A DNA stretch of 64,000 nt from NCBI RefSeq assembly GCF_020165495.1, contig NZ_JAIUIE010000008.1:62001-126000 (forward strand), read 5' to 3'. The notes beneath the pieces are model-generated. The model saw only the letters and a list, made by a program, of their open reading frames with translations, was not told the origin of the DNA and ran no database searches. The stretch comes from Mesorhizobium sp. BR1-1-16. Lineage in GTDB: Bacteria > Pseudomonadota > Alphaproteobacteria > Rhizobiales > Kaistiaceae. Below, piece after piece: positions 1 through 64,000 of this stretch (positions are counted from its first letter, which is position 1; the number at the start of each line of letters is the position of its first letter). Both the position numbers and the translations under genes were made by a program.

Positions 1-1893
1 CCGGCAGGAAGCGACGAGATCGAAGTCTATACAACGCGGCCCGACACGCTCTACGGCGCCTCCTTCATCGCGATCGCCGCCAATCATCCGCTCGCCGAGA
101 AGCTTGGCGCGGAAAACCCAGCGCTCGCGGCCTTCATCCAAGAATGCCGCCGCGGCGGGACCTCGGCCGAGGCCATCGAGACGCAGGAGAAGCTCGGCTT
201 CGATACCGACCTCCGCGCGGAGCACCCGCTGGTGCCCGGCTGGATGCTGCCCGTCTATGTCGCGAATTTCATCCTGATGGACTACGGCACCGGCGCTATC
301 TTCGGCTGCCCGGCCCATGACCAGCGCGACCTCGATTTCGCGCGGAAATACGGGCTTCCGGTCAAGGCCGTCGTCCTGCCCGAAGGCGAGAACCCCGACG
401 CGTTCGATGTCGGCGACACCGCCTATGATGGCGACGGACATCTGTTCCATTCCGAGTTCCTCGACGGTCTTTCGATCCCCGCCGCCAAGGAGGCTGTGAC
501 GCGCCGTCTGGAAACGCAGACGCTCGGCAACCGGCCGCAGGGCAAGCGTCAGGTCAATTTCCGACTGCGCGACTGGGGCATCTCCCGCCAGCGCTATTGG
601 GGCTGCCCGATCCCGATCATTCATTGCCCGACTTGTGGCCCGGTCGCCGTGCCGAAGGCCGACCTGCCGGTGTTGCTGCCGGATGACGTCACCTTCGACA
701 TGCCGGGTAACCCGCTCGACCGCCATCCGACCTGGAAGCATGTGGCATGTCCGCATTGCGGCGGGCCCGCGACGCGCGAAACCGACACCATGGATACATT
801 TGTCGATTCGTCCTGGTATTTCGCCCGCTTCACCGCGGCCCCCGGCGAAGCGCCACTCACACGCGAGGCGGCTGATTACTGGCTGCCCGTGGACCAGTAT
901 ATCGGCGGCATCGAGCATGCGATCCTGCATCTGCTCTATGCGCGCTTCTTCACGCGCGCGCTGCGCAGCGCCGGCCGCATCGGCATCGCCGAACCCTTTG
1001 CCGGACTGTTCACGCAGGGCATGATCGTCCACGAGACCTATAAGGACGCGGACGGCAAATGGCTGTTCCCCGAAGAGGTCGAACGGCTGGCCGATGGCAC
1101 GTCTGTACGCGTCGGAACGAAAGAGCCCGTCACCGTCGGTCCGCCCGAGAAGATGTCGAAATCGAAGCGCAATGTCGTGCCGCCGGAAGTCGTAGCCGAC
1201 ACCTATGGTGTCGATTGCGCGCGCTGGTTCATGCTGTCCGATACCCCGCCTGAGCGCGACAGCGAATGGACGGCGGCCGGCATCGAAGGCGCCTGGCGCT
1301 TCACTCAGCGCATCTGGCGCCTGATCAATGAAGCAACGGAACTGGCCGGCAAAGCGCCAGTACGTCCCGATGTTTTCGGCGCCGAATCGATAGCGCTGCG
1401 CCGTGCTTCGCATCGGCTGATAGCCTCCGTCGAGGAGGATTTCGACCGGCTTCGCTTCAACGTCGCGGTCGCCCGCGTCCACGCCTTCGCCAATGTGTTC
1501 GGTGAAGCGATTGGCGCCGCCCGCGCGCTGCCCGCAATTCCCGCCGACATGGCATTCGCGCTCGAGGAGGCCGCCTCCTATCTCGTTGGAGCGATCGGCC
1601 CCATGATTCCGCATCTCGCGGAAGAATCGTGGACCGTGCTCGGCCGCGACGGCATCGCTGCGGAAGCGCCGTGGCCAACCGTCGATCGCGCCCTGCTCGT
1701 CGAGGACGAGATGACGCTGCCGATCCAGATCAACGGCAAGAAGCGCGCCGAACTGACCATCTCGGCAACGGCCTCCCAAGCTGATATCGAAAAGGCGGTG
1801 CTGGAGCTCGAGGGCGTTACGCGCGCGCTCGAGGGCCGTGCACCGAAGAAGATCGTCGTCGTGCCGAAGAGGATCGTCAATGTCGTCGTCTGA
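1..1893 (+). CDS. leuS: Leucyl-tRNA synthetase, C-terminal 630 residues (5' end outside window)
   Basis: Class I aminoacyl-tRNA synthetase that charges tRNA-Leu with leucine in the cytoplasm. The reading frame is open from base 1, so the gene is cut by the window edge. About 250 N-terminal residues, including the HIGH signature, are missing. The visible part begins in the CP1 editing domain (TTRPDTLYG at fragment residues 11-19, then [15 protein letters not shown]). It continues into the Rossmann half with KMSKS encoded at 1150-1164, the anticodon-binding helical domain, and the small C-terminal domain that contacts the tRNA elbow. lptE starts 14 bases before the stop, so the two are probably co-transcribed. 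The assignment is secure. Confidence 0.97.
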
Positions 1894-2482
1894 CCGGAAG
1901 GGCGCTTCGCGCCGCGCCTTTGGCTTCGCCGGCGTCGCCCTCATCGGAGCGCTTGCAGCCGGCTGTGTCGTGCGCCCCGTCTATATGCCGACCGCTGCCG
2001 GCGGCGCGCCGGCCGCCGATCTTTCGGCGATCGCCGTCGACCAGGTCGGCGACCGCGTGTCGCAGGAAGTGCGCAACAACCTGATCTTCGCCTTTACCGG
2101 CGGCAAGCCCGCGCCGGCGCCGCGATTCAATCTATCGATCTCGGTCAGCAATTCGGAAGCCCGTCTCGGCTTCGAGAAGGACGAGACAGCGCCGGCCTAT
2201 CAAGTCACGGTGGCAGTCCGGTTCGAGCTCAAGGATCTCGCGAGTGGCCGGTCGATCATTCGCTCGACGGCGAGCGGCGTCGCCTCCTATGACCGCTCGA
2301 ACCAGAACTTCGCCAATGAGCGCGCCCGCATCGACGCGGAGAACCGTGCGGCGCAGGCCGTTGCCGACCAGATGCAACTCCGCCTCGCGATCGCCCTCGC
2401 CAAGGAAGCGAAGATCACCGTCGCGACTCCTCAGGCCGCACCCAAGGTCGACGCCCCGTCGATCATCGGATCGGGGAACTGA
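1880..2482 (+). CDS. lptE: LPS-assembly lipoprotein LptE
   Basis: Probable outer-membrane lipoprotein that plugs and assembles the LptD barrel for lipopolysaccharide export. The ATG at 1880 overlaps the leuS end and gives 200 residues starting [13 protein letters not shown] hydrophobic stretch follows and ends in a lipobox-like LAAGC near residue 25. An upstream ATG at 1838 would put 14 Arg/Ser-rich residues before this signal peptide and is unlikely. The rest is a soluble, moderately charged domain ending in a Pro/Ala-rich tail. Sequence conservation in this family is low; the call rests on the lipobox, the size and the conserved leuS-lptE-holA order. Confidence 0.82.
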
Positions 2483-2504
2483 CGCGCATCAGGTGCTGCG
2501 AAAC

Positions 2505-2536
2505 GACAGGGCGCGTCACCGCGTCCGCGCCCTGTC
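2505..2536. repeat. Perfect 11-bp inverted repeat between lptE and holA
   Basis: GACAGGGCGCG (2505-2515) pairs perfectly with CGCGCCCTGTC (2526-2536) across a 10-base spacer. It would form a strong RNA hairpin on either strand. No T-tract follows, so it is not a textbook intrinsic terminator. It may attenuate or stabilise the leuS-lptE-holA transcript. Confidence 0.6.
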
Positions 2537-2586
2537 CAAACGCATAACGACGGGCGGTGTCGCCCGCTTCATGAAGGCCACGCCCG

Positions 2587-3621
2587 ATGGTGCAGATCAA
2601 GCCGCAGGATGCCGAACGCTTCCTGAAGAAGCCTGATCCGGCGATCCGCGTCGTCCTCATCTATGGCAACGATGTCGGCCTCGTTTCCGAGAGAGCGGCA
2701 GGCTTTGCCGCCACTATCATCGGCGGCAGTGATGATCCCTTTGCGTTGATCCGGCTCGATTCCTCCGAGATCGCCGCCGATCCCGGCCGACTGGCGGATG
2801 AAGCTGGCACGATCGGGCTTTTCGGCGGTGACCGCGCCATCCGCGTCCGCGTCGCCGGCAACCGGCCGATCCAGGCCGCCGTAGAGGCCGTGCTTGCCAA
2901 TCCACCGCGCGACGCCTGGATCATCCTCGAAGCCGGCGACATCAAGAAGGGCACCGGGCTGCGCAAGGTCTGCGAAGGGGCCCGCGGCGCCGCCGCGATC
3001 GCCTGTTATGCCGATGGCGCCGCTATGCTCGACGGATTGATCGACAGCGAAATGGCGGCCGCCGGCCTTGCTATCGACGACGATGCACGGGAGCTGTTGC
3101 GCGGCCTGCTCGGCGCTGACCGCCTTGCCAGCCGCTCCGAAGTTCAGAAGTTGACGCTCTATGCGACGGGGCTCGGGCGGGTCGATGTCGCAGCCGTGAA
3201 GGCGATCGTCGGCGACGCTTCAGCAACGGCGGTTGACGAAGCGGTCGACGCCATGGCCGGCGGCGACGTCGCGATCCTCGACCGAAGCTTTCGCCGTCTG
3301 ATCTCGTCGGGAACGCCTGCCTTCGTCGTGGCTGCGGCCGGACTGCGGCAGCTTCAGCTGCTGCATCGCATTCGGTCTGCAGTGGAAGAGGGCGCGCCGG
3401 CCGAAAGCGCCATCGAAAGCGCGGCGGGGTACATCTTCCCGCAGCGGAAGGCGAGGCTCGGTCAGCAGGTCCAGCTCTGGACGGCCGATCGCCTGTTCAT
3501 GGTTGCCGAACGTGTCGAGCGGGCCATTTTCGAAAGCCGCATCAAACCGGCCCTCGGCGACGTCATCGTCGAGAAAGCGCTGACGGGCGTCGCGCTGTCC
3601 GCCCGCGCCCGGCGGCGCTGA
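2587..3621 (+). CDS. holA: DNA polymerase III subunit delta
   Basis: Delta subunit of the clamp loader, which opens the beta sliding clamp during replication. The 344-residue product starts MVQIKPQDAERF and has the usual delta N-terminal AAA+-like domain without a Walker A motif. The helical region and the C-terminal collar domain follow, and the length fits the family (about 340). It is the third gene of the leuS-lptE-holA run. Its TGA stop (3619-3621) directly abuts the parB stop on the other strand (3622-3624), leaving no intergenic base. Assignment is by sequence family and by the conserved position beside parB. Confidence 0.93.
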   Translation: MVQIKPQDAERFLKKPDPAIRVVLIYGNDVGLVSERAAGFAATIIGGSDDPFALIRLDSSEIAADPGRLADEAGTIGLFGGDRAIRVRVAGNRPIQAAVEAVLANPPRDAWIILEAGDIKKGTGLRKVCEGARGAAAIACYADGAAMLDGLIDSEMAAAGLAIDDDARELLRGLLGADRLASRSEVQKLTLYATGLGRVDVAAVKAIVGDASATAVDEAVDAMAGGDVAILDRSFRRLISSGTPAFVVAAAGLRQLQLLHRIRSAVEEGAPAESAIESAAGYIFPQRKARLGQQVQLWTADRLFMVAERVERAIFESRIKPALGDVIVEKALTGVALSARARRR

Positions 3622-4488
3622 CTATTCGCGCTTCAGGAGACGGCAGAGCTCGTCGAGCTGTTCGAGGCTCGTATAGCGGATGCTGAGCTGGCCGGCGCCA
3701 TTGCCCTTGTGATCGATCGCGACGGCCAGCCCAAGACTGTCGGCCAGCAGTTTTTCGAGCGCGCGCGTATCGGCATCCTTGTCGCGGCGAACGCGCGGCT
3801 GCCCGGCCTTGTCGACCGTCTTGGTCATCGCCTCGGCTTCGCGCACCGTGAGCCCGCCTTCGACGATCCGGGCGGCCACCGCAGCGGGATCATCGACCGT
3901 TACGAGCGCACGGGCATGGCCGGCGGTCAGTTTGCCCTCGCGGACATAGGCCTGAACCGGTTCGGGAAGCTTCAGGAGCCGCAGCGTGTTGGCGACATGC
4001 GGCCGGCTCTTGCCGATCACATCGGCCAGCGCCGTCTGGCTATAGGCGAATTCATCGATGAGCTGCTGATAGCCAAGCGCCTCCTCGAGCGGATTGAGAT
4101 CCGCGCGCTGGACGTTCTCGATGATCGCAAGCTCGAGCGCCTCCTGGTCGGAGACGTTGTTGATCAGCACCGGCACGTCATGCAGCCCGGCACGCTGCGC
4201 TGCGCGCCAACGCCGCTCGCCGGCAATGATCTCATAGGCCTCGCCCGCCCCGACGATGGAGCGGACCAGGATCGGCTGGACGATGCCCTTCTCACGGATC
4301 GACGCCGTCAGGTCGGCAAGATCCGCCTCCTCGAAGGCCTTGCGCGGATTGCGCGGGTTCGGCCTCAGGAAGGCGACCGGCACCCGGCGCGACAGGCGCG
4401 ACCGCTCATTGACCACCGATTCGGTATCGACGTCTCCGATGAGGGCCGCCAATCCCCGGCCGAGACGCCGGCGCGATCCATCTTCCAT
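3622..4488 (-). CDS. parB: Chromosome partitioning protein ParB
   Basis: CTP-dependent DNA clamp that loads at parS sites and spreads to form the origin-segregation complex with ParA. With the chosen start the product has 288 residues. It opens with the typical [14 protein letters not shown] segment, has the CTPase/ParB motif [13 protein letters not shown], then a helix-turn-helix around [23 protein letters not shown] and a C-terminal dimerisation domain. GAGGAG lies 7 bases before the ATG at 4488 but only 1 base before the ATG at 4494, so 4488 is preferred. The open frame further upstream overlaps parA and is not used. It follows parA after 43 bases; two matching parS sites lie 1.5-3.5 kb away. 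Confidence 0.96.
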
Positions 4489-4531
4489 TGGCATTCTCCT
4501 CAAATCGACAGGCTGCACGCGTTCGGGACTG

Positions 4532-5380
4532 TCAGGCGGCCCGCAGCCGCTTTTCACGCTGGATGATTTCCGAGGCGAGACGGAGATAGGCCTGGCTGCC
4601 CATGCTCTTGAAATCATAGAGCAGCACCGGCTTGCCGTGCGAGGGCGCCTCGGAGATGCGAACATTGCGCGGGATCACGGTGTCATAGACCGCATCGCCC
4701 ATATGCGCCCGAACATCGGCAACAACCTGGCCGGCCAGATTGTTGCGGCTGTCGAACATCGTCAGCACAATCCCATGCACCGAAAGCTCCGGATTGAGCG
4801 CGTGCTTCACCTGCTCAACCGTCTGCAGGAGCTGGCTAAGACCCTCGAGCGCGAAGAACTCGCATTGCAGCGGCACGAGAATCGAATGCGATGCCGACAG
4901 CGCATTGATCGTCAGCAGATTGAGCGACGGCGGGCAGTCGACGAGAACATAGGAGTAGTTTCGGCCGCGAATCGAATCGGGCCGCTGCACATGGCTGGCG
5001 ATGGCGCGGCGCAGGCGAAAAGCACGATCGGAGCGGCCGGCAATCTCGAGTTCGACGCCAAGCAGATCCATGGTCGACGGCGCGACCGATAGTCTCGGCA
5101 CGGCGGTTTCCATCGCTACTTCCGAGAGGATCGATTCCCCGACCATCAGGTCATAGGTCGACCGCAGGCGCTGCTTGCGATCGATGCCGAGACCGGTCGA
5201 GGCGTTTCCCTGCGGATCGAGATCGACGATCAGGACCTCCTCACCGATCGCCGCCAGCGCCGTTCCGAGATTGATCGCGGTCGTCGTCTTGCCGACGCCA
5301 CCCTTCTGGTTGGCCAGCGAGATGACGCGGGGCGCCGACGCCAGCAACGAAGGCGGAGAGAAGGAATGAGGCTCGGTCAT
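4532..5380 (-). CDS. parA: Chromosome partitioning ATPase ParA
   Basis: Deviant-Walker (MinD/ParA) ATPase that drives segregation of ParB-bound origins. The 282-residue product begins MTEPHSFSPP. It has the deviant Walker A KGGVGKTTT about 30 residues in, Walker A' DLDPQGNAS and Walker B LVDCPPSL. A start 45 bases further upstream would run into rsmG; the ATG at 5380 leaves a 22-base gap and has a GAGG about 6 bases before it. It is followed by parB and preceded by rsmG on the same strand, as in most alphaproteobacteria. ParA-ParB-parS here form a complete chromosomal partition system. Confidence 0.97.
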   Translation of the reverse strand: MTEPHSFSPPSLLASAPRVISLANQKGGVGKTTTAINLGTALAAIGEEVLIVDLDPQGNASTGLGIDRKQRLRSTYDLMVGESILSEVAMETAVPRLSVAPSTMDLLGVELEIAGRSDRAFRLRRAIASHVQRPDSIRGRNYSYVLVDCPPSLNLLTINALSASHSILVPLQCEFFALEGLSQLLQTVEQVKHALNPELSVHGIVLTMFDSRNNLAGQVVADVRAHMGDAVYDTVIPRNVRISEAPSHGKPVLLYDFKSMGSQAYLRLASEIIQREKRLRAA

Positions 5381-5402
5381 CGCGCCCTCGCGTGTGCTGC
5401 GA

Positions 5403-6038
5403 TCACGCCGAGCGGCGCTCGGCACGCCTGATTTCGACGATCAAACTGTTCGAGTCGATCAAGCTCTTGTGTCTTACCAGATCCAGCGCCCAAGATTGAG
5501 AGGCTTCCTTGAGCTCGGCGTCAAAATCCTCGCCTTTGTGCAGCGCCGCCTGGACGCCAGCCTGGGTCAGCGGCTCGGTTAGTTCCAAGAGGTTCGTCAA
5601 GCTGGCAAGGGCCCGGGCACTGATAAAATCGACCGGTTCCTGCCATTGTTTCAGAATCGATTCGATCCGGCCCTCATGGACAACCGCCGCGGCGCCGGTC
5701 TCGCGGATCGCCGTTCTCAGGAACGCACATTTTCTCTGATTCGATTCGACGCAGTGCACCCGCGCGCCGGGACTGTCGGCCAGCAAGATCCCGGTGATGA
5801 TGCCCGGCAGCCCGGCGCCACTGCCGATATCTACCCATCGGAGCACATCCGGAAACAAGGCGACAAGCTGCGCCGAATCGGCAATATGCCTGGACCAGAC
5901 TTCTCCGAGCGTATGCGGCGAGACTAGGTTCTGCGCTGGCTGCCATTTGCGCAGCAGCGCGACATAGGTTTCGAGTCGCTCCGCTGTTTCACGTGAAACA
6001 GGGAGAATGCGCGTGACGGCCGCGATACTGTCGCTCAT
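5403..6038 (-). CDS. rsmG: 16S rRNA (guanine527-N7)-methyltransferase RsmG
   Basis: SAM-dependent methyltransferase (GidB) that makes m7G527 in 16S rRNA; loss gives low-level streptomycin resistance in other bacteria. The product has 211 residues with motif [13 protein letters not shown] near residue 68. Its start overlaps the mnmG stop by four bases (ATGA on the minus strand), so the two are translationally coupled. Codons 13-18 (around residues VSRET) contain an exact 16-bp parS palindrome, so this coding sequence also carries a centromere site. Confidence 0.96.
5985..6000. other. parS centromere site 1 (exact match), inside rsmG
   Basis: TGTTTCACGTGAAACA is the perfect 16-bp consensus palindrome bound by chromosomal ParB. 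It lies within the N-terminal coding part of rsmG, about 1.5 kb upstream of parB and about 8.6 kb from the centre of the proposed oriC. ParB nucleation here is established for identical sites in other bacteria; in this strain it is inference. Confidence 0.95.
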
Positions 6039-7903
6039 GCCGCGGCTCTCTCCGCCCGGCGAATGGCCGTCAGCAAAATAGCCAGCGCTGCGGGCGTCAT
6101 GCCCTCAATTCGGCCGGCTTGTCCAAGCGTCGCCGGCCGAACCTGGCCAAGCCGCTGCTTTAGCTCGTTCGACAGTCCAGTCAGGGACGCGAAATCGAGA
6201 GCCGGATCGATCGCGACGGACTCGTCGCGAGCAACCGCAGCGACGTCGGCCTTCTGCCGATCGAGATAGACAGCGTATTTCGCTTCCGATTCAATCTGGC
6301 TGAGAACGCCAGCCGCAAAGCGACCCAATTCTGGCCACAGCCCGACCAACCGCTCCGCATCGATATCTGGATAAGCGAGGAGGTCAAAGGCCGACCGCCG
6401 GACACCATCGGCGTTGATCGACAGGCCGCGTCGGTTTGCTTCGGTCGGGGTGACGACAATCGCATCGAAGGCGCCGCGGGCCGCCTCAATGGCCGCCAGC
6501 TTGTTGTCAAACGCCGATGCACGTTCCGAACCCACGATCCCGAGGCTCTGGCCCAAAGGCGTCAACCGCTGATCCGCATTGTCGGCGCGCAGCGACAAAC
6601 GATATTCCGCGCGGGACGTGAACATCCGATACGGCTCGGTGACGCCGCGTGTAATCAGGTCGTCGATCATCACGCCGAGATAGGATTCGGCGCGGCTGAA
6701 GATCACACCTTCCTGATCGCCGGCGCGCCGCGCCGCATTGATCCCGGCGGCGACGCCCTGCGCTGCGGCCTCTTCATAGCCGGTGGTGCCATTGATCTGT
6801 CCGGCCAAGAAAAGCCCCCGACATCGCTTCGCCTCGAGCGTTGGACCAAGCTCACGCGGATCGACGTGATCATACTCGATGGCGTAACCCGGCCTCAGGA
6901 TGCTCGCGCGCTCCAGACCCGGAATTGACGCGATGATCGCGGCCTGGACGTCCTCCGGCAGCGATGTCGAGATCCCATTCGGATAGACGGTAGGGTCATC
7001 GAGCCCTTCGGGTTCGAGGAAGATCTGGTGGCCATCGCGATCGCCGAAGCGCACCACCTTATCCTCGATGCTCGGGCAATAGCGGGGACCGCGGCTCTCG
7101 ATCTGGCCTGAATACATGGGCGACCGTGCCAGATTGGCGCGGATCACATCATGCGTTGCTTGGGTCGTGCGGGTAATGAAACAGTCGACCTGTGGGCCGG
7201 TGATGGCCGTCGTCAGGGTGGAGAATGGCTCCGGCTCATCATCCCCGGGCTGACGGTCGAGACCCGACCAATCAATTGTCCGTCCGTCGAGCCGCGGCGG
7301 CGTTCCGGTCTTCAATCGCGCCAGTTGGAAGCCGATGCGCGTGAATGCCGCCGACAATCCAAGCGCTGGCTTTTCGCCGACGCGCCCGGCCGGAATTGTC
7401 CGCTCGCCGATATGGATCAAGCCGCGCAGGAATGTGCCGGTGCTGACGACGACCGCAGCACAGGCAATCCGACGACCATCAGCAAGGACGAGGCCGGCGA
7501 CGGCGCCGCCCTGGTCGAGGATCAGATCGTCAGCCTCACCTTCGACCACGGTCAGACCGGATGTCTCCCGGACCGCTGCCTGCATGGCCTGGCGATAAAG
7601 CTTGCGATCGGCCTGCGCGCGCGGCCCGCGCACCGCCGGCCCCTTGCGGCGATTGAGCAGGCGGAACTGGATGCCAGCAGCGTCGGCGACGCGGCCCATC
7701 AAGCCGTCCAACGCGTCCACCTCGCGCACGAGGTGGCCTTTGCCGAGGCCTCCGATCGCTGGATTGCAGGACATGACGCCGATCGTCGCCTGCGCATGCG
7801 TTACCAGGGCCGTGCGCGCGCCGGCCCGCGCCGCAGCCGCGGCCGCCTCCGTGCCAGCATGGCCGCCGCCTACGACGACCACATCAAATCGCGTCTCAGT
7901 CAT
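6035..7903 (-). CDS. mnmG: tRNA uridine 5-carboxymethylaminomethyl modification enzyme MnmG
   Basis: FAD-binding subunit (GidA) of the MnmE-MnmG complex that makes (carboxymethyl)aminomethyl-uridine at wobble position 34. The 622-residue product starts [20 protein letters not shown], directly giving the dinucleotide-binding GxGxxG-type motif. [14 protein letters not shown] follows, and the C-terminal helical domain binds MnmE. An in-frame ATG at 7981 would add 26 residues starting MFHVKR, but those codons are simply the second parS site. The ATG at 7903 has a purine-rich leader and matches the usual family length (about 620-630). The gene lies between mnmE and rsmG in one minus-strand run. 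Confidence 0.96.
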
Positions 7904-7964
7904 GAGCTTCTCTCTCTTCGCCGACGCCATAGCGGAAGCCGCCTCAGCCGTCAAAGCGTCGCAC

Positions 7965-7980
7965 CGTTTCACGTGAAACA
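7965..7980. other. parS centromere site 2 (15 of 16 bases)
   Basis: CGTTTCACGTGAAACA differs from the parS consensus only in its first base; the 14-bp core GTTTCACGTGAAAC is perfect. It lies between the mnmE stop and the mnmG start, about 2 kb from parS site 1 and about 6.6 kb from the centre of the proposed oriC. ParB binding is inferred from the sequence match. Confidence 0.85.
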
Positions 7981-7994
7981 CCCGGTCTCGCTAC

Positions 7995-9287
7995 CTACTT
8001 CCCGATGCAGAATTCGCCGAAGATCACACCGAGCATCTCTTCCACGTCGGTTCGGCCCGTCACGCGCGCAAGACCTTCTGCCGCTTGCCGAAGCTGTTCC
8101 GCCACCAGTTCAGGCGCCATGGCACTTGAGATACCCAGCAATCCGTCGCGGGCCGCCATAACCCCGTGGCGCTGACGCTGCCGGGTCAGAAGCGCCGAAG
8201 GCCGCGGCTCGGCAAGGCCAAGCGCCTCCCCAACCGACTTGCGCAACTCGTCGAGACCGTCGCCCGTCCGGGCCGACACACCAAGGCCGGACGCCGGACA
8301 ACCGCCGAGATCCGACTTCGTATGAACAACCAGGATAGGGGCACCCGTCGGCGGTTCTGGCAACGAGCCTTCGCCGTCATCGAGCAGAAGAACGAGATCC
8401 GCGGCGGCACCGCGTCGCCTGGCGCGACTGATACCCTCGCGCTCGACGATACTCTCCGTTTCCCGCAGGCCGGCCGTGTCGATCAGCGTGACAGCGTGGC
8501 CATCAAGAACCAATTGAACCTCGATCATGTCCCGCGTGGTCCCGGGCTCCGCCGTGACGATTGCGGCTTCACGTCGTGCGAGGGCATTCAGTAGGCTCGA
8601 CTTCCCAACATTGGGCGCCCCGAGCAACACGACCTCGAAGCCCGCCCGAACACGCTCGCCCCAATGGCCATCATCAAGCAGGCGATCCATCTCCGTCGCC
8701 AACACCCCCGCCTCGGCGAGCGCGGTCGCCAGCACGGAAGCGGGCACATCGTCTTCATCGGAGAAGTCCAGCTCAGCCTCGATGAGCGCGCGAGCCCGCA
8801 AAAGGCGCATCCGCCACGACTCCAGACGCTCGGACAAACCGCCCTCCGCCAGCGCGAGTGCCTGGCGGCGCTGCATTTCCGTTTCGGCTGCGATCAGATC
8901 AGCAAGGCCCTCGACCTCCGTCAGATCCGCCTTGCCGTTTTCGAAGGCCCGCCGGGTGAATTCTCCCGCATCGGCCGGCCGAAAGTCCGGCAAAGCGCCA
9001 AGTGTCGACAGCACGGCAGCGATGACGGCGCGCCCGCCATGAATCTGTAACTCGGCAACATCCTCGCCAGTGAAGCTGGCTGGCGCCGCAAAGAACAGCA
9101 CAACGCCGCGATCAATCGCCGTCCCATCGGAACTACGTAGCGCTCGGACGATCGCGCGGCGCGGCTCGGGAACATCCCCAAGCAATGTTTCGAGCCCGAA
9201 TCGAACGGCCGGCCCGCTCAGGCGGATCACAGCGACACCGGCTGGCGGCGCGCCGCTCGAAAGTGCGAAGATCGTCTCTGCCGCCAT
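7995..9287 (-). CDS. mnmE: tRNA modification GTPase MnmE
   Basis: Potassium-stimulated dimeric GTPase that works with MnmG on tRNA wobble uridines. The 430-residue product has the N-terminal tetrahydrofolate-binding domain, then a helical domain interrupted by a Ras-like G domain. The P-loop is GAPNVGKSSLLN, the switch II motif DTAGLRETE, and HTKSD stands for the usual NKxD. It ends in the invariant FCIGK, whose cysteine is a family hallmark. The start MAAETIFALSSG fits the family. The gene is divergent from the DUF255 gene at 9353 and leads the mnmE-mnmG-rsmG-parA-parB run. Confidence 0.97.
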   Translation of the reverse strand: MAAETIFALSSGAPPAGVAVIRLSGPAVRFGLETLLGDVPEPRRAIVRALRSSDGTAIDRGVVLFFAAPASFTGEDVAELQIHGGRAVIAAVLSTLGALPDFRPADAGEFTRRAFENGKADLTEVEGLADLIAAETEMQRRQALALAEGGLSERLESWRMRLLRARALIEAELDFSDEDDVPASVLATALAEAGVLATEMDRLLDDGHWGERVRAGFEVVLLGAPNVGKSSLLNALARREAAIVTAEPGTTRDMIEVQLVLDGHAVTLIDTAGLRETESIVEREGISRARRRGAAADLVLLLDDGEGSLPEPPTGAPILVVHTKSDLGGCPASGLGVSARTGDGLDELRKSVGEALGLAEPRPSALLTRQRQRHGVMAARDGLLGISSAMAPELVAEQLRQAAEGLARVTGRTDVEEMLGVIFGEFCIGK

Positions 9288-9352
9288 CTGCGCTATGTTC
9301 CTTTTAGCTCCTGCGCAATCCGGCGCGCGGGCTCCGGGAGACCATCGACGCC

Positions 9353-11398
9353 ATGTCCGACAATCGGCTCCGCCACGAGAAAAGCCCCTACCTGCTGCAG
9401 CACGCCGACAATCCTGTCGACTGGCGTCCCTGGGGTCCGGCGGCGCTCGATGAGGCGAAAGAGACTGACAAGCCCATTCTGCTCTCGATCGGCTACGCCG
9501 CTTGCCACTGGTGCCACGTCATGGCGCATGAGTCGTTCGAGCACACCGAGACCGCCGCGTTGATGAACGCTCTCTTCGTCAACATCAAGGTCGATCGCGA
9601 GCAACGGCCCGACATCGACCAGCTCTATATGGCAGCGCTGCATGCGCTGGGCGATCAGGGCGGCTGGCCGCTGACGATGTTTCTGACGCCTGATGGCAAG
9701 CCGATCTGGGGCGGCACCTATTTTCCGCGCGATGCGCGCTATGGCCGCCCCGGCTTCGCTGACGTGTTGCGGCAGATCGCGGCGCTTTATCGGAACGAGC
9801 GGACGCAGATCCTGGAACAGGCCGACAAGATCACAGCGCATATCGCTGCAGCGAGCCGGCCCACCGAGGCAGGCCAATTGGATGCAGCCCTGCTCGATCG
9901 AGCCACAGATGCAATCCTTGGCATCATGGATCCGGGCGCCGGCGGCACCCGCGGCGCTCCGAAATTCCCGAACGCCCCTGTCCTCGGATTTCTGGCTGGC
10001 CGCGCCGAGGGAACCAACCGGCCGGATCTCACCACGGTCGTCAGCGCCACGCTGCTCGGGCTCTGCAATGGCGGCATCTATGATCATGTCGGCGGCGGCC
10101 TGGCGCGCTACAGCACCGATGCGCGCTGGCTGGTGCCGCATTTCGAGAAGATGCTCTACGACAATGCGATGCTGATCGAACAGCTCGCCTTGGCGCTGCC
10201 ACGCGCTGGCCGGGACGCGGATCTGTTTCGCAGCCGAATCGAAGAGACGATTGCGTGGATGCAGCGTGAACTGCAGCTTGCCGGCGGCGGCTTCGCGGCC
10301 GGTCTCGACGCCGATTCGGATGGCGAGGAAGGGCTCTTCTATGTTTGGCAGCGTGACGAGATCGAGCGCGTGCTGGGCAAGGAAGAGGCTGATTTTCTCT
10401 CGGCAATCTACGACATCACCGAGACCGGCAACTGGGAAGGGCGGACGATCCTCAATCGCCTCAGCCATCCCGAGCGACTGAGCGCTCAGGACGAGGCGAG
10501 ATGCCGCCGGGTGCTCGATACGCTCCGCCGCCATCGCGAGACGAGGCCGCGACCTTCGCTTGACGACCAGGCACTGACGGACTGGAACGCGCTCGCGATC
10601 ACGGGACTTGCGACGGCCGGCTTCCGCCTGCAGCGACCCGATTGGGTTGACCTTGCGAGGACGACCTATGCGGCGATCGTCGACGGCGCCACGGATGAAG
10701 GCCGCCTGCGGCATGTCGCCAGCGAGGGCCCCAACCGCGCCCGCGCCTTTGCGACCGATCTCGCCGGGCTGGCGAGGGCCGCGATTGCGTTGCATCAGGC
10801 AACTCGAGAGTCTCATTGGCTGGCGGAGGCCGGGCACTGGCTTGACGACCTCGATCGACATAATGGCGACGGCGCGGGCGGCTTTTATCTGGCGCCTGAC
10901 GACGGCGATGTGTTGATCGTCCGCAAGCGCGATCGGCTCGACGAGGCGACGCCAAATGCCCATGGGATAGCCGCCGAGGCCCATGTCCGGCTCTGGGCGC
11001 TGACAGGCAATGACCATTACCGCGCGAAGGCGGATGCGATTCTCGCGGGCTCTGCGGCAACGATCCGAGGCAACGTCTTCGGAACGGCGAGCTTGCTCAG
11101 CGCGCTCGATCTCCGCCTGAATATCAGGTCACTGGTGGTGATCGTTCCGGAAGACGCCACCGCGGACGCGCTTCTGGATGCGCTGCGAGCGCATGGCGGG
11201 CGTCATCTGGTGGTCGATTGGCGGGCCGAAGGCGCGCCCTTGCCAGAAGGCCATCCGGCTTTCGGCAAGGGAACCGTCGGAGGAAAGCCGACGGCCTATC
11301 TCTGCCGCGAGGGCAGCTGTTCGCTGCCCGTGACCGATGCAGCGGCGCTCGCCGCGCTGCTGGAGCGCGGCGTCAGCGCTGATCAGGTATTCATCTGA
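9353..11398 (+). CDS. DUF255 thioredoxin-domain protein (YyaL / SPATA20 family)
   Basis: Large (681 residues) cytoplasmic-looking protein. An N-terminal thioredoxin-like DUF255 domain starts with [18 protein letters not shown] and contains CHWCHVM near residue 55. An (alpha/alpha)6 glycosidase/epimerase-like region fills the rest. The family is widespread but its reaction is not established; a redox or sugar-linked role is often assumed without proof. No signal peptide is visible. It sits between mnmE and rho on the opposite strand, and its 3' end overlaps the rho 3' end by 16 bases. It therefore interrupts the usual rho-mnmE neighbourhood. Confidence 0.88.
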
Positions 11399-12648
11399 TC
11401 GAAGAAATCCGAATTGCCCTTGGTCTGGCGCAGCTTGTCGAGCAGGAACTCGATCGCGTCGACCGTGCCCATCGGCATGAGAATGCGGCGCAGCACATAC
11501 ATCTTCTTGAGGATGTCCGGCGGAACCAGCAGCTCTTCCTTGCGGGTGCCGGAGCGGGTGATGTCGATCGCCGGGAACACGCGCTTGTCGGCCACCTTGC
11601 GGTCGAGAATGATCTCGGAATTGCCGGTGCCCTTGAACTCCTCGAAGATGACTTCGTCCATGCGGCTGCCGGTATCGATCAGCGCCGTCGCGATGATGGT
11701 GAGCGAGCCGCCTTCCTCGATATTGCGCGCGGCACCGAAGAAGCGCTTCGGCCGCTGCAGTGCATTGGCGTCGACACCGCCGGTCAGCACCTTGCCGGAT
11801 GACGGAACGACGGTGTTGTAGGCGCGACCGAGGCGGGTGATCGAATCGAGCAGGATGACGACGTCGCGGCCATGTTCGACGAGGCGCTTGGCCTTTTCGA
11901 TGACCATTTCAGCGACTGCGACATGGCGAGTCGCCGGCTCGTCGAAGGTCGAGGAGATCACCTCGCCCTTCACCGAACGCTGCATGTCGGTGACTTCTTC
12001 CGGCCGCTCGTCGATCAGCAGCACGATCAGGTAGCATTCGGGATGATTGACCGCGATCGATGACGCGATGTTCTGCAGGAACACCGTCTTGCCGGTCCGC
12101 GGCGGCGCCGTGACAAGGGCGCGCTGGCCCTTGCCGAGCGGTGCGACGAGATCGATGATCCGCGGCGTCAGATCCTTGGAGGTCGGGACCTCCAGCTCCA
12201 TCTTGAAGCGCTCATTCGGGTAGAGCGGCGTCAGATTGTCGAAATGGACCTTGTGGCGCGCCTTGTCCGGGTCCTCGAAATTGATCGTCGAGACCTTCAG
12301 CAGCGCGAAATAGCGTTCGCCGTCCTTCGGGCTGCGGATATAGCCCTCGACCGTATCGCCGGTGCGGAGCGAAAAGCGCCGGATCTGCGATGGCGACACA
12401 TAGATGTCGTCCGGACCGGCGAGATAGTTGGCGTCCGGGGAGCGGAGGAAGCCGAAGCCATCCTGCAACACTTCCACGACGCCCTGGCCGACGATCTCGA
12501 CATCGTTGCCGGCCAGCTGCTTGAGGATCGCGAACATCAGTTCCTGCTTGCGCAGGGTGCTCGCATTCTCGACCTCGAGTTCCTCGGCGAAGGCAAGAAG
12601 CTCCGTCGGGGATTTGGACTTGAGGTCCTGAAGTTTCATTTCACGCAT
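11383..12648 (-). CDS. rho: Transcription termination factor Rho
   Basis: Hexameric RNA helicase that ends transcription of untranslated RNA. The 421-residue product begins [18 protein letters not shown], the usual Rho N-terminal helical domain. A cold-shock-like primary RNA-binding domain (GFGFLRSP) follows, then a RecA-type ATPase with Walker A APPRTGKT and Walker [17 protein letters not shown]. The start is uncertain by three codons (second ATG at 12639); no strong ribosome site is seen at either. Downstream (12649-12860) is 212 bases without a gene, probably the rho leader, which in many bacteria allows autoregulation. Confidence 0.97.
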
Positions 12649-12860
12649 GAGTTTTGCGAATCTCGCTTGGATTCAAGAAAAAGCGTTCATCGAGGGGATG
12701 CGCAGAACTTGAGCTGGGCGGAGCCGCAAAGGGCTGCCCGCGTGGCGCGTTGTTCGGCCCTAGGCAAGGCCAACCGCACCCGTCTGCTTCGACAAGATTG
12801 GCGCACCATAGTCGCTCGAACGCCGCTGAGCAAGCGCCACGCTGAAATCTGCGATGGCGT

Positions 12861-13289
12861 TCAGAACGGCTTGACGACGACGAGGATCACGATCGCGATC
12901 ATCAGCACCGTCGGCACCTCGTTCGCCAGCCGATAACCACGCTCCGAAACGGTGTTCCGATCCTCGGCGAAGGCGCGCCTTCTGGCTGCAAGCCACATGT
13001 GGAAACCGCTCATCACGATGACAAGGGCGAATTTCGCCATGAACCAGCCCTGCCGTTCCCAGCCGCCCATCATCGCGATGGTGAGACCCGTCACCCAGGT
13101 CACGATCATCGCCGGGTTCATGATGATGCGCAGGAGCTTCTGCTCCATCACCTTGAACGTCTCGGACTGCGGCGAGCCCCTGGGCGTCGCGGCGTGGTAC
13201 ACGAACAGGCGCGGCAGATAGAAGATTCCCGCCATCCAGCTGATCACCGCAATGACGTGCAGCGCCTTGATCCAGTCATAAGCGGCCAT
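12861..13289 (-). CDS. hemJ: Protoporphyrinogen IX oxidase HemJ
   Basis: Membrane enzyme that oxidises protoporphyrinogen IX to protoporphyrin IX, the penultimate haem step in bacteria without HemG or HemY. The 142-residue product has four predicted membrane segments. The family-typical first segment ALHVIAVISWMAGIFYLPR carries the conserved histidine, and the C-terminus VVVKPF is also typical. An ATG at 13319 would overlap hemE; the ATG at 13289 leaves 16 bases and is preceded by a GAGGGAG stretch. It lies directly after hemE, so two haem enzymes share one transcript. Confidence 0.93.
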   Translation of the reverse strand: MAAYDWIKALHVIAVISWMAGIFYLPRLFVYHAATPRGSPQSETFKVMEQKLLRIIMNPAMIVTWVTGLTIAMMGGWERQGWFMAKFALVIVMSGFHMWLAARRRAFAEDRNTVSERGYRLANEVPTVLMIAIVILVVVKPF

Positions 13290-13305
13290 GGCCCTGCTCC
13301 CTCGC

Positions 13306-14352
13306 TCAGCCGCGGACACGGCGGATCAGTTGCTCGACATGAGCGATCGGCGTCTCGGGCACGATCCCGTGACCGAGATTGAAGATGAACGGCGCGCCAT
13401 CCATCGCAGCAAGGATGTCGTCGACAGCAGCATCCAGCACGGCACCGCCGGCGACCAGCAGCATCGGATCGAGATTGCCCTGCAGCGCTGTAAGGCCGCG
13501 AAGCTCTGCCCTGACCGCATCGAGCGAGACCGTCCAGTCGACGCCGACAGCATCGACGCCTGTTTCACCGACAAAATCGCGGATGGCGCGATCGGCGCCT
13601 TTCGGGAAACCGATCACTTTCGCGCCCGGCACGCGCTCGCGCACGCCTTCGACGATGCGGCCGATCGGCTCGATCGTCCAGCGGCAGAAGCCTTCCGGCG
13701 ACAGAACGCCGGACCAGCTGTCGAAGATCTGGACCGCGTCGGCGCCAGCTTCCAGCTGGGCCGCAAGATAATCGATCGAGGCGACGACGATATGGTCGAT
13801 GAGAGCCGCGAACACCTCCGGCTGGCGCGCCGCGAGGAGACGAGCCGGCGCCTGATCCTTGGTGCCGCGTCCGGCGATCATATAGGTCGCGACCGTGAAT
13901 GGCGCGCCGCAGAAGCCGATCAGCGCCGTCTCTCGTCCGAGCTTGGCCCTGACGCGCGATACGGTCTCCAGCACAGGCGCGAGGCGTTCGGAAGCCCCTT
14001 CGCTAGTCAAGGCGGCGATACCCTCGGCATCGATCGGATCGAGCCTTGGCCCTTCGCCCTGTTCGAACCAGAGATCCCTCCCGAGCGCCTTGGGAATGAC
14101 CAGGATGTCCGAGAACAATATGGCGGCATCGACACCGAAGCGCTGGACCGGCTGCAAGGTCACGGCTGCAGCGAGCTTCGGGTTGAAGCAGAGATCAAGG
14201 AAGCTGCCAGCCTCGGCGCGTGCCGCCAGATATTCGGGCAGGTATCGGCCGGCTTGCCGCATCAGCCAGATCGGCGGCGGTGCGACGGCTTCGCCGCCGA
14301 GAACGCGCAGGAGCTTCGAGGTCGTTCCGTCCGGTGGCGACAGGCTGTCCAC
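13306..14352 (-). CDS. hemE: Uroporphyrinogen decarboxylase
   Basis: Decarboxylates the four acetate groups of uroporphyrinogen III to give coproporphyrinogen III in haem synthesis. The 348-residue product has the diagnostic N-terminal [13 protein letters not shown] and the later [13 protein letters not shown] segment, and the length is standard. It is the last gene before the proposed oriC and is transcribed away from it. hemE beside the origin is the classic alphaproteobacterial arrangement, first described in Caulobacter. hemJ and rho follow on the same strand. Confidence 0.97.
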
Positions 14353-14377
14353 TGTGACCTCTCTTAATCAAAAGGAA

Positions 14378-14396
14378 GACTCTAGATTCTGGATTC
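14378..14396. promoter_or_regulatory. Three GANTC methylation sites in 7-bp register within oriC
   Basis: GACTC, GATTC and GATTC start at 14378, 14385 and 14392, each exactly 7 bases after the last (GACTCTAGATTCTGGATTC). GANTC is the target of the cell-cycle methyltransferase CcrM in alphaproteobacteria. The trio sits in the AT-rich hemE side of the origin. Methylation is inference. Confidence 0.7.
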
Positions 14397-14496
14397 TTCT
14401 TCTTCTTGGCGGGGGATTAGCGTCATTCAGCGCTGTCCACAATCGCAGAGCTCTGCGGCATACGAGCCGGCGACCGCGAAGCCGGTTCTGGGGACA

Positions 14497-14505
14497 TGTG
14501 GAGAA
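14497..14505 (-). promoter_or_regulatory. Best DnaA box in the proposed oriC
   Basis: TGTGGAGAA is the reverse complement of TTCTCCACA, one mismatch from the classical DnaA box TTATCCACA. It follows directly on a TGGGGACA octamer (14489-14496), giving a paired arrangement of a strong and a weak-type site. Confidence 0.6.
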
Positions 14506-14588
14506 GCCGATCCCCCCACAAGCCTATCAGGTTGAATCGCCACAGGACTTTCATGATCGTTAAAATTGGAACGATTGACGCCAGCCTG

Positions 14589-14603
14589 TTAACGAAGCGT
14601 TAG
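14589..14603. promoter_or_regulatory. CtrA-like binding box in oriC
   Basis: TTAACGAAGCGTTAG matches the CtrA full-site consensus TTAA-N7-TTAA in seven of eight fixed bases with the exact 7-base spacer. In Caulobacter, CtrA bound to such boxes at oriC blocks initiation in swarmer cells. Binding here is inferred from the match and the location. Confidence 0.6.
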
Positions 14604-14770
14604 GAATTGAGGCGCTGTCGCCGCAATTCCCGATTCCAGACATCGCGGGATAATCTGTCCCCAGCCTCAGCCCCTGTTGATCGTTTTGAGTGCTTCGGGG
14701 AGAGTCTGGCGGGCGACCGCCGGTGCCGGGTCTTTGTCCGCATCTCGTCCACAGCCTTGGGGACAAAAGT

Positions 14771-15607
14771 GTGAAGAGCGAGCCGCGACATCTGCATCTC
14801 CATCTCATCTCCGATGCGACTGGCGAGACGCTGATCACGGTTGCGCGCGCCGCATACGCCCAATATCCGAGCGTTTCCGTCATCGAGCATCTCCATGCCA
14901 TGACGCGTTCGCCGAAGCAGGTCGAGCGGATACTGGACGATATCGAACGCGAGCCGGGCATCGTCCTGTTCACGCTGGTCGACCGTAGCATCGCCGATCC
15001 GCTCGAGGATGGCTGTCGGCTCATTGCCGTGCCCTGCTTCTCGGTGCTCGATCCTGTGCTGCAGGTGTTCCAGTCCTATCTCGGCGCCTCGCGCGAAGGC
15101 CGGGCCGGCGCGCAGCATGCGCTCGACGGCGATTATTTCCGCCGCATCGAGGCGCTCACATTCGCGATGATGCATGACGATGGCCAGTTGCCGGAGGAAC
15201 TCGACCTCGCCGAGATCGTCATCATCGGCGTCAGCCGGACATCCAAGACGCCGACCAGCATCTATCTGGCCAATCGTGGCGTCCGCACGGCCAACATCCC
15301 GATCGTGCCCGGCGTTTCGCTGCCAGCCGAGCTCGAACAGGTGACGCGGCCCCTGATCGTTGGCCTGGTGGCGACGCCGGACCGGATCGTGCAGATGCGG
15401 GAAAATCGCGTGCTGGCGTTCGCCTCGCTCGGCAATGACGACCCCTATCTCGACCGCGCCGCTGTCGCGGCCGAAATCGCTTCGACGCGGCGCATCTGCG
15501 CCCGCAAGGGCTGGCCGGTAATCGACGTTACCCGCCGCTCGATCGAGGAGACCGCGACCGCGATCCTGGCGCTGCATCGGAGTGGCGAACACGGGCGGCG
15601 CGAATGA
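14771..15607 (+). CDS. Pyruvate, water (phosphate) dikinase regulatory protein
   Basis: PSRP/PPSR (DUF299) family: bifunctional ADP-dependent serine/threonine kinase and phosphorylase that switches phosphoenolpyruvate synthase or pyruvate phosphate dikinase off and on. The chosen GTG start at 14771 gives 278 residues beginning MKSEPRHLHLHLISDATG, with GGGGAC upstream. A more distant ATG at 14690 would lie inside oriC and adds residues unlike the family. The ADP-binding loop GVSRTSKTPTS is clear. It is the first gene on the right of the origin (RP001/CC_0001 position) and overlaps maf by four bases. Confidence 0.93.
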   Translation: MKSEPRHLHLHLISDATGETLITVARAAYAQYPSVSVIEHLHAMTRSPKQVERILDDIEREPGIVLFTLVDRSIADPLEDGCRLIAVPCFSVLDPVLQVFQSYLGASREGRAGAQHALDGDYFRRIEALTFAMMHDDGQLPEELDLAEIVIIGVSRTSKTPTSIYLANRGVRTANIPIVPGVSLPAELEQVTRPLIVGLVATPDRIVQMRENRVLAFASLGNDDPYLDRAAVAAEIASTRRICARKGWPVIDVTRRSIEETATAILALHRSGEHGRRE

Positions 15608-16215
15608 TGCGGATCATCCTGGCCTCGACCAGCCATGCGCGGCGCCAGATGCTGGCGCATGCCGGGCTCGATTTCGAAAGCATCGGCGCTCCGGTCGACG
15701 AGCGTGCGCTGGAGGCCCCGCTGATCGCGGGTGGGGCAAGCCCATCCGACATCGCGCTGGCGCTCGCCGAAGCCAAGGCCCGCGCCGTGCTTGCGCTCCG
15801 GCCGGACGCGCTGGTCATCGGCGCCGACCAGGTGCTCGACCTTGATGACGAGCGGCTGGTGAAACCGGGCAACCGTCATGGCGCGGCGCTGCAGATCGCG
15901 CGTCTCGCCGGGCGGACGCATATCCTCCGCACGGCTGTGACGATCGCGCGGGACGGCCACATCGCCTGGCGACATCTCGATAGCGCGACGCTCAGCATGC
16001 GCCCGCTCTCGGCCGAGGCGATCGAGCACTATCTCGACGCTGCCGGCGACGGCATTTTCGGCTCGGTCGGCGCCTATCATTTCGAAGAGCGCGGAATTCG
16101 GCTGTTCTCGGCAGTCGAAGGTGATTATTTCAGCATTCTCGGCCTGCCGCTGCTGCCGCTCCTCGCAGCGCTGCGTGAGGCAGGCGCCATCGACCGGGAC
16201 GAAGATCCAGCATGA
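15604..16215 (+). CDS. maf: Maf-family nucleoside triphosphate pyrophosphatase
   Basis: Maf proteins hydrolyse non-canonical or modified nucleoside triphosphates and are linked to septum control in some bacteria. The 203-residue product opens with ILASTSHARRQML (family SxxRRxxL-type motif) and contains VIGADQVLDLDDE with the catalytic acidic residue. It overlaps ppsR upstream (ATGA) and aroE downstream (ATGA), so it is in the middle of a translationally coupled ppsR-maf-aroE-coaE operon. Which of the Maf subfamilies (dTTP/UTP or m7GTP) it belongs to is not decided. Confidence 0.92.
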   Translation: MMRIILASTSHARRQMLAHAGLDFESIGAPVDERALEAPLIAGGASPSDIALALAEAKARAVLALRPDALVIGADQVLDLDDERLVKPGNRHGAALQIARLAGRTHILRTAVTIARDGHIAWRHLDSATLSMRPLSAEAIEHYLDAAGDGIFGSVGAYHFEERGIRLFSAVEGDYFSILGLPLLPLLAALREAGAIDRDEDPA

Positions 16216-17060
16216 GCGCATCGAAAATCCCGACCGCCGCCGTTCTGGGCTGGCCGGTCAAGCATTCCCGTTCGCCGCTCATCCACCGGCATTGGCTCGC
16301 GCGCTATGGCATCGAGGGCGATTATGTCCGCCACGCCGTTGCGCCTGAAGAAATCAGCGACTTCCTCTCAAGCTTCGCCACTGGCCCCTTTATCGGCGCC
16401 AATGTCACGGTCCCGCACAAGGAAGCCGCCTTCGCTGCTGTTGCGAAAGCCGATGGCGTCGCGACTGCGCTCGGCGCCGTCAACACGCTTTGGCTGGAGA
16501 AGGGCGAACTCATCGGCGGCAACACGGACGCACTCGGCTTCCTCGCCAATCTCGATCAGCATGTCCCGAACTTCGGCGCGCGGGGCGGTCCGGCGATCGT
16601 GCTCGGTGCCGGCGGCGCCGCGCGGGCCGTAATCCATGCCCTGAAGGCCCGCGGCTTCGCGCCTGTATATGTCGTCAATCGCAGCCGGGACCGTGCCGAG
16701 GCCATGGTCGAACGTTTTGGCGCGCCGGTGATCGCGGCCGGCTGGCAGGACGTGCCGGGCCTGCTCAAGGATGCAGCTCTCCTGGTCAACACCACGTCGC
16801 TCGGCATGGAGGGCCAGCCGCCGCTGGAGATCGACCTCGCACCGGCACCGGACACCATGCTGGTGACCGATATCGTCTATGCACCGCTTGAAACGCCGCT
16901 CCTGAAGGCGGCGCGGGGCCGCGGGCTTGCGACCGTCGATGGGCTCGGCATGTTGCTTCATCAGGCGGCACCCGGCTTCGAGCACTGGTTCGGCGTCCGG
17001 CCCGAAGTGACGGACGAGCTCCGCCGCATCATCCTTTCGGATATGGGCGTCACCGCGTGA
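16212..17060 (+). CDS. aroE: Shikimate dehydrogenase (NADP+)
   Basis: Reduces 3-dehydroshikimate to shikimate in aromatic amino-acid synthesis. The 282-residue product has the substrate motif HSRSPLIHRHW, the catalytic lysine in TVPHKEAA, NTDALGF and the NADP-binding loop GAGGAARAV. It ends LRRIILSDMGVTA. Start and stop overlap maf and coaE by four bases each, which indicates translational coupling. Confidence 0.97.
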   Translation: MSASKIPTAAVLGWPVKHSRSPLIHRHWLARYGIEGDYVRHAVAPEEISDFLSSFATGPFIGANVTVPHKEAAFAAVAKADGVATALGAVNTLWLEKGELIGGNTDALGFLANLDQHVPNFGARGGPAIVLGAGGAARAVIHALKARGFAPVYVVNRSRDRAEAMVERFGAPVIAAGWQDVPGLLKDAALLVNTTSLGMEGQPPLEIDLAPAPDTMLVTDIVYAPLETPLLKAARGRGLATVDGLGMLLHQAAPGFEHWFGVRPEVTDELRRIILSDMGVTA

Positions 17061-17674
17061 TCACGCTCGGGCTGACCGGCTCGATCGGCATGGGCAAGTC
17101 GACGACGGCGGCGATGTTCGCGGCACGCGGTGGTGCTGTCTACAATGCCGACATGGCTGTTCACGCGCTCTATAGGCCTGGCGGCGCCGCGGTCGGGCCC
17201 GTGGGCGCGCTGTTCCCGGACGCGCTGAAGGATGGCGCCATCGACCGGGGCGTGCTCGGCACTCTGGTTCAGAACGATCCGGCACGGCTCGCAGCGCTCG
17301 AGGCGGTGGTCCATCCGCTGGTGCGGGCCGAGGAACGGAGATTTCGACAAGCGGCGCAAACGGCCGGATGCCTTGTCGCGGTGCTCGACATCCCGCTCCT
17401 GCTCGAAACACAGGGCGAAAACCGCGTCGATGCCGTCGTCGTCGTATCGGCGCCGGGCGCCATTCAGCGTGAGCGTGTTCTGGCCCGGCCGGGCATGACG
17501 GAAGCGCGCTTTGTGGCAATCCTTACGCGGCAGATGCCGGATGAAGAGAAACGTCGCCGCGCGCATTTCATCGTCCCGACAGGCGAAGGGCTCGCCCGGG
17601 CGGATCGCGCAGTCGCCGATATCCTGCGGGCGCTCGCGCCCGTCGCTGCCGCACGAGGATATGACGCGGCATGA
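17057..17674 (+). CDS. coaE: Dephospho-CoA kinase
   Basis: Final step of coenzyme A synthesis: phosphorylates the 3'-hydroxyl of dephospho-CoA. The 205-residue product starts with GTG at 17057 (overlap GTGA with the aroE stop). It shows the P-loop GLTGSIGMGKST within the first 20 residues, then the LID and CoA-binding helices. It is the last gene of the overlapping ppsR-maf-aroE-coaE set. With coaA at 29331 it gives the window the first and last enzymes of CoA synthesis. Confidence 0.96.
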   Translation: MITLGLTGSIGMGKSTTAAMFAARGGAVYNADMAVHALYRPGGAAVGPVGALFPDALKDGAIDRGVLGTLVQNDPARLAALEAVVHPLVRAEERRFRQAAQTAGCLVAVLDIPLLLETQGENRVDAVVVVSAPGAIQRERVLARPGMTEARFVAILTRQMPDEEKRRRAHFIVPTGEGLARADRAVADILRALAPVAAARGYDAA

Positions 17675-17710
17675 TGGCGCCTTCTCTACGGTTCCGAGAT
17701 CAGTCCGTTC

Positions 17711-17729
17711 GGCTCGCCTTGAGCGAGCC
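17711..17729 (+). terminator. Hairpin after coaE, possible weak terminator
   Basis: GGCTCGC (17711-17717) pairs perfectly with GCGAGCC (17723-17729) over a 5-base loop. Only a short mixed T/G stretch follows (TGTTGGGT). It lies between coaE and dnaQ and may partly end the upstream operon. Confidence 0.45.
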
Positions 17730-17770
17730 TGTTGGGTATGATCGGGTCAAGCGAGGATTGAACTGAACCG

Positions 17771-18493
17771 ATGCGCGAAATCGTCTTCGATACTGAAACC
17801 ACCGGCCTCGATCCCTTGAAGGGCGACCGTCTGGTCGAAATCGGCTGTATCGAGCTCTATAACCACCTGCCGACTGGCCGCCATTATCACGTCTACATCA
17901 ACCCCGAACGGTCGATGCCGGACGAGGCGTTTCGTGTGCATGGCCTTTCGGCGGAATTTCTGGCCGACAAGCCGGTCTTCGCATCCGTGGCCGAGGAGTT
18001 CGCCACCTTTATCGGCGACGCCCCGCTGATCGCGCATAACGCGACTTTCGATATCGGCTTCATCAATGCGGAGTTTGGCCGGCTCGGCATGCCGGCTGTC
18101 GTATCGGCGCGCGTCATCGATACGCTGATGCTGGCACGCAAGAAGCATCCGAACGGGCCGAACTCGCTCGACGCGCTCTGCGCGCGCTATGGCGTGGACA
18201 CGTCGAAACGCACGCTGCATGGCGGTCTGCTCGACGCGCAGCTCCTGGCCGATGTCTATCTGGAATTGATCGGCGGGCGCCAGCCGGGTCTGATCCTCGT
18301 TACGGAGCAGGAGGTCGCCGCAGCGGCAACCGTTGCGGCAGCCGGCGGTGTGCGGCCGATCCTCGTGCGCCCGGCCCCGCTGCCCTCGCGGCTCACGGAA
18401 GCGGATCGCGCCGCGCATGCCGCATTGGTCGGCAAGCTCAGCGGCGCGATCTGGACGTCTTATCTCGAACCGGCGGAAAGCCCGCCGGCCTGA
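17771..18493 (+). CDS. dnaQ: DNA polymerase III epsilon subunit (3'-5' exonuclease)
   Basis: Proofreading subunit of the replicative polymerase. The 240-residue product has exonuclease motifs ExoI (FDTETTGLD, residues 5-13), ExoII (AHNATFDIGF) and an ExoIII epsilon-type segment (HGGLLDAQLLADVY) with the catalytic histidine and aspartate. The C-terminal part is the flexible alpha-binding tail. It follows coaE after 96 bases and converges on secB with four bases between stops, as in other alphaproteobacteria. Confidence 0.96.
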   Translation: MREIVFDTETTGLDPLKGDRLVEIGCIELYNHLPTGRHYHVYINPERSMPDEAFRVHGLSAEFLADKPVFASVAEEFATFIGDAPLIAHNATFDIGFINAEFGRLGMPAVVSARVIDTLMLARKKHPNGPNSLDALCARYGVDTSKRTLHGGLLDAQLLADVYLELIGGRQPGLILVTEQEVAAAATVAAAGGVRPILVRPAPLPSRLTEADRAAHAALVGKLSGAIWTSYLEPAESPPA

Positions 18494-18497
18494 GGCA

Positions 18498-18980
18498 TCA
18501 GCTCGGGCGGCCGGTCGGCTGGTTCTGCGAGAATTCCATCAGGCGCTGGCGATAGAGCGCCGTGAAATCCACCGGATCGATCAGGAGCGGCGGGAAGCCG
18601 CCATTGCGCGTCATGTCGGCGAGGATCTGCCGCGCGAACGGGAACAGCAGCCGCGGGCACTCGATCATCAGGAGCGGCGCCAGGTTTTCCTTCGGCACAT
18701 TGGCGATGCGGAAGATGCCGGCATAGAGCAGTTCGGCCACGAACAGCACCTGGTCGCCGTCGGTCGCCTTGCCCTCGAGGCGCAGCTCGACTTCGAAATC
18801 CTCCGCATCGAGCGGATTGGCCGAAACATTGATGCCGATATTGATCGAAGGGGCCGTCCGGCGCGGACCGAGCGAGCGCGGCGCTTCCGGATTCTCGAAC
18901 GACTGGTCCTTCACATATTGCGTCAGGACGGAAAGATTCGGCTGGCCCTGATTCGGGTCGCCCTCGGTGCTGTCTGCCAT
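18498..18980 (-). CDS. secB: Protein-export chaperone SecB
   Basis: Homotetrameric chaperone that keeps precursors unfolded and hands them to SecA. The 160-residue product starts [19 protein letters not shown]. It has the conserved core [17 protein letters not shown], the helix YAGIFRI and the C-terminal [13 protein letters not shown] segment. The much longer open frame across 18498-21191 is a chance extension over the opposite-strand genes and is not used. The 261-base gap to 19241 must hold promoters for secB and the divergent Tim44 gene; no clear motif pair was fixed there. Confidence 0.96.
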
Positions 18981-19241
18981 GAACTGGCGCTCCCTCGACG
19001 TAAGATCGGCCGCTCCGGCCGCATCCTTCTGGCGTGGCTCGCTAACACTTCCGCCCCCGTGATACAAGCTTGCAAGGCCGGCCTTTCGCCGGCTGCCGCG
19101 GCCAGCCCTTGACAGCATCGGTCCTGATCTGCCTTCAACGGGAACATGCACTTGGATCGACGCTCCCAGATACCAGATAAAAGGGAGCATCGGCTCAAAG
19201 GGACCGGCCTCGCGGCCTGAGAGGATTAGGACGCCTTCGGC

Positions 19242-19991
19242 ATGAACGGCTTCGTTGACATCTACACGCTGATCTTCCTCGTGCTCGCGGTGGTGATCTT
19301 CTGGAAATTGCGCGGCGTGCTCGGCCAGCGAACGGGCAGCGAACGGCCGCCTTTCGATCCGTTCACCCGCAAGAGCGCCAATGACGCCAAAGGCAAGCCG
19401 CTCGATGCGCGCCCTGTCGAGGTCGGGCCCGGCGAAAAGGTCATTCCGCTGCCGCGTCGCGGCGATGGCAGCGAAACGGCCTCCGTGACGGCCGATGTCG
19501 CTGCGGACCGCATCGCCGCCTATGCGCCCGCCGGTTCGCCGCTGGCGACTGGCCTTGCCGCGGTGATGGCGGCCGACCGCAGCTTCGACCCGAAACAGTT
19601 CCTCGATGGCGCCCGCACCGCCTATGAGATGATCGTCACGGCTTTTGCCGAGGGCGATCGCAAGGCGCTGAAGCCCCTGCTCGGCCGCGAGGTCTATGAC
19701 GGCTTTGCCGGCGCGATCACCGAGCGGGAACAGCGCGGCGAGACCGTCGAGTTCAATTTCGTCGGCATCGACAAGGCCGAATTGCTCGACGCGGCCATGA
19801 AGGGCAAATCGGCGCAGGTGACGGCGCGTTTTGTTTCCAAGCTCGTCTCGGCGACGCGTAACAAGGCTGGCGATGTCGTCGACGGCGATCCGGTCGTGGT
19901 TGCCGACGTGACTGATATCTGGACCTTCGCGCGCGACACATCGTCTCGCGATCCCAACTGGCTGCTCGTCGCCACCGAAACAGTCGAATAG
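19242..19991 (+). CDS. Tim44/TimA-family membrane-associated protein
   Basis: 249-residue protein with an N-terminal membrane segment (about residues 5-23), a charged Pro/Lys linker, and a C-terminal Tim44-like domain (about 105-249) of the NTF2 fold. Mitochondrial Tim44 tethers Hsp70 to the import channel; the bacterial relatives are inner-membrane proteins whose role is not settled. It is divergent from secB and leads a short operon with mltA, smr and an XRE gene. This placement beside an export chaperone is conserved in the class and suggests an envelope or export role, which is inference. Confidence 0.88.
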
Positions 19992-20003
19992 CGGAGCCGG
20001 ACC

Positions 20004-21095
20004 GTGTCCGCGGGGGAAGTGGGTCCGCTTGCGCCCGTCGGCTTCGATGCGCTCGCCGGTTGGGCTGACGATGATCACGCCAGCGCCTTTCGCGCTTTTC
20101 GTCTTTCGGCCGAACGCATCGCCGAGCAGCCTCCGAAGACCCGTGCGCTCGGCGTCGATGGCGAGGCGCTCGCGACCGCCGCGCACGCTGCGCTGGCGCT
20201 GCCGCACGAGCCGGATGCCGCTGCGGCGCGCGCGTTTTTCGAGATGCATTTCGTGCCGCATGAGGGCGTGGCCGGAGAGGGGTTCTTCACCGGCTATTAC
20301 GAGCCGGAGGCAGAGGCGGCACGAACGGCGGATGATCGTTTCAAGACGCCGCTGCTGAGGCCGCCGGAAGAACTCTTTGAGGTCGACGAAGTGGCGCCAC
20401 CTCTGGAGCTTCCGGGCGGCATGCGCTTCGCCCGCCGGACAGCCACCGGTTTCGAGCCCTTCTTCGATCGCGGCGCGATCATGGCTGGCGCTCTCGACGG
20501 ACGTGGGCTGGAAATCGCTTTTCTCGCCGATCCGGTCGACGCCTATTTCATTCATGTCCAGGGCGCGGCGCGGCTGCGCATGCAGGATGGCAGCCTGCTG
20601 CGCGTCACCTATGCGGCAAAATCGGGCCACGACTATCGCTCGATCGGCCGTGAGCTGATCGACCGCGGCGCGCTGCAGCGCGGCAGCGTGACGATGCAGT
20701 CGATCCGCGCCTGGCTGGCCGAACATCAGGATGAAGCGGCCGGCGTGATGGCGTCGAACCCGTCCTACATCTTCTTTCGCGAGGCGCCGGTCAACGACCC
20801 GGCGCTCGGACCGATCGCCGCCGCGAAGGTGCCGCTCACGCCGGGCCGCAGCCTCGCCGTCGACCGCACGCTGCACACCTTCCACGTCCCTATCTGGATC
20901 GAGACCAGCGTGCCGGCAGCCGAGGGCGCCGTGCCCTTCCGCCGGCTGCTTGTGGCGCAGGACACCGGCTCGGCCATTCTCGGCCCGGCGCGCGGCGACA
21001 TCTTCTTCGGCTCCGGCGATGCCGCCGGAGAAACCGCTGGCCGGATGCAGGCGAAGGGCCGCTTCGTCACGCTCGTGCCCCGGTCGCCGCGATGA
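20004..21095 (+). CDS. mltA: Membrane-bound lytic murein transglycosylase A family (MltA)
   Basis: Cleaves peptidoglycan glycan strands to 1,6-anhydro-muramyl products. The 363-residue product has the MltA beta-barrel signatures FFTGYYEPE and, near the C-terminus, [15 protein letters not shown] with the catalytic aspartate, followed by FFGSG of the 3D domain. The only usable start is the GTG at 20004, because the Tim44 stop lies in the same frame just upstream. The resulting N-terminus shows no signal peptide or lipobox, which is odd for a periplasmic enzyme. It overlaps smr by four bases. Confidence 0.92.
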
Positions 21096-21661
21096 GCCGG
21101 CGGCGACGCGGCCTGTCGTCGGAAGAGCGCACACTCTGGGCCAACGTGGCACGCACGGCCGTGCCGCTTCGGGCGGCCGAGGCGATCGCACCCGAGCCCG
21201 CGCCGCCTGAACCGCCCGTGGAGGAAATGCTGGCAGCCCTGCCGCCGCCGGAAAAGATGATCGCCGCCGCGCTGCAAAAGCCGAAGACGCTGCCGCTGGC
21301 GCCGCTCGAGCGGCGGACGCTCAATCGCGTCGCGCGCGGCATTCAGGGGATCGACGGCCGTATCGATCTGCACGGCTTGACCCAGAACGACGCCCATCAT
21401 CGTCTCCGCGCCTTTCTGGTCGGCGCACAGGCGCGGGGCGCCAAGCTGGTGCTCGTCATCACGGGCAAGGGGCGCACCGGCGACGTGACGCATGCCGCGC
21501 ATTTCGGCGAGATGGAACGCGGCGTGCTCCGGCGGCGCGTACCGCAATGGCTGGCCGAGCCGGGCCTTCGCGACATTGTCATCGGCTTCGAGGAGGCGCA
21601 TCGCACCCATGGCGGCGGCGGCGCGCTCTATGTCCGCATCCGCCGCCGGCGCGAGAGCTGA
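21092..21661 (+). CDS. Smr-domain protein
   Basis: 189-residue protein with a basic N-terminus, a Pro/Ala-rich linker and a C-terminal Smr domain (about residues 85-185) with [21 protein letters not shown] and the closing [13 protein letters not shown]. Smr domains are MutS2-type nucleases or RNA/DNA-binding modules; the stand-alone alphaproteobacterial form has no settled role. It overlaps mltA upstream (4 bases) and shares one base with the XRE gene downstream (TGATG), so the four genes from the Tim44 protein onward look like one operon. Confidence 0.92.
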
Positions 21662-22029
21662 TGACACCGTTCGGGCTGCGGCTGCGCGAGATGCGCGCGG
21701 AGCGGGGCGTCTCGCTGAAGGACATGGCCGAGGCGATCGGCGTGTCCAGCGCCTATCTCTCGGCGCTCGAACATGGCCGGCGCGGCCGACCGACCTGGCT
21801 GATGATCCAGCGCATCATCGCCTATTTCAACGTGATCTGGGATGACGCCGAGGAATTGCAGCGCCTCGCGGCACGCTCGCATCCAAAGGTCACGATCGAA
21901 ACGGCGGGCCTTGCCGCCGAGGCGACCGAACTCGCCAATCTGCTGGCCGACGAGATCGCCGATCTGTCGCCGGAAGCCCTTCGGACGCTGAAGGCTGTCA
22001 TTCTCGCGGCGACGCGGCGGAAGCCCTGA
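21661..22029 (+). CDS. Small XRE-family helix-turn-helix regulator
   Basis: 122-residue protein starting [16 protein letters not shown] with a Cro/cI-type helix-turn-helix in residues 5-60 (SLKDMAEAIGVSSAYLSALEHGRRG). A C-terminal helical tail contains EIADLSPEALRTLKAV. The ATG overlaps the smr stop by one base. A more upstream open frame overlapping smr is discounted. Its place as last gene of the Tim44-mltA-smr operon suggests co-expression with cell-wall genes; its targets cannot be read from the sequence. Confidence 0.88.
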   Translation: MTPFGLRLREMRAERGVSLKDMAEAIGVSSAYLSALEHGRRGRPTWLMIQRIIAYFNVIWDDAEELQRLAARSHPKVTIETAGLAAEATELANLLADEIADLSPEALRTLKAVILAATRRKP

Positions 22030-22035
22030 GGCGCG

Positions 22036-22983
22036 TCAGAGCAGGGCGCGGAGTTGCTCGATGCGGTCATTGACCAGCCAGCCATAATAGTTCTCTTCCG
22101 GCCAGGCCTTCTTGTTGCGCTTGCGTGCGGCGGCGAGCGATCTGGCGCGCACCTTGACGTCGCCGACATTGTAAAGCGTCGCGGTGACGCCGGGATTGTC
22201 CGAGATGTCGACGCCTGCGGTATCGCGATAGACATCGATCGACAGGCGGATGATCGCGGCCATGTAGTCGAGCGAGGAGTCGGGATCCATGATCGCCTGG
22301 TAGACCGCCGGCGCCTGGTCGGCCGTGAGCTCGGGCAGCCGGCTCTTCTGGTGCACGATATCGGTGACCATCAGGGCGGTCAGCGGATTGATCTGGCCGA
22401 GGCCGAAGGTCTGGCCGGCGAACAGCGGCTGGAAGAACACCTTCGAGAAGCGGTCGCGCGGATAGCTGACGTCGTCGACCTTCTTGCCGCGGAAGCTCGC
22501 ATTCCAAACGCCTTCGCGGCAGGTCCACAGGTCATAATTGCTCTTGAAGCCGTCGCAGTCCTTGAATTCGGGCCGGGCCAGGAAGGTGTCGATCGGTTCG
22601 CCCTGATAGCCGAATACCAGTTCCTTGGTGCCGAGATAGGCCAGCGCCTTGACGTAATAGGCCTGGGCATTGTCGATCACGCCGACATTGTAGGTGTGCT
22701 CGCCGACGATCGCGCCGATCATGTGGATCGGGTCGATGCCATAACGGGCCGCCGATTTCTTGATCGCGCGGATGAGCCCGGGATCGCGCTTCAGCAGATT
22801 ATAGATGCGCTGATACTTGCCCTCGAAGCTCTCCTTGGTCTCGCCGGTGCGCTTGATCGAGCTCATGTCGATCGGCGGCTGCGTCTTCGAGCGATTGCCG
22901 GGCGGAACGTCGACTGCGGCCTGCGCCGGCAGAACGAAGGCAAGGACGAGGAGAGCCGAAAGGGCTCCACTGAGGCGCGACAT
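22036..22983 (-). CDS. DUF1402 family exported protein, lysozyme-fold-like motifs
   Basis: 315 residues with a clear signal peptide (residues 1-22, cleavage after AQA). The mature protein carries GEH (Glu95), FGLGQINP (193-200) and LYNVGD (270-275). Their order and spacing resemble the catalytic Glu, GLxQI and YNxG motifs of family 1 lytic transglycosylases. Two cysteines (143, 155) could form a disulfide. DUF1402 is mainly a rhizobial family without an established reaction. A muralytic role is inferred from the motifs and the neighbouring mltA. Confidence 0.85.
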   Translation of the reverse strand: MSRLSGALSALLVLAFVLPAQAAVDVPPGNRSKTQPPIDMSSIKRTGETKESFEGKYQRIYNLLKRDPGLIRAIKKSAARYGIDPIHMIGAIVGEHTYNVGVIDNAQAYYVKALAYLGTKELVFGYQGEPIDTFLARPEFKDCDGFKSNYDLWTCREGVWNASFRGKKVDDVSYPRDRFSKVFFQPLFAGQTFGLGQINPLTALMVTDIVHQKSRLPELTADQAPAVYQAIMDPDSSLDYMAAIIRLSIDVYRDTAGVDISDNPGVTATLYNVGDVKVRARSLAAARKRNKKAWPEENYYGWLVNDRIEQLRALL

Positions 22984-23059
22984 CGGGACGATCCGCCGTT
23001 CGGGACCAGAAACTGCGTGGCCGGGACCGCGGACGGCTGGCCGTGCGGCAGGGGCGGCT

Positions 23060-23099
23060 TATAACATCCAAACGGGCGCCGGCAACAGACCGGCGCCCG
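23060..23099 (-). terminator. Probable intrinsic terminator of the hslVU operon
   Basis: CGGGCGCCGG (23073-23082) and CCGGCGCCCG (23090-23099) form a perfect 10-bp stem with a 7-base loop. Read on the minus strand, downstream of the hslU stop, it is followed by TTTGGATGTTAT. Confidence 0.65.
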
Positions 23100-23116
23100 C
23101 CACGATGCCGTGAGCG

Positions 23117-24421
23117 CTAGAGAATGTAGCGCGACAGGTCGGTGTTGCGCGCAAGGTCGCCGATATGCGCCTCGATATAAGCCGCATCGACCGTCACGGT
23201 GTCGCCGCTGCGATCGGGCGCTGCAAACGAGATGTCATCGAGGATGCGCTCCATGACCGTCTGCAGGCGCCGGGCGCCGATATTCTCGATCGCCGAATTG
23301 ATCTCGACGGCGATGCGGGCGATGGCGTCGATGGCATCGTCGGTGATCGCGAGCGTCAGGCCCTCGGTCGCCATCAGCGCGATATACTGCTTGATGAGAC
23401 TGGCCTCGGTTTCGGTCAGGATGCGGCGGAAATCCTCTTCCTTCAGCGCCGAAAGCTCGACGCGGATCGGCAGGCGGCCCTGCAGCTCCGGCAGCAGGTC
23501 CGAAGGCTTGGCGATGTGGAAGGCGCCCGACGCGATGAACAGGATGTGATCGGTCTTCACCGGCCCATATTTCGTGGCAACGGTCGTGCCCTCGATCAGC
23601 GGCAGCAGGTCGCGCTGCACGCCCTCGCGGGAAACGTCGCCAGCCCGGCCCTCGCGGGCGCAGATCTTGTCGATCTCGTCGAGGAATACGATGCCGTCAT
23701 TCTCGACGATCGCGATGGCCTCGGCGGTGATCGCGTCGCTGTCGAGCAGCTTGTCTGATTCCTCGTCGATCAGGAGCTTGTAGGAATCCTTGACCGTGAC
23801 GCGGCGCGTCTTGGTCTTGCCGCCGCCGAAGGCCTTGCCGAGCATGTCGCCGATATTCATGACGCCGATCGAGGCGCCCGGCATGCCCGGAACGTCGAAT
23901 TGCGGCATGCCGCCCTGGTCGCGCAGCTCGATCTCGATCTCCTTGTCGTCGAGTTCGTTGGCGCGCAGCTTCTTGCGGAAGCTCTCGCGCGTCGCCGGGC
24001 TGGAGCTCTCGCCGACCAGCGCCGTCAGCACGCGCTCCTCGGCGGAAAGATGGGCCTTCGCCTCGACATCCTTGCGGCGCGTCTCGCGGGTCAGCGCGAT
24101 GCCGATCTCGACGAGGTCGCGTATGATCTGCTCGACGTCGCGGCCGACATAGCCGACCTCGGTGAACTTGGTCGCCTCGACCTTGAGGAACGGCGCATTG
24201 GCGAGCTTGGCGAGGCGGCGCGAGATCTCGGTCTTGCCGACGCCGGTCGGCCCGATCATCAGGATGTTCTTCGGCAGCACTTCCTCGCGCATCGGCCCGG
24301 TGAGCTGCTGCCGGCGCCAGCGATTGCGCAGGGCGATGGCGACCGCGCGCTTCGCGTCCTGCTGGCCGATAATGTAGCGGTCGAGCTCGGAGACGATCTC
24401 GCGGGGGGAGAAATTGGTCAT
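23117..24421 (-). CDS. hslU: ATP-dependent protease ATPase subunit HslU
   Basis: AAA+ unfoldase that feeds substrates into the HslV peptidase. The 434-residue product begins with [23 protein letters not shown], has Walker [11 protein letters not shown] (about 57-66), pore motif GYVGRD, an inserted I domain, Walker [12 protein letters not shown] and the C-terminal TDLSRYIL tail that docks into HslV. Its start overlaps the preceding acetyltransferase gene by four bases. A strong hairpin follows its stop. Confidence 0.97.
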
Positions 24422-24939
24422 GTCGGTCTCGTCTGGTTCCCGGAATCCCGCCCCATAATGAGCGCGGGACCGTAAATCGTGGTTCGTTGGTCGAGCACGC
24501 GGAACCCGGCCTTTGCATAGGCCCGGACCGCCCTTTGATTGGCGGGGTCCGGATCGGTGATGATGCGCGGCACGCCTTCCGCGAAGCGCCGCCGCGCGAA
24601 TGCCTCGACCAGTCCCGGCCCGTGGCCAATACCGACGAGGTCTGCCTCGCCGATGAACTGGTCGATGCCGAGCGTACTTTGGGGCTGGTCCTGATAGGGA
24701 TGATCCGCCTCCGCATGCGGATCATAGGACTGGAGATAGCCGGCCTCGCGGCCGTCGATCAGGATGAGGTAAGGACGGACAGCCGGATCGTTGATGTGGG
24801 CCGCGATCTTTTCGGTCGCGAGATCCGCCGCGTCCCACCAGGCCGCAACATACGGCGCTGACAGCCAAGCGTGGATCCGGCCGAGGTCGCGTTGCGCCAG
24901 CGGCCGGAACCCGTAGCGTTGGCTGGGGTCAGGCGGCAT
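24418..24939 (-). CDS. GNAT acetyltransferase between hslV and hslU
   Basis: 173-residue GNAT-fold protein of the AAC(6')/IucB-like branch: [12 protein letters not shown] near the N-terminus, [21 protein letters not shown] as the acetyl-CoA-binding core, and [19 protein letters not shown] in the C-terminal half. It overlaps hslV by 11 bases and hslU by 4, so it is part of the heat-shock protease transcript. The substrate is unknown. Automatic labels as aminoglycoside acetyltransferase would over-interpret a distant similarity. Confidence 0.85.
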
Positions 24940-25495
24940 CGAGCTGTTCGAGCGTCACATGCGTATTGGTGTAGACGCAGATATCGGCGGCGATCGCCAT
25001 CGCCTTGCGGGCGATCTGCTCGGCGCTCTGTTCGGTGTCGATCAGCGCGCGGGCCGCCGCGAGTGCATAGTTGCCGCCGGAGCCGATGCCCATGACCCCG
25101 CCCTCGGGCTCGAGAACGTCGCCTGTGCCGGTCAGTACCAGCGAGGTCGTGCGGTCGGCGACCAGCATCATCGCCTCGAGACGGCGCAGATAGCGGTCGG
25201 TGCGCCAGTCCTTGGCGAGCTCGACGCAGGCGCGCGTGAGCTGCCCCGGATATTGCTCGAGCTTGGCCTCGAGCCGCTCGAACAGCGTGAAGGCGTCGGC
25301 CGTCGAGCCGGCGAAACCGGCAATGACGCCGCCCTTGCCGAGCGGGCGCACCTTCTTGGCATTGTGCTTGATGACGGTCTGGCCGAGCGACACCTGGCCG
25401 TCGCCGGCGATCACCACCTTGCCGCCCTTGCGGACGGTGATGATCGTGGTTCCATGCCAGGCGGCATAGGGATCGTGCTCTTGCGAATGGGACAT
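24929..25495 (-). CDS. hslV: ATP-dependent protease peptidase subunit HslV
   Basis: Proteasome-like threonine peptidase forming a double hexamer capped by HslU. The 188-residue product has a 15-residue propeptide and then [10 protein letters not shown], so Thr16 is the predicted N-terminal nucleophile after processing. [23 protein letters not shown] and [11 protein letters not shown] are all typical. It is the first gene of hslV-GNAT-hslU and is divergent from hisB. A promoter with heat-shock character is proposed at 25562-25594. Confidence 0.97.
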
Positions 25496-25561
25496 CGGAG
25501 GCTTTCGTGGCGGATCGCCTTGGTCCGTTTTGGCCCCGCGGCGATCCCTGTTGAAACGAGG

Positions 25562-25594
25562 CTCTTATGTAGGCCCGCCTTTTGAAGATGCAAA
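25562..25594 (-). promoter_or_regulatory. Candidate hslV promoter (RpoH-like or sigma-70)
   Basis: On the minus strand, TTTGCA (25594-25589) is followed after 17 bases by TACATA (25571-25566). Written as CCTACATAAG, the -10 side has one mismatch to the alphaproteobacterial RpoH motif CYTATNTNNG, and the -35 TTTG has one mismatch to CTTG. It lies about 60 bases before hslV. Confidence 0.4.
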
Positions 25595-25711
25595 GGAGGG
25601 CGCCGGACGTCGATCGTCTCGGATCGCCAAGCCGGTGGCGTTCACGCGCGACGCCTGCTAAAAGCGCGCCGATCCTCGATTTTCCGGGGAAGTGAGAAGG
25701 AAGCCCTGCCG

Positions 25712-26305
25712 ATGCGCAGCGCCACGATCGAGCGCAAGACGAAGGAAACCGAGATCAATGTGACGATCGACCTCGACGGCACCGGCCGTGGAGCGATCGC
25801 GACCGGAATCGGCTTCTTCGATCATATGCTCGACCAGCTCGCGCGCCATGGTCTGTTCGACCTCGACATCGCGGCCAGGGGCGACCTGCATATCGACCAG
25901 CATCACACCGTCGAGGATGTCGGCATCGCGCTCGGCCTTGCCTTCCGCAAGGCGCTGGGCGAAATGCGCGGCATCACGCGCTATGCCGATATGCATCTGG
26001 CGATGGACGAAGCGCTGACGCGCTGCGCCGTCGATGTGTCCGGCCGCCCCTATCTCGTCTGGAAGGTGGGCTTCACGCGTCCGAAGGTTGGCGATTTCGA
26101 CACCGAGCTGTTCCGCGAGTTCTTCCAGGCCTTCGCGCAGAATGCGGCCATCACGCTGCATATCGAGAATCTCTACGGCGAGAACAACCACCACATCGCG
26201 GAAACCTGCTTCAAGGCATTGGCGCGGACATTGCGCGCGGCCGTCGCCATCGACGCCCGCCAGGATGGCCGTGTCCCTTCCACCAAGGGCAAGCTGGGCG
26301 ATTGA
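25712..26305 (+). CDS. hisB: Imidazoleglycerol-phosphate dehydratase
   Basis: Histidine synthesis: dehydrates imidazole glycerol phosphate to imidazole acetol phosphate. The 197-residue single-domain enzyme has the manganese-binding histidine motifs [21 protein letters not shown] and [13 protein letters not shown]. There is no fused phosphatase domain as in enterobacterial HisB. It leads the hisB-DUF2628-hisH-hisA-hisF-hisE operon. The 216 bases upstream separate it from divergent hslV. Confidence 0.97.
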
Positions 26306-26312
26306 GGCGATC

Positions 26313-26798
26313 ATGAGAGATTACATTGTCCTCGCGCCGCCGCTTCCCGCCAGGGACGGTGCGCCCGAGGCGCTCCGCCTCGTCTTCGTCAAGGACGGCT
26401 TCTGCTGGCCGGGGCTGCTGATCACGCTGCCCTGGCTGCTTTATCGCCGCCTGTTCGTGGAAGCTGCGCTCTATGTCCTCGTTGTCGCCGGGCTCGCCTT
26501 TCTCGGCGAACGGTTCGGCGCGCCGGCAACCTTCCTGACGGCCGCGCTGCCTGTGGCGTTTGGCGTTCTTGGCAATGACCTCCGCCGCTTCGCGCTCCGC
26601 CGTCGTGGCTTTCTGCCGCGCGGGGTCGCCAGCGGCGCCAATATCGAGGAGGCCGAGATCCGCTACTTCCTCGGCCTGCCAGCGGCAGACAGCGTGCCGC
26701 TTCCTCCGCGCATTCCGCCGTCTCACCCGGCCACGATGCCAGGCCAAGCGCCGGGATCGGTGATCGGCCTGTTCCCGCAAGCGGAGGGCGCGCGATGA
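26313..26798 (+). CDS. DUF2628-like small membrane protein in the his operon
   Basis: 161 residues starting [12 protein letters not shown], with two or three hydrophobic segments (about residues 30-45, 49-66 and 70-87), then a soluble tail with [20 protein letters not shown] and a Pro-rich stretch. It lies 7 bases after hisB and overlaps hisH by four bases, so it is translated with the histidine genes. DUF2628 proteins often sit here in rhizobial relatives. No catalytic motif is visible and its role is unknown. The longer open frame from 26034 is a shadow of hisB. Confidence 0.85.
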
Positions 26799-27448
26799 CC
26801 ATTGCCATCATCGACTATGGCGCCGGCAACCTGCACTCGGTCGGCAAGGCGCTGGAACTTGCGGTCGCCCGCAAGGGCTCCGGCGGCTCCGTCGTCGTGA
26901 CGTCCGATCCGGATGTGGTTGCCACCGCAGATCACGTCGTGCTGCCCGGCGATGGCGCCTTTGCCGATTGCCGCGCCCAGCTCGACGCTGTCGACGGCAT
27001 GATCGAGGCGGTCATCGAGACCATCGATCGGCGCGGGCGGCCGTTTCTCGGCATCTGTGTCGGCATGCAGCTCCTGGCGACGCGCGGCGTCGAATATGGC
27101 GTCTCGCAAGGCCTCGACCGCATTCCCGGCGAGGTTCGCCCGGTCCAGCCGGGTGATCCGGCGCTGAAGGTGCCGCATATGGGCTGGAACACGCTCGATG
27201 CGTCGGCAGGATCGCACCCGCTTCTCGCCGGCATCCCCACCGGACCGGAGGGCTGGCACGCCTATTTCCTGCATGGCTACCAGCTCTATCCGGACGATCC
27301 AGCCGATGTGATCGCGACCGCCGATTATGGCGGCCCCGTCACGGCGATCGTCGCGACCGGCACGATCGCCGGCACGCAGTTCCACCCCGAGAAGAGCCAG
27401 AAGCTCGGTCTCGCCCTCCTCGCCAACTTCCTGGACTGGCGCCCCTGA
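26795..27448 (+). CDS. hisH: Imidazole glycerol phosphate synthase, glutaminase subunit HisH
   Basis: Releases ammonia from glutamine and channels it to HisF. The 217-residue product begins [16 protein letters not shown]. It has the nucleophile motif GICVGMQLL (catalytic Cys) and the His-Glu pair in HPEKSQKLG. It overlaps the membrane-protein gene by four bases and hisA by one base (TGATG), which indicates tight translational coupling. Confidence 0.97.
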
Positions 27449-28191
27449 TGATCCTTTTTCCCGCCATCGACCTGAAGGACGGCGCCTGCGTCCGTCTGAA
27501 GCGCGGCGCCATGGACGAGGCGACGGTGTTCAACACCGATCCTGCCGCCCAGGCGAAGCAGTTCGAGGATCAAGGCTTCGAATATCTCCATGTCGTCGAT
27601 CTGAACGGCGCCTTTGCCGGCAGAGCGGTGAACGGCGCTGCTGTCGAGGCGATCCTCGGCGCGGTGACGATGCCCGTGCAGCTCGGCGGCGGCATCCGCG
27701 ACCGGGCCGGCGTCGAAACCTGGCTCGACAAGGGTATCGCCCGCGTCATTCTCGGCACGATCGCGGTGCGCGATCCTGATCTCGTCCGCGAGGCGTGCCG
27801 CGCCCATCCCGGCAAGATCGCGGTCGGCATCGACGCGCGCGGCGGCCGCGTCGCGGTCGAGGGCTGGGCCGAGACGTCCGAACTCACCATGATCGAGCTT
27901 GCCCGCCGCTTCGAGGATGCCGGCGTCGCCGCCATCATCTTCACCGATATCGACCGCGACGGCGTGCTCGAAGGGCTCAACATCACCTCGACGCTGGCGC
28001 TGGCCCGCGCTGTCGGCATCCCGGTCATCGCCTCGGGCGGTCTCGCCTCGATCGCCGATATAAGCCGCCTGCTCGAGCCGGATTGCCGCATCCTGGAAGG
28101 CGCCATCTCCGGCCGCGCGCTCTATGACGGGCGGCTCGATCCCGCCGAGGCGCTGAAGCTCATCCGCGACGCGCGGAGGCTCGACAACTGA
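27448..28191 (+). CDS. hisA: Phosphoribosylformimino-AICAR phosphate isomerase HisA
   Basis: Amadori isomerase of the histidine pathway, a (beta/alpha)8 barrel. The 247-residue product starts [17 protein letters not shown] with the catalytic aspartate in AIDLKDG. It carries QLGGGIRD and, on the other half of the barrel, [12 protein letters not shown] and ASGGLAS phosphate-binding motifs. The single-base overlaps with hisH and hisF (both TGATG) are typical of a compact operon. Confidence 0.97.
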
Positions 28192-28979
28192 TGCTCAAGA
28201 CCCGCGTCATCCCCTGCCTCGACGTCAAGGACGGCCGCGTCGTCAAGGGCGTGCAGTTCATCGACCTGATCGACGCCGGCGACCCCGTCGAGGCCGCCAA
28301 GGCCTATGACGCCGCCGGTGCCGACGAACTCTGCTTCCTCGACATCACGGCGACGCACGAAAATCGCGGCACGATCCTCGATGTCGTCGCGCGCACCGCC
28401 GAGGCCTGCTTCATGCCGGTGACGGTCGGTGGCGGTGTGCGCACCGTCGAGGACATCCGCGCTCTGATGCTGGCCGGCGCCGACAAGGTGGCGATCAACA
28501 GCGCCGCCGTCTTCGATCGGACGATCGTCGCCCGGGCGGCGGAGAAGTTCGGCGCGCAGGCGATCGTCGTCTCCATCGACGCCAAGCAGACGCGCCGGCG
28601 CGGCGTCGGCGGCGACAATGAGGACCGCTGGGAGATCTTCACCCATGGCGGCCGCAAGCCGACCGGCATCGACGCCGTTGAATATGCCAAAGAGGTCGCG
28701 AAGCTCGGCGCCGGCGAAATCCTGCTCACCTCGATGGACCGCGATGGCACCCGCGACGGCTTCGATCTCGCGCTGACCCGCACCATTGCCGATATGGTCT
28801 CCGTGCCGGTCGTTGCGTCCGGCGGCGTCGGCAATCTCGATCATCTCGTCGACGGCGTGCGGATCGGCCGTGCCAGCGCCGTCCTCGCCGCGTCGATCTT
28901 CCATTTCGGGACCTTCACGCTGCAGCAGGCGAAGCACCATATGGCGGCGGCCGGCATTCCGGTCCGGCTCGACGGCTGA
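28191..28979 (+). CDS. hisF: Imidazole glycerol phosphate synthase, cyclase subunit HisF
   Basis: Uses ammonia from HisH to close the imidazole ring, giving IGP and AICAR. The 262-residue barrel begins with [20 protein letters not shown] (catalytic Asp in LDVKDG), then [25 protein letters not shown] (second catalytic Asp) and ASGGVGN. It pairs with hisH 743 bases upstream and is followed by hisE after 10 bases. Confidence 0.97.
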
Positions 28980-28989
28980 GGAGGCAAGC

Positions 28990-29313
28990 TTGTCCGATTT
29001 CACGCTCCCCGATCTCGTCGCCATCGTGCATGCCCGCGCGACCTCCGGCGATCCCGGTTCCTATACGGCGAAGCTTCTCGCCAAGGGGCCGGCCCGCGTC
29101 GCCAAGAAATTCGGCGAGGAAGCGGTCGAGGCGGTGATCGCGGCCGTCGAGGGCGATAACGCCGCCTTGACGTCCGAGGCCGCCGACATGCTCTATCATT
29201 TCGTGGTTCTCCTCGAAGCGCGCGGCATTCCGCTCGATGCCGTGATGGCCGAGCTTGCCGGGCGCACCGGCCGCACCGGGCTCGAGGAGAAGGCGTCGCG
29301 GCCGCCCGAATAG
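28990..29313 (+). CDS. hisE: Phosphoribosyl-ATP pyrophosphatase HisE
   Basis: Hydrolyses phosphoribosyl-ATP to phosphoribosyl-AMP, the second step of histidine synthesis. The 107-residue all-helical protein has the MazG-like core [18 protein letters not shown] and [13 protein letters not shown] with metal-binding acidic residues. The start is a TTG at 28990, supported by AGGAGG 7 bases upstream; there is no ATG at the expected place. HisI, the next enzyme, is not fused and is not in the window. coaA follows 17 bases later. Confidence 0.94.
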
Positions 29314-29330
29314 GCCGCTGGGAACAGACG

Positions 29331-30284
29331 ATGGACAGCGCATCGCGGCCACAACTCGCCCCCCATCGCTATTTCACCCGCGAGGAATGGGCATCGCTGC
29401 GTGCCGATACGCCGCTGACGCTCGACGAAAGCGATCTCGCGCGCCTGCGCAGCCTCAACGACCCGATCTCGATCGATGAAGTCGTGAGCATCTATCTGCC
29501 GCTGTCGCGCCTGCTCAATCTCTATGTCGCGGCGACGCAGCGGCTCTACAAGGCGACGCGGACCTTTCTCGGCACGAGCGACGGGAAGACGCCCTTCATC
29601 ATCGGCATTGGCGGCTCGGTCGCGGTCGGCAAATCGACCACGGCGCGCGTGCTGCGCGCGCTGCTGCAGCGCTGGCCGGATACGCCGAAGGTCGAACTCG
29701 TCACCACCGACGGCTTCCTCTATCCGAATGCCGTGCTGCAGCGCGAAGGGCTGATGGAGCGGAAGGGCTTTCCCGAAAGCTACGATCTGCCGGCGCTGCT
29801 CGCCTTCCTCTCCGACATCAAGGCTGGATCGCCGCGTGTGACGGCGCCGCTCTATTCGCATCTCGTCTACGATATCGTTCCCTCCGAGCGCGTCACCATC
29901 GATGCGCCCGACATCCTGATCGTCGAGGGCCTCAACGTGCTGCAGACGCCGCGCCTGCCGCGCGACGGCAAGGCGGTGCCGTTCGTCTCCGATTTCTTCG
30001 ATTTCTCGATCTATATCGACGCGGACGAGATCGACATTCACCGCTGGTATGTGGCTCGTTTCGAGCGGCTGCGGGCCACCGCTTTCCGCGATCCGAGCTC
30101 TTATTTTCACCGCTATGCCCTCATTCCCGAAGACGAGGCGCTGGCGATCGCCGAGCGGCTCTGGTCGCGCATCAATCTCGCCAACCTCAGGGAAAACATT
30201 CTCCCGACCCGTCCGCGCGCCGATCTGATCCTCAGCAAGGGCGCCAATCACCTCATCGAGCAGGTCGCGCTGCGACGGCTCTGA
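29331..30284 (+). CDS. coaA: Pantothenate kinase, type I
   Basis: First and rate-setting step of CoA synthesis, phosphorylating pantothenate; type I enzymes are feedback-inhibited by CoA. The 317-residue product has the P-loop [17 protein letters not shown] near residue 88, [10 protein letters not shown] and [10 protein letters not shown]. hisE-coaA adjacency is common in rhizobia and suggests read-through from the his operon. The start [15 protein letters not shown] lies 17 bases after hisE. Confidence 0.97.
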
Positions 30285-30411
30285 AGCTCCTGGGCGAGGG
30301 GCTGGAATGCCACTCGTTCGCAGTTGCGAAGATAGGCGTTGTGGCGGTGTGGTGCGGGGTGCTAAGGGCGCGAACCCCCACGTGATGCGGATACGCGCAA
30401 TGCCGGTACGG

Positions 30412-31299
30412 ATGGATAAGGTGACGTTCGTCGCCTTCAGCTCGATCGTCATCGCCTTGCTGGTGATGGGCCTCAAATATGCGGCCTATCTTGCCACGGG
30501 CAGCGTCGCGCTGTTCTCCGATGCGCTCGAAAGCATCGTCAATCTGGTGACGGCGCTCGCTGCGTTCTGGGCGATCCAGGTGAGCCGCAAGCCGGCCGAC
30601 ACCGACCACCAGTTCGGTCATCACAAGGCTGAGTATTTCGCTGCGGTGCTGGAGGGCGTTCTGATCGTCGTCGCGGCCCTCCTGATCGCCCGCCAGGCCT
30701 GGATCTCGTTCAACCTCAACCTGGCGCCAGAAAACACGCTGCACGGCCTCGCCATCAATGCGGTCGCGACGGCGGTCAACGGCGCCTGGGCGATGTATCT
30801 GTTCCGCTTCGGGCGCCGCCGCCGCTCGCCGGCCTTCATCGCGGAGGCATGGCACTTGACCAGCGATGTCGTCAGCTCGGTCGGCGTTATCATCGGACTG
30901 GTTCTCGTCGTGATCACGGGCTGGACCGTGCTCGATCCGCTGGTCGCCGTCATCGTTGCCGTCAACATCCTGTGGTCGGGCTGGAAGGTCATTCGCGATT
31001 CGGTCAGCGGCCTGATGGATGAGGCGGTGTCGCGCTCCGTCGATACGGAAATCCGTTCCATCATCGCCGCCGAGGCCGAGGGGGCGATCGAGGTGCATGA
31101 TCTCAGGACCCGCAGCGCCGGCCGTGCTACCTTCATCGAGTTCCATCTCGTCGTTCCCGGTGCGATGTCCGTGGCCTCGGCCCATGCCATCTGCGACCGG
31201 ATTGAAGTGGCACTGATGAAGGCAGTTGAAGGGGCGGAGGTCTCCATTCATGTCGAGCCCGAAGCCGAGGCCCAGCATCACGGCGTGCTCGTGCTTTAG
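30412..31299 (+). CDS. Cation diffusion facilitator family transporter
   Basis: Proton-coupled divalent-metal efflux protein of the inner membrane. With the start at 30412 it has 295 residues beginning MDKVTFVAFSSI, five to six membrane segments, the metal-site motif SDALES in the second segment and HHKAEYF between segments two and three. A C-terminal cytoplasmic ferredoxin-like domain (about 205-295) follows. In-frame ATGs at 30307, 30385 and 30400 are alternatives; none has a strong ribosome site. The metal (Zn, Co, Fe or Mn) cannot be told from the sequence alone. Confidence 0.9.
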   Translation: MDKVTFVAFSSIVIALLVMGLKYAAYLATGSVALFSDALESIVNLVTALAAFWAIQVSRKPADTDHQFGHHKAEYFAAVLEGVLIVVAALLIARQAWISFNLNLAPENTLHGLAINAVATAVNGAWAMYLFRFGRRRRSPAFIAEAWHLTSDVVSSVGVIIGLVLVVITGWTVLDPLVAVIVAVNILWSGWKVIRDSVSGLMDEAVSRSVDTEIRSIIAAEAEGAIEVHDLRTRSAGRATFIEFHLVVPGAMSVASAHAICDRIEVALMKAVEGAEVSIHVEPEAEAQHHGVLVL

Positions 31300-31313
31300 G
31301 GCGCCGGCGCCCT
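31298..31313. repeat. Perfect 16-bp palindrome at the end of the transporter gene
   Basis: AGGGCGCCGGCGCCCT is fully self-complementary and includes the last two bases of the TAG stop codon of the transporter gene. It may form a hairpin ending that transcript just before the proposed grpE promoter; no T-tract follows. Confidence 0.45.
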
Positions 31314-31317
31314 GCGA

Positions 31318-31349
31318 CTTGATTTTCGAGGCGCGAGCGCTGATATCGG
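31318..31349 (+). promoter_or_regulatory. Candidate RpoH-type promoter of grpE
   Basis: CTTGAT (31318-31323) is followed after 16 bases by CTGATATCGG (31340-31349), one mismatch from the alphaproteobacterial heat-shock -10 motif CYTATNTNNG. The spacing from CTTG matches that at dnaK. The grpE start is about 40 bases further on. Confidence 0.5.
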
Positions 31350-31388
31350 GCGCAAAATGATGACCAGTCACGAAAGCGAGACGCCGCA

Positions 31389-31976
31389 ATGACCAATGAT
31401 CCGCAGACGACGCCGGAGACCGAGGCGGCCGTCGATCAGCCCGAGGGCGATGTCGCAGCCGAGGCGCGCATCGAGGCTCTGGAAGCCGAGAACGCGGAGA
31501 TGAAGGACCGGGTGCTCCGCACCATGGCCGAGATGGAGAATCTCCGCCGCCGTACCGAGCGCCAGATCGCCGAGACCCGCCAATATGCCATCGCGGCCTT
31601 CGCGCGCGACATGCTGACGGCCGGCGACAATCTGGCCCGCGCGCTCGAGGCGGTGCCAGACGAGGCACGCGGTGCCGAGGCGATGAAGACGCTGATCGAG
31701 GGCGTCGAGATGACCGAGCGCGATCTCCTCAATTCGCTTGAGAAGCATGGTGTGAAGAAGCTCGATCCGCTCGGCCAGAAATTCGATCCCAACCTGCATC
31801 AGGCGATCTTCGAGGTTCCGACCGACGCGCAGCCCTCGGGCACTGTGATGCAAGTGATGCAGTCGGGCTACGTCATCGGCGAGCGGGTGCTCCGTCCCGC
31901 CATGGTCGGCGTCGCCAAGGGCGCGCCCCGCCAGAAGGACTCTTCGGACGCGCCGGGCGCCGGCCAGTCCGGCTGA
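31389..31976 (+). CDS. grpE: Nucleotide exchange factor GrpE
   Basis: Releases ADP from DnaK in the Hsp70 cycle. The 195-residue product has an acidic N-terminus, a long coiled coil (about residues 22-60, with [19 protein letters not shown]), the four-helix bundle and the C-terminal beta-wing with [16 protein letters not shown] and [22 protein letters not shown]. It is about 13 kb from hrcA and 23 kb from dnaKJ, so the chaperone set is dispersed. The TRIC-family gene follows after 5 bases. Confidence 0.97.
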
Positions 31977-31981
31977 CAGAG

Positions 31982-32626
31982 ATGGGCCTGGATGTCTCCT
32001 TGCTCCAGGCCCTCGATTCGATCGGCGTCGTCGTCTTCGCCGTCACGGGTGCGCTTGCCGCCTCGCGCAAGGAACTGGATCTCGTCGGTTTCGTCTTCCT
32101 GGCGGCGATCACCGGCGTTGGTGGCGGCACGCTGCGCGACGTCATTCTCGGCGAGACGCCGGTCTTCTGGATCCGCGAGCCACAGCCGGTCATTCTCTGC
32201 GCGCTCTCGGGCGTCGCTGTCTTCTTCGTCGCCCCTTTCGTCGAATATCGCTATCAGGCGCTGCTCTGGGCCGATGCCATCGGCATTTCCGGCTATTGCG
32301 TCATGGGCGCGTCCCGCGCGCTCGATGCCGGCGCGAGCCCCGTCAGTGCGGTCGTCATGGGGGTCATGACAGCCTCCTTCGGCGGCATCATCCGCGATGT
32401 CATCGCCGGCGAGCCGTCCGTGCTTCTGCGCAAGGAAATCTATGTCACGGCGACGCTGGTCGGCGCGACATTGTTCGTGCTCGCCGACCGGTCGGGCATG
32501 CCGTTCTGGCCGGCCGCGTTCCTTGGCGGCTTTGCTGCGTTCGGTGTCCGCGCCGGGGCGCTCCGCTTCGGCTGGACCTTGCCGACCTATCGCTCGCGCC
32601 CGGGCCGCGAATTCCCGCCGCGCTGA
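31982..32626 (+). CDS. TRIC-family cation channel (UPF0126)
   Basis: 214-residue integral membrane protein with seven predicted segments in two repeats (DSIGVVVFAVTGALAA and DAIGISGYCVMGASRA). Each repeat carries the glycine-rich motif GVGGGTLRDVILGE or ASFGGIIRDVIAGE. Bacterial TRIC homologues form trimeric monovalent-cation channels. It begins 5 bases after grpE and probably shares its transcript. It converges on the OlsB-like gene with 3 bases between stops. Confidence 0.9.
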   Translation: MGLDVSLLQALDSIGVVVFAVTGALAASRKELDLVGFVFLAAITGVGGGTLRDVILGETPVFWIREPQPVILCALSGVAVFFVAPFVEYRYQALLWADAIGISGYCVMGASRALDAGASPVSAVVMGVMTASFGGIIRDVIAGEPSVLLRKEIYVTATLVGATLFVLADRSGMPFWPAAFLGGFAAFGVRAGALRFGWTLPTYRSRPGREFPPR

Positions 32627-32629
32627 GGC

Positions 32630-33592
32630 TCACGCGGCGTAGCGCGTCGCGTCAATGCCGTAGTGATTCACATAGCGCTCATTGATGGCGCTCACCGGCA
32701 AGACGATCATCACGTCGGTCGTGCCGAACTGCCGATCGACGACCGCCCCGTCGCCAACATAGGCACCGATCCGAAGATAGCCCTTCAGTAGCGGCGGAAG
32801 CATATGCAACGCGGCCCTGGCATCGATCGCCTCGGCTGGGACACGGTCCATCGCCACCCGTCGGCCGGGCAGGGCGCCGACCTGCCAGTCGCCCGGCGCG
32901 CGGGCATGGTGGTGCAGGAAGGCCAGCGGCAGCGCGAGGCAGTCCGGATCCGTTCCTTCGAGCGACGCGCAGCCGATCATCACGTCGATGCCGTGCCGAC
33001 GCACATAGCTCCAGATGCCGTGCCAGAGCAGTTCCACCGTCCGCTTGGTGCGATAGGGGCGCAGCACGCAGGAGCGCCCGAGTTCCAGGAAGCTGAGGCC
33101 GCTGTGCCGCTCGATCAGCGGCGCGACGTCGAACTCGTTCGCCGAATAGAAGCCGGAGAAGCGCTGCGCCACATCCTGTCGCAGCAGGCGATAGGTGCCG
33201 ACGATGGCCGCCTCGCCCGATTTGGTGATCGTATCGTGGTCGATGACGAGCAGATGATCGCAGATGGCGTCGAACGCATCGCGATCACGCCGCGAAACCT
33301 GTGTCTGGATGTCGGGGATCGCCGACATCTCCTCATAGAAGACCTTGTAGCGCAGCTTCTGCGCCTTCTTCACTTCGCGCGGGCTGACCGCAAGGCGCAC
33401 CTCGAGCGCGCCGATCCGGCCAAGCGGCGGCGGCGACAACGGAGCCGGCAAAAGACCTCGCGGCATCGTCTGTTTGAGCCCATGCAACATGCGCCGGGAA
33501 AGGTCCGGCAGCGTGGAAAACGGCTCCGGAAACGGCCGCATCTTTGGCCGCGCCCCGCTTTCCGCCCGCTTCAGCATAGCATGATCTCCCAT
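32630..33592 (-). CDS. OlsB-like ornithine N-acyltransferase (GNAT fold)
   Basis: 320 residues. A 60-residue Pro/Arg-rich N-terminus is followed by an acyl-ACP-using GNAT domain (GALEVRLAVSPREVKKAQKLRYKVFYEEM, EFDVAPLIERH, FLELGRSCVLRPYRTKRTV) and a C-terminal acyltransferase tail ending near NERYVNHYG. This architecture matches OlsB, which makes lyso-ornithine lipid from ornithine and 3-hydroxyacyl-ACP. No olsA partner lies in the window. A second ATG at 33577 is possible. The substrate remains inference. Confidence 0.75.
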   Translation of the reverse strand: MGDHAMLKRAESGARPKMRPFPEPFSTLPDLSRRMLHGLKQTMPRGLLPAPLSPPPLGRIGALEVRLAVSPREVKKAQKLRYKVFYEEMSAIPDIQTQVSRRDRDAFDAICDHLLVIDHDTITKSGEAAIVGTYRLLRQDVAQRFSGFYSANEFDVAPLIERHSGLSFLELGRSCVLRPYRTKRTVELLWHGIWSYVRRHGIDVMIGCASLEGTDPDCLALPLAFLHHHARAPGDWQVGALPGRRVAMDRVPAEAIDARAALHMLPPLLKGYLRIGAYVGDGAVVDRQFGTTDVMIVLPVSAINERYVNHYGIDATRYAA

Positions 33593-33658
33593 GACGCGGC
33601 TCGGCGGCAGGTCCAGGATCGGATCGCCGGCAACGATCGACGCTATAGATCACGGAAT

Positions 33659-35515
33659 TCATGCAGTTTGGTGACGGGGATCCGGCTGGATGCTTCGCCT
33701 GCTCAGCGCCTCCTCGAAGGCGCGTGAGAGCCGTTCCGCGGAAATGGGCTTCTCGAGAAAGATGTCGGCGCCGACATCGAGCGCGGCCGCTCTCGTGGCG
33801 AGATCGCTACGTCCCGAAGTCGCGATCAGAGCGGGCCGCGACCGCCCGGCGGCCGACGTGGCGAAGGCGCGGATGAGGTCGAGCCCGTCGCCATCGCCGA
33901 GCTTCAGATCGACCAGCACGACGTCGGGCGGATCGGCGAGTCGAGCCCTGGCTGCCGCCAGCGTCCGCACGTCGCTCACCTCATGGCCGAGCCGCTCCAG
34001 CACCGCACGCGCCAGCAATGCCGAGACCGGGTCATCCTCGACCACCAGCACATCGAGTGGCCGAGCCCCGCGCGGCTCTGGCAATGCCTGGCCGGGTCCG
34101 TCTGCCGGATCCGCAATGAAGCCGGCCGGGCGGCGGATCGCTTCCGCGACCACGGCGATCAGCGAGCGACGGCGCACCGGGCGGATCAGATAGGCATCGA
34201 AGCCGTCATCCCGGAGCGCATCGACGGCTCGCCGTTCACGCGCTTCAACCATGATGCCCACCGCCAACGGGCCGCCGGCGGCATTGCGCAACCGCTTCAG
34301 CGCCGCCCGCGCGTCGCCGGTCATGCGGGCGTCGGCGAGAACCATGCGATAGGGTTGACCGGCGGCCACCGCGGCGCCGACGAGGCCGGCCGCCTCGGCG
34401 AGGCTGCCGACAAGGCGGGCTTCTGCACCGGCCTGCTCCAGCGCTGCTCCCAGGGCGTCCCGCTCGAGCCCGGGCGGGGTGACCAGCAGCACGTCCTGGC
34501 CATCGAGGGGCCGCGTCGCGCGAGGCGGATGGCTGAGTGCCGGCAAAGTGAGCGTGAAATGAAAGACGGCGCCGCCACCGGCGCGCGCCTCCAGCGCGAT
34601 TTGGCCGCCCATCCGCGAAACGATCTGCTGTGAGATGGCGAGCCCGAGGCCGAGGCCCGAACCATCAACCCGCGCCCGCTCGAAGCTGCCGAAGATCCGG
34701 TCGCGGTCGGCGCCTTCGACGCCGGGTCCGCTGTCATGCACGGCAAAGGCGAGGGCGATGCCACGGTCAGCGATCGTATCGGCCGGATCGACGGCGAGCA
34801 ACACGGAGCCGTGCTCGGTCGCCGCGATCGCATTCGTCACGAGATTGATCAGGATTTGGCGAAGCCGGCCGGAATCGACCATGACCGGCGGCAGGTCAGG
34901 GGCAACGCGCGTGCCGATGCCGATGCCGCGCGCCTGCGCCAGCGGGGCCAGCAGTTCGGCGATGTCCTCGACCAGCGCCTCGATCTCGACGGATGTTGCG
35001 GCGAGCGTGAACTGGCCGGTCGCGATGCGCGAGGCATCGAGCAGATCATCCACCAGCCGGGCGAGCGCGCCGGCCGACTGACTGACCGCGCTGACATAGG
35101 AGCGCTGCTCGGCCGAGAGGTTCGTGCCGGCGAGCAGATCGACCAGCGCCAGCACGCCATGCAGCGGCGCCCGCATCTCATGGCTTACGGTCGCGATCGG
35201 GATAACCGCCTCGGCGGCCTTTTGAGAGCCGGCGTCGCTCAGTTCCCAGGAGAGATCCTGCAGCGTCTCGAGCCGCTCGGCGAGCGCCCTTCGGACGCGC
35301 CGTTCGGCATGGAGCTGCAGCCAAAGCGTGCCGATGCCGCCCAGAGCCAGGAACAACCCAGCAGCAATGAAATAATTCGCCCCGTTCGCGGGTTCGGCAA
35401 AACCGGCCGCCAGTGCGACCATTGCAGACAGCCCGGCGCCGACCGCGAGCAGCGTTGCTGCCAGAGGTTGTGGCACGGGTGACGCGACGACATCGCGGAG
35501 CGGATCAGCGGACAT
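33659..35515 (-). CDS. Hybrid sensor histidine kinase with two receiver-type domains
   Basis: 618 residues: two membrane segments (about 18-40 and 47-69), a short coiled coil, HisKA with SHEMRAP (His112), an ATP-binding domain with N box NLVTNAI (222-230), G1 DSGPGVE and G2 GSGLGLGLA. Next comes a degenerate receiver (340-460) in which the acidic pair is replaced by TPP and the usual Lys-Pro by Arg-Pro. A complete receiver follows (488-600) with Asp494-Asp495, phospho-acceptor Asp536 and Lys589. There is no periplasmic sensor domain, so it may sense within the membrane. No response regulator gene is adjacent. Confidence 0.9.
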   Translation of the reverse strand: MSADPLRDVVASPVPQPLAATLLAVGAGLSAMVALAAGFAEPANGANYFIAAGLFLALGGIGTLWLQLHAERRVRRALAERLETLQDLSWELSDAGSQKAAEAVIPIATVSHEMRAPLHGVLALVDLLAGTNLSAEQRSYVSAVSQSAGALARLVDDLLDASRIATGQFTLAATSVEIEALVEDIAELLAPLAQARGIGIGTRVAPDLPPVMVDSGRLRQILINLVTNAIAATEHGSVLLAVDPADTIADRGIALAFAVHDSGPGVEGADRDRIFGSFERARVDGSGLGLGLAISQQIVSRMGGQIALEARAGGGAVFHFTLTLPALSHPPRATRPLDGQDVLLVTPPGLERDALGAALEQAGAEARLVGSLAEAAGLVGAAVAAGQPYRMVLADARMTGDARAALKRLRNAAGGPLAVGIMVEARERRAVDALRDDGFDAYLIRPVRRRSLIAVVAEAIRRPAGFIADPADGPGQALPEPRGARPLDVLVVEDDPVSALLARAVLERLGHEVSDVRTLAAARARLADPPDVVLVDLKLGDGDGLDLIRAFATSAAGRSRPALIATSGRSDLATRAAALDVGADIFLEKPISAERLSRAFEEALSRRSIQPDPRHQTA

Positions 35516-35807
35516 CGGATTTGCCCCTCGGGTGCGCAGGCGCGCGGCAGCTGCACTCTAGGGCGGCTTGATTGCGAAACCCTTGCTATCCGCGAGTCGG
35601 TCAACCCCCTGCCGCTATTGGCGGCACGACGCTTACGCTCCGCATGACGGCTCGTTCGAGGCGCGTGAGCCGAAGTCGCGGGTGGCAACCTGAGATGCGT
35701 CAAACGAGGTAAGCAGGACTACGGGAATACAACTTACTATTGCAGGGTAGGGATGAAACGTGGTACACCCTATGTTACAAACAATCGGTGTTGCCTGCAC
35801 GGGGGTG
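35516..35807. other. Non-coding gap between the hybrid kinase and the XRE gene
   Basis: 292 bases without a credible gene. Base composition falls below that of the flanking kinase gene toward 35700-35800, and the hexamer TGTTAC recurs near both 35772 and 35808. It must carry the kinase promoter on the minus strand. No RNA gene was recognised. Confidence 0.4.
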
Positions 35808-36149
35808 TTACGGTTGTCCCACAAGAAATTTCACGAAATTAATGACCTGCCGGCGCTTCGAGGGATCCAGCGTTCGAAAGTCCGCGATCAATTCCTGCGT
35901 TTCGAAGTTCTCGTCAGGTCGCGATTCAAGCAATAGCGCCGTCGGTACGTTCAGCGCCCGCGAGACAGCTTCAAGCACAGCCTGCGAATAGGGTTGTTCT
36001 CCCTTTTCAATTCGACCAAGACTTGCGTGCGAAATCACAGGCTCTCCACCGGGGTGTGAGGCCGTCATAGACGATAGCTTGCGGAGCGACAGCCCTCGTG
36101 AGAGGCGCCACTCGCGGATAAACGTCCTGCCATAGGTGCCGTCTGCCAT
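35808..36149 (-). CDS. XRE-family transcriptional regulator
   Basis: 113 residues with a Cro/cI-type helix-turn-helix in about residues 8-66 (EWRLSRGLSLRKLSSM, then SHASLGRIEKGEQPYSQAVLEAVSRAL). A short C-terminal part ends LDPSKRRQVINFVKFLV, as in many phage-type repressors. The gene is visibly less GC-rich than its neighbours, which suggests later acquisition. It is divergent from the small membrane protein gene at 36258; an 8-bp inverted repeat between them is a likely operator. Confidence 0.85.
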   Translation of the reverse strand: MADGTYGRTFIREWRLSRGLSLRKLSSMTASHPGGEPVISHASLGRIEKGEQPYSQAVLEAVSRALNVPTALLLESRPDENFETQELIADFRTLDPSKRRQVINFVKFLVGQP

Positions 36150-36192
36150 GCCGGAACGATAGTCCGAAAAAGCAAATGTATGGTCTCATCCA

Positions 36193-36224
36193 TTGTGACA
36201 ATTCATCTAAATCCACTGTCACAA
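36193..36224. promoter_or_regulatory. Inverted repeat, possible operator between xre and the small membrane protein gene
   Basis: TTGTGACA (36193-36200) and TGTCACAA (36217-36224) are perfect inverse copies, 24 bases centre to centre, with an AT-rich 16-base spacer. The position in the divergent gap suits autoregulation by the XRE protein; binding is inference. Confidence 0.5.
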
Positions 36225-36257
36225 CCGGCGTAACATTCCTCCTTCTGAGGGGGGTTA

Positions 36258-36566
36258 TTGGGCTTCAGCATGCAGAATATTCCCCCTGCGCCGATGGACG
36301 AGGTAGATCTGGTTCAACGTCCCCGGCAACTTGCGCAGCAAGACGCGACGAAGCTGTCGGCCGTCGAAGAGGCAACCAAACGGGAAATTGATCGGGCCAA
36401 TGCCCGTCTGGCGATCGCCGAAGAGATCATGCGGCGCTATCCAGATGAATTCGAACAGCAAGGCTCGACGCGGCTACTTGGCGTTGCCATCGCGGTTCTG
36501 GCATTTGGCGTCGTCGCCGCGCTTATCCTGAAGGCAGAAGGCCTCTGGTTCGCCCTCGGCTTCTAG
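36258..36566 (+). CDS. Small hypothetical protein with one C-terminal membrane segment
   Basis: 102 residues: a charged, probably coiled-coil region (about 25-60, KLSAVEEATKREIDRANARL) and one hydrophobic segment (about 73-92) near the C-terminus. I do not recognise a family. GAGGGGGG lies 3-7 bases before the TTG at 36258, which favours this start; an ATG at 36270 is the alternative. It is divergently paired with the XRE gene and may be its regulated partner. Confidence 0.6.
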   Translation: MGFSMQNIPPAPMDEVDLVQRPRQLAQQDATKLSAVEEATKREIDRANARLAIAEEIMRRYPDEFEQQGSTRLLGVAIAVLAFGVVAALILKAEGLWFALGF

Positions 36567-36685
36567 ATCGCGCCAGGATTCCGCCGAGCGATCCGCATCT
36601 CCAGACGTTCAGCCGTGCAGCCGTCAACCGGTGCGGCGATAGACTATCACCACGAGGAAGACTGTCGTCGCGCGAATGACGTCGA

Positions 36686-38218
36686 TCAGGCCGCCGCCTG
36701 CAACCGTTCGCCGACGGCACGGTAGCTCAGCGCTTCCGCGAGATGGATGCGGCCGACATGGGCGGCGCCGTCGAGATCGGCGATGGTCCGGGCGACCTTG
36801 AGCACGCGGTGATAGCCGCGCGCCGAGAGCTTCAAGGCATGCGCCGCCTCGGCGAGCAGCGTACGGCCGCTCGCATCGGGTGCCGCGATATCCTCCAGCA
36901 GACTGGTCGGGCAGCGGGCATTGCTGCCGACATCGCCCAGCGACAACGCCTCGTAGCGGGCAGCCTGCAGACCCCGCGCTGCGGCGACACGCGCCGCGAC
37001 CAATGCGCTCGCCTCGCCGCGGCCGGGCGCGATGAGATCGGCTGCCGTGACGGCCGGCACCTCGATCCGGATGTCGATCCGGTCGAGAAACGGGCCTGAC
37101 AGGCGGCCCTGATAATCGGTAGCGCAGCGCGGGCCGCGCGCACAGAGATGCCCGGGCTCGCCCGCCATGCCGCAGCGGCATGGATTCATCGCCGCGACCA
37201 TCTGGAAGCGCGCCGGATAGCTGACACGGTGATTGGCGCGCGCGATGACGGCCTCGCCGGTCTCCAGCGGCTGGCGGAGGGAATCGAGCACTTGCGGCTG
37301 GAACTCCGGCAATTCGTCGAGGAACAGCACGCCATGGTGGGCGAGTGACACCTCGCCCGGCTTGACGCGCAAGCCGCCGCCGACCAGCGCCGCCATCGAG
37401 GCCGAGTGATGTGGCGCGCGAAACGGGCGACGGTCGGTGAGCTTTCCGCCGGAAAGTTCGCCTCCGATCGACGTCACCATCGAGACCTCGAGCAGTTCGC
37501 GCGGCGTCAGCGGCGGCAGGATGGAGGGCAGGCGGCTCGCCAGCATGGATTTGCCCGCGCCGGGCGGTCCGACCATCAGGAGGTTGTGGCCGCCAGCCGC
37601 CGCGATTTCCAGCGCACGCTTGGCAACTTCCTGGCCCCGGATGTCGGCGAGATCGGCGAGGAGCGGCGGTTCCCGCATCAGCGCCGGCTCCGGCCGGGTC
37701 AGCTTCTGCGTGCCCTTGAAGTGATTGGCAAGCGCGATCAGGCTGCGCGGCGCGAGGATATCGAGATCGCGGCTCGCCCAGGCGGCCTCAGATCCCGTCG
37801 CCGCCGGGCATATCAGCCCGCGCCCCATGGCATTCGCCCCGATCGCCGCTGGCAGCACGCCTGCGACAGCGGTGATCGTTCCATCGAGCGCCAGCTCCCC
37901 GAGCACGAGATAGTCCGACAGTCGCTCGCCCGGAAGTGCTCCGATCGCCGCCATCAGCGCCATCGCGATCGGCAGGTCGTAGTGGCTGCCCTCTTTGGGG
38001 AGATCGGCCGGCGCGAGATTGACGATGACCCGCTTCGGCGGGAGGGCGAGGCCGGAGGCATGCAGCGCCGAGCGCACGCGCTCGCGGCTCTCCGCAACGG
38101 TCTTGTCCGGCAACCCGACGACGATGAAGCTCGACAGCCCAGGCACGATCTGCACCTGCACATCCACGGGAACCGCCTCGATCCCCTGGAAGGACACCGT
38201 CGTCACATGCGCGACCAT
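36686..38218 (-). CDS. comM: YifB/ComM-family Mg-chelatase-like AAA+ ATPase
   Basis: 510 residues: an N-terminal Lon-protease-like domain (about 1-170, with FIVVGLPDKTVAESRERV) and a magnesium-chelatase-type AAA+ ATPase with Walker A VGPPGAGKSMLA, Walker B GVLFLDELPEF, a CRCG zinc-type cluster and a C-terminal helical domain. ComM is a hexameric branch-migration helicase that helps integrate transforming DNA, but many holders are not known to be competent. It is the last of rsmI-yraN-gshB-comM on the minus strand. Confidence 0.93.
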   Translation of the reverse strand: MVAHVTTVSFQGIEAVPVDVQVQIVPGLSSFIVVGLPDKTVAESRERVRSALHASGLALPPKRVIVNLAPADLPKEGSHYDLPIAMALMAAIGALPGERLSDYLVLGELALDGTITAVAGVLPAAIGANAMGRGLICPAATGSEAAWASRDLDILAPRSLIALANHFKGTQKLTRPEPALMREPPLLADLADIRGQEVAKRALEIAAAGGHNLLMVGPPGAGKSMLASRLPSILPPLTPRELLEVSMVTSIGGELSGGKLTDRRPFRAPHHSASMAALVGGGLRVKPGEVSLAHHGVLFLDELPEFQPQVLDSLRQPLETGEAVIARANHRVSYPARFQMVAAMNPCRCGMAGEPGHLCARGPRCATDYQGRLSGPFLDRIDIRIEVPAVTAADLIAPGRGEASALVAARVAAARGLQAARYEALSLGDVGSNARCPTSLLEDIAAPDASGRTLLAEAAHALKLSARGYHRVLKVARTIADLDGAAHVGRIHLAEALSYRAVGERLQAAA

Positions 38219-38339
38219 CAGCCTGACCCCCGTTCACCCAGCAAGCAAGACTAGGCGAAGCAAGGCAGGGGCGCAAGAACAGGAGGGGAACAAAAATCGC
38301 GCGGCAGTTGCGCAGAGGTTGCAGGCGGTTGAAAATCGT

Positions 38340-39281
38340 TCACCGTTTGGCTTCGATCGCATCCCAGATCAGGCTGGCGATGTCGGCGCCGCCGAAGCGC
38401 TTCACTTCGCGGATGCCGGTCGGCGAGGTGACGTTGATCTCGGTCAGGTAATCGCCGATGACGTCGATGCCGACGAACAGGAAGCCGCGCCGCTTCAGCT
38501 CCGGGCCGATCGCCTCGCAGATCTCGCGGTCGCGCCGTGTGAGTTCTATCGGTTCCGGGCGGCCGCCGACATGCATGTTGGAGCGTGATTCACCATCGGC
38601 GGGGACACGATTGATGGCCCCGGCAGCGACGCCGTCGACGAGGATGATGCGCTTGTCGCCGGCCCGGACGGCGGGCAGATAGCGCTGCACGACATAGGGT
38701 TCGCCGCGATAGGCGGCGGCGAAGATCTCGAGCAGCGAGGCGAGATTCTGATCGCCTTCCGACAGGCGGAACACGCCGGCGCCGCCATTGCCATAGAGCG
38801 GCTTGACGATGATATCGCCATGGGCGCGGCGGAAATCGCGGATTTCCTCGGCATCACGCGAGATCAGCGTCGGCGGCATCAGGGCCGGAAACTCGGTGAC
38901 GAAGATCTTCTCGGGCGCGTTGCGCACCTCGGCCGGATCGTTGACGACGAGCGTCTTCGGATGGATGCGCTCCAGAAGATGCGTCGTGGTGATATAGCCC
39001 ATGTCGAAGGGCGGGTCCTGCCGGAGCAGCACGACATCGAAGGTCGAGAGATCGGTGCGTTCGGTTTCGCCGAGCGTGAAATGATCGCCCGGAACGTCGC
39101 GGACCTGCACGGTCTCGAGCCGGGCCTCGACCCGCCCGTCATTCAGCGACAGACGGTCGGGCGTATAATGCGCCAGCCGGTGGCCGCGTCGCTGCCCCTC
39201 CAGCATCAGCGCGAAGGTCGAGTCGCCGCGGATATTGATGCTGGCGATATGATCCATCTGCACGGCGACGGAAAGCGACAT
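38340..39281 (-). CDS. gshB: Glutathione synthetase
   Basis: ATP-grasp enzyme joining gamma-glutamylcysteine and glycine. The 313-residue product has the N-terminal [29 protein letters not shown], the ATP-binding [17 protein letters not shown] and the metal-binding [13 protein letters not shown] near the end. A GAGG lies 7 bases before the ATG. It follows yraN after about 90 bases and precedes comM after 121 bases with no clear terminator. Confidence 0.97.
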
Positions 39282-39371
39282 GGAAACCTCGAAGCTGGCG
39301 CGCGCAGGGCGGGCGATCTGGCGAAGTCTTATGGCGCGTCCGGGGGCCGCATGGCAATCCCGGCGAGGGCC

Positions 39372-39773
39372 TCAGCGATCGGTCCCGAAGGCATCGACGA
39401 GATGGCGCGGCCAGCGGCGCGGCGCGATGAGGACGACATCGAAGCGGAGCGTGAGCGTCGCCGCGCCCGGGTGGCGACCGATATAGGCCTCGGCCGCCCG
39501 CACCAGCCTTTGCCGCGCGAAAGGCGTGACCGCGAGCGCCGCCGCATCGAGATCCGCGCGGTTCTTCACCTCGACAAAGGCGAGCACGCCGCCGCGTCGC
39601 ATGATCAGGTCGATCTCGCCGACCGGGCTCCTGAAGCGCCGGGCGACGACGCGGTAGCCCTTGAGGCCGAGATAGAGCGCGGCGATCCGCTCCGCGCGGC
39701 GCCCGCGCTGCTCCGCGGCCTGGCGGTCTGCTGACTTGCGGCGCGGACGCTTCGCCTCAGGTAGCGCCGTCAT
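39372..39773 (-). CDS. yraN: YraN family protein (UPF0102)
   Basis: About 133 residues with a restriction-endonuclease-like fold: [31 protein letters not shown] and FVEVKNRA. The conserved E-x-D/E-V-K pattern is that of PD-(D/E)xK nucleases. The cellular role is not established; a Holliday-junction-resolvase-like function has been suggested for the fold. The ATG at 39773 is preferred over 39782; either way the 5' end overlaps rsmI by 17-26 bases, so they are coupled. Confidence 0.9.
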
Positions 39774-40677
39774 CGCCGCCATCGCTTTCCTTCAGCGCCA
39801 GCGCCCGCTGATAGAGGTCCCGCCTCGGCAGGCCCGTTTGCGCGGCCGCCTGCTGGGCGGCCTCCTTGACGGGATGCCCTGCGAGGAGGCGAAGCAGCAG
39901 CGCATCGATGTCGCCAGGCTCCGCGACTCCAGCCTCGGGCGGACCGACCATGATGACGATCTCGCCCTTCGGGTCGGCCTCGCCGGCAAGCTCGGCGGCC
40001 AGGCTGCCGAGCGTGCCGCGCCGGTGCGTCTCGAAGGTCTTGGTGAGTTCGCGCGCCATCGTCGCCGGACGCTCCGGCCCGAGCGTCTCGGCAAGGTCCG
40101 TCAGAGTCTCGGCGGTGCGGTGGGGCGATTCGTAGAATACGAGCGTGCCCGGAACAGCCGCGAGCGCGGCGATGCGCTTCTTGCGGCCGACGGTGCGCGT
40201 CGGCAGGAAGCCGGCGAAGAAAAAGGCGTCGGTCGGCAGGGCCGCGGCCACGAGACCGGCGAGGATCGCCGATGCGCCAGGGATCGGAATGACCGGATGG
40301 CCGGCTGCGGAGACATCGGCGACCAGTCGGTAGCCGGGATCGGAGATGAGCGGTGTGCCGGCGTCGCTGACCAGCGCGAGACTGCGCCCGGCCTCGAGCG
40401 CTTCGAGGATGCGTGGCCGCTGCTCTGCGGCATTGTGCTCGTGATAGGCGATGAGCTGTCCCGAGAGGCCGTAATGACGCAGCAGCACGCGCGTCGTCCG
40501 CGTATCCTCGCAGGCGATGATGTCGGCGGCCGCAAGCGTCTGCAAAGCGCGGATCGTGATGTCGCGAAGATTGCCGATCGGCGTCGAGACGATGTAGAGC
40601 CCGCCGGGCAGAGGCGGCGCGGTGAAGCCCTGGCCGTCGATCGTGTAGCGGCGCGGCTCGTCGTTTGGGCCGCTCAT
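39757..40677 (-). CDS. rsmI: 16S rRNA (cytidine1402-2'-O)-methyltransferase RsmI
   Basis: Tetrapyrrole-methylase-fold enzyme that 2'-O-methylates C1402 of 16S rRNA. The 306-residue product starts [15 protein letters not shown]. It has [48 protein letters not shown] and a C-terminal helix-turn-helix-like domain. An open frame extending to 41199 runs antisense to the neighbouring lipoprotein gene and is discounted. It leads rsmI-yraN-gshB and is divergent from the LpoA-like gene, a pairing conserved across proteobacteria. Confidence 0.95.
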
Positions 40678-40718
40678 GGCCGTTTGCCCCGCCCGTAGGG
40701 ACACCAGACATGGGCGCT

Positions 40719-40747
40719 TGGGGACAAGAATGGTGAAAATGGGGACA
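40719..40747. repeat. Two direct TGGGGACA repeats 21 bp apart, rsmI / lipoprotein divergent region
   Basis: TGGGGACA occurs at 40719-40726 and 40740-40747, two helical turns apart, between the divergent starts. The same octamer (as TGTCCCCA) occurs three times in the proposed oriC. It may be a regulator or weak DnaA-type site; function is inference. Confidence 0.5.
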
Positions 40748-40822
40748 TCGGCCTCTTGCCTCTCGCGGCCGTCCGGCCCTTTTCTAGTGATACCGTCTGG
40801 ATCGACCAAGGAGAAGGCCGGC

Positions 40823-42034
40823 GTGCGACCGATACTGTCAAGGCGAGGCATTGGCTGGCTGAGGGGATGGCGCGCTGCGGCGGCGCTGGCCGGCGCCATG
40901 GCCGCATCCGGCTGTGCGCCGACGATCGAGGCGAACGCCCCTTCGGGGGGGATGGCCACCCAGCCTGTCGCCACCGATACAATCGGCAGCGGCAAGGTGC
41001 GGGTCGCGCTGCTGCTTCCCGCCTCTGCGCCCGGCAATGCCGGGCTCGTGGCGGCGAGCCTTCGCCATGCCGTCGAACTCGCTCTCAAGGAAACTCCGGG
41101 CGCCGATCTCACGATCATCGTCAAGGACGACCAGGGCACGAGCGAAGGTGGCCGCGCGGCGGCCGCCGCGGCGGTCGGTGCCGGTGCCGAGCTGATCATC
41201 GGGCCGCTTTTCGCCGCCTCGGTACGCGGCGCGTCGGAAGTGGCACGTCCTGCGGGCGTGCCGATGCTGGTCTTCTCGACCGATTCCAGCGTTGCGGCGC
41301 GCGGCGTCTATCTGTTCGGGTTCCTGCCGGAGGGCGACGCGGATCGGATCGCGCGTTTTGCAGCCGCGCGCGGCAAGCGCAGTTTCGCTGCGCTCCTGCC
41401 CGACACCGGCTATGGCTCGGTGTTCGGTTCGGCGCTGCAGCGCGCGGTCGCCGCCAGCGGTGGTCAGCTTGCTGCCGTCGAGCGTTATGGCTCTGATGCC
41501 GCGTCACTCGGCCAGAAGGTCGCGACGGTCGCAGCGCTGGCAACGGCCGGCGGGGCGAGCGCCATCGCGGTTCCGGCCGGCGACGATGCGCCACTCCGGG
41601 TCGGGGCTGCGCTGGCAGCGGCGCCGGGTGGCCCTTCACGCGTGCAACTGCTCGGTTCCGGCCAGTGGAACGACCCGCGCCTGCTTGCTGCGCCGGCACT
41701 GCAGGGCGGCTGGTTCCCCGCGCCGGATGGAAGCGGCTTTGCCGGCTTCGCCGCGCGCTATGCCGCGGCCTTTGGCACGGCACCGCCGCGGCCGGCAGCG
41801 CTGGCCTTCGACGCCACGCGCCTCGCCGCCGGCCTTGCGGCGCGCTATGGCGAAAAGCGGTTCGCTTTCGAGACGCTGACCAATCCAAACGGCTTCACAG
41901 GCGTCGACGGCGCTTTCCGCCTGCTGCCGGACGGGCTCAACCAGCGCAGTCTCGCCATTTATGAAGTCGCGGCCGGCAGCGCCCGGATCATCGATCCGGC
42001 ACCGCGCAGCTTTCCGCCGCGCGCAGGTCTTTAG
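40823..42034 (+). CDS. LpoA/LppC-like penicillin-binding protein activator, lipoprotein
   Basis: 403 residues from a GTG at 40823 with AAGGAG about 9 bases upstream. A twin-basic N-terminus and hydrophobic stretch lead to a lipobox-like MAASGC near residue 32. The mature part is a type I periplasmic-binding fold: VRVALLLPASAPGNAGLVAA, VKDDQGTSEGGRAAA, LIIGPLFAASVRGASEVA. E. coli LpoA carries this domain and stimulates PBP1A; whether the alphaproteobacterial protein does so is unproven. It is divergent from rsmI and converges on hemW. Confidence 0.82.
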   Translation: MRPILSRRGIGWLRGWRAAAALAGAMAASGCAPTIEANAPSGGMATQPVATDTIGSGKVRVALLLPASAPGNAGLVAASLRHAVELALKETPGADLTIIVKDDQGTSEGGRAAAAAAVGAGAELIIGPLFAASVRGASEVARPAGVPMLVFSTDSSVAARGVYLFGFLPEGDADRIARFAAARGKRSFAALLPDTGYGSVFGSALQRAVAASGGQLAAVERYGSDAASLGQKVATVAALATAGGASAIAVPAGDDAPLRVGAALAAAPGGPSRVQLLGSGQWNDPRLLAAPALQGGWFPAPDGSGFAGFAARYAAAFGTAPPRPAALAFDATRLAAGLAARYGEKRFAFETLTNPNGFTGVDGAFRLLPDGLNQRSLAIYEVAAGSARIIDPAPRSFPPRAGL

Positions 42035-42038
42035 TCCC

Positions 42039-43217
42039 TCAGGCAGCCAGATCCGCGACGACGGCGTCGAGCACGAAGGCGCCGGCGCGGGTGGCGCGGA
42101 CGTGATGCGGCCCGATCCGTTCGACCATGCCATGCGCGATGAGGTCGGCAAGCCGGCTCGGATCGAGCGGGCGGCCAGCGATCGCGCGGTAGCGGCGGAG
42201 GTCGATGCCCTCGACCAGGCGGAGGCCCATCAGCAACAGCTCATCGCCCGATTCCTCGGGTGTCAGCACGTCGTCGGTGTCGACGCCATCGCCCCAGGAT
42301 TCGACGCGCGAGAGCCATTTTTCCGGCTCGCGCGCGGTCGCCGTGGCATGCCGGCGGCCATCGACGACGAGGCGGCCATGCGCGCCCGGCCCGATGCCGG
42401 CATATTCGCCATAGCGCCAATAGACGAGATTGTGCCGGCATTCAGCGCCCGGTGCTGCATGATTCGAGATCTCATAGGCCGGACGGCCATGCGCTTCGCA
42501 GATCTCCTGCGTCACCTCGAACAAAGTCGCCGCCGTATCCTCGTCGGGAATCTTGAGCTTGCCGGCGGCATAGAGCTTCTCGAACATCGTGTCCGGCTCG
42601 ATGGTCAGCTGATAGAGCGAGAGATGGTCCGAGGCGCGGTCGAGCGCGGCCTTGAGCTCGGCCGCCCAGAGCTCCGGCGTCTGGCCGGGCCTTGCATAGA
42701 TGAGGTCAAACGAAATGCGCGGGAAGGTCGCCCGCGCGATCTCGACCGCCTTCATCGCTTCCTCGGCCGTGTGCAGCCGCCCGAGCGCACGCAGATCGGC
42801 ATCGTTCAGCGCCTGCACGCCGAGCGAGACGCGGTTGACTCCGGCGGCGCGATAGCCGCGGAAGCGCTCGGCCTCGACGCTGGAGGGGTTGGCCTCCATG
42901 GTGATCTCGGCATCGGGTGCCACGGTCCATGCGCCGGCGATGGCATCGAGCACGGTTGCGACCGTCGCGGGATCCATCAGCGAGGGCGTGCCGCCGCCGA
43001 GGAAGATGGACGACACTTGCCGTCCGGGCGCGCGCGCCGCCGTCGCCTTGATCTCGGCGACAAGCGCGGCGGCAAAGCGCACCTGATCGACCCCCTCGCG
43101 CCGCACATGCGAATTGAAATCGCAATAGGGGCATTTCGAGGCGCAGAACGGCCAGTGGACATAGACGCCGAAGCCGGGATCGATCGGCGGGTCGTGGGGT
43201 TCGTCCAAGCGGATCAA
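42039..43217 (-). CDS. hemW: HemW-type radical SAM protein (CPDH-like, haem chaperone)
   Basis: 392 residues starting [31 protein letters not shown]-type N-terminus, so CxxxCxxC binds the 4Fe-4S cluster about residues 25-33; [10 protein letters not shown] and the C-terminal HemN-like domain follow. Such proteins are often annotated as oxygen-independent coproporphyrinogen oxidase, but this family (YggW/HemW) binds haem and hands it to acceptors. The start overlaps the rdgB stop by four bases. Confidence 0.93.
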
Positions 43218-43855
43218 TCCTCGAGCTCGGCAGCGGCGAAACGTGCGAAGGCGCGGGCGCGATGCGACAGCGCATCGGTGCGTCCGGCCGACCAGCCGTG
43301 TTTCTCGGTCGCTGCCATTTCGCCGAAGCTGCGTTCATGCCCTTCGGGCAGAAACATCGGATCATAGCCGAAGCCGAGCGAGCCGCGCGGCGGCCAGATC
43401 ATCGTGCCTTCGATCTCGCCGCGATAATAACGCAATGTACCGTCGGGAAAGGCAAGGCAGAGCACCGCGACGAAGCGGCCGGTCCGCTGTTCCGGGGTGC
43501 GTGCTCCGGCCTGCTGCAGCTTCTCCTCGACATTGCGCATGGCGCGGGAGAAGTCCTTGTCGGGCCCGGCCCAATCGGCGGAATAGACGCCGGGATCGCC
43601 GCCAATCGCATCGACGCACATGCCGGAATCGTCGGAAAGCGCCGGAAAGCCCGAGGCGGTGGCGGCGGCGATCGCCTTGATCGCTGCATTCTCCTCGAAG
43701 GTCGTGCCGGTTTCGGCCGGCTCGGGCAGGCCGAGTTCGCCGCCTGAGACGGTCTTGAGACCGAACGGGCCGAGCAGATCGGCAAACTCGCGCAGCTTGC
43801 CCTTGTTGTGGCTGGCGACGACGAGCGTATCGCCGCGCTTGAGGCGGTGGGTCAT
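43214..43855 (-). CDS. rdgB: XTP/dITP diphosphatase (RdgB/HAM1)
   Basis: House-cleaning pyrophosphatase that removes deaminated purine nucleotides from the pool. The 213-residue product has the N-terminal [29 protein letters not shown] and [15 protein letters not shown] motifs. It lies 19 bases after rph and overlaps hemW by four bases, giving the common rph-rdgB-hemW operon. Confidence 0.97.
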
Positions 43856-43874
43856 GGCGTCCTCTGCCGCCGTC

Positions 43875-44588
43875 TCAGGCGAGCGTCTGCTTCTGCAATT
43901 CGACGAGCTGGCCGATACCGGCCTTGGCCAATCCGAGCATCGCGGTGAGTTCAGCTTCGTCGAAAGGCTTGCCCTCGGCGGTGCCCTGGATCTCGACGAT
44001 GCCGCCCGAGCCGGTCATCACGAAATTGGCATCGGTCTCGGCTTCAGAATCCTCGGCATAATCGAGATCGAGCACCGGCTTGCCGCGATACATGCCGACC
44101 GAAATGGCCGCGACGTGATCGCGGATCACCTTCGGGCCGACCATGTCGCGCGCCTTCATCCACTGGATGCATTCATAGAGCGCGATCCAGCCGCCGGTGA
44201 CCGACGCCGTGCGCGTGCCGCCATCGGCCTGCAACACGTCGCAATCGATGGTGATCTGCTTCTCGCCGAGATGGACAAGGTCGACGACGGCGCGGAGCGA
44301 GCGGCCGATCAGCCGCTGGATTTCCTGCGTCCGGCCCGATTGCTTGCCCGTTGCAGCCTCGCGGCGCATGCGATCGCCGGTCGAGCGCGGCAGCATGCCA
44401 TATTCGGCGGTGACCCAGCCCTTGCCGGAACCGCGCAGCCATGCCGGCGGCTTTTCCTCGAGGCTGGCCGTGCACAGGACATGGGTATCGCCGAAGCGCA
44501 CGAGGCAGGAACCCTCGGCATGCTTGGCGACGCCCCGTTCAAACGAGACCGGGCGCATGGCGTCTGCGGCGCGCTTGGAGGGTCGCAT
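43875..44588 (-). CDS. rph: Ribonuclease PH
   Basis: Phosphate-dependent 3'-5' exoribonuclease that trims tRNA 3' ends. The 237-residue product has [38 protein letters not shown] (with the phosphate-binding Ser/Thr), the [21 protein letters not shown] core and the usual C-terminus. It is divergent from hrcA across 126 bases and leads rph-rdgB-hemW. Confidence 0.97.
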
Positions 44589-44654
44589 GGGCTATCCTTA
44601 TGAAGCTTGATGCGACAGCTTGTAGCCGCCATGGCGCGTTGACGCAAAGCCCCG

Positions 44655-44685
44655 CTTGAAGCCGGGCGGAAAATCGACACTTAAT
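44655..44685 (+). promoter_or_regulatory. Weak candidate promoter of hrcA
   Basis: CTTGAA (44655-44660) and CACTTAAT (44678-44685) are 17 bases apart, 29 bases before hrcA. The first part fits an RpoH -35 element; the second is a poor -10. No CIRCE inverted repeat was seen here or elsewhere in the window. Confidence 0.25.
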
Positions 44686-44714
44686 CTGTCTCAGCATCGC
44701 GCGATCATGCCGCC

Positions 44715-45821
44715 ATGACAGAGGACGAGCCCAACCTGACCGGCGAACGACCCCCTTCCGATACATCGGCCTCGACGCTGGCGCGGCTTGATCGACGCTC
44801 GCGCGAAATTTTCCGGCGCATCGTCGACACTTATCTCGAAACCGGCGAACCGCTCGGGTCGCGCAACCTGTCGCGCATCCTGCCGATGGCGCTGTCGCCG
44901 GCCTCGATCCGCAATGTCATGGCCGACCTCGAATATCTCGGCCTCATCTATTCGCCGCATACCTCCGCAGGGCGCCTGCCGACCGAGAGCGGTCTTCGCC
45001 TCTTCGTCGACGCCATGCTGGAGGTCGGCGATCTCACGGCCGACGAGCGCCGCGACATCGAAAACCGTGTCGCAGCGGGCGGCAGCGGTCGTCCCGTCGA
45101 CGAGTTCCTCGCCGATGCCAGCCGGATGCTGTCCGGTCTCTCGCGCGGCGCGGGCGTCGTGCTCGCTTCGAAGATCGACCAGCGGCTGAAGCAGGTCGAG
45201 TTCCTGCGTCTCGAGCCGACGCGCGCGCTGGTCGTGCTGGTAGGCGAGGACGGCTCGGTCGAGAACCGCCTCATCGATATCGAGCCGGGCACCACCCCCT
45301 CGGCGCTGATCGAGGCGTCCAACTACATCAACGCCCATCTGCGCGGCCGCAGCCTCTCCGAGGCGCGGGTGGAGCTTCTTCAGCGACAGAGCGAGATGCG
45401 CGCCGAGCTCGACCAGCTGACGGCGCGGCTGGTCGACCAGGGCCTCGCAAGCTGGGCCGGAAAATCTGCCGGCCGCCTGGAAACGCTGATCGTGCGCGGC
45501 CAGGCCAATCTGCTCGAGGATGTCCGCGCCGCCGAGGACCTCGAGCGCATCCGCCTGCTTTTCGACGATATCGAGACGCAGCGCGAACTGGTCGAACTGC
45601 TCGGCAGCGCCGAGGCCGGCGACGGCGTGCGCATCTTCATCGGCTCGGAAAACAAGCTGTTCTCGCTCTCCGGTTCCTCGCTGGTCGTCTCGCCCTATCG
45701 CGACCAGGAAAGCCGCGTCGTCGGCGTGCTCGGGGTCATCGGCCCGACACGGCTCAACTATGCGCGCATCGTGCCGATGGTCGATTATACCGCCAAGCTG
45801 GTCGGCCGTCTGATCCGCTGA
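44715..45821 (+). CDS. hrcA: Heat-inducible transcription repressor HrcA
   Basis: Repressor that binds CIRCE elements, usually upstream of groESL, and needs GroEL for activity. The 368-residue product has an N-terminal winged helix ([60 protein letters not shown]), a GAF-like domain with an inserted segment and the C-terminal [23 protein letters not shown]. In many rhizobia hrcA-grpE is one operon; here grpE is about 13 kb away and the next gene is an NDUFA9-like reductase. Confidence 0.96.
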
Positions 45822-45910
45822 CATTCCAGCCGCTTCCGCGACCGGATGGCGGCTGTACAGGCCCCGCGCCAGCCAGTATTGAGAAGCACCACAGAAGGCA
45901 GGAGACAGGC

Positions 45911-46882
45911 ATGACGGCGGACAGGGGCAAGCTGGTCACGATCTTCGGCGGCTCGGGCTTCATCGGCCGGCACGCCGTCCGGGCGCTGGCCAAGCGCGGC
46001 TGGCGCATTCGCGTCGCGGTCCGCAGGCCCGATCTCGCCGGCCATGTACAGCCACTCGGCGCTGTCGGCCAGATCATGCCGATCCAGGCCAATCTGCGCT
46101 ATCGCTGGTCGGTCGACCGGGCGGTCGAAGGCGCCGATGCGGTGGTCAATCTGGTCGGCATCCTGTCGGAGAGTGGCCGCCAGACCTTCGGTGCGGTGCA
46201 GAGCTTCGGCGCCCGCGCCGTCGCCGAGGCGGCCCGCGGCGCCGGCATTTCGACGCTGGTCCAGATGTCGGCCCTTGGCGCCGCGGCCAATTCGGAATCG
46301 CTCTATGCGCGCAGCAAGGCCGAAGGCGAAGCCGCTGCGCTCCAGACCGTGCCCGGCGCCGTCGTGCTTCGTCCGTCGATCGTGTTCGGCCCTGAGGATC
46401 AGTTCTTCAACCGCTTCGCCAATCTGACGCGCTTCATGCCGTTCCTGCCGCTGATCGGCGGCGGCACCACAAGGCTGCAGCCGGTGTTCGTCGGCGATGT
46501 CGCCGAGGCGATTGCGCGCGCCGTGGATGGCACGGTCACCGGCGGACGCGTCTATGAGCTTGGCGGTCCCGAGGTGAAGACCTTCCGCGAATGCCTCGAA
46601 TTGACGCTGAAGGAGATCGAGCGCAGCCGTCCGCTGCTGCCGATGCCGTGGGGCGTCGCGCGGGTCCAGGCCTCGATCATGGAATGGCTGCCGAACCCGA
46701 TGATGACGCGCGACCAGCTCAAGCTGCTGGAAACCGACAATGTCGTTTCGCCCCATGCGATCGCCGAGGGCCGGACGCTGCAGGGCATGGGCATCACCCC
46801 GACCAGCCTCGCCGCCGTGTTGCCGTCCTATCTGGTGCGGTTCAAGCCGCATGGCCAGTTCAACGACAAGCGCGTCGCCTGA
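45911..46882 (+). CDS. NDUFA9-like NAD(P)-binding protein (complex I accessory type)
   Basis: 323-residue atypical short-chain dehydrogenase with the Rossmann motif IFGGSGFIGRHAVRAL at the N-terminus, NLVGILSESGRQTF, YARSKAEGEAA (Tyr-x3-Lys) and LRPSIVFGPEDQFFNR. This is the alphaproteobacterial relative of mitochondrial complex I subunit NDUFA9. Whether the bacterial protein is a complex I subunit, a quinone-linked factor or a free oxidoreductase is open. It follows hrcA after 89 bases and ends in a strong terminator. Confidence 0.88.
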   Translation: MTADRGKLVTIFGGSGFIGRHAVRALAKRGWRIRVAVRRPDLAGHVQPLGAVGQIMPIQANLRYRWSVDRAVEGADAVVNLVGILSESGRQTFGAVQSFGARAVAEAARGAGISTLVQMSALGAAANSESLYARSKAEGEAAALQTVPGAVVLRPSIVFGPEDQFFNRFANLTRFMPFLPLIGGGTTRLQPVFVGDVAEAIARAVDGTVTGGRVYELGGPEVKTFRECLELTLKEIERSRPLLPMPWGVARVQASIMEWLPNPMMTRDQLKLLETDNVVSPHAIAEGRTLQGMGITPTSLAAVLPSYLVRFKPHGQFNDKRVA

Positions 46883-46911
46883 TCGGCCTCACCATCGGAT
46901 CTGAGAATATC

Positions 46912-46940
46912 GCGGGGCTTTTCGGCCCCGCTTTTCTTTT
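46912..46940 (+). terminator. Intrinsic terminator after the NDUFA9-like gene
   Basis: GCGGGGC (46912-46918) and GCCCCGC (46925-46931) form a perfect 7-bp stem with a 6-base loop, followed by TTTTCTTTT (46932-46940). It lies in the convergent gap with uppP and is oriented for the plus-strand transcript. Confidence 0.85.
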
Positions 46941-46945
46941 GTATT

Positions 46946-47752
46946 TCAGCCGAAGGTGATGACGGCGGCGAGCGCGATGGCGCCCACGACGATGCGCCAA
47001 TAGGCGAACGGCGCGAAGCCGCGCTGGCTGACGAAATCGAGCAGGTGGCGGACGACGAACACGCCGGCAATGAACGCCGCGATGAAGCCGACCGTGATGT
47101 TGAGCCAGGCGGCGCCGGTCAGCGCATCCTTGTTCTTGTAGAAGTCATAGGCGAAGGCGCCGACCATGGTCGGCATGGCGAGAAAGAACGAGAATTCCGC
47201 CGCCGCGCGCTTGTCGCTGCCGAACAGCATCGCCGCCACGACCGATGAACCGGAGCGCGAGACGCCGGGGATCATGGCCAGGCACTGGGCAATGCCGATG
47301 CCAAGATAGACGTGCAGAGGATAATCCATCGCGTCTCGATAGCGCGGCTTAAGGTCGAGCCGGTCGACGATCAGCAGGATGAAGCCGCCCACGATCAGCA
47401 TGATCGAGATCAGCATCGGGCTCTCGAACAGCACGCGCTTGATGAAGTCATGCGCAATGACGCCGATCACCACCGCAGGCAGGAATGCGAGCAGAATGCC
47501 GAACACGAAGCGCCGCGTGCGCGGGTCACTCGGCAGGTCCCGCGCCATCTTGATGAGCCGCGCCGCATAGACGGTGAGGATCGCGAGAATGGCGCCGAGC
47601 TGGATCAGGACCTCGAAGGCGCGACCGGGGCTGTCGAAGCCGAGAAAGTGCCCCGCGAGCAGCAGATGACCGGTCGAGGAGACCGGAATGAACTCTGTGA
47701 GGCCTTCAAGCAGGCCGAGGACGAGCGCGTCCAGCACACTGTGCAGATCCAT
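46946..47752 (-). CDS. uppP: Undecaprenyl-diphosphate phosphatase
   Basis: Integral membrane phosphatase (BacA) that recycles undecaprenyl pyrophosphate, the lipid carrier of cell-wall synthesis. The 268-residue product has about eight membrane segments, the N-terminal [18 protein letters not shown] with its catalytic Glu and Ser, and the second signature [17 protein letters not shown] with the essential Arg. It is divergent from the FzlA-like gene across 155 bases. Confidence 0.97.
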
Positions 47753-47907
47753 GAGGGAACCCCCGGAGAGGAGAAGCGGGGGCTAGCCGCGAATCGGCTT
47801 GATCCCCATTGCAATGGCAGCCTATATGCGGGCCGCAAAGCTCCGGGGGCAATTGGACGAACTGCCGCAAAATCGCTTCGATTGCCCGCCACACCTCGCG
47901 CGTGACA

Positions 47908-48600
47908 ATGCCCAAGCTTCACCACCATCCATTCTCCGCCGCGTCCCGTTATGTCCGTCTCGTTCTGGCGGAATATGACGAAACGGCTGAGTTCATCGAG
48001 GAAAAGCCGTGGCTGCGCATCCCTGCGTTGCTGCAGCTCAATCCGGCTGGCACGCTGCCGATCTTCATCGACGACAACGACACCGTCGTCAGCGGCGGTT
48101 CGGTGATTGCCGAATATCTGCTTGAAACCAAGGGCGCGCGGATGGGCGAAGTCCGCCTGATGCCTGAGCATGCCGCCGATCGCGCCGAGGTCCGCCGCCT
48201 CGTCGAGTGGTTTTCGCAGAAGCTGCATGGCGAGGTGACGAACTACATGGTCACCGAGAAGGTCTATAAGCGCCGCATGGCCACGGGCGAGGGCAATAAT
48301 TCGCCAGATCCGGCGGCGATTCGTGCGGCCCGCGCCAATATCCGCTATCATCTGCAGTATATCGGCTATCTGGCCGGACGCAGGAACTGGCTTGCCGGCC
48401 GCGAACTCTCGCTGGCCGATTTCGCGGCGGCGGCGGAGCTTTCCTGCATCGATTATCTCGGCGAGGTGCCATGGGAAGCCGACGAGACGGCGAAGGCGTG
48501 GTACGCGCGGGTGAAGTCCCGGCCGTCCTTCCGCTCGCTGCTCGCGGACACGCTAAGGGGCGTGCCGGCCTCGACCCATTACGCGGATCTCGACTTCTGA
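47908..48600 (+). CDS. Glutathione S-transferase-like protein, probable FzlA
   Basis: 230-residue GST-fold protein starting [18 protein letters not shown], with a thioredoxin-like N-terminal domain ([28 protein letters not shown]) and an all-helical C-terminal domain. Its N-terminus resembles FzlA, the FtsZ-binding GST homologue that controls constriction in Caulobacter, and it lies beside a cell-wall gene (uppP) and queG. The FzlA identity is likely but not proven. The ATG at 47908 is preferred over an upstream ATG that adds unrelated residues. Confidence 0.75.
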
Positions 48601-49730
48601 ACGAAGACGGCCTCCTGGCCGAGAAGGCACGGCTCGTCGCCGACGCCAGGCGCGAAGGCTTCGACGCGCTCCGCATCACACCGCCGGACGCGATCCCGGA
48701 AGCTGCCGGCCGTCTTTCGACCTTTCTTGCCGACGGTCATCACGCCAGCATGAACTGGATGGCGGAGACCGAGGCAAGGCGCGCCGATCCGCGCGTGCTT
48801 TGGCCTGATGTCCGCGCCGTCGTCATGCTCGGGCTCAACTACGGGCCTGACACCGATCCGCGCGCCGTTTTGCAGCAGCGCGATCGCGGCGCCATCTCGG
48901 TCTACGCGCAGAATCGCGATTATCACGATGTCATCAAAGGCAAGCTGAAGCTGCTCGCCGGCCGCCTCGCATCGCGCACGGGCGCCGAGGTCAAAGTGTT
49001 CGTCGATACAGCGCCGTTGATGGAAAAGCCGCTCGCCGCCAGCGCGGGTCTTGGCTGGCAAGGCAAGCACACCAATCTCGTTTCGCGCGAGTTCGGGTCG
49101 TGGCTGTTTCTCGGCGCCATACTGACGGCGTTGCCGCTGCCGCCGGATGCGACCGAGCGCGATCACTGCGGCTCATGCCGCGCCTGCCTCGATGCCTGCC
49201 CGACTTCGGCTTTCCCGACGCCTTATCGCCTCGATGCGCGCCGCTGCATCTCGTATCTGACCATCGAGCATGACGGTCCGATCCCGGCCGAATTCCGCGC
49301 CGCAATGGGCAACCGCATCTATGGTTGCGACGACTGCCTCGCCGCCTGCCCCTGGAACAAGTTCGCCCAGGCCGGCGCCGAGATGAAGCTGAAGGCCCGG
49401 CCTGAACTGCAGGCGCCGAGGCTCGCAGACCTCGCAGCACTCGATGATCAGGCCTTCCGCGCGCTTTTTACGGCGTCGCCGGTCAAGCGGATCGGCCGCG
49501 ACCGCTTCGTCCGCAACGTGCTCATCGCCATCGGCAACACGGCCGAGCCGTCGTTTCTGCCGGTGGTTCGTGCCCGCCTTGACGATCCGGCGCCCGTGGT
49601 GCGCGGCGCCGCCGTCTGGGCGCTGCGGCAACTGGCCCCGGGGGTCTGGCAGGCAGAGCGTCTCAGCCGCGCCGGGCGCGAAGCTGACGCGGCGGTACGC
49701 GAGGAATGGGTGCCGGGCGTCAGCCCTTGA
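48597..49730 (+). CDS. queG: Epoxyqueuosine reductase QueG
   Basis: Cobalamin-dependent iron-sulfur enzyme that reduces epoxyqueuosine in tRNA to queuosine. About 377 residues with two 4Fe-4S signatures ([16 protein letters not shown] and [13 protein letters not shown]) and a C-terminal HEAT-like repeat ([20 protein letters not shown]). No ATG, GTG or TTG lies at the expected N-terminus. The only fitting codon is CTG at 48597, overlapping the GST stop (CTGA). GTG 48498 or ATG 48471 would extend into the GST gene. Its 3' end overlaps that of gpmA by 11 bases. Confidence 0.92.
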
Positions 49731-50340
49731 GCACCTTCTTCTCTGCGACGGTGGTGTCAGCGTTCAGGCGGTAGAGGATCGGCACGCCGGTCTCCAACTC
49801 CTGCTTGAGGATTTCCTCGGGCGTCAGGCCTTCCAGCGCCATGATCAGCGCGCGCAGCGAATTGCCATGCGCCGCGACCAGCACCTTCTCGCCGCGCATC
49901 ACCGGCGGCAGGATGTTGAAGAGATAATAGGGCCAGACGCGCGCGCCCGTATCCTTCAGCGATTCCCCGCCCGGCGGCGGCACATCATAGGAGCGGCGCC
50001 AGATATGGACCTGCTCCTCGCCCCATTTGGCGCGGGCGTCGTCCTTGTTGAGGCCGGAAAGCTCGCCATAGTCGCGCTCGTTGAGGGCGACGTCGCGGAT
50101 GGTCGGAAGATCGGGCTGGCCGACCTCGTCAAGGATGAGCTTCAGCGTGTGCTGGGCACGCGTCAGTTCGGAGGTGAAGGCGAGGCCAAAGGACAGGTCG
50201 AGCGCCTTCAGCCGCTTGCCGGCCGCGCTTGCCTCTTCGATGCCCTTAGGCGTCAGGTCGGGGTCGCGCCAGCCGGTGAAAAGGTTCTTCAGGTTCCAGT
50301 CGCTCTGGCCGTGGCGCACGAGCACGAGGAGGCGGTCCAT
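49720..50340 (-). CDS. gpmA: 2,3-bisphosphoglycerate-dependent phosphoglycerate mutase
   Basis: Glycolytic interconversion of 3- and 2-phosphoglycerate through a phosphohistidine. The 206-residue product starts [24 protein letters not shown] with the RHG catalytic histidine at residue 10. [20 protein letters not shown] and [11 protein letters not shown] with the second histidine follow. The longer frame to 50421 lacks support. It follows dapB after 22 bases, which is common in rhizobia. Confidence 0.96.
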
Positions 50341-50362
50341 GCGGGGTCCTTTGGATCGGGGG

Positions 50363-51178
50363 TCAGGATGTGGTGAAGCCGAGTACGTCGGCCATGGAAT
50401 AACGTCCGGGCTTGCGGCCACGCGCCCACAGCGCGGCTTTCACGGCGCCTCGGGCGAATATGGTGCGGTCGGCGGCGTGATGCGAGAGCGTGATCGTCTC
50501 GCCCTCGCCTGCGAACAGCACGGAATGGTCGCCGGCGACCGAGCCACCGCGCAAGGTCGCGAAGCCGATGGCGCCTTCCGGGCGCGGTCCGGTATGGCCA
50601 TCGCGCGTGCGGACCGAGGCCTCGGCCAGCGCGATGCCGCGACCCTCCGCCGCCGCCTGCCCGAGCAGGAGCGCCGTGCCGGAGGGGGCATCGACCTTGT
50701 GGCGATGGTGCATTTCAGCGATCTCGATGTCGAAATCGACATCGAGTGCCTTGGCGGCCTGACGCACCAGGAGGGCGAGCAGATTGACGCCGAGGCTCAT
50801 ATTGCCGGACTTGACGATCACGGCATGGCGCGCGGCCGCGTCGATCGCGGCCTCGTCGGCGACCGAGAGCCCGGTCGTTCCCACGACATGGACGATGCGG
50901 GCCTGCGCCGCGATCTCCGCGAAAGCGAGCGTCGCGGCCGGTGAGGTGAAGTCGAGGACGCCCTCGGCGCGAGCGAACAGCGGCAGCGGATCATCGGAGA
51001 CGGTGACGCCAAGCGGCGGGAGTCCGGCCAGCGTGCCGGCATCCTGACCGAGGACCTCGGCACCTTCGCGTTCGGCTGCCCCCACGAGACGGACGCCCTC
51101 GGTGGCGGCAATGGTGCGGATCAGCGTGCGGCCCATGCGGCCGCCTGCTCCGACGACGACGAGGCCCATATCGGTCAT
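50363..51178 (-). CDS. dapB: 4-hydroxy-tetrahydrodipicolinate reductase
   Basis: Second committed step of the lysine/diaminopimelate branch, NAD(P)H-dependent. The 271-residue product has [15 protein letters not shown] at the N-terminus, [17 protein letters not shown] and the catalytic [16 protein letters not shown]. The start MTDMGLVV at 51178 is used; an open frame further upstream is discounted. It lies between pyrF and gpmA on the minus strand. Confidence 0.97.
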
Positions 51179-51239
51179 GGCGTGCGTTCCAGCTTGTCGG
51201 CGCCATATAGCAGGCGCCCGGCCGTGGCGGAAAGGGCTG

Positions 51240-51947
51240 CTAGCGCGAAAGCGCCAGCTCAATCTCGGCGAGGATCGATTTGGCGACGCTGCGCGGGTTT
51301 GGCGCCGCGATGACGGGCCGGCCGACGACGAGATGATCGGCACCGGCGCGAATGGCGTCGGTCGGCGTCGCGACGCGCTTCTGGTCGCCGCTCGCTGCGC
51401 CGCGCGGCCGGATGCCCGGCGTCACGATGGTCATGCCCGCCCCGACGATCGCCCGCATCGCACTCGCCTCTTCCGGCGAGCAGACGATGCCGTCCATGCC
51501 CGCGGCCCGCGCATCGGCGGCGCGGCGGGCAACCAGCTCGGCGATGCTGCCGCCATAGCCGGCATTGGCGAGATCAGCCTCGTCCATCGACGTCAGCACC
51601 GTGACGGCGAGCAGGCGGAGATCGCTCATCCCCTTGCCCGAAACAGCGGCGCGCATCGCCTTCGGATAGCCGTGGATGGTGCAGAAGGTCATGCCGAGCT
51701 TGGCAATGTTCTCGGTCGCATGCGCGACCGTGTTGTCGATGTCGAGCAGCTTGACGTCGAGGAACACCTTCTTGCCGCGATCCCGGAGGCGGCGGGCGAA
51801 ATCGAGGCCGCCAGCGAAATGGAGCTGCAGGCCGACCTTGTAGAAGGTCACGTCGTCGCCGAGCGCCGTCACCATCGCTTCGGCCTCGGCAACGGTCGGA
51901 AGATCGAGGCCGACGATCAGTCGGTCGCGCATGTCGAGGAAAGGCAT
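51240..51947 (-). CDS. pyrF: Orotidine 5'-phosphate decarboxylase
   Basis: Last step of UMP synthesis. The 235-residue TIM barrel has [11 protein letters not shown], the catalytic [10 protein letters not shown] (Asp-x-Lys-x4-Asp), TPGIRP and VVGRPV motifs. The start may be 51947 or the ATG at 51932 (MRDRLIVG). It lies in the dnaK-dnaJ-pmtA-like-(...)-pyrF-dapB-gpmA minus-strand run; dnaJ-pmtA-pyrF clustering also occurs in other rhizobia. Confidence 0.96.
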
Positions 51948-51981
51948 CGCTTCGAACTACCCCCTTGGAACGGACGATGGA

Positions 51982-52557
51982 TCAGATTTCGGGCGCGAGC
52001 CGGCGGCTCGCATGGACGAGTTCGCGCGCCAGCGCCTGCAGCGCGGCGGCAAGATGCGGGTCATCGAGGCGGCCGCGCGCGTCGAAGGCGAGCGAAGCCC
52101 GGCCGACCGCCAGCCCGCCGCCGACGATCGTCGCGCCGAAGCCGCGCGCGATGATGCGCTCGAGATCGGCAAGGGCAGCGGCGGCGGTGACATCGTCATC
52201 AGCAACACCGGCCAGCGCAAAGAGCGGCGCCTGTCCGCCCCGCGGCCGGCCGCCGGCCGGGCGCAGCCATTCGAGCGCATTGCGGAACAGGGCTGGCAGG
52301 CCGCCGGCAAGGCTCGGTGTGGCGAGAAAGGCCGCGCCGTGACCCCCAAGTAGCCCGCGCAGCTTTTGTACGGCGCCCGGCACTGACGTCTCGGCGCGAT
52401 CGGCATCGAACAGCGGCAGCGGATAATCGGCCAGCGCAATCAGCGTCGCTTCGCCATCGAGAAAGGCGATCTCGCGCGCAAACGCGGCCGTCAGCCGGCT
52501 CGCGGGCGAGTCGGGCGCGGTCGATCCGGCGAGAAGGAGAATGCGGGGCGGCGCCAT
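51982..52557 (-). CDS. NADPH-dependent FMN reductase-like flavoprotein
   Basis: 191 residues with a flavodoxin-like fold: ILLLAGSTAPDSPASRLT corresponds to the FMN-phosphate loop, PLPLFDAD to the usual P-L-Y/F-x-x-D, and FLATPSLAGGLPALFRNALEWL to the segment that normally reads PEYNGSIPGxLKNAIDW. The altered middle (ATPSLAG) makes substrate and even redox activity uncertain. It lies 34 bases before pyrF, so co-transcription is likely. Confidence 0.8.
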   Translation of the reverse strand: MAPPRILLLAGSTAPDSPASRLTAAFAREIAFLDGEATLIALADYPLPLFDADRAETSVPGAVQKLRGLLGGHGAAFLATPSLAGGLPALFRNALEWLRPAGGRPRGGQAPLFALAGVADDDVTAAAALADLERIIARGFGATIVGGGLAVGRASLAFDARGRLDDPHLAAALQALARELVHASRRLAPEI

Positions 52558-52627
52558 GGGGATCCTGTCCTGGCGAAGCTCTATCAGGCGATACGGGCCA
52601 TTGGCCAGCCGCCAAGTTGGAGGATGG

Positions 52628-53227
52628 CTAGAAAGGCTTGAAGGAACCGGCAGCTTCCATCCGCTGCCAGGGGGCGAGCAGGCGAAAAGGCGGGTGCTCG
52701 AAGCGGAAGAGATTGCCGCCGCCTGCTGGCTGGTCATGCTGGCGGCCGATGGCCTGGCCGGCGCAATGGCACAGTAGTAGCGTTCCGACCCCGCCATGGC
52801 CGACAAAGAGCGTCATCCCGGCAGCTTCGAGCTGCTCATCGAGAATGGCTTCGACCCCGGCAACGATGCGGCGCTGCGCGTCTGCCGCCCGTTCCCAGCC
52901 GCGGATGCTCGTCTCCGGCGCGGCGAAGAAGCGATCGGCCATCGCCTCGAATTCGGCCGGCGGCAGGAAACCGGTCGCCGAGCGGTCATTTTCATGAAGG
53001 CCGTCGCGAATCTCGACGGCAAGACCTTGAGCCGCGGCGATGATCTCGGCGGTCTCGATCGCCTTGCGCTCGCGGCTCGCCACAACGCGGCCGATGCGCG
53101 CGAGCATCGGAAGGGCGGCGAAGGCTTCGGTGCGGGCTCTGCCAAGCGGCGACAGGCCCCAGTCCGGCACTGGCACGGCCGGGTCTATGGCGACCTGCGG
53201 ATGGGAGAGATAGAGGACCTCGACCAT
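52628..53227 (-). CDS. Histidine phosphatase superfamily protein, variant RHG motif
   Basis: 199 residues of phosphoglycerate-mutase-like fold. The N-terminal YLSHPQV replaces the canonical RHG: the histidine remains but Arg and Gly are Ser and Pro. The second arginine (ASRERKAIETAEIIA), the acidic LHENDRSATGF and the second histidine (VGHGGVGTLLL) are present. It may be a specialised phosphatase subfamily; substrate unknown. It lies 4 bases after the PmtA-like gene. Confidence 0.8.
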   Translation of the reverse strand: MVEVLYLSHPQVAIDPAVPVPDWGLSPLGRARTEAFAALPMLARIGRVVASRERKAIETAEIIAAAQGLAVEIRDGLHENDRSATGFLPPAEFEAMADRFFAAPETSIRGWERAADAQRRIVAGVEAILDEQLEAAGMTLFVGHGGVGTLLLCHCAGQAIGRQHDQPAGGGNLFRFEHPPFRLLAPWQRMEAAGSFKPF

Positions 53228-53231
53228 CGCC

Positions 53232-53828
53232 TCAGGCGGTGCGGCGATAGAGCCAGACCCGCGCCGGCGGCAGGTTCATCACCACCCAATGGGTATGCTC
53301 GACCGTAAAGCGGCCGGGCTCGGCCGGTACGGGCGGCACCAGGGCATAGGAGAACTGGATCAGCGACCGGCCGACCGGCATGCGCTCAAGCGCCTCGACG
53401 ATCAGCTGGCGCCGCGCCTCGGGCGGGCGCGTGAACAGCGGCAGACTGGAGACGACGGCGGAGACCTGACCCTCGACGATGCCCTGCAGGGTGGTGTTGA
53501 AGGCATAGGCGTCGCCCTGGATGATCCGGACGCCGGGAAAGCGGCCACGCAGCAGGCCGCAGAAATCGGGATTGTATTCGATCGAGGCGATACGGCCGGG
53601 CGCGACGCCGCGTTCGAGCAGGGCCTGCGTAACAACGCCGGTGCCTGGTCCGAGTTCGACGACGGGCAGATCATCGAGCGGATCGACGAAGCTGGCCATC
53701 AGCTTGGTGAGCGCCTTGCCGGAGGGGCTAACGGCGCCGGTGGTCAGCGGACGCCCGATCCAGTTGCGCAGGAATCGGACCTCATCCGCAACCATGGCCT
53801 TCAGCTTCCGCTTCTCGATCGACGACAT
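53232..53828 (-). CDS. PmtA-like phospholipid N-methyltransferase
   Basis: 198-residue class I SAM methyltransferase: FLRNWIGRPLTTGAVSPSGKALTK, motif I VVELGPGTGVVTQALLERG, IEYNPDFCGLLR, and the C-terminal HTHWVVMNLPPARVWLYRR. The pattern fits rhizobial PmtA, which methylates phosphatidylethanolamine three times to phosphatidylcholine. The position near dnaJ and pyrF also fits. A KsgA-type rRNA methyltransferase is less likely from the length and C-terminus. The start MSSIEKRK is preferred to the upstream 53852. Confidence 0.75.
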   Translation of the reverse strand: MSSIEKRKLKAMVADEVRFLRNWIGRPLTTGAVSPSGKALTKLMASFVDPLDDLPVVELGPGTGVVTQALLERGVAPGRIASIEYNPDFCGLLRGRFPGVRIIQGDAYAFNTTLQGIVEGQVSAVVSSLPLFTRPPEARRQLIVEALERMPVGRSLIQFSYALVPPVPAEPGRFTVEHTHWVVMNLPPARVWLYRRTA

Positions 53829-53905
53829 GGCGCCCCCTTGATGTCGTGTCACGCACGGCGGGCCATCATGCCGCCGGTTTCAAGGCAATCCTGTGACGGC
53901 GGCGC

Positions 53906-55042
53906 TCAGGCGCCGCCGAAGAAGTCGCGGATTCGTGCGAAAAACCCGGCAGATTCGGGATTGTTCTCTTCCGAGGAGGCCTGCTCGAATTCCTCCAGCA
54001 ACTCGCGCTGGCGGCGGGAGAGATTGCTCGGCGTCTCCACCACGACCTGGATATACATGTCGCCCATCTGCGCCGAGCGCAGCACGGGCATACCCTTGCC
54101 CTTGAGACGGAACTGCTTGCCGGTCTGGGTGCCGTCGGGAACCTTGACCCGCGTCTTGCCGCCCTCGACCGTCGGCACGTCAAACTGGCCGCCAAGGGCC
54201 GCGGTGGTGATCGAGATCGGCACGCGGCAGAAGATGTCCGCGCCCTCACGCTGGAACAGCTGATGCGGCTTCACCGAAAGGAAGAGATAGAGATCGCCCG
54301 CCGGGCCGCCGCGAAGGCCGGCCTCGCCTTCGCCCGAGAGGCGGATGCGCGTGCCGTCCTCGATGCCGGCCGGAATATTGACCTGCAGGGTGCGTTCCTG
54401 GGTCTGGCGGCCGGAGCCGCCGCAGGCCTCGCAGGGATCGGAAATGATCTCGCCGCGCCCGCCGCAGGTCGGGCAGGTGCGCTCGATCGAGAAGAAGCCC
54501 TGCGCCGCACGGACGCGCCCATGGCCTTCGCAGGTGGTGCAGATTTTCGGATGCGAGCCGGGCTTGGCGCCGGTGCCCGCGCAGGCCTCGCAGGCAATCT
54601 TGGTCGGGACGCGGATTTCGGCCGTCTTGCCGGAATAGGCTTCCTCGAGCGTGATTTCCATATTGTAACGCAGGTCCGCCCCGCGCTCGCGACCATTGCC
54701 GCCACCCTGGCGCTGACCGCGCCGGCCGCCCATGAACTCGCCGAAGATGTCGTCGAAGATATCCGACATCGACGAGCCGAAATCGCCCGAAAAACCTTGC
54801 GGTCCGCCGCCGCCGCCATCGAAGGCTGCGTGTCCGAAGCGGTCATAGGCGGCGCGCTTCTGCGGATCGCGCAGCTTCTCGTAGGCTTCGTTGATTTCCT
54901 TGAACTTCGCTTCAGCGCCGTGGTCGCCCGGATTGCGATCAGGGTGGAACTGCATGGCGAGCTTGCGGAAAGCTGCCTTCAGCACCTTGTCGTCGGCGTC
55001 GCGTGCGACGCCCAGCACTTCGTAATAGTCGACCTTGGCCAT
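53906..55042 (-). CDS. dnaJ: Chaperone protein DnaJ
   Basis: Hsp40 co-chaperone that stimulates DnaK ATPase. The 378-residue product has a J domain with HPD (about residue 33), a Gly/Phe-rich linker (about 75-110), four CxxCxGxG zinc repeats ([32 protein letters not shown]) and the C-terminal substrate-binding barrel. It follows dnaK after 109 bases; a strong hairpin in that gap may tune the DnaK:DnaJ ratio. Confidence 0.98.
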
Positions 55043-55105
55043 GGGCGAACTCGTGGTGGTGCCGGACAGGCTAATGTGAAGACAAGTGAAACGGCATCAT
55101 CGAAC

Positions 55106-55129
55106 ACCCGGCGCGTTGCCGCGCCGGGT
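55106..55129 (-). other. Strong hairpin between dnaK and dnaJ
   Basis: ACCCGGCGCG (55106-55115) and CGCGCCGGGT (55120-55129) form a perfect 10-bp stem over a TTGC loop. No T-tract follows on the minus strand, so partial termination or 3'-end protection of the dnaK message is likelier than full termination. Confidence 0.6.
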
Positions 55130-55151
55130 TCGAATCGCAGTTACGCAAAGA

Positions 55152-57056
<1,905 letters not shown>

Positions 57057-57193
57057 TATGTTCTCTCCTTTTCGGCGGGCCGTGCGGACCCTCGAAGAGG
57101 CGTCCGCGAAACCGGGCCGGAATTCCGAACGGCCCCCATCGACATATTTGGTTCGGGGCTGTCGCCTTTGCGAGCGGCAGGCCCCGGGTTCTG

Positions 57194-57227
57194 CGCGTAT
57201 ATAAGAAGATGCAGAAAAGGCCGCAAG
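57194..57227 (-). promoter_or_regulatory. RpoH-type heat-shock promoter of dnaK
   Basis: On the minus strand CTTGCG (57227-57222) is followed, 18 bases after CTTG, by CTTATATACG, an exact match to the alphaproteobacterial RpoH -10 motif CYTATNTNNG. Transcription would begin near 57190, leaving a leader of about 130 bases before dnaK. Confidence 0.65.
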
Positions 57228-57298
57228 GCAGCAGAGAGCTTGAACTTGCGACGCTTTGGCTGATACCGGCCGAAGAAAGCCCCAACCTCGGTCCCTGA

Positions 57299-57919
57299 AT
57301 GAAGAACGCACCGCTTCCCGAAGGCTCGCGACTGATCGATGGCTGTTTCGACAAGGAGGGCCAGGCGTCGCTCGTTGCCGCCATCCGCGCTGTTGTCGCG
57401 AAAGCCCCGCTCTACCGGCCGGAAATGCCGCGCACGGGCAAGCCGTTTTCCGTGCGGATGACCAATTGCGGGCCGCTCGGCTGGGTCTCGGACCGGGCGG
57501 GTTACCGCTATCAGCCACTTCATCCGGTCACGGGAGAGCCCTGGCCACCGATCCCGCCGATGTTGCTCGCGCTCTGGAATGAGGTTTCGGATTATCCGCA
57601 TCCGCCCGAGGCCTGTCTGGTCAATTTTTATGACGAGGCGGCGCGGATGGGCCTTCATCGCGACGAGGACGAGGCGGCGCTGGACGCGCCCGTCGTTTCG
57701 GTATCGCTCGGCGACAGCTGTCTCTTTCGCCTCGGTGGTCGCGAACGCGGCGACCCCACCCGCTCCTTCCGCCTTGCTTCGGGCGATGTCTTCGTGCTCG
57801 GTGGCCCATCGCGGCTCATGTTTCATGGCGTCGACAGGATTTATCCCGGCAGTTCGACGCTGCTCGAGCGCGGCGGGCGGATCAACCTGACGCTGCGGCG
57901 CGTGACGCCGCCGGGTTGA
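57299..57919 (+). CDS. alkB: AlkB-family 2-oxoglutarate/Fe(II) dioxygenase
   Basis: 206 residues; repairs alkylated DNA or RNA bases by oxidative demethylation. The iron ligands are in MGLHRDEDE (His-x-Asp) and LMFHGVDRI (second His), and the 2-oxoglutarate-binding RxNLTxR is [11 protein letters not shown] near the C-terminus. [19 protein letters not shown] is the usual substrate lid. It is divergent from dnaK and lies 43 bases before pncA. Confidence 0.94.
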
Positions 57920-57962
57920 CGCCCGGACGCGGCAGGGCTTTGATCCATCTCTTCACCGAAAC

Positions 57963-58595
57963 ATGAGGCGCGCCTTGACGGATTCCACCAGCGTTCTGAT
58001 CGTCACCGACATTCAGAACGACTTCCTGCCCGGCGGCGCGCTGGCAGTGGCCAACGGGCATGAGATCATCCCGGCCGTCAACGAGATCGCCCGCCGCTTC
58101 AAGAATGTCATCATCACGCAGGACTGGCATCCGGCCGGGCACATCTCCTTTGCGTCGACCCATCCCGGACGGGCGCCCTTCGAGGTGATCGATCTTCGAT
58201 ATGGCCCGCAGGTATTGTGGCCGGATCACTGCATCCAGGGGACATTCGGCGCGGCGCTCGCCGACGGGATCGATATCCCGCATGCGCAGATGATCATCCG
58301 CAAGGGCTACCACGCGCATACGGACAGCTATTCCGCCTTCTTCGAGGCCGATCGCAAGACACCGACGGGCCTGACCGGCTATCTGTTCGAGCGCGGTATC
58401 GAGACGGTCTATGCCGTCGGCCTCGCCACGGATTTCTGCGTCAACTGGACGGCGCTCGATGCGCGCACGCATGGGTTCGATACGGTGGTGATCGAGGATC
58501 TCTGCCGGGCCATCGACACCAATAATTCACTCGCCGCCGCCATCGCCCAGATGGATTCGGCCGGTGTCCGCCGGATCCATGCGGCTCAGCTCTAG
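57963..58595 (+). CDS. pncA: Nicotinamidase/pyrazinamidase PncA
   Basis: Hydrolyses nicotinamide to nicotinate for NAD salvage. The 210-residue cysteine hydrolase has the catalytic triad Asp (IVTDIQNDFLPGGAL), Lys (IIRKGY) and Cys (GLATDFCVNWTA), with metal-binding QDWHPAGHISF. It may begin at the ATG at 57963 or the TTG at 57975. It converges on the VOC gene with 9 bases between stops. Confidence 0.95.
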   Translation: MRRALTDSTSVLIVTDIQNDFLPGGALAVANGHEIIPAVNEIARRFKNVIITQDWHPAGHISFASTHPGRAPFEVIDLRYGPQVLWPDHCIQGTFGAALADGIDIPHAQMIIRKGYHAHTDSYSAFFEADRKTPTGLTGYLFERGIETVYAVGLATDFCVNWTALDARTHGFDTVVIEDLCRAIDTNNSLAAAIAQMDSAGVRRIHAAQL

Positions 58596-58604
58596 CGGCC
58601 TAGG

Positions 58605-58988
58605 TCAGGCCTGGCGCGCGGGAACCATCCAGCCCTGCATGGCACCGCCGGGAATGGAGACGATGGCTATGTTTCCGACGCCTGGCACCTCGAACGGCTC
58701 GCGCACGAGCGTCCCGCCTTCGGCGGTCAAGAGCGCAAGCCGCTTGTCGAGATCGTCGACCTCGATATAGCTGAACCAGTTGTCGGGCACGCCCTCGAAC
58801 TCCGGCCCGCCGATCTGCATCAGCCCGCCGACCATGGTCTCGCCGAGCATGGCGATGTGATAATCGCCAAACTCGTTCATCGGCATGGAGTCGAAGCGCC
58901 AGCCGAGTGTCTTGGTATAGAAATCCATCGCCCGCGCCGCGTCGCGGGTCATCAGCTCGTTCCAGTAGAACGTTCCGTGTCCGGCCAT
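58605..58988 (-). CDS. VOC-family (glyoxalase-like) protein
   Basis: 127 residues forming one vicinal-oxygen-chelate unit of two beta-alpha-beta-beta-beta modules: GTFYWNELMTRDAARAMDFYTKTLGWRF and NWFSYIEVDDLDKRLALL. Members act as glyoxalases, dioxygenases or resistance binders, and many are of unknown use. No substrate can be inferred here. It lies 77 bases beyond the end of maeB on the same strand. Confidence 0.85.
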   Translation of the reverse strand: MAGHGTFYWNELMTRDAARAMDFYTKTLGWRFDSMPMNEFGDYHIAMLGETMVGGLMQIGGPEFEGVPDNWFSYIEVDDLDKRLALLTAEGGTLVREPFEVPGVGNIAIVSIPGGAMQGWMVPARQA

Positions 58989-59065
58989 GACCGTTCCTCC
59001 TCCGCTCGATGGTGAGCGGAGGCTATCATGAACGGGCGCATCGGGACATCAGCCGTTCGGCTGGC

Positions 59066-61348
59066 TCAGCCGCCGACATTGAAGGCTGCGAGCGCCGCCA
59101 TGTTGACGATGTCATTGTCGCGCGCGCCGAGCGAGAGAATCTGCACCGGCTTGTCGAGGCCGACGAGGAGCGGCCCGATCACCGTCGCGCCGCCAAGCTC
59201 CTGCATCATCTTGGTCGAGATCGAAGCGGAGTGGAACGCCGGCATCACCAGCACGGTCGCCGGCCCGGACAAGCGGCAGAACGGATAGGCCGCCATGACC
59301 TTCGGATTGAGCGCGACATCGGCCGCCATCTCGCCGTCGAATTCGAAGTCGACGCGGCGCCGCTCGAGGATCTGCACCGCTTCGCGGACATGGCGCGACC
59401 GCTCTCCCTCGGGCTGGCCGAAGGTCGAATAAGCGAGCATGGCAACGCGCGGGTCGTAGCCGAGCCGCTTGGCAAAGCTCGCGGCCTCCTCGGCGATGTC
59501 GGCGAGTTCCTCGCCCGAGGGCATGTCGTGCACCGCCGTATCGGCGACGACCACGGTGCGGCCGCGCACCAGCACGATCGAGACGCCGATCACCCGGTGT
59601 CCCGGCCGCGTGTCGATGACGCGGCGGACATCGGTGAGCACGGTCGAATAGTTGCGCGTGACGCCGGTCACCATCGCGTCGGCATCGCCGAGCGCAACCA
59701 TCGTGGCGCCGAAATAATTGCGGTCGGTGTTGATGAGGCGCTGGCAGTCGCGGAAGAGATAGCCCTTCCGCTGCAGCCGCGCATAGAGGAAGTCGATATA
59801 GTCGGCGTTGCGGCGCGAGAGGCGGGCATTGTGGATTTCGATGCCGTCGCGGATCTCGATGCCGGCCTGTGCGGCCGTCTCCCGCACGATATCCTCGCGG
59901 CCGATGAGGATCGCCGTGCCGAGCTTCTGCGCCGCGAAGCTCGCCGCGGCGCGGATCACCTGCTCTTCCTCGCCCTCGGCGAAGGCGACGCGCTTCGGAT
60001 TGCGGCGCACGCGCTCATAGATGCGGGCGAGCGTGCCGACGATCGGATCGCGGCGGGCGGAGAGCTGGATCTTGTAAGCCGCCATGTCGGCAATCGGCTT
60101 GCCGGCGACGCCCGAATCCATCGCCGCCTGCGCGACCGCCGCCGGGATTTCCGACAGGAGGCGCGGGTCGAACGGCACCGGAATGATGTAATGCGCGCCA
60201 AAGCGCGGCCTGACGCCCTGATACGCGGCCGCGACCTCGTCCGGCACGTCCTCGCGGGCGAGCGCCGCGAGCGCCTTGGCTGCGGCGATCTTCATCGGCT
60301 CGTTGATCGTCCGCGCGCGCACATCGAGCGCGCCGCGGAAGATATAGGGGAAGCCGAGCACGTTGTTGACCTGGTTCGGATAATCCGAACGCCCGGTCGC
60401 CATGATGGCGTCGTCGCGCACCTCCGCGACTTCCTCCGGCGTGATCTCGGGATCGGGATTGGCCATCGCGAAGATGATCGGCCGCGGCGCCATCGAGCGC
60501 ACCATGTCGGGCGTCAGCGCGCCCTTGGCCGAAACGCCGAAGAAGATGTCGGCGCCCTTCATGGCGTCTTCCAGCGTGCGCGCGTCGGTCTCCGTCGCAT
60601 GCGCCGTCTTCCACTGGTTCATGCCCTCGGTGCGGCCCTGGTAGACGACACCCTTGGTGTCGCAGAGCAGCACATTCTCGGACGGCATGCCCATCGCCTT
60701 GACGAGCTCGATGCAGGCGATGCCGGCCGCGCCCGCGCCATTGCAGACGAGCTTGGTGGTCTTGATGTCGCGGCCGGTCAGATGCAGCGCGTTGATCATG
60801 CCGGCGGTGGCGATGATCGCCGTGCCGTGCTGATCGTCATGGAAGACAGGAATGTCCATCAGCTCGCGCAGGCGGCTTTCGATGATGAAGCAGTCCGGCG
60901 CCTTGATGTCCTCGAGATTGATGCCGCCGAAGGACGGCCCGAGATAGCGGACCGAGTTCACGAAGGCGTCGACATCTTCTGTGTCGATCTCGAGATCGAT
61001 CGAATCGACATCGGCGAAGCGCTTGAAGAGGACGGCCTTGCCCTCCATCACCGGCTTGGAGGCAAGCGGGCCGAGATTGCCGAGGCCGAGAATGGCCGTG
61101 CCGTTCGAGATGACGGCGACGAGATTGCCGCGCGTCGTGTAGTCGAAGGCGAGGCTCGGATCGGCGGCGATCGCCTTCACCGGCACGGCGACGCCGGGCG
61201 AATAGGCGAGCGACAGGTCGCGCTGCGTCGCCATCGGCTTCGTCGGGATGATCTCGAGCTTGCCGGGCCGCCCGCGGGCGTGGAATTCCAGCGCCTCCTG
61301 ATCCGTGACGGCGGGACCGCTGCGCGCGGGTTTCTTCACTTCGGTCAT
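59066..61348 (-). CDS. maeB: NADP-dependent malic enzyme, fused to phosphotransacetylase-like domain
   Basis: Oxidative decarboxylation of malate to pyruvate. The 760-residue product has the malic N-terminal and NAD(P)-binding parts ([49 protein letters not shown]; about 1-430). A C-terminal phosphotransacetylase-like domain (about 440-760) is regulatory in MaeB and lacks proven transferase activity. Rhizobia usually hold two such enzymes, NAD- and NADP-type; the cofactor here is not certain. Divergent from mutS across 158 bases. Confidence 0.95.
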
Positions 61349-61506
61349 GGGTGGCAGCTCTGGGTCAGGCGTTTCCGAAAGGCGAACGGCTCTTGGGGAC
61401 CGTCTCGAAGGCGGAGGGCGACGATAGCATTGGATGACTGAATGTGAAGCGGCGAGATTGATGCCGAAAGGGTGAAACAGCTTTCGCGCTTTGCTAGGGT
61501 TACGCC

Positions 61507-64000
61507 ATGTTGGACAATGCGAAGACCGATCCCGCGAGCGCCCGCCCGACGCCGATGATGGAGCAGTATCTGGAACTGAAGGTCGCCCATCCGGGCACCC
61601 TTCTGTTCTATCGCATGGGCGACTTCTACGAGTTGTTCTTCGGTGACGCGGAAATCGCCTCGCGCGCTCTCGGCATCACGCTGACGAAGCGCGGCAAGCA
61701 TCTCGGCGAGGACATCCCGATGTGCGGCGTGCCGATACACGCCGCAAACGACTATCTGCAGAAGCTGATCGCGCTTGGCCATCATGTTGCCGTCTGCGAA
61801 CAGACCGAGGATCCGGCCGAGTCGAAAAAGCGCGGCGGCCGTTCCGTCGTGAAGCGCGACGTCGTGCGCATCGTCACGCCCGGCACGATCACCGAAGAGA
61901 CGCTGCTGCGCGCCGGCGAGAGCAACTATCTCGCGACGCTGGCGCGCGGGCGTGGCGTCGGGCCGGGCGGTGCGGATCGCTGGGCGCTCGCCTTCATCGA
62001 CATCTCCACCGGAGACTTCCGCGTCGTCGAAACCGATCGCCTGCGGCTCGCCGCCGATATCGCCCGGATCGATCCGCGCGAATTGCTGGCGCCGGATTCG
62101 CTGTTCGCCGATGCAGAGACAGGCGCGCTGCTGCGCGGGTTGCCGCTGCCGCCGAGCCCGCTCCCTGCCGCCTTCTTCGATGGCGCGACGGCGGCAAACC
62201 GCCTTGCCGGCTATTTCGGCGTCGGAACGCTCGATGGCATCGCGGCCTTCTCGCGCGTCGAACTGGCCGCTGCCGCCGCGGCGCTCGCCTATGTCGAGAA
62301 GACACAGATCGGCGCGCGCGTGCCGCTTGGCCGGCCGCTCCGCGAAACCGAGGGCGGGCTTCTCCTCATCGACGCGGCAACACGGGCCAATCTCGAGCTG
62401 ACACGCACGCTCTCCGGCGAGCGACGCGGCAGCCTGCTCGCGGCGATCGACCGCTGCGTCACCGGCGCCGGCAGCCGCATGCTGGCGACGCGGCTTTCGG
62501 GGCCGATTACCGATCCGGCCGAGATCGGCCGCCGGCTCGATGCGATCGACTGGCTCATCGCCGCGCCCGAACTGCGCCGCCGGCTGCGCGAGCAACTCGC
62601 GGCCTGCCCTGATCTTGCTCGTGCGCTCTCCCGCCTCGCGCTCGATCGCGGCGGCCCGCGCGACCTCGCCGCGATCGGGGCAGGCCTTGGCGCTGCCGCG
62701 ACGATCGTCGAGCTGCTCGGGTCCGCGGAGGGGCTGCTGCCTGACGAGATCGCCGAGGCGACGGGAGTTCTCGTCGCTCTGCCGCCCGGTTTCGCCGAGC
62801 GCATCGGCGCTGCGCTCGATGATGAATTGCCGCTCCTGAAGCGCGACGGCGGCTTCGTCCGTCCCGGCCATGACGACGAACTCGATGCGACGCGCGCCCT
62901 GCGCGACGAGAGCCGGCAGGTGATCGCGGCGCTGCAGGGCCGTTATGCCGCCGAGACGGACGTCAAGGCGTTGAAGATCCGCCACAACAACGTCCTCGGC
63001 TATTATATCGAGGTGCCGCAGGTTCATGGCGAGAAGCTACTCGGCGCCGATTTCGCGGGGCAGTTCATCCATCGGCAGACGATGGCCGGGGCGATGCGCT
63101 TCGTCACGACGGAACTGGCAGGCCTCGAGGCAAAGATCGCCTCGGCCGCCGACCGGGCGTTGCAGCGCGAGCTCGGCGTGTTCGATGCCCTCGCCGCGGC
63201 CGTCAAGGACGAGGATACGGCCATCCGCGCGGCAGCCGGGGCGCTTGCCCGCCTCGACGTCGCGGCCGGCCTTGCGGACCTTGCCGAGGCTGAGGGCTGG
63301 TCCCGACCGCTCGTCGACGGATCGCTCGCCTTCGAGATCGAGGGCGGCCGTCATCCGGTTGTCGAGCAGGCCCTGAAGCGGGAAGGCGAGAGCTTCGTGC
63401 CGAATGACAGCCGCCTCGGTGACGACAGTGCTGAGGCCGGGCGGATCTGGCTCATCACAGGGCCGAACATGGCGGGCAAGTCGACCTTCCTGCGCCAGAA
63501 CGCGCTCATCGCCGTGCTCGCGCAGATCGGCAGCTATGTCCCGGCGCGGCGGGCGCATATCGGCGTCGTCGACCGTTTGTTCAGCCGGGTCGGCGCGGCG
63601 GACGATCTCGCGCGCGGCCGCTCCACCTTCATGGTCGAGATGGTGGAGACGGCGGCGATCCTCAACCAGGCGACGGCGCGCTCGCTCGTCATCCTCGACG
63701 AGATCGGGCGCGGGACCGCGACCTTCGACGGCCTCTCGATCGCCTGGGCAGCGATCGAACACCTGCACGAGGTCAACCGGTCGCGATCCCTCTTCGCCAC
63801 GCATTATCACGAGCTGACGGCGCTGGCGCAGCGGCTGGACCGCCTGGAGAACGCCACCGTCCGCGTGCGCGAATGGCAGGGTGACGTGGTCTTCCTGCAC
63901 GAGATCGTCCCCGGTGCCGCCGATCGCTCCTATGGCATCCAGGTGGCGAAGCTCGCCGGCCTGCCGCCCTCCGTCGTGGCGCGGGCGCGCGCCGTGCTGG
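61507..64000 (+). CDS. mutS: DNA mismatch repair protein MutS (3' end outside window)
   Basis: Recognises mismatches and starts repair with MutL. The reading frame is open from the ATG at 61507 to the window end (831 codons). Present are the mismatch-binding N-terminus [11 protein letters not shown] with [12 protein letters not shown] (the Phe-x-Glu wedge), connector and core domains ([10 protein letters not shown]), Walker [11 protein letters not shown] (63457-63486), [18 protein letters not shown], Walker [22 protein letters not shown] and the ATP-sensing TATHYHEL-type FATHYHEL. The C-terminal dimer/tetramer tail is cut off. Confidence 0.97.

Follow-up and report, generated by a model that had tools for sequence, protein, structure and literature searches.

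Where does replication of the main chromosome start in this strain? The original prediction pointed to the intergenic gap between hemE and ppsR. From its position, its cluster of DnaA-like boxes, its unstable duplex, its conservation, the skew and KOPS switch in a congener (G011) and the nearby parS sites we consider it most probable (about 95%) that the gap at 14353-14770 is the oriC of the main chromosome. The known part of this result is the origin position and its content, by which the gap almost certainly joins the Caulobacter-type class of hemE/ppsR origins. Three features deserve a second look, namely a CtrA motif shared across much of the order, a T-rich tract devoid of DnaA-trios that is accompanied by a phased box pair, and the conserved element CTGTTGAT.

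Location, gene context and relatives

The window is the whole stretch of DNA that was analysed, with a length of 64 kb, and corresponds to positions 62001-126000 of C28, a contig of 187,769 bases, in a genome of 29 contigs and 5.20 Mb. Coordinates were rechecked, and hemE and ppsR were found as a divergent pair around an interval of 418 bases:

14353..14770, no strand: proposed chromosomal oriC, the entire hemE-ppsR intergenic gap (by position, DnaA-like boxes and relatives)
13306..14352, minus strand: hemE, left boundary gene (TIGR01464, 396.7 bits)
14771..15607, plus strand: ppsR (COG1806/DUF299), right boundary gene with a GTG start at 14771

The start region of ppsR is conserved in the 14 loci of the genus Kaistia; a longer frame at 14690-15607 gave 284.6 bits with PF03618 and 316.4 bits with NF003742. 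The gene order was as predicted, with hemJ and rho leftward of hemE and with maf, aroE, coaE and dnaQ rightward of ppsR. The boundary genes hemE and COG1806 are also those given for the Caulobacter origin Cori (PMC1914354), in agreement with the proposed placement at the conserved alphaproteobacterial origin position. The gap had also been described as the only one above 400 bases, which did not hold, as a rough GC3 gene call yielded two more of 436 (41200-41635) and 444 bases (57519-57962). A GC content of 0.555 was found for the gap compared to 0.62-0.71 in 2-kb blocks of the window, which places its AT content above that of the genome. Neither tRNA nor Rfam genes were found in the 64-kb window, and dnaA is located on a separate contig (C24).

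Two sets of relatives were compared, with labels of order and family taken from the record titles for loci and from kinship for genomes carrying a G number. The divergent hemE-ppsR gap was present in 71 of 80 loci of one set and in all 30 loci of the second, for which ppsR had been matched in 52 genomes and loci were taken from 30. No hemE match was obtained in the other nine loci of the first set (L035, L055, L061, L065, L066, L068, L070, L074 and L081), some of which are cut by a contig end. As ppsR was unmatched (E <= 0.001) in nine of 61 relatives (G015, G019, G020, G021, G023, G025, G029, G032 and G035), the arrangement does not extend to the whole order. Six of these relatives (G015, G019, G020, G021, G023 and G025) are of the same family. 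Over 95 non-redundant loci the gap measured 261-860 bases with a median of 417. This set leaves out L001 and L116, which duplicate the window, and L003-L008, whose records were considered identical to those of Kaistia genomes with G numbers; the gap slices used in the comparative counts carry one extra base. The nearest named relative is Kaistia soli with 96% PpsR identity.

DnaA-like boxes

DnaA-like boxes had been predicted on both strands and were found there, all of them degenerate:

14411..14419, minus strand: R1-type DnaA box, weak here, reading GGGGGATTA on the plus strand and GGTGGATTA/TGTGGATTA in relatives (read by eye)
14433..14441, plus strand: DnaA-like box CTGTCCACA, one mismatch to TTRTCCACA; its core TCCACAAT occurs in 14 of 14 Kaistia-genus gaps
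14489..14497, minus strand: weak DnaA-like box ATGTCCCCA, two mismatches (motif scan)
14497..14505, minus strand: DnaA-like box TTCTCCACA, one mismatch (motif scan)
14655..14663, plus strand: weak DnaA-like box CTGTCCCCA, two mismatches (motif scan)
14734..14742, plus strand: DnaA-like box TTGTCCGCA, one mismatch (motif scan)
14745..14753, plus strand: DnaA-like box TCGTCCACA, one mismatch (motif scan); TCCACAG on the plus strand in 12 of 14 Kaistia-genus gaps
14758..14766, minus strand: DnaA-like box TTGTCCCCA, one mismatch (motif scan)

At a cutoff of one mismatch to TTRTCCACA the gap has five boxes, whereas dinucleotide shuffles average 0.10 and none of 400 reaches five; the R at position 3 was admitted after the sequence had been seen. 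A sliding scan of C28 (9368 windows, 20-base step) gave four windows with five boxes, all on the gap, which is the densest such cluster of the 188-kb contig. With the published motif TTATNCACA seven sites were found at up to two mismatches compared to 1.77 in shuffles (0 of 400 reach it) and one site at up to one mismatch, a count reached by 51 of 400 shuffles. No box of perfect consensus is present in the gap. In the whole genome (G000) perfect TTRTCCACA occurs 15 times, none of them in the origin, and is scarcer than the reversed control with 37. The dnaA locus was considered as a rival origin and rejected, its 3483 bases containing no DnaA-like box at up to one mismatch. Among the relatives, 202 DnaA-like boxes were counted over the 95 gaps, with 13.4 expected from mononucleotide shuffles, and at least one box was found in 84 of the 95.

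Strand polarity and parS sites

Because GC skew is weak in the genus Kaistia, KOPS were added as a marker. KOPS point from origin to terminus (PMC2680272), and the motif GGGNAGGG has previously been applied in Agrobacterium (PMC12153318). As the genome of the strain is split into 29 contigs, its own skew describes the contig and not the whole chromosome. The cumulative GC-skew minimum of the contig was found at C28:72057, 4.7 kb from ppsR, and the difference between both arms was reached in none of 5000 permutations with 2-kb blocks and in a share of 0.0004 with 5-kb blocks. The KOPS of the contig lack the expected polarity (left of the gap 7+/3-, to its right 3+/3-). In K. soli the GC-skew minimum lies at -5.2 kb from ppsR, and its KOPS show weak polarity to the left (19-/11+) and none to the right (6+/7-). 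A local inversion as source of the odd polarity of C28 was not supported, as C28 is collinear with K. soli. K. soli C5 lacks about 1.1 kb that C28 carries with a small XRE-type gene (97586-98684; window ~35586-36684), and about 16.9 kb of K. soli C5 is missing at C28 99985 (window ~37985).

Two congeners assembled as a single contig were analysed chromosome-wide. G011 (5.35 Mb) was sampled as 40 stretches of 20 kb. Splitting its chromosome at ppsR and the antipode gave KOPS counts of 89+/16- for the right and 15+/75- for the left arm, and the best single arc ended at the sample adjoining ppsR (8+/75- inside, 96+/16- outside). On a 50-kb grid of antipodal axes the best KOPS fit, at 5.00 Mb (score 141), did not coincide exactly with ppsR; axes at 4.75-4.80 Mb scored 125-133. 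A contiguous map of 255 kb showed 20-/2+ left and 16+/4- right of ppsR, so that polarity flips within about 10 kb of this gene, and cumulative GC skew in this map is locally lowest 2.4 kb to the right of where ppsR starts. In the sampled cumulative skew the lowest sample (-0.229) was 0.24 Mb from ppsR, with -0.227 at 0.1 Mb and -0.218 at the locus. In G006 (4.59 Mb, ppsR at 2.80 Mb) the split at ppsR gave 68+/13- right and 7+/46- left. The flip occurs somewhere between about 2.4 and 2.9 Mb, and the best axis from KOPS only (50-kb grid) was 2.65-2.75 Mb, not exactly ppsR. The sampled chromosome-wide GC-skew minimum of G006 was not at ppsR, lying about 0.7-0.8 Mb from the locus, and the local skew contrast over 375 kb was not significant (0.12 and 0.16). 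The GC-skew minimum named as a check of the origin was hence recovered locally in the strain's contig, in K. soli and in G011, and failed to appear at the locus in G006. Taken together, the polarity switch sits at the hemE-ppsR locus; dissent comes from the G006 skew and from the near-origin KOPS of the strain and of K. soli.

The parABS system was found close to the gap:

5985..6000, no strand: parS, perfect TGTTTCACGTGAAACA (motif scan)
7965..7980, no strand: parS, one mismatch to the 16-mer (motif scan)
4532..5425, minus strand: parA (PF13614, 191.2 bits; ParA-type matches below the NCBIfam cut-offs)
3622..4665, minus strand: parB (PF02195, PF17762, PF23552; TIGR00180, 193.2 bits)

Both parS sites, the only two of the genome at up to one mismatch to the 14-mer, lie 6.4 and 8.4 kb from the gap, inside the distance of about 10 kb used for ParABS-linked origins. 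The near ends of parA and parB are 8.9 and 9.7 kb away, which confirms the predicted placement of parS and parAB within 10 kb. Each of the genomes G001, G006, G008 and G011 likewise has two parS (up to one mismatch) 6.8-9.0 kb from ppsR.

A variant of parS, TGATTCACGTGAAACA, differs from it by a single change through which a GANTC site arises, and exact copies were found in all 24 Bosea-like gaps and in that of Pseudochelatococcus (L029). It occupies gap position 192-225 in L009-L033 (except L028 and L029) and in L067, and position 445, reversed, in L029. In four of four Bosea-like genomes checked a perfect parS lies 6.6-8.7 kb from it. The variant is possibly a methylation-sensitive ParB site within oriC.

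Conserved elements and regulatory motifs

Conservation among the 14 Kaistia-genus gaps extends to the TTC tract, GGnGGATTAnCGTCATTC with variants, TCCACAAT (14/14) and a CtrA-like site, along with TCCCCAG on the plus strand (13/14), CTGTTGAT (14/14) and TCCACAG adjoining ppsR (12/14). The elements outside the boxes are:

14674..14682, plus strand: CTGTTGATC, conserved element lying about 97 bases ahead of ppsR
14589..14603, no strand: CtrA-like site TTAACGAAGCGTTAG, TTAA-N7-TTAA with one mismatch (count reached by 19 of 400 shuffles)
14378..14396, no strand: three GANTC (CcrM-type) sites at 14378, 14385 and 14392, inside the proposed unwinding element
14534, 14632 and 14702: further GANTC sites

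The element CTGTTGAT was found on the plus strand in 14 of 14 Kaistia, 16 of 24 Bosea-like and six of 18 other Hyphomicrobiales gaps (two of these 18 on the minus strand), and in none of the 39 gaps of other orders. Its distance to ppsR is 95-98 bases in the 14 Kaistia gaps, 95-99 bases in six of seven occurrences in other Hyphomicrobiales, and 172-294 bases in Bosea-like gaps. An IHF site at CTGTTGAT was rejected for its poor fit to the consensus, judged by eye. Scanning the gap for IHF sites gave no WATCAANNNNTTR at up to one mismatch and no WATCAN5WTR. IHF is listed among the origin criteria in PMC1914354, where it is allowed that not all elements occur in all genomes, and we therefore do not take the missing site as excluding oriC.

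The predicted CtrA-like box was recovered as the single site at 14589, and the predicted GANTC sites as six, a number that 15 of 400 shuffles reached. In Kaistia a CtrA-like site at up to one mismatch is present in 14 of 14 gaps at gap position 221-255 and is perfect in nine, while both the strain and K. soli (TTAACGAAGTGTTAG) have one mismatch. Compared against control spacers from 3 to 12, the exact motif TTAA-N7-TTAA occurred in 43 of 56 gaps assigned to Hyphomicrobiales (Kaistia 9/14, Bosea-like 24/24, others 10/18). Asticcacaulis, an expected positive, had it in 12 of 12 gaps, and no exact copy was found in Rhodospirillales-like (0/16), Sphingomonadales (0/4) and other gaps (0/7). Among the control spacers N8 was seen in six Kaistia and two Bosea-like gaps, and N4, N5, N9 and N11 in one gap each. 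With only 11 copies of the motif in the entire genome of the strain, its frequency in intervals as short as these gaps (about 400 bases) is far from what chance would give. The genome encodes ctrA (426.2 bits, cut-off 350) and gcrA.

Proposed unwinding region and box pair

Duplex stability was lowest at the hemE edge:

14347..14407, no strand: proposed DNA unwinding element, formed by the AT-rich flank up to and including the T/C tract (least stable 60-mer)
14394..14407, plus strand: TTCTTCTTCTTCTT tract, the T-rich strand being plus; similar hemE-edge tracts in Kaistia and many other gaps

The 60-mer starting at 14347 is the least stable of the 187,769-base contig with -1.251 kcal/mol per bp, the runners-up following closely (-1.259 at 36158, then -1.261), which bears out the AT-rich flank of the original prediction. 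A second region of low stability comprises the 60-mers starting at 14513-14553 with about -1.37 kcal/mol per bp. From the hemE edge the gap reads AT-rich flank with three GANTC, TTC repeat, short GC spacer, R1-type box oriented toward hemE, 16 bases and convergent TCCACAA box, and the layout from the T-rich tract onward recurs in Kaistia and several families. The spacing of 16 bases was obtained in all nine Kaistia rows in which the script picked the hemE-proximal box, by eye in the strain, and in seven of 16 other Hyphomicrobiales G-loci, with 17 in one more. In five of 14 Kaistia gaps, that of the strain included, the script (R1-type box, up to two mismatches) picked another box or none, and the strain's own box was read by eye; in all 24 Bosea-like gaps it found no R1-type box. 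Rhodospirillales-like loci have a spacing of 26-28, about one helical turn above 16, in seven of 16 cases and of 18 and 38 in two more; none was found in the rest.

Read by eye on the minus strand, the conserved hemE-proximal block gives TTGTGG-N17-TAATCC, a possible hemE promoter that is equally spaced in Kaistia and several other families. Such a spacing would also suit a gap that is a regulated divergent hemE/ppsR promoter region, with DnaA and CtrA acting as transcription factors and replication starting elsewhere, and so would the position of CTGTTGAT relative to ppsR in Kaistia and most other Hyphomicrobiales occurrences, the Bosea-like distances being larger. We regard this as highly improbable: KOPS and GC skew both switch at the locus in G011, skew switches in the strain's contig and in K. 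soli as well, parS is present nowhere else in the genome and no box cluster exists at dnaA. The shift by one turn in Rhodospirillales-like loci fits paired protein sites better than a promoter. In a second alternative the gap is oriC, and the block is chiefly promoter and leader of hemE (a GAA-rich RNA), with melting elsewhere in the gap or dependent on hemE transcription. The constant spacing and the second region of low stability agree with this proposal, which we nevertheless judge unlikely, since TAATCC is a poor match to the -10 consensus, the hemE edge contains the least stable 60-mer and the pair GTGGATTA/TCCACAA reads as two convergent DnaA boxes.

Melting via the standard basal unwinding system (BUS), in which DnaA-trios (3'-GAT-5') stand beside the R1 box, appears improbable, even though box and GC spacer have the positions expected of it and TAG-rich sequence is found at the equivalent place in some other Alphaproteobacteria, e.g., L036 and L058. 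Using a DnaA box with up to two mismatches, a spacer of 0-16 and at least three trios (rules from PMC8287927 and PMC8235120), no such run was found in the 27 Hyphomicrobiales gaps with a box (of 56), the script's box not always being hemE-proximal. Among the 39 other gaps, 29 have a box and four of these a run, so that neither group offers a strong test. For the gap of the strain (L083) the best candidate of the script was another box with a run of two, and 14394-14419 read by eye contains no trio. A BUS reading of the TTC tract itself was rejected: it lies on the wrong strand for the boxes at its right, none were found at its left, and three trios in a run were not obtained. These results do not support a DnaA-trio origin at the hemE-ppsR gap. 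Mean base shares on the plus strand left of the box, for Hyphomicrobiales and other gaps respectively, were 0.46 and 0.24 for T, 0.18 and 0.31 for A, and 0.17 and 0.37 for G.

The trio authors themselves suspect deviant motifs (PMC8287927), and the central trio adenine is described as replaceable by cytosine in B. subtilis (PMC10721633). As a speculation, the TTC repeat could supply the cytosine in place of this adenine. DnaA of the strain was aligned with the B. subtilis DnaA chain 8btg, a structure which we take to belong to the BUS paper. DnaA of seven Hyphomicrobiales (L002, L265, L268-L271 and L273; six of them outside Kaistia) is one residue shorter than that of 18 others in the loop that follows the position equivalent to B. 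subtilis K222; four of 29 loci (L267, L272, L275 and L276) were left out of this comparison. This difference is indistinguishable from an effect of common descent. The shortened loop is the one reported to contact the trio strand. In B. subtilis DnaA it is the Asn at residue 187 that touches the central base of the trio (PMC10721633). Co-variation of this residue with tract type was not supported, Tyr being found in Bosea-like and most Rhodospirillales-like DnaA alike; the strain and one Sphingomonas have Phe, and others vary.

Proposed mechanism and comparison with known origins

In the proposed mechanism DnaA would assemble on degenerate, low-affinity boxes spread over about 330 bp. The R1-type box at the hemE edge would direct it toward hemE, where the adjoining AT-rich stretch, T-rich on the plus strand, would melt first, the helicase would be loaded and two forks would depart. 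CtrA may occlude DnaA at the TTAA-N7-TTAA site, the GANTC sites would offer CcrM-type marking, and ParB bound to the two parS sites would segregate the new origins. More tentatively, these observations can be read jointly. Much of the Hyphomicrobiales (Kaistia, Bosea-like genera and others) might have an origin under direct CtrA gating, which would match Caulobacter and differ from S. meliloti and Brucella. In part of the order a T/C-rich repeat beside the R1 box with fixed 16-bp partner spacing might have replaced the TAG DnaA-trios, the initiator having changed along with it by the one-residue loop deletion. We see this as a possible reading that is less likely than not.

The analysis places the probable chromosome origin to a few hundred bases in Kaistia. 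Among the papers listed by the literature searches none has a title on the origin of Kaistia or Bosea, which is no proof that none is in print. Two testable claims arise, namely that an unwinding tract can work without canonical DnaA-trios, a deviation of the kind suspected in PMC8287927, and that control of the origin by CtrA is patchy, not absent, across the Hyphomicrobiales. A control motif reported to be missing from the best-studied rhizobia is conserved in the Kaistia-type origin and in those of its relatives, the strain's own site having one mismatch.

Among known systems, E. coli oriC has an unwinding element with a T-rich upper strand, to the right of which the R1 box is situated. The gap resembles it in both respects and differs in gene context, in the lack of an IHF consensus site and in its degenerate boxes. 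With the basal unwinding system of Bacillus subtilis (DnaA-boxes 6/7 and DnaA-trios) it shares the succession of R1-type box, GC spacer and unwinding tract; here, however, a TTC repeat occupies the strand where TAG repeats would be, and trio runs of the required length are lacking.

Sinorhizobium meliloti and Brucella abortus belong to the same order as the strain, and the chromosomal origin of S. meliloti adjoins hemE. Kaistia and Bosea-like gaps carry the CtrA motif at the origin, whereas the S. meliloti origin is reported in PMC4433202 to have neither CtrA motif nor CtrA binding, and CtrA of B. abortus is reported not to bind the origin (PMC2877005). CtrA of Hyphomonas binds beside its origin (PMC7200025).

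Compared to Cori of Caulobacter crescentus, the gap has one imperfect CtrA site instead of five, no IHF consensus site, and TTGTCC-like box variants in place of the G/W classes. Of the features used for Caulobacter-type origins, the hemE/COG1806 gap, a DnaA-box cluster beyond chance, the AT content and the GC-skew shift (G006 excepted) were found, and an IHF site was not. Both origins are alike in boundary genes, similar size, weak DnaA boxes, a CtrA-type motif of the form TTAA-N7-TTAA (imperfect in the gap) and an AT-rich stretch, and parS, within 8 kb of Cori (PMC1914354, PMC4468827), lies at a similar distance here.
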